NCBI RefSeq assembly: GCF_964355755.1
Contig: NC_092677.1
Coordinates: 10,252,601-10,316,600, forward strand
DNA length: 64,000 nt
Reading direction: 5' to 3'
From: Antedon mediterranea
Lineage: Eukaryota > Echinodermata > Crinoidea > Comatulida > Antedonidae
In this document: positions 1-64,000 of the stretch, in pieces
Numbering within the stretch: the first letter of the stretch is position 1
Layout: each line of letters opens with the position of its first letter
The notes under the pieces: model-generated
The model's database searches: none
The model's input: the letters and a program-made list of their open reading frames with translations, nothing else
Told to the model about the DNA's origin: nothing
Translations under genes and position numbers: made by a program

Positions 1-194
1 ATTAATCATAAAGCACCAAGTCCGCAACATATCACGTTCACATAAGATTTTATCGTGCTTGTACATCTTGTACGATGGCCACTGCTGCTACTTACTACTG
101 CTCTACATGCCATGTGGCTACTGAGATGAGTAATTCTTCGCGCAATTTAATTATACTCACTAGTAAAGGAGCTAAATGTACCATTCACATAAAA

Positions 195-309
195 CAGTTA
201 GAGGAAAAATGGAAAAAAATCAGCACTAGGTCATGTTACAAGAGTTGTAAACAATATAGATTATTTGATAAAAATCCTAGAAAGTAGGAAACCTTTTGCC
301 ATTTTTCCT
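195..309. repeat. dispersed repeat, partner at 60994-61106
   Basis: About 115 bp that reappears in the same orientation at 60994-61106 inside an SRCR-A intron. Shared landmarks are AAATCAGCACT, CAATATAGATTAT and CCTAGAAAGTAGGAA followed by TTTTGCCATTTTTCC. The copies differ by several substitutions and small indels, so this is an old interspersed family of unknown class. Confidence 0.6.
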
Positions 310-1034
310 CTGATTGAAAAGACATTATCATTGAAACATATTATTTAGGTTTACAATTTAGCCTATATGAAGAAAATTTACCGATAGCAGTCTATAGTCT
401 AATGATAAGGAGGTGTCTTTCTAATTCAGGATTGGAATTTCTCCATTGATGGACTTTATAAGAGATGTGATTGTGAGTGTTTTTTGTGGGGCAGGGGGAT
501 GGGGGGGAGGGGGTAGTTAGGTGGGTTAAGATTCACAATACTTTACTCATCTTATTATCCATCCGAATATAATACTTTATTAGTTTAGACCTATGACATG
601 CATTGAACGTGTAATGTAGCCTAAACCATATTTGAGTGTTCTACTTCTACAACTTAATCAGTGAGTTTATTCAAACAAAACTTACCAACTTCCTACATAC
701 AAACGACAGTACACATTCTCTAGTATAAATCCATGATGTGAGTCACCATTTAGCGATCCGTATCGAGTAACAACTTATCGCCAACTGTGCACGATAAAGT
801 TCTTAAATTTCCAAACTAAGATTATATTCGTTGATAGAGGGAGGCCTTGCTAAAATTCTTATTATCAAATGTCAATGTTTTCTTTTTTTTTCTTTAAAAC
901 TTTATCGAAATCACGTAATTATTGGTCACTGTACATTTCAGTTAGATCTTTATATTAACAAAAGACAATTTTAACTATCAACTACTTTTTTTATTTAAAG
1001 ATATATTGTCCCCCTAAAAAAATTTTTTTTACAT

Positions 1035-1262
1035 TTTTTTGTTGAATATGTTATTTTAATGTCACATAATAGTTATTCACTCTCACAAAAAATTGGGTCT
1101 GAACAAAATTTATTTACCTGAGAAAAATGTAATTTAAAGCAAAAAATGGTCAAATTGTCTGGAAGACAATGAGTTTTTGGGTAATTTAACTGTTTATTTT
1201 GTCTTTTTATAGATGAAATAATTTTTTCCCCCGTTTTTTTTTCTTATGGAAGTGAACAACTT
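1035..1262 (+). repeat. dispersed repeat with GTCTG..AGACAAT core
   Basis: Shares TGTCACATAATAGTTATT, AAAATGTAATTTAAAGCAA and an ATTGTCTGxxAGACAATG palindromic core with 18915-19085 (same strand) and, inverted and more diverged, with 55862-56012. Three copies in one window mark a moderately abundant interspersed element; no coding capacity or clear termini are visible. Confidence 0.55.
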
Positions 1263-1703
1263 CATTAAAACTGCAAAATGGCCTATTCAAAGTCCGATTT
1301 TAAAAATCTATATTTTTCATGATTTTGGGGGATAATACATCTTTAAAGAAAGTTATGTCTATCTATTGTTCAAATCGCGCATTAGGCCTATATTATCTGT
1401 AGGTTCTCTTATCTTTCAAAATCTTTTGTAGCCTAAAATTGATCAATTAGTTATTTGATTAATTAGTTGTTTATCATTTGCTCACAACATTAAATTGTCA
1501 ATTGAATTAATAGTTTAAATCATTTTTTCTATGATGAATTACTTTTAGTTAAGTCAGGTGACCAGATTATTAACTTTGATTGGCTGAATCCTCAGGTGTT
1601 TTATGACGAGTCATCTTCTCCAAATTATTACCGGTACTTTTGCTTACTTTTTATCGTCTGCGTGCTTAGTTTATATTGTTCAAACAATTGTTGTGAAAAA
1701 ACT

Positions 1704-3936
1704 ATGCCTGTTGTTGAAGAAACCAAACATTTAGAAGTGGGTAAGTATAGAATAAAGTATAAAGAACTGAATTGTGTGTTTTAGATGTATTATTTTAGTG
1801 TTTACCGTTTAGTGTAGCTTTCTAGGCTGTGGTTGTGCATAGCCACTTCCTGTGGTTGTGGTTCAGTCATCTGGATAAAGTATGCGAGCACCTGGTAAAC
1901 ATTTTAACAGGAAGTGATCATGGAATATACAGTACTGTACTTGCATTTATATGCAATAAAAATGTGATAATAAAAACCCTACCTACACTGGAGAATCCAC
2001 CAATTATTTATGCACGCTTTAATTAAATTGCAAATTTACACTAAATTATATACAGTAAATCTATTCATATTATTTAATTGTTTTTTTCATTCACAGATGC
2101 TCCACTACCACCTCTAAAGAAGGGTTTAGTGCGATTGTACAGTAACAGATTCTGTGTTTTCTCCCAGAGAACTCGATTAGTATTAGCAGCTAAGTCGGCA
2201 AAGTAAATATTTTTTTATTTGTTTTACGACTTATGTCTCTCTACCCTCTTTCTCGACTAATAAGGGCCTAGATAGACATTTCAATTTCGTGTATTGATAA
2301 TATTATATTTTTGAATTTTTTTTGTAAAGCTATGAAATAATTAACATCCACTTAAAAAAGAAGCCGACATGGTACGCAAGCAAAAACCCAAATGGGACAA
2401 CACCATGTCTTGAGAAAGATGAGGATATAGTGTGGGACTCCACCATCACGTGCGAGTATGGTAACGACATCTTCGCTGAAAACCCGCTATGGCCGACGGA
2501 TCCACTTGCAAAGGCTAAAGATCGTATGCTGATAGACTTCTTTAACAGTAAGGTATGCATCATATTATGGACATAAAATGGTGTTGTAGCTTGGTAGTTA
2601 AATACTTGGTTTCAATACAAGGGTATTCGGGTTCAGATCTTTTTAGATGAAAGGATTTGTTTTACATGACGACAAAGTATTTGAGCCCTGTTGACCTTAA
2701 AATTTATGTTTAAGACAGCAGCGTACCATTCAATTTTAATAATAATATATTGACTTAAGTCATGGAAAAACTTATTTCTCCATGCTTAAGTGAAATGCTT
2801 GTATTTAAGGGAACTATCCCTCACTGTGTGATTGTAATGAACATGACTATTATTTTTTTAGAGACTATTAAACGTCACTAAAAGTGTTTAGAAGTATGTT
2901 ATTTAAAACAAAAAAAAGAAAAAAATTTGACAGAGCTGACTAATACGTTTTGGTTTGTTTCTTTATTTCAGATTTTTCCTAATTTTATGAAGCTTACATT
3001 TTATCCTGTTGAAGGTAAAGAGGAGTTTTATCAACAAGAATATGAAAAGAATGTTGGTAAACTGCAGGAGAACTTGGTGGAACGAGGAACTACTTTTTTT
3101 GGAGGTAAGAACATGTCAATAATGTTTTGAGGTGAGCTTTCTATGCAGTATTGGAATGTTTGTTAGTGTGTCCACTCCAAATTTGTCAGGAGTAGCACGG
3201 GGTGTGTATAATCAGAAATGTATCATGGATTTAATGCTGAGCAGAGATGGCTAAGGACACCAACTTTCAAAGTCTTCCACCCACCTTAAAACATTTTTAG
3301 ACCTTCTACCTAGCCTAACACAGAGCCTTAACACAGCCACCCATTCAAGAAACCTCTGGGTACCAGAAAGTATGTTTTGTTCACAACCATTCATAACTAA
3401 CCATTCCTAGACTTCTCTAGTATAGCCAAATCCTTAACACTCCTACAGTATACTTTGCGCGCCCAAATTGTCCCCTTATTAGGGGTTTTCCCAAGTATTC
3501 ATTGGCCATGTTTTAAAACATGTCCATTTTTGTTTAAATAGAAGTGTCCCCTGAATAAACGTGTCCCAAATAAGATTCTATTGTATTTTACTTTATGTAC
3601 TGTTATGGTCTCTTCTAGGATCACAGCCTGGAATGGTTGACTACATGATGTGGCCTTGGTTCGAGCGTTGGGTACTCCTGGATGATATATTCCCCAAGGA
3701 CAATTTTCCAACGGTAAGTAGAAATAATTGTTCTAATTCATTTTATGAATACTCATTTGTTAACACCATCATCATCATTTTTGTTACTTATATCTAACAA
3801 TTCTTTTTCTCAGATTCTTACATGGCGCAAAAACATGATTGCTGCTCCTGCTGTAAAAGAAGCTGCGATACCAGACGATATTCATTTAGAATATTTCAAA
3901 AATTTTAAGCAAAACATATTCCAATATGATTACTAA
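1704..3936 (+). CDS. GSTO1: glutathione S-transferase omega
   Basis: Six exons: 1704-1740, 2097-2202, 2330-2552, 2972-3104, 3619-3713, 3814-3936, all with GT-AG borders and matching phases, giving 238 aa (human GSTO1 is 241). Omega GSTs are cytosolic thioltransferases and dehydroascorbate reductases that use a catalytic cysteine. Here RFCVFSQRTRL places Cys at residue 32, the same number as the human catalytic Cys32; the proline that usually follows is Val. The N-terminal thioredoxin-like fold continues through STITCEY. The helical C-terminal domain contains TTFFGG and DYMMWPWFERW, diagnostic of the omega class. The start at 1704 matches family length; an in-frame ATG at 1596 would add 36 residues with a hydrophobic stretch and is judged 5' UTR. 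GSTO1 versus GSTO2 cannot be decided. It converges on TMEM67; an ATTAAA at 4279 is a possible poly(A) signal. Confidence 0.95.
3437..3600. mobile_element. MITE-like element, ATTAAGGGGACACC family
   Basis: Located in GSTO intron 4, just upstream of exon 5. Its halves read CCCCTTATTAGGGG and AAGTGTCCCCTGAATAAA and it ends AGATTCTATTGTA. The same end sequence (ACAGTA-RAACC-CTATTAAGGGGACACC in pieces) occurs at 4528-4580 and as an inverted pair at 59655-59783. A non-autonomous DNA element is likely; borders are approximate. Confidence 0.45.
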
Positions 3937-5130
3937 AAACCAGTAATTGCCATTTCCAAAGTTCTCATGTTTTTACTCAAATTTACAGTATTTACATTAA
4001 GTAAATGGTGGTGATGGTGGTAATTATAATATAATTAGCATATAATTTGCATTTAATGCGAATTGTTATGAGCAATTATTTTTGTTTAGTGTAAGAATAT
4101 TTTTATTTTCATAGAAATCATAGCCATATTTATTTATTTAAAATGGCACGATAGCACAGTCATAGATTAAGTTTTATTTTTAGTCAACAAGAATTTTTGT
4201 ATCATGCTTTTTACATGTTTATATTATATTACTTTTTAAAGAATTTAGAGTATATTTTACACAGGCAGTAATAACACTATTAAAACTTTTACCTTTAATT
4301 TATATATTATGTTTATGTTAAATCCTGGTTCCTTTTTTTGTGTACTTATTGTTGCATCATTGCATCGTAAATGTAAAGTTCGAAACAACACTGTTTTGCA
4401 GTTAAAATTTTTATTGAAATTCAAAATACAATACAAATGAACACTGCTATACAGTTAAAACACCCCAAAAAATGGATGGTTTAACCAATCTGAGTAAACA
4501 CAAATTTGTATTGGGCAATGATATACAGTACAGTAAAACCTCTATTAAGGGGACACCTTAGGGGTCCCAAATGAGAGGTTAATTATTCTGTTAGTACACA
4601 AACATAACAGTACAATGATAATATAACATTTTAAAGCATATAATTTATACTTAAAAGGTGTAAAACCAAATAACATCATATTTACTATATTTACAAATTT
4701 TAGCATTGTCTTCAAGGTAAACACTGGTGACATATTTCCCCATTTTATACTCATATGCGTGATGTGAAAACATTCCCTATAGGTCCTCTCTCTTGTATGA
4801 AAACATTAGTCCCTCTGGACAAGAACAGAGGCCTTCTAAACTGGCCTGATGTCTTGTGCAAAAATAAAGGCCTTCTACATTTGTGCAAGAAAAGAGGGCC
4901 TAGTTGTATGCATGAGAACGTACAGTAGGCCCTCTACATTTGGGCCTCTCTCTTACGCGAGCACATAAGCCCAAACTTCAGCTTTGTAATGGCCCTATTA
5001 AACTATATTACATTAGAGGCTAACTTACTCTGTATACATATTAATTAAACATAAATATATGTACATGAACAGTAACGTGAACAGTATTACTAATCACTAA
5101 CAGGAGTGTGTGTGCATTTTTTAATGCAAG
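3937..5130. other. convergent 3' spacer GSTO / TMEM67
   Basis: About 1.2 kb holding the 3' UTRs of two converging genes. It contains one end of the CTATTAAGGGGACACC element (4528-4580) and a degenerate direct repeat rich in GGGCCTCTCTCTTG and TGCAAGAAAAGAGG words at about 4765-4975. No further gene is seen. Confidence 0.5.
4410..4415 (-). terminator. candidate poly(A) signal of TMEM67
   Basis: TTTATT on the plus strand is AATAAA on the minus strand, about 720 bases past the TMEM67 stop. No nearer canonical signal was found. If used, the TMEM67 3' UTR would reach to within ~130 bp of the possible GSTO signal at 4279. This is inference only. Confidence 0.25.
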
Positions 5131-22271
<17,141 letters not shown>

Positions 22272-22455
22272 TGTTTACCGTCGTTTTGGCAATGATGAAC
22301 AGCGCCACCTATTATTTTTTTGCGCGAAAAAAAGTAAACAAAACTAGGTCAACCTTTTGCGCAACAGAGCGGATCGGAGTGTGTATGTACGTGGAAGATA
22401 GAGACGGTCATTTTAAACAGGAATTGAAACCTGGACTTGCTAGAAGTACATAACT
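22272..22455. promoter_or_regulatory. divergent promoter gap TMEM67 / AGXT2
   Basis: Only 184 bp separate the two start codons, so this gap and the first exons must hold both 5' UTRs and promoters. It contains TGTTTAC at 22272-22278 and, in opposite orientation, GTAAACA at 22334-22340; both match the forkhead core. FOXJ1-type forkhead factors are known to drive ciliary genes, which would suit TMEM67, but these short motifs are not proof. GCGCAA words and no clear TATA box suggest a housekeeping-type bidirectional promoter. Confidence 0.65.
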
Positions 22456-25400
22456 ATGTTATCCATTCGTAAAGTTTTAGGCGAGGCTGGTTTTGCACGT
22501 ATTCCGAGGTATTACGGAACAGCTGCTAGAAATTCAAAAGAAGGTGAATCTCGCATAAATAACACAATTAATTATGTAAAAGTAGGCCCCTGGCTGGACT
22601 TTCTATAATAGTAGCCTGTTACTGTATGTGTGCAAACTCGACCAATCGGACTGACCGTCGTGTAGTGTTGCACATGTACAATCTAGGCAATGTCAATTCT
22701 GCAATAGGGGTACGTTGCATGCAGCATGGGGGTATACTTCCATGGTTGCATGTATAATATAATTAGTTGTGATTTGCAACTTGTCTAATATGACAATCAT
22801 TAATAATAATATTTGTAGCTAAAAATAGGAAATAGTTGTAACTGAAATCAAGTTGCAGCTGGAGGAAATACAAACCATGGAGGTATAAAATAGATTTTAT
22901 ACCTCCATGTACAAACTATATATAACTTAAGAATATGTACATTGTAATTGGGAAAACATAGTACAGTATACGCCATATTATCGTATATAGGATATAAAAC
23001 GTAAAGCACTAAATGTCCCAACTATAAACTGCTATTTTAATTAATGTTACGCTTTTTTTAAAAACAGTTTCATCCAATGGACTTCCTGATATGCCACCAT
23101 GTGACTTTGAGCCAGCACCATATAAGGTAAAAACTATATTTTATGATGTATGTCGAACTGTATTCTCGCATTCCACATTCTTTTCTTGCTTTTCGATTGC
23201 AACGGCATATTAATTATCATTCTACAATGTTTTTAAAATAGGGTCCCAGCTATGAAGAAACTAGAAAAATCAGAAATGAAAAATCAGCGCTGAATGTTAT
23301 GACCTATTATAAGAAGCCTGTACTGATCAATCAAGGTCATATGCAGTGGCTTTTTGACGAGACAGGTCGACGATACCTTGACCTTTTTGCTGGCATCGTC
23401 ACGGTCAGCGTGGGGCACTGTCATCCGTAAGTAAACATTTTTGTATATGTGGTATAAATGTCATGAATTATTATGTTTTAAGTAAATAAACTTTGTTGTA
23501 TATGTAAAAATATGTGCAAAATATGTACTGTATTCAAATACAATTTTTTTTTTCCCTAAAATTTCTCTTTTGAAATCATGTGTATTTAGCTGTGTCTAAA
23601 CTATCAAACTAGTTTAACAAAAAAGTGTGATATAAAATATGGCACAGATATGCCCAAATATGACATCATCAAGTCACATTTTGTTGTCACATAAAGTTTA
23701 ATAGTGTGGACAGAGTTCAAGTCACAGTTCACTAGTTCTAACAATTATACAATTTTTTGCCACTCAACCATATAAATCTTCCTTTTTTTTTATCAAGGAA
23801 AGTGAATGCTGTCTTAAAAGAGCAACTTGACCTATTGTGGCATACCACCAATATCTATATGCATCCCAGGGTGCACGAGTATGCTGTCAAACTAACAGAA
23901 CGTCTTCCAGAACCACTTAGTGTGAGTCTTATACAACTTGTCTTTCTTTATTTCCATTCATCATGAAATAAATATGCATAATACAGAGAAAAGAGGACTC
24001 TCAGAAGACCACACAAATATATATATATATACATTTTTTTTCTGGTATGATGAGCTCTCTGTAACCATTGTTTATGACTTTATTCTAGAGGTCAGTTAAC
24101 TTTGTTTCAAAAGGTGTAAACTCAGAGATGAAATATCAGAATTATGAAATCATATGAAAGATATAGAACATTTGACACTTTCATTTCCCATTTTTTAGGC
24201 CCTAGGCCCCCAACTAAAACATCTTAGATCTGCCACTGATAGCATCATGCTACAGAACCAATACACCATTGGAACTACCATGCAGTCACACCGATCATAT
24301 CTCATAAAAAATAACTCAAATATTGTGTTCTGTGTAGGTTTGTTTCTTTGTGAACAGTGGCAGTGAAGCAAATGATCTTGCAATGTTTATGGCCAGAGCA
24401 CACACAAAATCTAATGATATAATTGGACTCAGGTATGTTATTTTACAATGTTTTTTTAGTTATTAATTTAATATTAATTAGCAGGTCAAATGGCCAAGCA
24501 GTTAAAGCAGAGGCACCTTTTAAAAAAATCAGGATGGGTTTGAGTTCGAATCGCTCCTATTTCTGGTGGTGGAACAAGTCTTCTCTTATAGGACTATAAA
24601 CCGTAGATCCAGTGTACACCGTTTGCCTGTGTGCACTTTAAATAACCTAGTTTATTATTCAAGACAAGTAGAGGTTACTGGTCAGGAGGATTACCACTAT
24701 CTGATAGAACAGTTACTAATATACTATTGGTATTCTTTAACCTTGTGCATAAAGACTTAAAATAAAATAAAACCATCTTTAGAGAGTATAACCTGATTCC
24801 AAAAGAACAGATATTAATGTTCCTCTTTAGATTTAAATAAATGAAACAATAATCGTGAAGTTCATTCCAGTCTATCGCCACAACATGATTGCAATTATAC
24901 TTAAGGTATTATAAATCCAAAGGCAAATTACTGAAAAATGCCAATGCTGTGGGTATAAGTGGCTGGATCTCAATGGAGGTACAAAATAAAATAAGCAAAA
25001 AGTTAAATCAAAACCATAAATAAAACAGCAAGAAAGATTTGCAAAGATTTTTCGGGACTGGCCCTTCATTAGTGCAAGTATGGTATTATAATATAGTTAT
25101 TGTTTTATTCCCATAGGAGTGCCTACCATGGAATGATATCAAGTTTGATGGGTTTCACAGCAATGGGTAACTGGATGTTCCCACACGTTGCAAAGAATGC
25201 TGGCATTCAGACATCTGTGAATGCAGATCCATTTAGAGGCCCATGGGGTGGGAAAAACTGCAGAGATTCTCCAGTTCAGGTAATTATGTAGATTCCATAT
25301 TAAGGGGTACCTTCGTAACCCAACAAAGTGTCCCCTGATTAGGTGTTCAAATGAACCTTTAAAGGGTGGTAAAAACATTTATTATTTCAATTATATTAAG

Positions 25401-28400
25401 CATGTATGCCATAATAATAAACTTTTACCTTTTTCTTTAATTTGATAGTACCCTACTATTTTTTTTTCAGACTATCAGGTCATGTGACTGTGTTGCTGGA
25501 CAGTGCCTTGCCAAAGATATGTATGTTGACCAGGTCAATGACCTCCTCCAACACTGCACACCAAAGAAGATCGCTGCTGTTATAGCAGAGTCCATTCAAG
25601 TAAAAATAATTTAAATAATTTTTTTAGCATGTAGATGATAATACTAGTAATAGTACAATTGCCTATGTTTTTAAATGTATATATTTTGATATTTGACAGG
25701 GAGTGGCTGGTGGTATTCAGTTTCCAAAAGGCTTCTTAAAGGAAGCGTTTGAGCTTGCTCGAGCGAAAGGCGGTCTTTGCATCTCGGATGAAGTACAAAC
25801 CGGGTTCGGTCGGATGGGCAGTCACTTCTGGGGATTTGAAACTCACGATGTTATGCCTGATATTGGTAATAAAAAACTACGGTCATTTAACTACATTGAA
25901 AACTCTAACAACATGAATCCTTATTTGGTCTAATGGGCTGTTATCTTAAAAAATTCAAACTGTTGATGTTGGGAAGGTGCCATCAATTATACTGACCTAA
26001 ATCCAAAATCCACCACACTGGGTTCAGTGGCATTACGGCTATGAGCGCTGAGAAGTGCCCAGACGAAAACAAATGTGTCGAAAAAGGCTAAAAACGGCCG
26101 AAGCCTCCAGCGTTGGAGGGCCACTTAGGGTTCATAAACCAGGGGCCTCAAGTCCGATGTTATGCCACTGACTGGGTGGGTCAGATGAACAATCGTTTAC
26201 AGGGTTTTGTTACTCTTTATTTTGATGCCTGGTATCGAAAATGCTCATTTAATTTTAATACAGTCTTGTTTTACTTGTTTTAGTTGTTATGGCAAAAGGA
26301 ATGGGTAATGGATTTCCATTGGCTGCTGTTGTAACAACGCCAGGTATTACCACTTATTGCTTCTTGCATATATATATATATATCAGCAAGGTCACCAACA
26401 CACGCAAAGTTTTCACTACCAATTATTACAATTCAATCTGATAATATTAATGTTGTTTATCTATTTAGAGATTGCCCAGACAATGCACCAAGCCTTGCAT
26501 TTCAATACATTTGGTGGAAACCCAATGTCATGTGCAGTTGGATCAGCTGTTCTTGATGTAAGTAACCTATGAACCATGACCTTTTAATTATTGACCTTTG
26601 AATGGAAACCTAATGTCATGCGCAGTTAGATCAGCTGTTCTTGATGTAAGTAGAGTACAATCGAAATATAACCTATGAACCTTGACATTTTAATTATTGA
26701 CCTTTGAATGGAAACCTAATGTCATGCGCAGTTAGATCAGCTGTTCTTGATGTAAGTAGAGTACAATCGAAATATAACCTATGAACCTTGACATTTTAAT
26801 TATTGACCTTTGAATGGAAACCCAATTTCATGCGCAGTTAGATCAGCTGTTCTTGATGTAAGTAGAGTACAATCGAAATATAACCTATGAACCTTGACCA
26901 TTTAATTATTAACCTTTGAATGGCAACCCAATTTCATGCGCAGTTAGATCAGCTGTTCTTGATGTAAGTAGAGTACAACCAAAATATAACCTATGAACCT
27001 TGACCATTTAATTATTGATCTTTGAATGGCAACCTAATGTCATGCGCAGTTAGATCAGCTGTTCTTGATGTAAGTAGAGTACAATCGAAATATAACCTAT
27101 GAACCGTGACCATTTAATTATTGACCTTTGAATGGAAACCCAATTTCATGCGCAGTTAGATCAGCTGTTCTTGATGTAAGTAGAGTACAATCGAAATATA
27201 ACCTATGAACCTTGACCATTTAATTATTGACCTTTGAATGGAAACCCAATTTCATGCGCAGTTAGATCAGCTGTTCTTGATGTAAGTAGAGTACAACCAA
27301 AATATAACCTATGAACCTTGACCATTTAATTATTGACCTTTGAATGGAAACCCAATTTCATGCGCAGTTAGATCAGCTGTTCTTGATGTAAGTAGAGTAC
27401 AACCAAAATATAACCTATGAACCGTGACCATTTAATTATTGAACTTCGAAATGTGAACCTATTCACCTATCATATATGTATGTCTTTGTGACATAGGTTA
27501 TGGATGAAGAAGGAAGTCAAGCCAACTGCGCTGATGTTGGCACGTACATGCTCCTGGAGTTGGCAAAGCTTCGGGACGAGTTTGAAGTTGTTGGAGATGT
27601 CCGCGGCAAAGGGTTGATGATTGGAGTTGAGCTGGTCGCAGATAAGGTCAGTTTCCTATAATTATTTCAATTATACTTATGGACACAAAGAGAAACATCT
27701 ACGAATCAATATAGTATTAGGCAAAAAGATGAACAAATCAAGTCTTAAATTATTTCAGATATACAGACCATTTTCACCCTTATGTAGAATATTTTAATAT
27801 ATTTTGTAATTTAGGTTTTAATGTCTTGTTTAAAGTGTAGATTTTCAGAATAATACTTATGTAATGTAAAATTTACCATAGGCTTCAAGAAAACCTCTGC
27901 AACCAGAAGAAGTTGGTCACATATGGGAGAGTACCAAGGACCTTGGTGTGCTATTCGGTAAAGGAGGTCTGCATGGTAATGTAAGTACACGTCTCATGGT
28001 ACAGTAAGGAATCGCATGTGAGAATTTTTTATTTATTTATTTCATACACATCCAACAGGATATATAAACTGTTTGATATGTTATCGTGCATATAAACTAA
28101 GTCTCATTTTGAGGCTTAGGGAGTGGAGTTGAAAGAGTTGTGAGTGCCACTAGTGCTACTAGGTCAGGATTGAAACTTGGACATTGGGATTGGAAGGCAA
28201 GCATGTTAATCACCAGGCTACAGCTCCACTACTGCTACTACTAAGCTACGACATGTTGTCGTAACCTGTCTTTTTTATTACTCTTGTTGTCCGGTCCTCA
28301 CATTTATTTTGGCCACATTTTTTTTGGTAGCCTCCTGTAATGATATCGGAAGGTTATTCCACACTTTAGCACCAGTAACTTGAAATGACAACAATTTGTA

Positions 28401-28612
28401 CCCACAATGATCTTGGGTATAACCACTTTTAAAATGTTTGAGTGTTGTAACCCTGTCTATCAATGACCAGTTCAATTTAATACAAGACATTGTTTGTGTT
28501 GTTTTAGGTGCTGCGAATAAAACCACCCATGTGTATCACAAGGCAGGATGTTGATTTTGGTACAGCCGTGCTAAAGAGGGCGCTAGAACACCACAGAGAT
28601 ACCTACTTGTAG
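22456..28612 (+). CDS. AGXT2: AGXT2, mitochondrial alanine-glyoxylate aminotransferase 2
   Basis: Complete, 13 exons: 22456-22543, 23068-23126, 23242-23426, 23798-23921, 24338-24432, 25117-25279, 25471-25599, 25700-25865, 26284-26343, 26469-26557, 27497-27646, 27882-27980, 28508-28612; 1512 nt, 503 aa (human 514). It is a class III PLP aminotransferase of mitochondria that moves amino groups from alanine, beta-aminoisobutyrate or methylated arginines to glyoxylate or pyruvate. Residues 1-28 are Arg-rich and lack acids early on, as in a mitochondrial targeting peptide. Visible: [35 protein letters not shown] (158-164), DEVQTGFGR with Asp311 for the PLP ring nitrogen, and [11 protein letters not shown] with Schiff-base Lys341. 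The usual EPIQG reads ESIQG here. Exon 10 is followed by eight tandem copies of its own 3' end and donor. Divergent from TMEM67. Confidence 0.97.
22876..22909. repeat. perfect 16-bp hairpin
   Basis: CATGGAGGTATAAAAT and its exact inverse ATTTTATACCTCCATG are separated by only two bases (AG). It lies in AGXT2 intron 1. No similar sequence flanks it, so whether it is a tiny MITE or a chance cruciform cannot be said. Confidence 0.8.
23586..23717. mobile_element. TIR family 1 MITE
   Basis: Ends AGCTGTGTCTAAACTATC and TTTAATAGTGTGGACAGAG with the family's inner words. In AGXT2 intron 3, about 80 bp before exon 4. Confidence 0.8.
24482..24665 (+). mobile_element. tRNA-derived SINE (Leu/Ser-like head)
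   Basis: ATGGCCAAGCAGTTAAAGCA resembles the A-box arm of a Leu/Ser tRNA and GAGTTCGAATCGCTCC the B box. The body TGGTGGAACAAGTCTTCTC and GGACTATAAACCGTAGATCC is shared with 30755-31003. In AGXT2 intron 5. Confidence 0.7.
24905..25080 (-). repeat. dispersed repeat with CTCCATTGAGATCCAGCC
   Basis: Minus-strand copy of a family also present at 29985-30112 and 33536-33712 on the plus strand and as a weak piece near 38232-38310. Shared words are GCACTRATGAA, TTGCTTATTTTATTTTG, CTCCATTGAGATCCAGCCAC and TTTGCCTTTGGATTTATA. The constant orientation of the words suggests the 3' part of a retroelement, but no domain is recognisable. Confidence 0.6.
26025..26170. mobile_element. hAT-like MITE with 8-bp target duplication
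   Basis: Termini CAGTGGCATTACGGC and GATGTTATGCCACTG are inverted repeats. The flanks ACTGGGTT (left) and ACTGGGTG (right) agree at 7 of 8 positions, the target-site length of hAT transposons. Related copies: 32698-32898 and a piece at 31263-31390. In AGXT2 intron 8. Confidence 0.8.
26512..27437 (+). repeat. 106-bp tandem array of AGXT2 exon 10 end plus splice donor
   Basis: The last ~45 bases of exon 10 and its donor (GAT|GTAAGTA at 26558) are followed by eight more copies with donors at 26646, 26752, 26858, 26964, 27070, 27176, 27282 and 27388: first spacing 88, then exactly 106 each time. Copies read GCAGTTAGATCAG where the exon reads GCAGTTGGATCAG, so the array has homogenised apart from the coding copy. 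Each repeat keeps GATGTAAGT intact but has no polypyrimidine-AG acceptor. Confidence 0.95.
28105..28235 (-). mobile_element. tRNA-derived SINE, second family
   Basis: Copy of the element at 11158-11312, with GAGGCTTAGGGAGTGGAGTT, ACTAGGTCAGGATTGAAAC and GGCAAGCATGTTAATCACCA in the same order. In AGXT2 intron 12. Confidence 0.65.
28278..28507 (-). mobile_element. LINE reverse-transcriptase C-terminal remnant
   Basis: The minus-strand frame ends in a block [16 protein letters not shown], the WNxLP signature found just after the reverse transcriptase in many non-LTR retrotransposons. It directly abuts the acceptor of AGXT2 exon 13, so the fragment supplies the end of intron 12. No other part of the element remains. 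Confidence 0.7.
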
Positions 28613-29984
28613 AAGATTACTACATTGTTAAGTATTTTTTGATAATACAGTATTTTTTAACATTTGATGTTTTTTTTCCATAATTTTTATAAACACAATG
28701 TTTGTCAGATTCCATATAAGGCAAGATATTTGTCAGATAGACATATATGGTGAGATATTCTATACCGGACATTCATATATGTTCAGAGTTTCTTATGGAA
28801 TATTTCTATATTTGTCTTTAGTTTTCATATTACAATCCATTTGGTGTTGTTTTTCAATCAAATGTCTTCCAAAATCCTTTCTCAATTTGTTCATTTTGAG
28901 AAATACCGTTTGTTCAACTTTCATTTATAGAAACATATTTTAAACAAAATTAATATTATTATAATATCTTGCAGTATTTTTCATATGAATAGTATACAAA
29001 TATTTTAGTGCATGGAAAATATTTTATATATGTAATCATGTTGGTATATTTAGATATATTGAATATATATAATTTTAGTTAAGAGATATTTTGCAGCTGT
29101 TTAATAGATAATTTGCATATTTATGCTCATTTGCATATGAAGGTGATTGAACGACTTGGGGTTGTTGTACATGATCAGAAAAACATGTACATTCATTTAA
29201 AACCTACACTTTTATCTTGCTTATATGCTTGATTCGCAGTAGCCTATTTAGTAGGTAGTAGACATGGAGAACTAGTTTAATTTTTTTTAAAGGTGCTGGC
29301 TAGGGTAAGGGATTTTTCTTTTTCATAATACATGGTGATTTTGCAACATAAATATCTCTTAATACAACTTGTCAGGTACCCACAGATTTTTACTGTCTCT
29401 CCAACCATTTAATTAATTTATCATTTAAAGTTCTGTCTACACTTTTATTGAGTTGTATCCTAAGTAGCAAAGGTCATATACCGTCCATATCTCCATACAA
29501 CTTAATTAATGATTTTTAAACATGAATATTTTGCTCTCTGTTGAACTAAAAGGTCTTCTTTATTATCTAAATCTTGCCTTAAAATAAAGTGCTTTTTTCT
29601 AAATTTTAAAAACTTTTTGAATTGCATTTGCGTCAGCTTAGCCGCCACTTACAGTATTTACGTTTCTGGTCATAACCTGCTGTGTGTGAAACATTTTGCT
29701 TGTCAATTTCAACTTAAATTTCATTTTAAATTGTCCTACAAATTAATTTATCACCATTGTTCATTTGCTATTATCGTCTCGTCCTAAAGTCTTTGGCCAC
29801 TTGCTATTGATTTTTTGTTGTTGTCTTTTACATCACATAATGATGTCAAATAACTTTATACTATGTGATACATCAGTGCAATTCTATTTTGTGTTTCTTC
29901 TTTTTATTTTATTTTTCATCATCAAATATTATTTGATTATTTGTACCATTGCACTCATAAACATTCATTATTTGTATAATATAT

Positions 29985-30112
29985 TATACGCTCTGTGCTT
30001 TTTTCTGGCTGTTTTACTTTATCGTTTTGATTTTGGGATCTCCATTGAGATCCAGCCACTGATACTGACAACATTGTAATTTTCGCGTAATTTGCCTTTT
30101 GATTTATAATGA
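29985..30112 (+). repeat. dispersed repeat, CTCCATTGAGATCCAGCC family
   Basis: Contains TCTGGCTGTTTTACTTTATC, CTCCATTGAGATCCAGCCAC and TTTGCCTTTTGATTTATAA in the order of the other copies. Confidence 0.6.
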
Positions 30113-30754
30113 ATTTATATATCTTTCATTTTTTTTATAGTATAGTTTAAGGATTATATTTTTAAAGTACAGTATATCATTGTCAGGCTGCTAGTAGGTA
30201 TTATGGTTATGACTTAAAGATAACAATTGAAATACATATAAATTAATTTAAATAAATGATAATGAATTAAAGTAATTTATCTGGGAAAGAATGGTGTGGC
30301 CAAAAAAAAAACTGTAACAGTAATAGAAAAATAATTGGTTAAATAAAAATCATGTTTGAAATGGTGCAGAAAAACAAACTAATTGTGTTTGAATCTAGTA
30401 GATTTTCTTGTTTTGAGTGGATTTTTGCTGCTGTTGTTTTGATAACTTTTTTCCCTTTTGTGGGTTCATCTCACTTCCTTATATTGAAAAAAATATATTC
30501 ATTAACTCTGTATTTAAAGTCATAAATCTTCTTCTGTTCATAAAATAGGTCTTTTTTTGTATGTTGCATACACATTGTTTTGTTTTGGTTCATTGAAAAG
30601 GTTAGGTACAACAAATCTTCCAAGACAACATTTTCTATTTTTACAAGTTGTTATAACAATACATCTGATCATATATTTGTTTTATTCAACATTATTTATA
30701 GAGGGTGACCCTAAACAACATATGCTGATAATCAAGGTGATGAGTTATGATAAC

Positions 30755-31003
30755 TGTCTGTGTGACAGTGGCTGTGTGTATACTAGTACACTGAGGTAAC
30801 CCCCTACTCGTCTCGAAAGATGTACTAGGTTCTTTAAAGTGCACATGAGCTAGAAGTGTAGACTGGACCTACAGTTTATAGTCCTTATCCGAGAAGACTT
30901 GTTGTACCACCAGAACCAGGGAGCGCGTGGGGCTCGAACGCTTGCGAATGTTACTAGGTATTATGGTTCCACTGTCTTAACCACTTGGGCACTCGCTTGC
31001 TCT
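30755..31003 (-). mobile_element. tRNA-derived SINE (Leu/Ser-like head), well preserved
   Basis: Minus-strand reading starts with GTGCCCAAGTGGTTAAGACA (A-box arm), has AGCGTTCGAGCCCC (B box), then GGTGGTACAACAAGTCTTCT and ACCTAGTACATCTTTCGAGA. It joins modules seen separately at 24482-24665 and 9856-10127, so it is the best template for this family here. Confidence 0.75.
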
Positions 31004-31262
31004 GATAATCACAGGAGCGGTCGTTTGCCTTCAAGAATGTTATGATATTGTGACCTATATTAATATATTCCTGTACTTAATAACCTGTCGGTAATGCGCT
31101 TCATCAAACAACCTTAACAGTGGTTTGCACTGAAGGGCATACTTAACTTCCTGCATGTACTTAACATGCCTTCACCTGTTTATTGAATGTCATTGACATG
31201 TGTGGCAGGTATTCCACAAAAAATGAAAATAGTATTTTCATGCACATATGCCTTTGTGAGAG

Positions 31263-31390
31263 CAGTAGCGTAATGGCTACGAGCACTCACTGGCTAAACC
31301 CAAGGGGCCCCAGAACATGAGCAACCCCAATGCAACTAACCAGCGTTTCAGGGCCTCTTAGGAGTGCTAAACCAGGGGATTAGTCTAGAC
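31263..31390. mobile_element. truncated CAGTGGC-type MITE
   Basis: CAGTAGCGTAATGGCTACGAG at the left with inner words GGGCCTCTTAGGAGTGCTAA and AAACCAGGGG matching 26025-26170 and 32698-32898 (the quoted terminus is one base beyond the strict repeat). The right terminus is missing. Confidence 0.55.
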
Positions 31391-31750
31391 CCAAGGGAAA
31401 CTGTTTCACCAGATCAACATTTAATGTGAATTTTGTGATTGAATGATAAATGGGCAATATACTCACTATATCAACACCAAATGGAAACTGTAGGCACTAA
31501 AACCAATTCTACAATGTCAACTTTCATCCAATCGAACTAGTTTGAATGATTAACCTTGTTTCTACAAACCTTTTTACTAAATACGACTGTCAGAGAGCTA
31601 AGTTGATTAGATGATTTTTTGCTCAACTTTGTATACTTAAGGCATTGAAAATAACTGTGAATGATTATCACATTTCTGCATAAAATAGGAAGGCACATGA
31701 GTGTGGAAATCACAGGGAAAAAATCCAAATAAGTTACAAACATCATAAAT

Positions 31751-32062
31751 TACAGTATTTCTGTATTGTACAGTATTTCTGTATTGTACAGTATTTCTGT
31801 ATTGTACAGTATTTCTGTATTGTACAGTATTTCTGTATTGTACAGTATTTCTGTATTGTACAGTATTTCTGTATTGTACAGTATTTCTGTATTGTACAGT
31901 ATTTCTGTATTGTACAGTATTTCTGTATTGTACAGTATTTCTGTATTGTACAATATTTCTGTATTGTACAGTATTTCTGTATTGTACAGTATTTCTGTAT
32001 TGTACAGTATTTCTGTATTGTACAGTATTTCTGTATTGTACAGTATTTCTGTATTGTACAGT
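31751..32062. repeat. 18-bp minisatellite, ~17 copies
   Basis: TACAGTATTTCTGTATTG repeated almost without change (one A variant near 31951). Each unit contains ACAG-n5-CTGT and can form a small stem. The 18-bp period leaves all frames open on both strands, which explains the long frames here. Confidence 0.97.
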
Positions 32063-32697
32063 GATATGAATTGACAATATCATACAAACCTAGAGTACAA
32101 AGTTATATTTAAATTTCCTTTATTTTTTAACTTTATTTCAGGCCTATACCCATAACAATATAGATGATTTTTTTTGTACAATAAATAAAATTTAAAAAAA
32201 AAAGTATCATAATATATTACTGATTTTATCATATGAATTATAAGAATTATATTCTTAAATTTCTTACAAATTTGATATATATTTTATTTTCAGTTATCTG
32301 TAACCATCATAAGTTTGTATATTACAAACATGATAAAACAACTATGTATGTATATGACAGGTGATCTAATCCTGAGAACTCTAAACAAATGAAGAAATAA
32401 AAAGGGAAAAACAACATTACATTTCACATTTTTTTACATAAACGATTATACTCTTTAAAAACATGTCATCTAATTTCTAATTTTCATAACAATGTGAATA
32501 GTGTTAATCGTCAATAAATTATTTATAACAAAAATTACATTATGATAGAACATAGAACTTATTGAGTTAATCAAATAAGCAACTTGTTTTGATTTTGTTT
32601 TGGAAAAGGTTGTATATTAATTACATTTTTATTTTATTTATTTCTTTCATTAAAACATAAAAAGAAGCACTAAGGAGAGACCATATACCCACGGATC

Positions 32698-32898
32698 CAG
32701 TGGCGTAACGCTGAGGCCCCTGGTTTAAGCAACGTAAGTGGCCCTTCAAGTTCCATTGCTGGAGGCCTCAGGCGTTTTTAGCCTTTTTACCATATTTTAA
32801 TGCCTGTTTTTTTCTCTGGGCACTGCTTATGGGCGGGCCCCATAAGCTCCAAGGCCCCTGGGTTTAGCCAATGAGCGCTCATAGCCGTTATGCCACTG
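32698..32898. mobile_element. CAGTGGCGTAAC MITE, full length
   Basis: Inverted ends CAGTGGCGTAACGC and GCCGTTATGCCACTG, 201 bp, with inner GGCCCCTGGTTTAAGC and GCCCCTGGGTTTAGCC also inverted. No clear 8-bp duplication is visible at its flanks. Confidence 0.75.
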
Positions 32899-33144
32899 TC
32901 ACGACCCCCCCTTCCCACCCATCTTTCCCTTTAATGAACAGGACTTATCAGTATCTTGGTCAGTTGTCTCTTCGACTGAAATCATTTGAATATATTTTGT
33001 AATATGTTACATAACAAAATGTCATTCTATTTTTAATATTGCAATGCGTTACATATATACACCCCAGGCTTCTACTTCATGGTCTGCTATGGTATCGTGT
33101 GCATTAGTATACCGGTGATACTGCATCAACTCCGACTGAGATAT

Positions 33145-33489
33145 CTACATTGCGTCTTCTTTTTCTTTGTCGTCATCTTTTGTCTCATTCGATGGGTCTG
33201 GAGATGATGTATTATCCACCTCTGCGTAACGTCTATCGTTGTTCACTTTCCTCTGCCGTGCCATAATAATGATTAGTATTATTATCACTACTAAAACAGC
33301 AACAACAACTCCAAGAACGATCATGTTCATATCTGCAAAGGTTATGAAGAAAAAAACACAAATATAGACAAATACTAACTCTCACTATCATAGAATAGAT
33401 ATATACCTCTGTTATTTAACATGAAACTAACAGTTTAAATGGGATGTTTACAATACAATTATTGACAATACAGTGTGCCCTTTTTATTT

Positions 33490-33537
<48 letters not shown>

Positions 33538-36500
33538 TTGCACTGATGAAAGGTTGTCCGAAAGCTCTGCTACTTTTTCTGGCTGTTTTACTTCATCGTT
33601 TTGATTTAGCTTTTTGCTTATTTTATTTTGCATCTCCATTGAGATCCAGCCACTGATACCCACAGCATTGTCATTATTTTCAGTCATTTGCCTTTGGATT
33701 TATATTATATTTTTATATATAGGCCCTATATAATGTTTATTTTCATTTGTATTTTTATATTACTTGCTCCTGGCACAATTGTGCTTGCTATAAACATACC
33801 CAATAAATATTATTATTATTATTATTTAAAACTCACCATTTGGCTTCGGTTGTGTGAATTCTGTAAAAACGATATAGCATAATTCATGGTGACATCTAAA
33901 CATCTATTTTCGATATAATTATATTATAACAGAACCATGACAAAGAAACAGTAACAAAACTGTAGTGTCGGGGGGCTATGTGAAAATATCAACTAAACTA
34001 GATTTTAGCTCCATTAATAGTAGAGTCATATTAATCCAAAATAAACTCGTCAGAATTGATTATAATTGTAGAGTATATTCAGGGAATATCCCTACTAAGA
34101 GAACACTTTTTTCTCATGAAACTAACAAAAGGAAATATATTAAGGCGTTACGTAGGCCTATTTATTTATAACTTACTTCCACTAGTAGTGTTTTGTGAGA
34201 TGGATGAAGTCGTAAAACCGGAGTCTGAAAGTCAAAGAATACATTTTTTGTTAAGTTATTATAAAGTGGCGTGAATTTGACCAACGGAACGGCGTCACAT
34301 CTCATCTCCCAAAAACAGAATGAGCGTAAAGCTCTGTCAACACTATCAAACTTTGTGACAAAAAAATGTGATGTGCCCATATATAGACACGATGATGTCA
34401 TATCACTACCGTATTTGGGCACTTGACACAGTTTTTGTTAGTGTAGACAGAGAGCTTAACAGATTGGAATGGGACCGGTGGTGTTTCGAAGATTTCTCCA
34501 AGCGATATGTTGCTTCACAGTTGCTGGATGCCACCACACAGGAGGTATTCAGGGGGTAGGTTTAAGTTGCCAACTGGATGCAACCACACAGGAGGTATTC
34601 AGGGGGTAGGTTTAAGTTGCCAACTGGATGCCACCACACAGGAGGTATTCAGGGGGTAGGTTTAAGTTGCCAACTGGATGCCACCACACAGGAGGTATTC
34701 AGGGGGTAGGTTTAAGTTGCCAACTGGATGCCACCACACAGAAAGTATTTAGGGGGTAAGTTTAAGTTGCCAACTGGATGCCACCACAAAGGAGGTATTC
34801 AGGGGGTAGGTTTAAGTTGTCAACTGGATGCCACCACACAGGAGGTATTCAGGGGGTAGGTTTAAGTTGCCAACTGGATGCCACCACACAGGAGGTATTC
34901 AGGGGGTAGGTTTAAGTTGCCAACTGGATGCCACCACACAGAAGGTATTCAGGGGGTAGGTTTAAGTTGCCAACTGGATGCCACCACACTGGAGGTATTT
35001 GGGGTGGGGGTAGGTTTAAGTTGCCAACTGGATGCCACCACACAGGAGGTATTCAGGGGCGTTGGGTCAAGTCGCCAACTGGATGCCACCACACTGGAGG
35101 TATTCAGGGGGATAGGGTCAAGTTGCCAACTTCTACGTACAAGGAATAATCAAATATTGTTTCCTTGATAAGTGTATAGCAACCGTGTGGTTTTTACATA
35201 ATGATATTAGTACAATCCCTGGTACAATTATCTAGAATTATACAATAATGTGTTATCTTACCGAATCTTGGTTGTATTCTGTCTAATATAGCTTGTGCCG
35301 GACCTTAAGGGAAAAAATACGAATATGACAGTCATATCATGATTATAACACGCGAAATAAAAACAATTTTGTTATAGATCTGAAGTATAGGCCTACAAAT
35401 GTTGGCCGTCGAGGTTTCTAGATACAGATACAGATACAGATTCATTTATTGTCCAAAATAATAATGGAAATTATAGTGCTCATAAACCTTGGCTTGCCTA
35501 AAATAAATATAAATATAACGGGGACTATCTAACAAATGTTTTGTTATAATGCCTTAACCCAGCTGGGTAGAACGAGTACTTGTAACGGTACGTCTGCGCA
35601 TTCACCGTCCTCATCCTACTAACGATAACGGAGCCGATAATGTCCTTATGAAGAGGATGGTTGGTGTCTTCCAATATAGTATGGAACACATCGGCAAGAC
35701 GTTCGCTGTAGAAAGAGTCGAGCGTTTGCACAGACGAACCAATTACTTTCCCCGCTCTACCCAGCACCTTTTCAATTCGGTCTTTATCCCCTTTACTGAT
35801 ATTCCCAGCCCAGCCCAACATACAATAACCCCAAATAGATAACATCACTGATGAGTAAAACATTTTACAAATATCCAGCTTTACTCCAAACGAACCGAGT
35901 TTCCTCAGGCAGTACAGCCTTGTATTTAACTTCTTAACTATAATGGTCAACATTATACTACTCCCAGGTACTTATAATTGTTAACAATCTCTACTTCCTT
36001 TCCTTTAATGTAGGCCTATACCGGGTCCATACTGTCAGACCTATTGTGTTTTCGAAAATCAATCCGCAATTCTTTCGTTTTATTTATGTTTAGTTCAAGA
36101 AAATTATTGCCACAGTAACCGGTGAATCGAATAACCTCAGAAAGGTATAGAGAAGAATTGTTATTATTAATAAGTCCAACCATAGCCGAGTCGTCCGCAA
36201 ATTTTATCATTTAGTTTACTGTGTCTAAGGTGTGGAATAATCTATCAGAACATCTTTAATGATGATATGATAGTCGATGAGTTTTGTTCTTTCAGACCAG
36301 TATTTTTTTTATCTTTTGTCTTTATTCATCATTCAATTTTTCATAAATGTATTACAATTGTATATATACTCTCAATTCATATAATATATATTAAATTTAC
36401 GTTTTTCTCAGTAGTTTTACATTTAGCAGGTTCCATTCATATTTCTTTTTAGTTTATAGACTCGATCGGAAAGTTTGTCGTTATTCGTTGTATCAGTTTG

Positions 36501-39500
36501 TGTTAACAATATTTATTGTAGTAGTGGGGTGCCTTAAGGGAAAAAATGATCAAAAACGTTACACGGATGACAAAGTTTTCATTTTTTGCACATATGTTCA
36601 CTTGGACATACAGATTTAAAAAATCACTGTAGCCAAGAAAAAAAATGTATTTTATGACCATATTTGGAGTATTTTCAAAATGGCCGCCAAAACAAAATGA
36701 TGGTCCATATCTTAGTAACCGGTTACATTTTATTAGAAAATGGCCGGAATCATCATTTCCGGAATTGTGACCTTTGACCCTAGTATGGTCATATCTCGAT
36801 AACTACTGGCAGTAGAAACATGAGGTTGGTCTTAAAATATTCCCAATATACATGTTAGTATTTGGTCTAACGAAATATTTTTCCCAAAAGTGACTGGAAA
36901 TCATAATATTGACCTTTGACCCGATAACCTCAAATTTCGTTACCGAATGCGCATAACATCAAAATATTGGGCTTAAATTGTAGTGAGGATGGATGAGATG
37001 AATGTTGTGATACGCATTCTCATGTATGAATATATTTGATGTCCCGAACTGCGCCCCGTATATTTGAAGTGTCCATTTCTATATTATCATTTAGATAAGT
37101 CAAAAGAGAAAGAATAGATATGTCATGTTCGGATCTTTTCTGACCCGACAATTGGAAAAGTGTTAATTCTCGTCTGGCGTTACGTACCAGTAGTACAATT
37201 GATCCAATCCGAGTAATTCTTATTTTTATATTCACGTGCAGGCACCCACGTAGGAGTACAGTTGGACACCTCGTCCACGTTGCAGTAAAACTTCTCATTA
37301 CCAAATTTGTAATTAGATTCGGCAGGTATATTTTTTAATATTTTTCTGAAAATGAAACGAAAATTAAGTACATTAATTAGTCAACTCTAACTCTAAATAG
37401 CATTCATATTTTTAATTCTAATGTAAGACGTTAATGCAATTTTTAATAGTTTTACATTTTTAACAGTATTTTTAACTTTTTATCTTGTATTTTTAATCTG
37501 TTATAATACTGCACGTTTTTAAATTGTTGCAATATTGTTGTTTTAATCTACCAAGCAAAGTGAATTTCCATTTTTATGGACAAATAAAATTTCTTGAATC
37601 TTCTTGAATCTTGAACTCTAAAATACCAGACTCTCTGAAAACCGGAAACTCTCCCAAAACCGGACTTTTATAAATGTCTTAACCTAAATGTATTGTTACC
37701 ATTAAAGACGCATTCCGAATACCAATCTTGCATATTAGGCCAGCCCAAAGGTGAGTTGACTGTATATTAATATTGTACAGATTTGTAATCTTATTTACCA
37801 CTTTTACATTGCACTCGATTTGCACGGATTTGTTTGTAGATATCTATAAAAATGGGTATAGGTACAGTACTTGTTATTTTAACCCTTAGATCAGTAGACC
37901 CTTGTTGGGTAAGAAGAGTTATTAACGAAAGAACATTATTAACGGTTCGTTAGATTGCGGTTTATGTGATCTAGGGACGTATGATTTATATCAGAAATCG
38001 GAAAGATGTGTTTATACAGATATAATATAACTGTAGGAGTAGAATGTAGCTCATTAACCTTGTAATAATCGGAAATCCATCGCATTATATATAAACATGT
38101 TACCTAGATGCAGCTTGCCTTTTTGCTGCTGATGTTTTTCTGATGCTCAAGCGAACGCACGGTAAAATGATGCGCGATCGTAATGGCCAATAATATATAT
38201 TCCCAGAAGGACTATTTGAAACATACATTTTTCCTGACTGTTTGGTTTTGTTTAATCTTTTTATTTGTTACCACTATATCCACAGTGTTCTCGTAATTTG
38301 CTTATTGATTATTCAACCCTAGTCTGGGTCCCAGAAGTTTGGACTTAAAATTAGTACAAAGATAAAAATGTTGGCACGTATGGCGTTTCATACGTATATT
38401 TGAGCTTGTATTTGTTTGTATAGCCTCGAAGTAATATAAATGTTGTTTCTTTTGCTTATCTAGACTCATGTAGATTTTTCGATGCACCTGTGACGTCACA
38501 GCAATTTACGGCGACGGCTGTACGGCAAGCGCGTGCGGCGATATCCTTAATCTCGCGATTTTTCTGAATCCCTAATCCATCCCTAATACTTTGTAAAAAT
38601 ATGGTCCTCAGTCAAGTTGTCCTTTCTTATACGTTATCATGTCTATGTCTATGGACCCGCCATCCAGAAATAAGAAGGCCATAATACATGGCTGCAGTCG
38701 CGTGCTCGAAGTTAGTGTTTACCGATCAACCGACCGACATGTTGAGCTGTAGAAGAAAAAAAAAACGCAGCAACGTATTGACAAGTGGGAACCGACGACG
38801 CAACAGTGCTGCAAACATCGCAGGTTTGATTTCAGGGGGTAAACAATTAATATTGGAAGGGTATTTTCTTGCGTAGATTGCGTTGCGTCGCTAGTGAGAA
38901 CCAAGTTTAACTCACTTGTTTCTATCACTTAAACGATGTTGGTGTTTCTTTACGAATCCTAATTCTTGGCACACTTCATTGTAAGACACGGACCTCGGTC
39001 GCATTTTAAACCACGTCCCTTTCAAATAGTAAGTTACAAAACCATCGGCAACCAATTTTTCTGTATCGTCTGTCACCAATCGAAAAGAATAATCTATACA
39101 GAAATAATAAATAAATATTAAATATGGCCGTAAAATAGCCTTCACTAAATTTACAATACAAAAGGTAGAACGAAGTCTATCAGGTAATTAATTAAGAGGT
39201 ATGAAAGTAGTATTCGAAAACAAAAGTTTTTCTTTCACTAATAGCTAGCTATAAATAGAAATATGGTGCTATAATACAATTTCGGTTTCATTACACCTTT
39301 ATTATTAGTATTCTTTTTATAGATCACCATTTGTATAATTACCGAACTATTTGGAAAAAAATGAAGTAAAACAGTTACACGCAAGATTGTCACACAGTTC
39401 ATTAATACACCAATCACTTTTTTTGTGTGAAATATACGGCACTTTTATTGAAGTATTTTTACTGCATAAACCGTATAAAAAACAAGTCCATGATAAACCA

Positions 39501-42500
39501 TTGAAGAGTATGGGGTTACTCTTAGTGGTCCATCTCAATCCCTGTCGTTGTGGAAAGACGAGTGAGCGCCGCTTGGTGGTATCACTCAACAAGGGGCCGG
39601 ACCCTTAGTCGCAGGTTACCCCCGCCCCGAGCTCCCCTTAAATTTACATTCAACCAGTCTCAGATTTTTAAAGTATTTACTGCGAAATACAGGAAACGAA
39701 ACTTATGAAAGTACACAAAACAATGCTAGTAATAAGTTTGAGTTCGTAAAAAACAATTTTAGTGAAATCGACACTTAATTAAATGGAATATGAAACGAAG
39801 TCAAACGAAAACACGTACGAATTTTTAGATTAAATAAAATATGGTATTAATTTACAGAAATTATTTGCCTGATTCGCAAAACTTTTTTTTTCTCGTCTTG
39901 TTGGAAGCTGGTAACGCTGAATAAATGAGTTTTTAAACGATATAATACCTTTGATACACCAAACACTTAGAACATGTTCGGGCTGACAGGAGGTGGACAT
40001 CTTTTCCAATCTACACTCTGTGTCGCACGTTATTTGATAAGGCTGTGACGTATTCTCAGGCGTTCCATACCTGAAATCAAGATTATTTTGTAATCTAGCA
40101 TTATATGCCTAGTATTGAGTATAACTCTCCATTTTATGCTTGAAAACAATGTTAGTTTGCGTGCATGTCTTAAACATCATGACCATTTCAATTTGGTCGA
40201 TTCCAATTGATTTGATATATTAATATTAATTATTGTCATTTTAACAACACGAAATGAACTTTGGTTGGTCACGGTTGTTTACATGCTTATTTACATACAA
40301 TATGCAATGAACACAAAAAACGTTTAACCAATGAATCTAAAGAATCTTACGAACTTATTAATTATAAATAAATGATTGTCGGCAACGTTCGGAGTGATTA
40401 CATATTGATCAATATTGATTATCTATAGACTATTGAATGAATGATTGATCCAAATCAATACATTAACTCACCGATTATCGATAGGAACATCATATGCCTT
40501 TTGAAAACAAAGATGTCTGCAAATAGCATCAGCGTGAATCTGTCTCAGGGTTTTGTCATCCGTGGCGCTGCATAAGTAACCCGATAAACCATCCTTTTTC
40601 GTCACGATTGCGTACCCATCAAATGATGATTGATTGTTCCGTGATTTTCTACCACCACGGAGACTAATCATTGAATCATCTAATTTAAGTTTGCTTTCTG
40701 TAATAAGATAAAAATAATATAATGTTCAGGAATGTGTCCGGACTACAGCCAATCCATACACTATACAGCTAATCAAATCTTCAAATCAAATTGATAAAAA
40801 AAAGAACTTCTCCTTCTTTTCATGTTCAAATTGATTAAAAAAAGAACTTCTCCTTCTTCTCATGTTAGGCCTACTATAATTTTGAAACGCGTGTATGTGG
40901 AAGTCTTTAAAATTAATAATTATTAATATAAATTCCTGTGACTAAATAGCCCAATTGAATGGTGGATAAACTTCTGTGAGCCAACACAGGGTGAGGAACA
41001 CCCACGATACAAAGATTGCGTCCCTCAATCTTAAAGTTATTTAACAAATTAAAATCGAAAATGTGTTTCGTAGGCCTTTATTTTCTTATTATGCTAATTA
41101 AATTCAAGATTAATTATTATTATTATTATTATTATTAATCTCCATAATTTCAATTTGTATGGAGCGCCATTGCATTCCAACATAATGTATTATCCGGTAA
41201 TTTGAATTTAAAAAGTAATCCAGACGCCGGTTTTTTTTTTCCTTTTTTTTTTTTGTTACTGCTGTCACGCAAAGCTGAAGCATAAACAAAGCTTTGAAAG
41301 CTACGTCACGTGACATATATTTCATAATTTCCCAAAAAGAGAGGATGCATACATTAGAATCAACAAATAATCGATCGGGTTACTATCCTCATTTAGTATT
41401 CACATACTGACGATTGGCTACACATCTCCTTATCTCTTACTTCCAAGCAGTTGTGTTGTGAGCGACGCTTGGCTTGCACTAAATTCAAACCTGTTCATTC
41501 TTTGATGTTATTAAACCATTTCTCGTAAAATGTAAGGGTAGAACATTTAAATGGAAAAGCAATATCTTCGAAGGTCAGCCATTTTAGGGTGCTTTCCCTA
41601 GCTGGGAATTTACCAAGATTTCAATATTTCTCAAATACGGTTATGATCTATCCGTCGCATACTAAATAGTGCAAGCGCCTCATCGCTACATTCGCAGGAT
41701 GAAGATTGCTCGCGTCACCCCTATATATAAGTCTGACAAAGTATGGCAATAAATCCGATCTCTCCAATAATATCGCTCTATCTCAATTCTTTCAATTTTT
41801 TCGAAAAGGACACAATACCTCATCTGATCGTTAAGCGTGGTTCCCACTAGAGACGCAACGCAAGGACGTACGCGCAATGCAAGCGAGTTAATCAATGACA
41901 AGCCACTGTTCGAATAATCCATTGCTTGTGATTGGTCAAATCACTTACGTTGCGTTACGTCCTTGCGTTACGTCGCAAGTGGGAACCAAGCTTAACTAAT
42001 AAAATAAAATGGTTGATGCTTGTGAAAATCGCCATTTTTCATTAGGATTTTTTTCAAGTCTCGCCCACACGTGCACCTCAAGATGTTTGTCGGGCATCTG
42101 CCTTTATTCTCTGACCTATTATCATTATATTATTTGAATTGTATTTCCCTTCCCTTTCCCTTATTCAATTTCAAATTTATTCACCTCCCTTAGGAGAAAC
42201 ATATAAAAACTGTACAGCAAAATAAAACACATCAAAATGAAGATTCACACAAATCAAAATGGTTTTAACAAGTTATAAGGTGTCAAAATCATTGTGAAAA
42301 AGGGCAGACTTAACCCTATCACAGATATCATGATTGACAAATGTTATGAAATGAAAAATTGCGCGCAAAAACACCAAGGCGATATTTCTGATAATCTATC
42401 TCGTGTTATTAGTTACTTGTTTTTTTTTTTGCGATTATAAATGTATTAGTGTGCTTTATTTTAAAATTGATCGATATAGGCCTAATTACAGTCTTTAATT

Positions 42501-44331
42501 TAAGTGAAGAACATTACCGTAAATCTTCTAATAGTAACCCCCATTCTAATAGTAACCCACCTTATAGATCAATCTATAATAATAATAACCTATTCTCTAA
42601 TAGTAACCCATGGGAGTCACAACAACGTATGATGCAGCCGTATTTTAAAAATAGGGGGATAATGCATGTTTTTCGGGAGTGGGGGAGGATTAAGTGTTTT
42701 TGAGTTTATAAAATAAAGTTAGAGTTCAATCAAATTTGTTTATTCGTACTGTTTTAATTTTTGGCTATGAGTTGCTGACTGGAAAAGTTTGGGGTGGGTT
42801 ACAATTTTTAGGTGCCTAATTCAAGGTTAGTAATAGTAACCCACTACTCTAATAGTAACCCTCCTTCTAATAGTAACCCTCCTTCTAATAGTAACTCACC
42901 CTAAAAAACAATCAAAGAATAATAACCCAGGGTTACAATTAGAAGATTTATACGGTATAGACTTTATATTTTCACCTCCTGACTATTAGTAGATGTAGGC
43001 CTAGTAGGTATTGAACGGTAAGCCACCTGTGATTTTAGGCATGTAGCGTGCATTCCCTTTGCATGGTAGACACATCAGTGGTTAACAATACTACGGAAGG
43101 AAACCATTGAGGTATAGCCTAAACATTCACTTGGAGTGAATTTGAAATGCTTTGGTGTTTAGGCCTAGTTGTGTTTGGTCCCGTGCTTGGTGTTTAGGCC
43201 CAGAGTGTTTGGTTGCAAACAATTCCTCTAGGTTTACCGAGAAAACAGTTGGAGTTCAAACGGTAAGACTGCAAAAGTTGATTGTAATGTTTAGGATGTG
43301 ACATATAATACTAACTACATTCAGGCATTATGCATACCAGGGTTAAAAGCTATATAATCAGACAATACTACTTCTTTTTTTTAACTACTGGTGGTATGTA
43401 CGGCCGATCACATTACTAAAATGAGACCAGTCAGTTGGTTTATAGATTTGACTGGACTCTATAGCCACAAAAGTGGTTGTTTAACTACCCTTCCCCTTGC
43501 TTTGCTCTCTTTATCTTGGATTTGAGCACCTATACCCCAATTGCGTGTACGGCCGATCACCGTTACTACATTGAAAATGATGCTGGTATAAGTTAGTTCA
43601 TAGATTTAACTGGACTCCGTATATAGCCCCAGACATTGTACAGCTCAACCACCCTTCCCATTGCTTTAGGCTAACATATTTAACTTGTATTTGAGCAATG
43701 GTGTGATGTACGGCCAATCACATTACTACAATGAAAATGATATCTGTAAAATTAATATTTTGTGTAGGCCTATTACCGGTATATAAAATACCGACCCATA
43801 ACTGACAGTTCTATGTTTAAACATGCCGATGTAACTAAGAAAGACGGCTCGTGTTAAACATACTAATTATATGCACTTTGATGCCTATCTTTAAACGGTA
43901 GCAACCATAGCTACGTTATACTCTTTTATTAAACGCCATGCAGAGAATTTATAGATGTGTAAAGGGTAAAAAGCACACTATACATAGGCCTATGTCGATA
44001 ACATTTTAATTGCACAGGCCTAACAATAAATTGTGTCCTATGTCTAAATATGATTGTCTTCAATCAGGAGAGAGTTAAATTAAATTAAATTTAATCAATT
44101 AATTTAACTCTTCCCTGGTTCAACTAGCTACCTGCAGAGAATTTGCAGATTTGTCTAGGGTAAAAAGCACACTCATGTACATATTAATATGTGGCTACAA
44201 TTTTAATTGCATAGGCCTAACAATAAATTGTGTCCTATGGGTAAATATGATTGTGTTCACCTACCTGTTGAACATCCGACTGTTGTATTGTAGACCAAAC
44301 AAGCAAAAATAAAAAACGTATAAACATACAT
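33145..44331 (-). CDS. SRCR-B: two-SRCR-domain transmembrane receptor
   Basis: Nine exons (minus order): 44331-44265, 40697-40472, 40070-39949, 39093-38916, 37345-37188, 35303-35262, 34224-34177, 33860-33837, 33332-33145; 1053 nt, 350 aa, all phases consistent. Exon 1 is a signal peptide (MYVYTFFIFACLVYN). Exons 2-3 (about 23-138) and 4-5 (about 139-250) are each a diverged SRCR domain: G-x-V/I-T-x-Y core (GYAIVTKK, GFVTYYLKGTW), VCQELGF or ICRHLCF, and a final W-C or W-I-N-C. Exons 6-8 are small symmetric phase 1-1 exons giving a Ser/Thr/Pro-rich stalk. Exon 9 has a Val/Ile-rich helix (about 292-313) and a 37-residue acidic cytosolic tail with RRYAEV and no known signalling motif. Single-pass surface receptor, ligand unknown. 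Same domain plan and phases as SRCR-A. Confidence 0.87.
33496..33531. repeat. (AT)18 microsatellite
   Basis: Uninterrupted AT dinucleotides in the last intron of SRCR-B, adjacent to the dispersed repeat at 33536. Confidence 0.95.
33536..33712 (+). repeat. dispersed repeat, CTCCATTGAGATCCAGCC family
   Basis: Best plus-strand copy: GCACTGATGAAAGGTTGTCC, TCTGGCTGTTTTACTTCATC, CTCCATTGAGATCCAGCCAC, TTTGCCTTTGGATTTATA. Inverted relative at 24905-25080. Confidence 0.6.
34328..34458. mobile_element. TIR family 1 MITE
   Basis: Left end AAAGCTCTGTCAACACTATC, inner TGATGTGCCCATATATAGAC, right end TTAGTGTAGACAGAGAGC with part of the arm lost. In SRCR-B intron 6. Confidence 0.8.
34526..35131. repeat. 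50-bp minisatellite, ~12 copies
   Basis: Unit contains GGATGCCACCACACAGGAGG, TATTCAGGGGGTAGG and TTTAAGTTGCCAACT. Copies towards 35000-35130 are more diverged (GGGTGGGGGTAGG; GATAGGGTCAAG). It fills SRCR-B intron 6 and is not coding: 50 is not a multiple of three. Confidence 0.95.
35525..36210 (-). mobile_element. LINE (CR1/Rex1-like) reverse-transcriptase remnant
   Basis: Minus-strand frames give KFADDSAMVG, the catalytic F/Y-A-D-D box, then ELNINKTKEL and YKYLG, and downstream LYCLRKLGSFGV, SIWGYCMLGWAGN, KVLGRAGKVIG and YKYSFYPAGLRHYN, the order of the C-terminal half of a CR1/Rex1-like RT. A stop at 36016 and a frameshift between 36015 and 35953 break it. It has no 5' half and is a dead fragment in SRCR-B intron 5. 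The GATACAGATACAGATACAG run near 35422 may be part of its 3' tail. Confidence 0.85.
36530..36960. repeat. TGACCTTTGACC / ATGGCCGCC repeat block
   Basis: Contains AAAATGGCCGCCAAAAC, TTGTGACCTTTGACCCTAG, ATCTCGATAACTACTGG and a second TTGACCTTTGACCCG, the same word set as the arms of the foldback element at 45398-49260, but without a matching inverted partner nearby. In SRCR-B intron 5. Confidence 0.6.
38869..38912. mobile_element. end of TIR family 2 MITE beside a splice donor
   Basis: TTGCGTTGCGTCGCTAGTGA and GAACCAAGTTTAA match the right terminus of the family at 41831-41995. It stops within three bases of the SRCR-B exon 4 donor (GT at 38915-38914). Confidence 0.65.
40787..40866. repeat. 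two-copy tandem duplication
   Basis: TCAAATTGATAAAAAAAAGA and AACTTCTCCTTCTTTTCATG are repeated once with small changes, period about 44 bp, in SRCR-B intron 1 near exon 2. Confidence 0.8.
41831..41995. mobile_element. TIR family 2 MITE (GACGCAACGCAAGGACGTA)
   Basis: Ends TTAAGCGTGGTTCCCACTAG and AAGTGGGAACCAAGCTTAA, with arms of ACGCAACGCAAGGACGTACG and TGCGTTACGTCCTTGCG. The centre contains TGATTGGTCAA and its inverse. Full copy in SRCR-B intron 1. Confidence 0.85.
42512..42960. mobile_element. MITE with CTAATAGTAACCC subterminal repeats
   Basis: Left end TTACCGTAAATCTTCTAATA and right end TTAGAAGATTTATACGGTA are inverted. Inside each end the word CTAATAGTAACCC (or CTAATAGTAACTC) is repeated three or four times, left and right in the same orientation. 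In SRCR-B intron 1. Confidence 0.75.
43396..43745. repeat. ~155-bp tandem repeat, 2.3 copies
   Basis: ATGTACGGCCGATCACATTAC recurs (with changes) near 43545 and 43706; each copy also has TAGATTTGACTGGACTC and AACCACCCTTCCCATTGCTT words (21st base of the first word omitted in the other copies). In SRCR-B intron 1. Confidence 0.75.
43937..44262. repeat. ~197-bp tandem duplication next to SRCR-B exon 1
   Basis: GGTAAAAAGCACACT, TTTTAATTGCA, AGGCCTAACAATAAATTGTG and AATATGATTGT occur in the same order at 43937-44066 and 44134-44262. The second copy runs up to the donor of the signal-peptide exon. Confidence 0.85.
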
Positions 44332-44698
44332 GCTTCTATAGTCGAAGTTAATTCATTATTTGCAAAATAGCATACTCTATATGACGACTCGTCGCGTGTT
44401 TTAGATGTCAATGATATGAATTAATATTCCATCGTTTATATAAGCCGATCATGTTGTATCGGCCTATAAATAACTTTCGGAAAGTCCCGTCCTTATTTGG
44501 GCTTTCGATACCAAATTAACGGAATCTGTAATTTATTCATTAGTCGGATAATTTATACTATTGTTAGTTTGGTTTTTAGAATCGATTGTAAATTTTTTTT
44601 ATTATTTTAAGCACTGTAAAACATTTTTTTTATCTTAGGGCCTATTTAAACGTCAATGTAACATGAATTTTTATTTGTAATAAAATAATTACGCACCT

Positions 44699-44862
44699 TA
44701 AAGCTTAGTTTCTACTAGGACGCAACGCAATGACGTAGCACAACGCACATACTTTGACCAATCACAACCGTTGGATTATTTAAATTGTCGCTTTTCATTC
44801 GTGAACTTGCGTACGTTGCGCTAACGTCCTGGCTCTGCGTCCTATTAGGAGCCAAGTTTAAA
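44699..44862. mobile_element. TIR family 2 MITE
   Basis: AAGCTTAGTTTCTACTAGGA and ATTAGGAGCCAAGTTTA ends, with CGCAACGCAATGACGTAGC inside. Located about 370 bp upstream of the SRCR-B start codon. Confidence 0.8.
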
Positions 44863-44907
44863 CTTTGTCAAATCACTGCTCTGTGGCCTAAAGCACCCCA
44901 CGTCTCA

Positions 44908-45350
44908 CTGTAAAAATAGTGTTTATATCTTAAACACCTATTTTGTACCCACTTTTTCCACACGTTTAGCTTTTAAACACGAGTTACATGTTTAGCGTGT
45001 TTTAAATCTAAACGTGTTTATAGCTACATGTTGTTGTTGTCCTTCTCTCATTTAGCAGTCAACATTTCGCTATTGTGTTCAGTCAACATGTTTAGGTACG
45101 TGTTTAGCGATTTTACGGGAAAAAGCTCGAGTATAAGCTCCACACATGGAAAGTTAAACGCATTTAAACGTGTCTTTATATTGCTTCACATGTTACACAA
45201 TCAACACGTAATTGATGTGTTGAGTTGGATACAGACTACATGTTTAGAATGTATTTAGAACCTAATCATGTTCATATCTGAACATGTTTGAGGCTAAATG
45301 TGTGGAAAAAACTGATTACAAAATTTAAGATCTAAACACTATTTTTACAG
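44908..45350. mobile_element. 443-bp MITE with ACATGT/ACGTGT-rich interior
   Basis: Ends CTGTAAAAATAGTGTTTATA and GATCTAAACACTATTTTTACAG (last 20 shared) are inverted repeats that extend, with mismatches, about 58 bp to CCACACGTTTAGC / GCTAAATGTGTGG. The interior repeats AACATGTTTAG and AAACGTGTTTA type words in both orientations at least eight times. Confidence 0.8.
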
Positions 45351-45397
45351 TTCGAGTCACCATTCACCTTTCCTGTGAAAACCAAAATATCCCTAAC

Positions 45398-48300
45398 TAG
45401 TAGAGCAGTTAATGACATGAGCTGTGCATTTTATTACCAAAGCATGAAACTTGGCACAAAGTTTCTTTAATGTATATAGATTCAAAATATCGGGGGGTGC
45501 CAAGTGTCCAACGTCCGGTATGGCGGCCATCTTGATTTCAAAATGGCCACCATAAAAACAAAAAATGTTTATATCTTGGCAACTATACACATTAGAGACT
45601 TAATTATGGTCTCAAATTGTTCACAAACTATATATTTCTATTTGCTCTAATGAAAATTTTCGTCCAAAAATGACCGGAAATGACGTTTCTTTCAGTTTGA
45701 CCTTTGACCTCGTATTTGTATATCTCTGTAACTACTGGTCTTTTTCAATCGATTTTGGTGTCATTTTGTTCAGAATAAAAACATTTATATTAGTAGTAAT
45801 GAAACATTTTCACATAAAATGACCGGAAATACAATTTATGACCTTTGACATTTATTTATTGATTTTTAATTAGGTGAATATACTGTATGTGGTTTTTGTT
45901 GGTCTTTGAACTTTGACCTGATAGGCGTAATTATATTAAATGATTAATGGACTTAAATTGTATATAGTACATAGAATTGGTAAACATTGTGCTTGATGGT
46001 ACCATTAGTTCAATGATGTTGGCACCTTCTGATTCGCTAAAAGTTTTAATAGTTTGACAGAGGAAATAACATACATGTTATGGAATACCGTCAAATCTCG
46101 AAAAGGTGATAGTATGAGCTTCTTTTCGAGATAGACTGTATTTGAATGTCAAATGAAAACTATGATGATCGTGTTTATATCAATATATTATTAATGACCT
46201 TACAAAGAACCCTTTATATTTCAACAATCAAGCCTCAGTTATTCTACAATGTATTGTTTTCCAAGTGGTATTTTGATTGTATCTTCTTTTTGTATGCTTC
46301 CTCGGTTAATATGGTCCTACCCCTCCTTCTTTGTCTGTAGATGGTCTTATACCCCATTCTTTGTCTGTGGATGGTCTTATACCCCATTCTTTGTCTGTGG
46401 ATGGTCTTATACCCTCTTCTTTGTCTGTGGATGGTCTTACACCCCCTTCTGTGTGTGTTGATGGTATTACACCCCTTTCTTTATGTGTGGATGGTCTTAC
46501 ACCCCTTTCTTTGTATGTAGATGGTCTTCCACCCCTTCTTTGTCTGTGAATGGTCCTACACTTCCTTCTTTGTCTGTGGATGGTCCTACACCCCCTTCTT
46601 TGTCTGTGGATGGTCTTATACCCCCTTCTTTGTCTGTAAGTGGTCCTATACCCTTTCTTTGTCAGTGGATGGTCTTACACCCCCTTCTTTGTCTGTGGAC
46701 GGTCCTACACCCCCTTCTTTGTCTGTGGATGGTCTTACACCCCTTTCTTTGTCTGTGGACGGTATTATACCCCCTTCTGTGCCTGTTGATGGTATTACAC
46801 CCTTTGCTTTGTCTGTTGATGGTATTACACCCTTTTCTTTGTCTGTTGATGGTATTACACCCTTTTCTTTGTCTGTGGATGGTATTACACCCCTTTTTTT
46901 GTGTGTGGATGGTATTACACCCCTTTTTTTGTGTGTGGATGGTCTTACACCTTTTTCTTTGTGTGTGGATGGTCTTACACCCCTTCTTTGTCTGTGGATG
47001 GTCTTACACCCCCTTCTTTCTCTGTCGATGGTCTTATACCCCTTCTTTGTCTGTGAATGGTCTTATACCCCATTCTTTGTCTGTGGATGGTCCTACATCC
47101 CCTTCTTTGTCTGTGGATGGTCCTACACCCCCTTCTTTGTCTGTGGATGGTCCTACACCCCCTTCTTTGTCTGTGGATGGTCTTATACCCCCTTCTTTGT
47201 CTGTAAGTGGTCCTATACCCCCTTCTTTGTCAGTGGATGGTCTTACACCCCCTTCTTTGTCTGTGGAGGGTCCTACGCCCCCTTCTTGGTCTGTGGATGG
47301 TCTTACACCCACTTCTTTGTCTGTGGATGGTCTTATACCCCCTTCTTTGTCTGTAAGTGGTCCTATACCCCCTTCTTTGTCAGTGGATGGTCTTACACCC
47401 CCTTCTTTGTCTGTGGAGGGTCCTACGCCCCCTTCTTGGTCTGTGGATGGTCTACACCCCCTTCTTTGTCTGTGGATGGTCTTATACCCCCTTCTTTGTC
47501 TGTAAGTGGTCCTATACCCCCTTCTTTGTCAGTGGATGGTCTTACATCCCCTTCTTTGTCTGTGGAGGGTCCTACGCCCCCTTAATTATTTGTCTGCGGA
47601 TGGTCTTACACCCCCTTCTTTGTCTGTGGATGGTCTTACACCCCCTTCTTTGTCTGTGGATGGTCCTACACCCCCTTCTTTGTCTGTAGATGGCCTTCCC
47701 CTTTCTTTGTCTGTTGATGGTCTGTGGATGGTCTTACACCCCCTTCTTTGTCTGTGGATGGTCTTATACCCCCTTCTTTGTCTGTAAGTGGTCCTATACC
47801 CCCTTCTTTGTCAGTGGATGGTCTTACATCCCCTTCTTTGTCTGTGGAGGGTCCTACGCCCCCTTATTTGTCTGTGGATGGTCTTACACCCCCTTCTTTG
47901 TCTATGGATGGTCTTACACCCCCTTCTTTGTCTGTGGATGGTCCTACACCCCCTTCTTTGTCTGTAGATGGCCTTCCCCTTTCTTTGTCTGTGGATGGTC
48001 TTATACCCCCTTCTTTGTGTGTGGATGGTCTTACACCCCCTTCTTTGTCTGTGGATGGTCTTATACCCCCTTCTTTGTCTGTGGATGGTCTTATACCCCC
48101 TTCTTTGTCTGTGGGTGGTCTTATACCCCCTTCTTTGTCTGTGGATGGTCTGGACCCACTACTTTGATTGATTAAATCAGACATTGTTTCTTGTATGATT
48201 AGGAGACCAAGACCTTCAAAGTGAAAGTCCACAGGTGGATATCCCTAAAAAGGTCTTGTACAGAACAGTATATTGTAGGTCCATGTCACTAATTTGAGGA

Positions 48301-49260
48301 TTACTTGAATAATTATATTGAGATGTCTTTTACGAATTTATTTGGTTCGGATTTTGCTAAAAAATCAATGACTAGAGAAAATCGAGGAAAAGGATTCATA
48401 TGGTTTACAGCAAAGGCTCATTACCATAAAAATTGAGTACATTTGTTTAGATGCAACGAAAATGACCAAGAATTATCTAAAGTTTCTGACTAATGAAAGT
48501 AGGTCTACTGTAGTAAGTACTTTGAAAGACGGTGTTCTCTTAACTCATGAAAATGAGAACTTTCCGAACTTGTCTCATATGCAACATCAAAGAGGCCAAC
48601 GAAAGAATGCTACTTTACACCAAAATATTTCCAAATGGCATCTATCAATTCAACTTTTATTTCAGACAATTGTCCATATGGTATAATATATTACAAAAAA
48701 AAAAGAAAAGATGAAGGAGAGAGGACCAAAACTTTTATATAACGATTGATACATCACAGTTTAGCAAACAAGTCGGCATAGATGAGCTCAGTGATTGCTG
48801 TTTCTCAGTGATCTGTCATTTCCAGTCATTTTATGTGAAAATGTTTCATTACTACAAATATAAATGTCTCTATTCTGAACAAAATGACACCAAAATCGAT
48901 TGAAAATGATCAGTAGTTACTGAGATATACAGATAAGAGGTCAAAGGTCAAACTGGTAGAAACGTCATTTCCGGTCATTTTTTGACGAAACTTTTCATTA
49001 GAGCAAATAGAAATATGTGGTTTTTGAACATTTTAACACCAGAATCAAGTCTCTACTGTTTATAGTTGCCAAGATATGAACACTTTTTGTTTTTATGGTG
49101 GCCATTTTGAAATCAAGATGGCCGCCATACCGGACGTTGGACACTTGGCACCCCCCAATATTTTGAATCTATATACATCAAAGAAACTTTGTGGCAAGTT
49201 TCATGCTTTGGTAATAAAGTGCACAACTTGGCTATTTTTATGGCCTTAACTGCTCTACTA
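45398..49260. mobile_element. 3.9-kb foldback element enclosing a minisatellite
   Basis: Left arm from TAGTAGAGCAGTTAA (45398) to about 45850 and right arm from about 48815 to TTAACTGCTCTACTA (49260) are long imperfect inverted repeats (~450 bp). Shared landmarks are CCAACGTCCGGTATGGCGGC, AAAATGACCGGAAAT, GACCTTTGACCTC and ATTTTGTTCAGAAT. The base quartet TAAC occurs directly before the left end and directly after the right end, a possible 4-bp target duplication. The arms are built of internal subrepeats. The centre holds the 30-bp satellite and no recognisable transposase. The class is unknown. Confidence 0.75.
46320..48155. repeat. 30-bp minisatellite, ~60 copies
   Basis: Unit CCCCCTTCTTTGTCTGTGGA plus TGGTCTTACA, in 30-bp register with few indels. 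Compound blocks (CTGTAAGTGG, then CAGTGGATGG, then GTGGAGGGTCC) recur about every 150 bp at 47191, 47341 and 47490 and again near 47780, showing a five-unit higher-order pattern. As 30 is divisible by three, long open frames (SVDGLTPPSL and two others) appear, but indels switch frame repeatedly and no start or splice context fits. Confidence 0.95.
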
Positions 49261-49640
49261 TAACCGTTCCCATCAATTGACTTTCATTAACATTGTGAAT
49301 GTGAAAAGAGTAGCCTACTTGATCTTTACAATGTGTTAGGCCTTTCATCTTATTGTTGCCTTTGTATTTTGTGGTTACGTAGCCTACACACGTATATCTG
49401 TTCGTGAATCTAGGGCAGTGAATAACATTTAATTGTTTTTTTTTAAATCAATAACCTGCTTTCTTGAAATTCTCCTAATTAGAATAACAACAATGTTTGT
49501 ATTTCCCCCTTTTTCTCCCAACACAGTACCTAGATGATTCTGGAAATCCCGACTCTGATTCATACGGAGTTCTGATGAAATTATTTATTAAATTATTAAA
49601 TGGAACAGACCATATAATATCACAAAATGCATGCACACTT

Positions 49641-49763
49641 CTTAAGTGAGTTGACCAATAACAAGTGACAGTTTGGAAGATCCATCGCGTCGTTATTGGT
49701 CAAGGCTCACTTGCGTTGCGCTTACGTCGTTGCGTCGCGTCCAAGGAGTGAGAGCAAAGCTAA
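49641..49763. mobile_element. TIR family 2 MITE, shortened
   Basis: TTAAGTGAGTTGACCAATAA on the left and CTTGCGTTGCGCTTACGTCG with GCAAAGCTAA on the right; the left terminus is missing. Confidence 0.65.
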
Positions 49764-49810
49764 CGATGAATATATGTAATCCATAGAAATTGGCTACAGG
49801 ATAGGAGCGT

Positions 49811-49958
49811 AAAGGTCTGTCTACACTATCAAAATGTATGTGACAAAAAAAAATGTGATGTGCCCATATATGGACATGATGATGTCATGCCACTACCATA
49901 TTTGAACATATCACTACCATATTTGGGCATATCACACTATTTTGTCTTAGTGTAGTAG
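49811..49958. mobile_element. TIR family 1 MITE
   Basis: AAAGGTCTGTCTACACTATC, TGATGTGCCCATATATGGAC and TCATGCCACTACCATATTTG; the right end is truncated at TTAGTGTAG. Confidence 0.8.
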
Positions 49959-52313
49959 CAAATTGTTGTTGTATGGGAGAAATGATTTGGTTAATATATT
50001 TTTTTATTTTTTTATTTCCCGTAACGTAACATCCATGTGGTCATGGAAAACAAATCTGCACGTATAACATTTGTTTTTAGATTTATAATATTTTTATTAT
50101 GCATATTATTTTACATTTTTCCAGGGAGGTGTAAATCTAGACTTGCCCAAGTCTGTATTCATTGTCTTTTTTATGTTATTCCACCAGTTTCGATTTTTGT
50201 CTGAATATACGAGCTAATGTATTATACGTATGAAGCGCCATATGTGCCAAATTATTATTTTACTATTTTCGGTCTAGAACTTAGACTAGTGTAAAACCTC
50301 CATTTTATTTCTGTAATGATGTTTTAATAAGTTTGTCTACATATTTGTTTGTATTATGACATGAGTTCGGATTATTATGATACGGTGTTTCACTGTAACC
50401 TGTAAATGTTGGGTACACCCGCCCACGCCGCCGTTAAGTAAACTATATTATCATGGGCTACTATCCTTTAGCCCCAATAACATATTTATTCTAACATGTC
50501 TACTTTGTAAATTAATTATCAAATTATTGGAATCGTCATTGTTTTTTCATAATCTTACTCTCAAACTTGCTCTTTTAAGTGCACCTCAAACAGATTTAGA
50601 GACGGTAATACTGCAATAACATTTCATAGGTATTATACACTTGTCATTACCTGGTATTTTGCTTGTACGACACGCACGTATTCCGCATTCAAGTAACATG
50701 AGAACAAATTAAAAGGTAAATATGTTCGAAGAAATGAATCGTTCATAAAATTCTCACTTAAAACAATTTGAATTTTGCAACTCCGGGTGTTGTGGATGGG
50801 TTTATGAGAAAAAAAATCAATTCTTATTTATTTTCATATGCACCCACAACATATGCATCCCCAACATATTCATGTACACGGAGGATGCATATTTTAAGAT
50901 CTGTGCTACGCAGAGCAGAGATCTATGCTAATGTATACATCCTTGAAAAAATAATAAATAAATATTGACAATAACAATAAGCTGCTGAATAAAAAGTAAA
51001 TAAATAAAAATAAAAAAAAGAGTAAAGGCATTATACAAAAATACATAGGTGTATATTATAGGTAAAAGTAATATTAGGTATTAACACGAATATAAACAAT
51101 ATAAGCATTAGAACAGTCTTAGAATTCAGAATAGAATGGACTTTTTGTGGATTTGTTTGTATTAATTATTGTGTGCAGTTGATGTAAATGTTAGAAATTG
51201 TGGTAGGATAAAATATTGCTAATTACAGGGAGAGGGGCATGTGTAGGATGTAGGCCTAGGCTACTCATTTCCGTTCAATTGACCTCCTAACCAGCCCACC
51301 TCTCTCCCCCTCCTCCCATGGATTCGCTCCTGCATGCAAGTTAAATGTACTGTATATTGTATACAGTTCGCATTTCGAAATTGATGCACACTTTGCTCTA
51401 TATTTGTGGGTCGTGCTGAAGCAACGATGAGTCATGGCTGCGTAGATAAAATGCTGTCGCTTCCCTGAGCCAATACAATACAACATAAACACGTCATATC
51501 TTCACGTATTATAATTCGCGGAATTTTGCGCTGGAGTGCCGATGAATGGCTCTATCCAGGCTCCAACAGACTTGTTTTTATATATCTATAGATATCATGT
51601 TCCACCAGAGTCTCAGCACTAAGTATCTATATTTCCACAACGGGGATTTCCCTTTCCCATTACACAATACCTCATGAATTTTAATATTTCGCAGAATGCT
51701 GTTTAACCTTAAATAGACTTATTTCTCAAAAAACGTATTACAATGGGACAAATGTATGCATCAAATTGTTAATGAGAGAAATGATTAGCGCAGCTTAGAT
51801 TTTTGGTTAGGTTAGACATTTTTATCAGAATAAAGTAAGTTTAAACAATAAATTTATTATGGTATACATAAATGTAGTTATCTGGAGTTAAGTTTATGGA
51901 ATACTCTAAAACAAAACCTTTAAAAATGTATATAGGCGACCTAACTACTTATTCATTTGACAAAGTGCCCTAAGAAATTTAATATTTTAAATTACTAGGC
52001 CTATTGATAATGTTTTCTTTTAATCGTTTTATTGTTTCACTTTGACATATTTCACTATTATCAGTAAATTATCCCTGTTTTTATTTATTTTATTCTTATT
52101 GTTTTAAGGGTCTCTTCTTTAAAACTTTGCTTATTTTGAGTCCCTTTTCCGTAACGTTTGATGATATTCGTTACATAACCTTGTTTTTAAGCTAATTTGT
52201 ACAATATACACAATTATTTGATTTTTTCATATCCTTATTTTATAAAAAATTCATTTGTATGTATTTATTTTTCTATATTTGTAAGCAGCAGTTGTACCAA
52301 GATGACATCGGGT

Positions 52314-52500
52314 AAAGCGTGGTTCCCACTAGCGACGCAACGCAAGGACGTAAAGCAACGCAAGTGAATTGACCAATCACAAGCGATGGCTTATTCGCTT
52401 ATGATTGTTGCTAACTGTCTATAACTTCGCTTGTCATTGGTTAAAACGCTTGCGTTGCGTTTACGCCCTTGCGTTACGTTCTAGTGGGAACCACGCTTAA
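52314..52500. mobile_element. TIR family 2 MITE, full copy
   Basis: AAAGCGTGGTTCCCACTAGC at the left and GTTCTAGTGGGAACCACGCTT at the right (last base shared with the next piece), with ACGCAAGGACGTAAAGCAAC and TGCGTTTACGCCCTTGCG arms. A further GCTTGGTTCCCACTAGAAC starts at 52501, suggesting a nested or tandem insertion. Confidence 0.85.
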
Positions 52501-55428
52501 GCTTGGTTCCCACTAGAACTAGAATACTTTCAAACTTTTGCATTCCTCTTTTTTTCATTTCATGCTTTTTGTCTTGGTGAAAAGGGATGATGATATTCCA
52601 TATTCCTCCCCTGAGTTCATAGCCTCTCTACTCGAACACAAACAAGAACAAAAATAAGATAGTTTAAAAAGAAATATTTTAATCATTTATTTTACCGCCA
52701 TCTTTTATTTTTACATTTTAATTAACATCGTATCTATCCGTAAGTATCCGCTAACTAGTTTTTGTATAAATTTATACTTTTAATTATAAACAGAAACCAA
52801 AGAGGTTAAAACTTTGAAAATTCTCAATTCTTCTTCCATATTTTTTTTGTAATGAAAACATGTCATGCACACAAACACTAGAAAAGATAATAATATGATG
52901 TGTTTCTTAGTATAATAATACATCGAAATTGCGAAATAATCGTTAATTAAACTCGCCTGTTGATTAATACTAATAGGTTGTGATGAGCTACGGTAGGCCT
53001 ACCATTACACTCATACCATGCTCATACCAGAACTTATTAATATCAAAACAAAACTAATGTGTTTATATTTTTGACTCGGAGCCAAATGTTACTTATGTTA
53101 TATAGGAAAATACTATCAAAAACATACAGTCATACCAATATATTTCTACACTAGTTAAAATAACATGTGGAAAGAACTATAATACATATATTACACAACA
53201 GGCCTCAATAATGAATAATAAGTTTTGGTTTCCTTTTCTTTATCTTCTATCAAATCTTCAATCTTTAATACAGGCCCATTTATACTATACTTACTTATAC
53301 TACGACGATCATTAGATAAACATGCATTTTTCCTACTTAAAACAAAAGAAATCGAAAAAGTTTTCATCCTATAACTATTATAGCATAACCATCTAAACTG
53401 CCTTTGTTAAAAATAATATTTTCACACGTCCAAATCAAATGACGTCATGATTAGTAAGAGAAATAATATCGTTACAATACAACGATTTTATTGTTTTTAT
53501 TGTCTTATCATTTTAAAAGTAGATTAGGCCTACTTACATATTATTTCTAAGAAAACACAAGACATTAAAATGAACCAATATAAAAGGCCTAAACGGCAAA
53601 AAAAGAGACAAAATATTATTTGTTTTTTACAATTTTTTTGTACAATTATACAATTCTTTAAACAATTGATTTTCCATGCCTCAGTTGCACTATAGAGAAA
53701 TACATTATTTCTCTATGGTTGCACGGTATAAAAAATGTTATTTTTTCCTGTAAATTTTGGTTCCATTAGATTATTATTCGATCACCGACCTGAAATGGTG
53801 AAGGTGAGGTTTTAACTTGGAAGTACAGTACTATATATTCATGTTATGAAATCCACGCTAATGGATATGTATTCAACTAACGCAATAGGGGCTGGTTGTG
53901 TATTTAAATTTTGATTGTAAACACCACGGAAGTAAAGTTCCCTGGTAAACACACAATTACGACACATGCTCTCCACTCTAAAAAGTGATATCTTGTTTCA
54001 AAGTAAAATATTTGTTTTCATCTCCAAATTATTATTGAACACAAAAGAAAGGCAAATGCCCTATAGCATCATGGGTAAGTGCTATTGTGTGAACACCAAA
54101 AGTCTCGCAGATTACAATCAGCTAGGCCTGTAACACACGAACTATATAATTAAATCCCGTCCCGCGTCAACACCCCTTCCGCCACTGTATACCGAAACTA
54201 TTGTCTGTCTTGTTTTTAAACTATATCCATTATGATTGACATGTTTCGCCTGCGGGGTTTATCCCATTTTAAAAGACTTTTTGAAATTCTACTCGAATTA
54301 TTACTATACAGTTAATATAAATTGTATTTTATGCCCATACAATTGTTGTTGAGTGTCTATTGTGTTCATTTAACCCTATCTCAGTTAAATTTTTGCAAAG
54401 TTATTATCCTGTATAAAACAAAAGGTTTACGGAACTAAACTTAAATTTATTTTTTTTCTTTAAAATCGAAAGCACAATATTGAGATGTAGGTTACAACAT
54501 TATATACAAATTTGTACAATAAAACAAATTACATATTTAGGCCTATATAACTATAATGTATACTTTGTTATACTTTAGGCCTATTTACTTTACACTTCTT
54601 TGTATTTTAGTAGCATAACTTATTTTTAATCGATAATTTTTGTTAATTTCGTCGCACCATAGGGTTTTTACTTACGTAAACGGCGTTCCATACATTTTTT
54701 ACAACTTTAATAATGTACTTAATAACAGTCATAAACTTTTTTCTACTTTATAGGATTTTTATCAGATAATCTATATTGTTTTGACTACTCTTGTAACATG
54801 ACCACAGTGCTGATTTTGCCATTTTTCCTTTAACTTATAATATAATTTTGTCCTAATGTAATGTACCGAGAGGCCATCGTACTTTTTGAGTAAACACTTT
54901 TTACACTTTGGTCGAGTGGACACTTATCATTTTAAAAGTAGAGAGTACCACGTATTTCAGTCTGTTGTGACACGGTCCACCATGACAGTTGATTTTAATC
55001 ATTTTATTACATTACCAGAAAGAAAGTATCATACAATTTCAATAAAAGGCGCCATTTGGTAAGCCAGTTTGATTATAAATTGCCACTGTCGATCGAATAA
55101 ACTTACTCTCGTGTGAGAGCGCGCTTAAAAAAACAAGTTTATTTTATGTAAACATAGGCCTACAACTGAAATTATATATATTGTGATTTTGTTCTATTGT
55201 TGCACTCTAATTGGCATGTTGTATTACAACACAGGTCTATACCATAACATCCCACACGTTAGCAGCTAAAAAGTACATTTGTTTGACCAAAACAATAATG
55301 CGACAAAATACGTATAATACTATGCATTCGTGACTTTCTATCTTCTTTTTGTAGAATCGAAATAAAAATAATAACAATCGTTCTACTTTCAACCTCGCGT
55401 CTAAACCGTAACTTGACGTCATAGTGCC

Positions 55429-58400
55429 TCATATCATGGGATTGGCGGAGTCATTCCGAGCCGGATCGGAATCGTCGCCGTTGTCATTTCTGCTTCGTAT
55501 AACTTTCCGTTTCCATACCACCACCACTACTAGTAATATGATTAGTGTCGCACATACAATCGGTAGTGGAATTTTAAATTTCAAATCATTTTGCGATTGC
55601 GATCCTAAAGTGAAAAAGAAACTAGTTATTATTAGATGAGTATATTATTATTAGCATTTGATTACAATTATAATTGGAGTTTTTTCATCATCGTTATCAT
55701 AATAATTATCATCATAATTGTTATCTCAATGTTTACATCATCTTTGTATTATTATCCCCAAAAAATATTAACAATTAAAACAAATAAGACTTTTTGAATA
55801 TTCCATTATTAGTCACTTCCGTAGAAATAAAAGAACACAAATAATGATTTAACTTATAAAAAGACACAATAAGCGGTTAATTTAACCAAAAATCCATTGT
55901 CTGACAAACAATTTGATGTTTTGTTTTAAATTACAGGTTTTTTCAGGTATATGCCTATAACTTTGATTATTCACTTTTTGATCAAAGTGAATTTTGTGAC
56001 ATTAAAGTGGTATATTCATGTTTTAATTATTTTTTCCGGTGTGGTGGAGGGGCGGGGGCATTAATCAATAATCATGCTACTGTGACAATTATAGTCAAAT
56101 GTTTTATAATAATATGATTTTAAATCATAAATGTAGTCATTTTAATACGTACGTTCAACATCTAGGGGTAATGACATTGTAGTTAAAGGATCTCGTTCGA
56201 TACAATGGCGTCGTCCTGGTTCAATGTATTGGTTCTCGGTCACTATAATGTAAAACATTACTGATAAGTTGAATTTACATAATAATTCCTATCGTACAAT
56301 ATCAATATTGATTTAGTTATAAAATCTCACGATAAATGTCTTTGTGCATAAGCTGTTGATAAACTGCTCGTTACGTCTCTTTGTTATCAGAGGGTTAATC
56401 ACTTTTACTCTAAAGTGTAATATATTGAACTGAATGAATAATTCATCTAATACCATGTTTAATCCCATTCTGAGACCGTTGATAATTCAGCTAATATCAT
56501 GATTAATCCCATACTATTAACTTAATCCCATACAAAACCGTGGATAATCCAGCAAATACCATATATAATATCATACTGTACATGAGACTGTAGTTAATCT
56601 ATCAAAAAACCATACTGAATCCATAGAAAATATATATAATTCCATAGAAGACCGTAATAAGTATTATGTTAATTCGGCGATTATTCATCAAATATCATGT
56701 TTAATCACATACTAGACCGTGATAATCTATAAGTTTAATTCCATACAGAGACCGTGGATAATCTACCTAAAAAATCATTTTGAATCCTATACTTAATCCA
56801 GATAATATATATTTGTTAATCCCATACAGAGACCGTGATAATCTATCAAGTATTATGTTAATATAATACTAAATCCGTGGATAATCCATCAAATACCATG
56901 TTTAATCTCATACTAAGACCATGATAATCTATCTAATCCATACAGAGAACGTGGATAATCTATCTAAAAAATCATATTCAATCCCATACTGTGAGCAATA
57001 TATGTTTTAATCACATACTGTGGACAATAATTATATGTTTTGTGAAAAAGGCAGTGGCTATCAAAGATGATCAATTTCATCCGGCCTCTAGTATGTTCCA
57101 GTTGATGCGCAGCGGTCGGCGATTTCGTTCTATTAAGGCCAATAAGGCACGATTTACAAATAGTTTCTTTCTAGGAGCTATTAGAGGCTTAAACATCATG
57201 TAGACACTTTGTGTAATGTTTTTGTTTAGAGTTCGTGTTGTGTCCGTTGGATATTGTGCTCCCCAAACAGAGCAAACAGAATTTCTATGTTTTTTCTTAA
57301 AACAAATGACAATAATGATACTTGATACTTGATGTCTTAATCCCATACGGAGACCATGGGTAATCCACATAACCAAAATAAATAACTATATCATCAACTT
57401 GCCTTGATCATCGTAGCAAAGACGATAATTTGGTAACTGATTATTCGCTAGAAAAAAAATAAACGACATGAATAAATATTGAGATAGTTTATGGGGAAAA
57501 AATACATGTACTTTTTTCAAAGTTTCATAGGGTGTACAATACACCTGGACTGATTTGATTTGAATTTGAATTTGATTTGAATTTATAGGAAAATCATCAT
57601 AAAATACAAAGTGATAACATACACTACTGACATTACAAATAATATATTTATAAAAGATTTTCCAGGATAGCCCAAAAAGCTTATTAGCTTATTTCCATTG
57701 GGATCCTTTCTAAAATGAAAAATATAAAAATTACAAAGTATTGCATTAAACACGTAAATATAACAAAAACAATAATATAATAAAACAAGTTAAATTAAAA
57801 GACTATGATTGACTTATAGTTATTTGGTTGAACAGAAATGTGATTTAACATTTTTCTTTAAATCAAATTTGTTTTCTATTTGCTGAATGGAATGAGGTAG
57901 GTTATTCCATGCCTTTATGCCTGTATAATAAAACGTTTTAGATATTTGACTATCAGATTTAGGAACTGCAAAACCATTGACACTACTTCTAGTCATATAA
58001 TGGTGGTTAGATGAAACTCTTTTAAACTTTTCAGTCAAATAAGGTACTGTTTTTTCATAAAAAATCTTATGAACATGATTAAGTTTGAGTTGGCAAATTC
58101 TATCCTCTAGACATAATTGACCGATTTGGTTCAGTTATAATTTGGACATTTATGTTAATTAATGTCCATATGTGTACCTTCAGAGGATTTATAAAAAAGT
58201 AAAGACAAGCTTTACTATGTTGAATTGATTTGATTTTTCAATATAACGTCAATTGTCAGTTTTGGTATTGCTAATAAATGAAACCTCTCGTAGTGACGTC
58301 ATAATCGTGCGAATCCACTATAATATTAAAATTGTATGGACAGCTGTTGCCGTTGCTTAATTGGAAATATCCTTATTATCATTGTTGTTTATTATTATTT

Positions 58401-61400
58401 TATTATACTTCCTTGTATCCCTTGGCATTCAGTCTTTGTCATTTTAAACAAACATTTTGCCATGCTTGTTCTCATCGATATTTTTATTTGTGACGTTATG
58501 ATCCCTTTGTCAGACAGACGATCATGTATGTCTCATAATCATCATAATTGCTTCCATCTTCTTTACTCAGCTGCCGTGTGTTGTCATAATGGGCTACTAT
58601 TCAAACCTTTGGCATTAATGGCGGACCATACCTTAACTTATCGATAGAATACTGAATACTGTCTGTCTGCAGATCAGCTAAAGCCAGAACCCCCCCCCCC
58701 CCTTCCACACCTCCCGCGAGGGTTTTCTGTTTCACCATACAATAATAATTATCACGTATTATCACTACATACATAGTATATTAGTAATACATAGTATACC
58801 TGGTAATATACAATCTATAGTTAGTATATGGTAACTACTCGGCTTCCTATCCAATTCAGTTCTATTACATTTGTCGAACTTTCCATAACCAGTGCGTGGA
58901 CATGTCCATTTGTACGGTGGATTAGTAACGTTTGTAATGCCATACTGAAAACTGTAATTTAAATTCATAACAAATGTTCAGACATTGGCTAGTTCTAAAA
59001 ATAATTTTTAATAGAATGTATTACTTCGTTGTAGTCTTTTAAGTACCTTCTTTGATAACATACATGCAATTTCCATGCTCTAAATTTAGCTCGGTTCTAG
59101 GACAAAACGCAATTCAACGTAAGCGCAACGCAAGCGAGTTGACCAATGATCCGTCGCTTGTGATAGGCCTACTGCAGTGATAATAAATATTACACTTACA
59201 TTAGTAATTTGAATTTTTATTTAGTTTTTGTGTTATTTCGATTAAATATTACTTACTATTCTTTTGTTTGTTGTCGTGTTTTATTGTTGTTAAGAAGTCC
59301 GATCGTCGGACAAACAAAGTTCCTTGTAGTTGGACTATTCCTCCAGTTAACCATAAACCAGGAACCGTTTGTATAGACAGTTACTACGCCACTTGTTAAA
59401 ACACCATCTCTATCCACTGTTTGATTTGATTTCAACTCTAATGCCCCTTCTGTCAACAACAAATAAAACAACAATGTTTGTTGAGACCACTTGAAAATAC
59501 TTGTTTGTTTGGATTAGAATGGATTGAAAACGCTATTTCTTTTCCATGAAAGGATGTCATCCTCCCTAACCACTCCTCATCTCTCTTCATTTACAACAAA
59601 ATTTCTTTTTAAATATGAAATTAGAAATCGGGTATCTTTTGATTTTAGTTGAATACAGTAGGACCCCTCCTTATGGGACACATTCAATGGACACCTCTAT
59701 GGACGTACAAGGCCTAGGGACTAGAAAAGGATACTAAAAGGACTTTTTGAATGGTGTCCCCTTAATAGGAGTTCTATTGTATTTCAGATCGGGTGTTCTA
59801 AAATAAATGATATGTCTAATATTTACGTACCCCCATAGCATCTGAGACCTAGCTGATATCGTTTTCGGTAGCAGTCACAATCAGCCAATCGAAAGCAATA
59901 ATTCGAGGTGTTTGTTGGATTGTCGCAATTTGACAACATCACCATCGATTCATCATGGTTAGTTTCGTCAAAACATCTACAGTGTGAAGAAATTGATATT
60001 GAATGTTTTACGCAATGAACGTGATTTTGAAATCAAATTCAGCATTTTTAGTTTTTCACAAACACAGGAAATCCAGTACTCATTGTAAACGGTTTTGATA
60101 ATTTAGTATTTTTTATTTCATAAAGGTAAAGGTATTTATATTTGTCCTCAAGCTTAACTGGAAACTGAGGAAATTCGGATTAGGCCCTCCACGGACCCAC
60201 GGCAGCCAGCAGTGCAGCGCCTACCAGATGATCAGCACACCGGGGGACGATCCCCTACTCTTTTCGAATAGCACTGTTATCATGAGATAATAATACTAAT
60301 TATATTATAAGATGACGTCAAAGTATGGTGATGAGAGTAGATGCCAGTTATGCGTAAAATTTGTTCAAATAATATGAGGAAATTCTGTCGTTAAATATAA
60401 CAAAATGCTTCTTGATTGATATAAACAGCGTTTGTCTAATACTAATAGGCCTAGCGTGACCGGAACTTTTAAGAAAATTCTGTCGTGAAATATTAAAAAA
60501 TGCTTCTCAAAACATTTAATGAAGAAATTGGCATTAAATTTTTTACGCATTGAACATGATCACAATCACAAACCATAGAGATATTATACTCTATGCACAG
60601 ACATAGGAAATCCAATATCCCTTGTAAACGGATTTGATAATTTGATAATGTATAGTATTTGTATTATTTTTATGAGATAATAATACTAATTATATTATAA
60701 GATGACGTCAAAGTATGGTGATGAGAGTAGATGCCAGTTATCCGTAAAAAAATTTCAAATAATATCAGGAAATTCTGTCGTTAAATATTACAAAATGCTT
60801 CTTGATTGATATAAACAGCGTTTGTCTAGGCCTAGCGTCACCGGAACTGAAGATTATCCTTATTTAAATTTTAAATCCGCGCGCCGCGGAGAATGTGTAT
60901 ATAGTACAATACTGTTGGTATTTGTCGCGTCGCAGCCAGACATAAGATCAAAGAACTGTTACTAGTTCTTATCTTTGCAGCGAGTTCAGTATCAGTTAGA
61001 TGAAAATTGGAAAATCAGCACTGTGGTCATGTTTTAAGAGTTGTCAAAACAATATAGATTATCTGATAAAACTCCTAGAAAGTAGGAATACTTTTGCCAT
61101 TTTTCCCCCCTGACTGGTATCCTGTTGTTAGAATGCCTTGCATGATCCAGGGAGCTGTTATTTGCATGAACTATTTTCGACCCGGATTGATTAAATGAGT
61201 GTGGGATTGAATTGCTCTTTAAATAGACACGAGTCATTTCCCCGAATATGTTTTCATTTCTAGTAGTCCGATATATAGTTCCTAATTATATAGAAATGTT
61301 TTGCAATATTCCACCCATCCATATCCTCCCTTTATTGTCCTAAATCATAACCCCTTCCAAATTGTTAATAGTCATGTCTTTGGTATGGGTACTTTTGTTG

Positions 61401-64000
61401 CCATACATCGTTATAGGCGTCAATCTATTATAGAAAGTAAACGTTAACCAAACATTTGTAAAGCTACACTATCAAAACAGTTTTACAAAAAAAGTGTGAT
61501 ATTCCTAAATATGGTAGTGATATGACATCATTATGTCCATATATGGGCACATCAATTTTTTTTGTCCCATAAAGTTTGATAGTGTAGACAGAGTGTTTAA
61601 CAAATGTACGTTATGACTGCAGTATGTCTATTATTGCGAATGGGTGGCATCAACTAAAATAAGATATTTCACGAACGAGAATCAGAAACACCTCTTGGTT
61701 CTTTTTCTATTCAATGCGACCTATTAATAATTTCATTTTTATTTAAATGTTTACTAAATAATTACTCTTATTGTATTAGTCAAAAGTAAACTACTAAAGA
61801 AAGCCAACAAATTATCAAGTAAACGGCAAAAATAATTTGATCTAATAATTTGTGTTTTTTTTTTAATGAATCTAGACCTACCATTTAAAATGGTTAATCA
61901 ACTATTATTCTATTTTTCAAGGTAAACTATTGAAAAACAACAATTATTATCCAACAGTGTATCAAAACACTAAGATTGCCATACAATACAATTATCAAGT
62001 AATTTATAATTCCAGTAAAAGAAATGTCATTTTTATTTATTTATTTATTTTTTATTTAACAACATATTTATACAGGATAATACACAATCAAGTAGAAATA
62101 AACTTGTTTTGCATTGTGGTCCTGTCGACAAAAACGGATACAAATTTAAATCTTATACAATTACAATTAATAATAAATCAACAACAAATATAAACTGGAA
62201 GTTAAATTTTATTAAAAGAAATGAGATCTGTATCTAGCTTTAGAGGACATAATCGTGTGTGAATGTTTTATATATGCTGGCAAGTCATTCCATATTTTTC
62301 CGCCTGCAACTTTAAAAGACGAATCCATTTTTATATTCTTAATGAAATGGAGTTTAGAATAGAATGTCCCAGTAATGACTGTAGTAATTTGTTTAATGTA
62401 TTTGTGATATTTTCTTTTTATCTATATCTTTGTTTTTGTTATTGTTTGTGATCCCTGAGCACAGGGTGTTTTTTTATGGAAAAGAAAAATAAAAAATAAA
62501 TTTTTGAAACAAAGAATACATTTTGGAAAAACTATTTTGATAAAAACAAAAATAAATTTTTTGGGGAAAAAAATATCAAGTAGGCCTAAACGGGAAAATA
62601 GTGTGACCTAATATTTGTGTATACTTAATTTCATTTTTATTCAAATTCTTAATAAATTATTATTTTATTAATCAAAATATCGAAAGTAAACTCTGGGAAA
62701 GAGGCCACAACAGTCTAGATTAGCACTGTATACACACGCAAATACAAAGCCTAATTTTAACTTTATATTATTTTTTAGTAAAATAATATCCCAAAATTAT
62801 ACTATTATAATTATTATTAAGGTCCTGTCAATTCTTCTAATTTTCAATTTCTTAGTAATCCGGGTTTGCTCTTTCTTTTAGGGAAATACCCCAATTGTCT
62901 TCGCTAGAGAATTATCGAATTTCACACCCGCTTATTGCAAAATGTTGTTTAATCGATTTTCTATGGAAATTGATGAGCACAATAACTAGACTATGTTGTT
63001 ATTGCACAATGCGAGCGAACTATTTCGTACAATAAAATTTGTACAAAATATCCGTTCCGACCTTGTTTAGTGTCACATCCTTACAAACATTCACTGTGGA
63101 GGAGAGATTGTATTTTTTTTCTTCTGTCAAAATGATATATTTTCGATGCTATCACTGAGTATGGTTTTGAGCTACGATTTCCGAGAATGGATTTTAATAC
63201 CTTTCAAATAAACTAAACAGTAGAGATTCATAATAGAAAATTAGCAATATAGTAGGTACGTATAAGCAAAGAATATCTTAGTATAAATAAGTGTCTACTT
63301 ACTGAGAACGAGGATATATCTTGCTGGCTCCTGCAAATCCAGCCATCTGACATAGTACATTAGCCTGATCCTGTTCAACACCCACGCTACACACCGTATA
63401 TTTTGTGTCATTATATTTCACAACCAGCGTGCCTTCAAATCTGTTTCGCCCGGTAGGTTCTAAATAAAGCGATGCCGTCGCTCCAAGGCCTGACAAAAAT
63501 GAACAAAAACGGCGTTATACAGAGGAGAGAATGGTGTCACCCCTTCTCCTAAACACGTACAATATCAATCATTAGATATGTCAATGTTTACAATTTGTCT
63601 ACAGAATCCAATAACCTTTACCTGGGAGTGGAGGGGTGTCGAGAGGGCTTATTCAAGGACATTATATAGAACAATGTTTTAACTGTATCTTAAACATCAT
63701 AATTTGATTTGAAATAAGTACATCGTGAAATTGCCGCGAATTATTTCTAGGAGCTGGCTGGTTTCGGACTAGTGTTGATACTATACTGTCAGCGAAAACA
63801 ATGCTATAGTTATATTGGATTTATTAGTATGTTTAGGCTAGGGAGGATGTGCACATTTACATTTTACGATTTATTCCCAAAACGCAAACATAAATATAAA
63901 ATATATATAAATACCAGCCTAAGGAGGTAATGTGTGTGCACTGAAATATAATGCAACTCACCAACATTCATGGAAGTAATTCCTAGTAGAAATAATACAA
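55429..64000 (-). CDS. SRCR-A: two-SRCR-domain transmembrane receptor (5' end cut)
   Basis: Exons in minus order: >64000-63962, 63489-63303, 59976-59831, 59449-59257, 58951-58800, possible mini-exon within 57447-57400, 56242-56153, 55604-55429. The first piece encodes the end of a signal peptide (VLFLLGITSMNV). SRCR 1 spans the next two exons (TVCSVGVEQDQANVLCQMAGF ... ends GLRCYG; the quoted run is shortened to its key part VLCQMAGF in practice). SRCR 2 spans 59449-58800 (VVTVYTNGSWF, FVCPTIGL, WTCPRTGYGKFDKC, IDC). Phases alternate 1-2 and 2-1 within each domain, as in SRCR-B. The 56242 exon is a linker; the last exon has a Val/Ile/Leu helix (IVCATLIILLVVVVVW) and a 27-residue polar tail ending NPMI. 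Type I surface protein with unknown ligand. The start codon lies beyond the window. Confidence 0.85.
55862..56012 (-). repeat. inverted, diverged copy of the 1035-1262 repeat
   Basis: CCATTGTCTGACAAACAAT, TTTTAAATTACAGGTTTTTTC and TTTTGTGACATTAAA are inverse forms of the family words. In the last intron of SRCR-A. Confidence 0.45.
56455..57000. repeat. degenerate ~55-bp tandem repeat
   Basis: About ten decayed copies of TTTAATCCCATACTGAGACC followed by GTGGATAATCTATCAAATACCATG words. A detached unit at 57333-57370 lies beyond the LINE fragment at 57040-57201, so the LINE piece probably inserted into the array. Confidence 0.75.
57040..57201 (+). mobile_element. LINE C-terminal remnant, plus strand
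   Basis: The frame FQLMRSGRRFRSIKANKARF then NSFFLGAIRGLN matches the conserved tail SGRRYR...RxxNSFxPxAIRLLN found at the C-terminus of CR1/Rex1-type reverse transcriptase proteins, ending in a TAG. Nothing upstream remains. In SRCR-A, antisense to the host gene. Confidence 0.75.
57400..57447 (-). other. possible alternative mini-exon of SRCR-A
   Basis: Two phase 1-1 exons can be read. One uses a TCAG acceptor and a GC donor (57436-57404, ending CAAG|GCAAGT) and would insert VTKLSSCYDDQ. The other uses the stronger TTTTTTTTCTAG acceptor and a weak GTTGAT donor (57447-57400) and would insert ANNQLPNYRLATMIKA. Skipping it also keeps frame. Confidence 0.35.
57545..58135 (-). mobile_element. 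LINE 3' end with WNNLP block
   Basis: Minus-strand frame RSSVNGFAVPKS ... YTGIKAWNNLP ... LKKNVKSHF is the post-RT C-terminal block of a non-LTR retrotransposon, followed by a TTTGATTTGAATTTGATTTG-like tail near 57548. 5' truncated. In SRCR-A, between the 58800 and 56242 exons. Confidence 0.75.
59088..59168. mobile_element. half copy of TIR family 2 MITE
   Basis: TAGCTCGGTTCTAGGACAAA, GTAAGCGCAACGCAAGCGAG and TTGACCAATGATCCGTCGCTTG (first 20 diagnostic) represent only the left half. In SRCR-A, between exons 59257 and 58951. Confidence 0.6.
59655..59783. mobile_element. CTATTAAGGGGACACC-family MITE with both ends
   Basis: ACAGTAGGACCCCTCCTTAT at the left and CCTTAATAGGAGTTCTATTGT (last 20 pair with the left) at the right form inverted ends, 129 bp. 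In SRCR-A intron between 59831 and 59449. Confidence 0.65.
60008..60850. repeat. tandem duplication of ~0.4-0.5 kb in SRCR-A intron
   Basis: The block ATGAGATAATAATACTAATT ... GATGACGTCAAAGTATGGTG ... AACAGCGTTTGTCTA at 60280-60475 recurs at 60667-60848. Preceding words (GGAAATCCAGTACTCATTGT; CATTGTAAACGG) also recur at 60607. Copies are over 90 percent alike by eye. Confidence 0.8.
60994..61106. repeat. dispersed repeat, partner of 195-309
   Basis: AAAATCAGCACT, CAATATAGATTATCTGATAA and CCTAGAAAGTAGGAA as in the first copy, same orientation. In SRCR-A intron 2. Confidence 0.6.
61459..61596. mobile_element. TIR family 1 MITE
   Basis: Left arm AAGCTACACTATCAAAAC, inner TAGTGATATGACATCATTAT, right arm GTTTGATAGTGTAGACAGAG. 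In SRCR-A intron 2. Confidence 0.85.
62180..62345 (-). mobile_element. LINE 3' end with WNDLP block
   Basis: Minus-strand frame DSSFKVAGGKIWNDLPAYIK then ARYRSHFF and two stops is another post-RT C-terminal remnant. The A/T-rich stretch 62020-62110 (TTATTTATTTATTT) is probably its 3' tail. In SRCR-A intron 2. Confidence 0.7.

Follow-up and report, generated by a model that had tools for sequence, protein, structure and literature searches.

A tandem repeat straddles the boundary between exon 10 and the following intron in an AGXT2-like gene of Antedon mediterranea, with 42 nt of the exon, the splice donor and intron sequence present in all eight of its units. The array is probably a neutral minisatellite of the exon-edge type known as a 'mirage' that arose when a small segment was duplicated in tandem, and its first donor is probably still the one used. 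Its unit derives in part from the exon, at least three further genes show the same structure, and no sparing of the donors was detectable. Exon-edge repeats are already known from amphioxus, where the original report is said to date from 2002, and the AGXT2 array adds another case. The most interesting by-product of the analysis is the recurrence and the size of exon-edge arrays in this genome. The whole stretch of DNA analysed, 64,000 nucleotides in length (G000:C8:10252601-10316600), is called the window below, and positions refer to it unless another locus is named.

Array Structure and Host Gene

The gene model has 12 introns, all with GT/AG ends, and the translation of exons 2 to 13 gives a full-length PF00202 aminotransferase (E 3.5e-85). 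Among the matches listed (the best 60 of 191), the closest solved chain was the ethanolamine-phosphate phospho-lyase 6tor (E 1.8e-93), and none of these 60 solved sequences carries the name AGXT2; the name AGXT2 follows the first reading of the sequence and the human protein. At the junction of exons 10 and 11 (LD/VM) the protein aligns to 6tor without a gap, and joining from the first donor therefore yields the expected protein. Absolute residue numbers, including the Asp386 of the preliminary description, are uncertain, because exon 1 meets exon 2 out of phase in the model. No Rfam non-coding RNA was matched at gathering score in the 64-kb window.

The array, comprising the 3' end of the exon and then eight tandem units of 106 bp, extends over positions 26516 to 27451 (Table 1). 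Every unit consists of 42 exon-derived nucleotides, the donor GAT/GTAAGT (slash at the cut) and 64 intron-derived nucleotides. A preliminary description had reported a nine-fold donor array with a first spacing of 88 and then of 106, and this proved accurate: GATGTAAGT is intact in nine of nine copies and in exact register (88, then 7 x 106), with the cut positions at 26558, 26646 and then each 106 bp to 27388. The array is not a chance pattern, given the TRF call (26563 to 27450, period 106, 8.4 copies) with 96% matches and a score of 1594. When the unit was searched against the 354-Mb assembly (18 contigs), all ten matches lay inside the array, the exon copy included, and none was found elsewhere at the sensitivity of the search used.

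Over the 42 shared nucleotides, the exon and the first unit differ at three positions, two of which are fixed in all eight units, while the third varies among them; one of the fixed differences changes a glycine codon to an arginine codon. Directly after the donor, all eight units carry the 18 bp AGAGTACAATCGAAATAT, two letters of which vary among units, and the exon copy is without it (site 26563/26564 at the real donor, compared with 26652-26669 in the first unit). The founder unit may have gained these letters by insertion, or the exon copy may have lost them. The units share variants among themselves and the last has a diverged tail, as read in one allele of one assembly.

Table 1. Coordinates of the AGXT2-like gene and of the parts of its exon-edge array (window positions).
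Feature	Position	Strand	Basis
AGXT2-like class-III aminotransferase gene, 13 modelled exons, exon 1-2 junction unsettled	22456..28612	+	PF00202 match
Exon 10, 89 nt; its last 42 nt (26516-26557) gave rise to the repeat	26469..26557	+	Gene model, translation, exon/unit comparison
Authentic donor GAT/GTAAGT, cut before 26558	26555..26563	+	Exon 10-11 junction aligns gap-free to 6tor
Read-through Val-Ser-Asn-Leu-stop, predicted for any transcript using a downstream donor	26558..26572	+	Eight of eight downstream donors
Eight 106-bp tandem units (42 nt exon-derived, 64 nt intron-derived), the last with a diverged tail	26604..27451	+	TRF, unit comparison
Eight downstream copies of GATGTAAGT, starting at 26643, 26749, 26855, 26961, 27067, 27173, 27279 and 27385	26643..27393	+	Exact positions, U1 duplex energy
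Intron remnant of 109 nt from last donor to acceptor, probably a large part of the original short intron	27388..27496	+	Gene model
Exon 11, adjoining exon 10 in the protein	27497..27646	+	Gene model, 6tor alignment

Similar Arrays Elsewhere in the Genome

The genome was searched for three AGGTAAGT in a row, which occur at 120+321 = 441 places with a spacing of 40-70 and at 99+178 = 277 places with a spacing of 72-102, these counts being of overlapping places and not of loci. Thirteen loci were read among the matches listed (the first 100 places in each of the two spacing ranges), and exon edges with a protein identity were found at three of the 13, all outside the window, so that at least three other genes, DHX8-like, DNAH3-like and TDP2-like, carry such a structure.

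In the DHX8-like gene (L009 2115-3140, with L026), the exon ends HLTEPP and 22 donors follow, the real one included, at intervals of 37 bp with a single step of 60 bp that conceals an extra copy whose donor was lost by deletion; 21 of the 22 read GTAAGT and one GTAAGC. Its identity comes from a PDB match (E 9.8e-20), and the same piece had no match in Pfam; DHX8 is itself a splicing helicase. In the DNAH3-like gene (G000 C1, minus strand, L025 and L010 joined, C1:19358200-19372200), the exon ends YDKVAK and the intron measures 5.6 kb. Counting the real one, the array has 82 donors with a spacing of exactly 68 bp; every donor reads GTAAGT and 80 of them AAG/GTAAGT, and the 80 inner units come in only seven versions. 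The gene matched DNAH3 (E 6e-15) and the Pfam dynein stalk (E 0.00047, under its cut-off); the top match, a chain of 4069 residues (E 1.3e-15), is labelled 'putative malate dehydrogenase 1B', a label unfit for that length. In the TDP2-like gene (L030 1400-2700), identified by a protein match (E 1.4e-10) and a Pfam match (E 0.0034, under its cut-off), the exon ends NLRDSE and the array has 29 anchored copies at a spacing of about 31 bp; GTAAGT is present in 27 of them, GTTAGT in one and GTATTA in one.

The remaining loci were less clear. L031 (C3:1149300-1152000) has 11 donors in 83-bp units next to an exon-like NKKNAKAVQLVIALSGIKVCQVANEK without a protein match. L028 (C1:22714400-22718400), with 50-bp units and no protein identification, is a possible but doubtful exon edge, and L027 is doubtful as well. 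No convincing exon was present at the first donor of L005, L006, L008, L029, L032 or L033 (upstream piece L035), which were rejected as exon edges, and L007 was not classed either way because units without donors run on upstream of its first donor. L006 and L007 (C1:2.48 Mb and 3.42 Mb, about 0.9 Mb apart) have a 66-bp satellite unit in common, many copies of which carry AGGTAAGT; this is a dispersed satellite that includes the donor word, with no exon seen at either place.

Between the last donor and the acceptor lie 109 nt in the AGXT2-like, 113 in the DNAH3-like, 86 in the DHX8-like and 222 in the TDP2-like gene, and the four introns have the look of shorter ones extended on the exon side.

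Minisatellites are common in this genome. With a period of at least 10, at least three copies and a score of at least 200, there were eight tandem arrays in the 64 kb of the window compared with four in 120 kb at 12 other places, hand-chosen at round coordinates; the GC content was 34% in the window and 31-39% in the 12 sampled pieces. Branchiostoma has a GC content of about 41% and carries GFP genes; these values, and the lack of any GFP-family match in the assembly (a search that matched in no control either), do not favour that genus as the host. COX1 gave no match in the assembly, and bantam gave none there or in the controls. Further arrays of the window lie at 12004-12224, 31751-32062, 19720-20924 and 46311-48151, and some are nearly perfect, among them one of 24 bp x 9.2 at 100% and one of 18 bp x 17.3 at 99%. 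An enrichment of donor words in tandem arrays was considered and rejected, as forward AGGTAAGT is no commoner than the reversed word, for which the same search gave 1452+128 = 1580 places (spacing 40-70) and 1409+93 = 1502 (spacing 72-102). The acceptor-like word TTTGCAGG gave 58 places compared with none when reversed, 47 of the 58 being within one array. A 52-bp array of about 50 copies at G000:C10:7437236-7439896 carries TTTGCAGG.

Predicted Consequences for Splicing

The splice signals of all eight AGXT2 units (GAT/GTAAGT) make them potential cryptic sites, with a predicted U1 duplex energy of -7.0 that is identical for nine of nine donors. The U1 snRNA of the same genome, in the one copy read of 42 matches, starts ATACTTACCTG; these matches are clustered at G000:C5:15664856-15752909, often about 1.7-1.9 kb apart. 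Translation from any of the eight downstream donors would give ...AVLD-VSNL-stop with the loss of 117 residues, in agreement with the early stop and the loss of about 117 residues announced in the preliminary description. Its statement that the units are without an acceptor also held: by a crude matrix built from the gene's own acceptors, with each real acceptor left out of its own matrix, no AG within intron 10 other than the real one scored above 0.6, compared with 1.2-10.7 for the 12 real acceptors. In the DHX8-like and TDP2-like genes, translation past the real donor ends at a stop that precedes the first downstream donor. The stop of the DNAH3-like gene starts 69 nt past the real donor, one base beyond the first downstream donor (68), so that use of this donor would shift the frame and use of the later ones would include the stop.

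RNA structure that hides the later donors was considered and rejected, since the unpaired probability (0.39 at the real donor and 0.34-0.50 at the others) does not discriminate between them. This similar accessibility, the equal predicted strength of the nine donors and a last donor nearest to the acceptor, only 109 nt away, are what would be expected if the array were a mildly harmful passenger that leaks splicing to later donors, lowers the output of the gene and persists under weak selection. Leakage of this kind would leave the transcript open to nonsense-mediated decay. We regard such a passenger as unlikely: the mirages of amphioxus, some of them unstable in length, are reported in two accounts as neither disturbing splicing nor giving aberrant mRNAs (PMC3087553, PMC3902484), and an array of 82 donors persists in the DNAH3-like gene. 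We infer from the DNA that the AGXT2-like gene is still spliced from its first donor.

Tests for Constraint on the Donors

Within the AGXT2 array, 10 of the 106 columns vary in units 1-7 and 12 of 106 when all eight are taken, none of them in the donor 9-mer. The preliminary description had called intact donors after visible drift elsewhere in the unit suggestive; this drift is limited to the 10 or 12 columns, all outside the donor, and random placement leaves the 9-mer unvaried in 40% of cases with 10 variable columns and in 32% with 12. GT is intact in eight of eight units. The longest invariant run surrounds the donor and is 45 columns long, with P = 0.049 if 10 columns vary and P = 0.016 if 12 do; it speaks for constraint, with the qualification that it was picked out post hoc and that both fixed differences between exon and units fall inside it. 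Overall, the donor columns are without detectable sparing, and selection on the donors is not supported.

A test over five pooled arrays (AGXT2, DNAH3, DHX8, TDP2 and L031) gave a similar outcome. Seven donor columns vary compared with 7.3 expected (P = 0.55) or, with one TDP2 insertion unit removed, four compared with 6.14 (P = 0.20); for the four arrays with a protein identity, leaving L031 out, it was four compared with 5.81 (P = 0.24). Zero variable donor columns would have had P = 0.0003 under neutrality, and the pooled test was therefore able to see strong constraint, while weak constraint is compatible with the data. The GT columns never vary in the pool without the TDP2 indel unit, which is not decisive when about six variable donor columns are expected. 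The pool leaves out each gene's exon copy and, in four arrays, the last unit, and thus uses 7 of 8 extra units for AGXT2, 80 of 81 for DNAH3, 27 of 28 for TDP2, 9 of 10 for L031 and all 21 anchored copies for DHX8. Two of the copies left out count against constraint, namely the last DNAH3 unit, with a changed donor (AAA/GTAAGT), and the unanchored DHX8-like copy with its donor deleted. In addition, the donor searches demanded exact copies of AGGTAAGT, a requirement that favours intact donors in the pool and so tilts the test towards constraint.

These tests bear on the proposal of the preliminary description that the array is a decoy-donor cluster kept by selection, its extra donors holding U1 snRNP or diverting splicing to a truncated transcript and so tuning AGXT2 output. 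The identical U1 pairing predicted for the nine donors, the same early stop from every downstream donor and the invariant run around the donor all agree with it. Still, the 9-mer, which should vary less than the other columns under this proposal, was not detectably spared (P 0.32-0.40), donor columns were likewise not spared in the pool, donors were changed or lost in the DHX8-like and TDP2-like arrays, and the presence of the same structure in unrelated genes suggests a mutational cause. A decoy cluster under selection thus appears slightly less likely even than the harmful passenger, although a decoy effect that is not under selection would be compatible with the sequence. The neutral satellite born from an exon edge, which the same description had offered as the other possibility, is favoured because the donors are not spared and because it fits the mirages published for amphioxus.

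Discussion

The neutral reading suggests a simple history for the AGXT2 array. A segment that took in the final 42 nt of exon 10 together with the donor and some of a short intron would have been duplicated in tandem, and a diverged copy then amplified to eight and partly homogenised by exchange among units; turnover of units predicts the sharing of variants that is seen between them. The parts near the breakpoints, GGTGGAAACC in the exon and GAAATGTGAACC in the intron, have short matches in common, which as a trace of the duplication are suggestive only. The intact donors would reflect the youth and homogeneity of the array and not their being kept. The first donor is expected to win, either because it pairs across the 89 nt of exon 10 with that exon's own acceptor (exon definition) or because it is committed during transcription. 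Preference for the donor nearest to the acceptor is predicted to cut short all four named proteins; if their genes are functional, which the exons read suggest, nearness is therefore not the deciding rule here.

The term mirage denotes a minisatellite-like repeat in which an exon-intron boundary is duplicated in tandem; in amphioxus, cases are described for Adh3, the globins BflGb6 and BflGb9, TnC and PGBD5 (PMC3087553, PMC3902484). According to the same sources, the units measure 10-72 bp in Adh3 and 150-160 bp in the globins (PMC3087553), and the PGBD5 case includes 3 x 108 bp (PMC3902484). As far as these accounts go, the AGXT2 array, known here from the DNA of one allele, matches them in structure, and both it and the mirage of BflGb9 duplicate a 3' exon boundary. 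The differences lie in the gene, AGXT2-like here, and in its eight extra copies, with 81 in the DNAH3-like gene of this genome. Among the papers listed by our literature searches, no mirage minisatellite outside amphioxus was found.

Other known systems show more limited likeness. Human variable internal tandem repeats at exon-intron boundaries, some of which form new introns and change splicing, were studied among genes in segmental duplications (PMC2812944); they too are exon-edge minisatellites, while the AGXT2 unit matches a single genomic place. A pseudo-5' splice site that traps U1 is described for oestrogen receptor alpha with HMGA1a (PMC6002489), and in both cases extra donor-like sites near the real donor could hold U1, but the receptor has one such site and AGXT2 an array without sign of donor constraint. 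Intron gain through tandem genomic duplication, as presented in PMC4974935 and PMC3443670, likewise involves small tandem duplications with splice-like sequence. Intron gain makes a new intron, whereas the AGXT2 array lengthened an existing one, with no new intron predicted: the units lie in the existing intron without a good acceptor, and a new donor-acceptor pair inside an exon was not found. That the units are a remnant or a seed of exon duplication or intron gain, in line with the recruitment of mirage units into exons proposed in PMC3087553, is very improbable, as their best acceptor scores 0.6 compared with 1.2-10.7 for real ones and 106 is no multiple of 3.

A broader conjecture is that this genome repeatedly makes exon-edge donor arrays, which would be tolerated as the spliceosome commits to the first donor after the acceptor, however many near-identical rivals follow and however near they lie; slight leakage would feed nonsense-mediated decay, and array length would be an unstable, heritable dial of gene output. 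Taken as a whole this is speculative, and we give it little more credence than the harmful passenger.

Most work on donor choice has relied on constructs in which a few sites compete. The genes described here, in which 9, 22, 27 and 82 near-identical donors follow a single exon, are natural donor competitions, and the later donors in the AGXT2-, DHX8-, TDP2- and DNAH3-like arrays are predicted to truncate or shift the protein. Such genes bear on what decides between donors, whether exon definition, the order of transcription or nearness to the acceptor. They also indicate that splice-like repeats should be given no regulatory reading without a test of constraint, and they suggest mirages as a recurrent route of intron lengthening.
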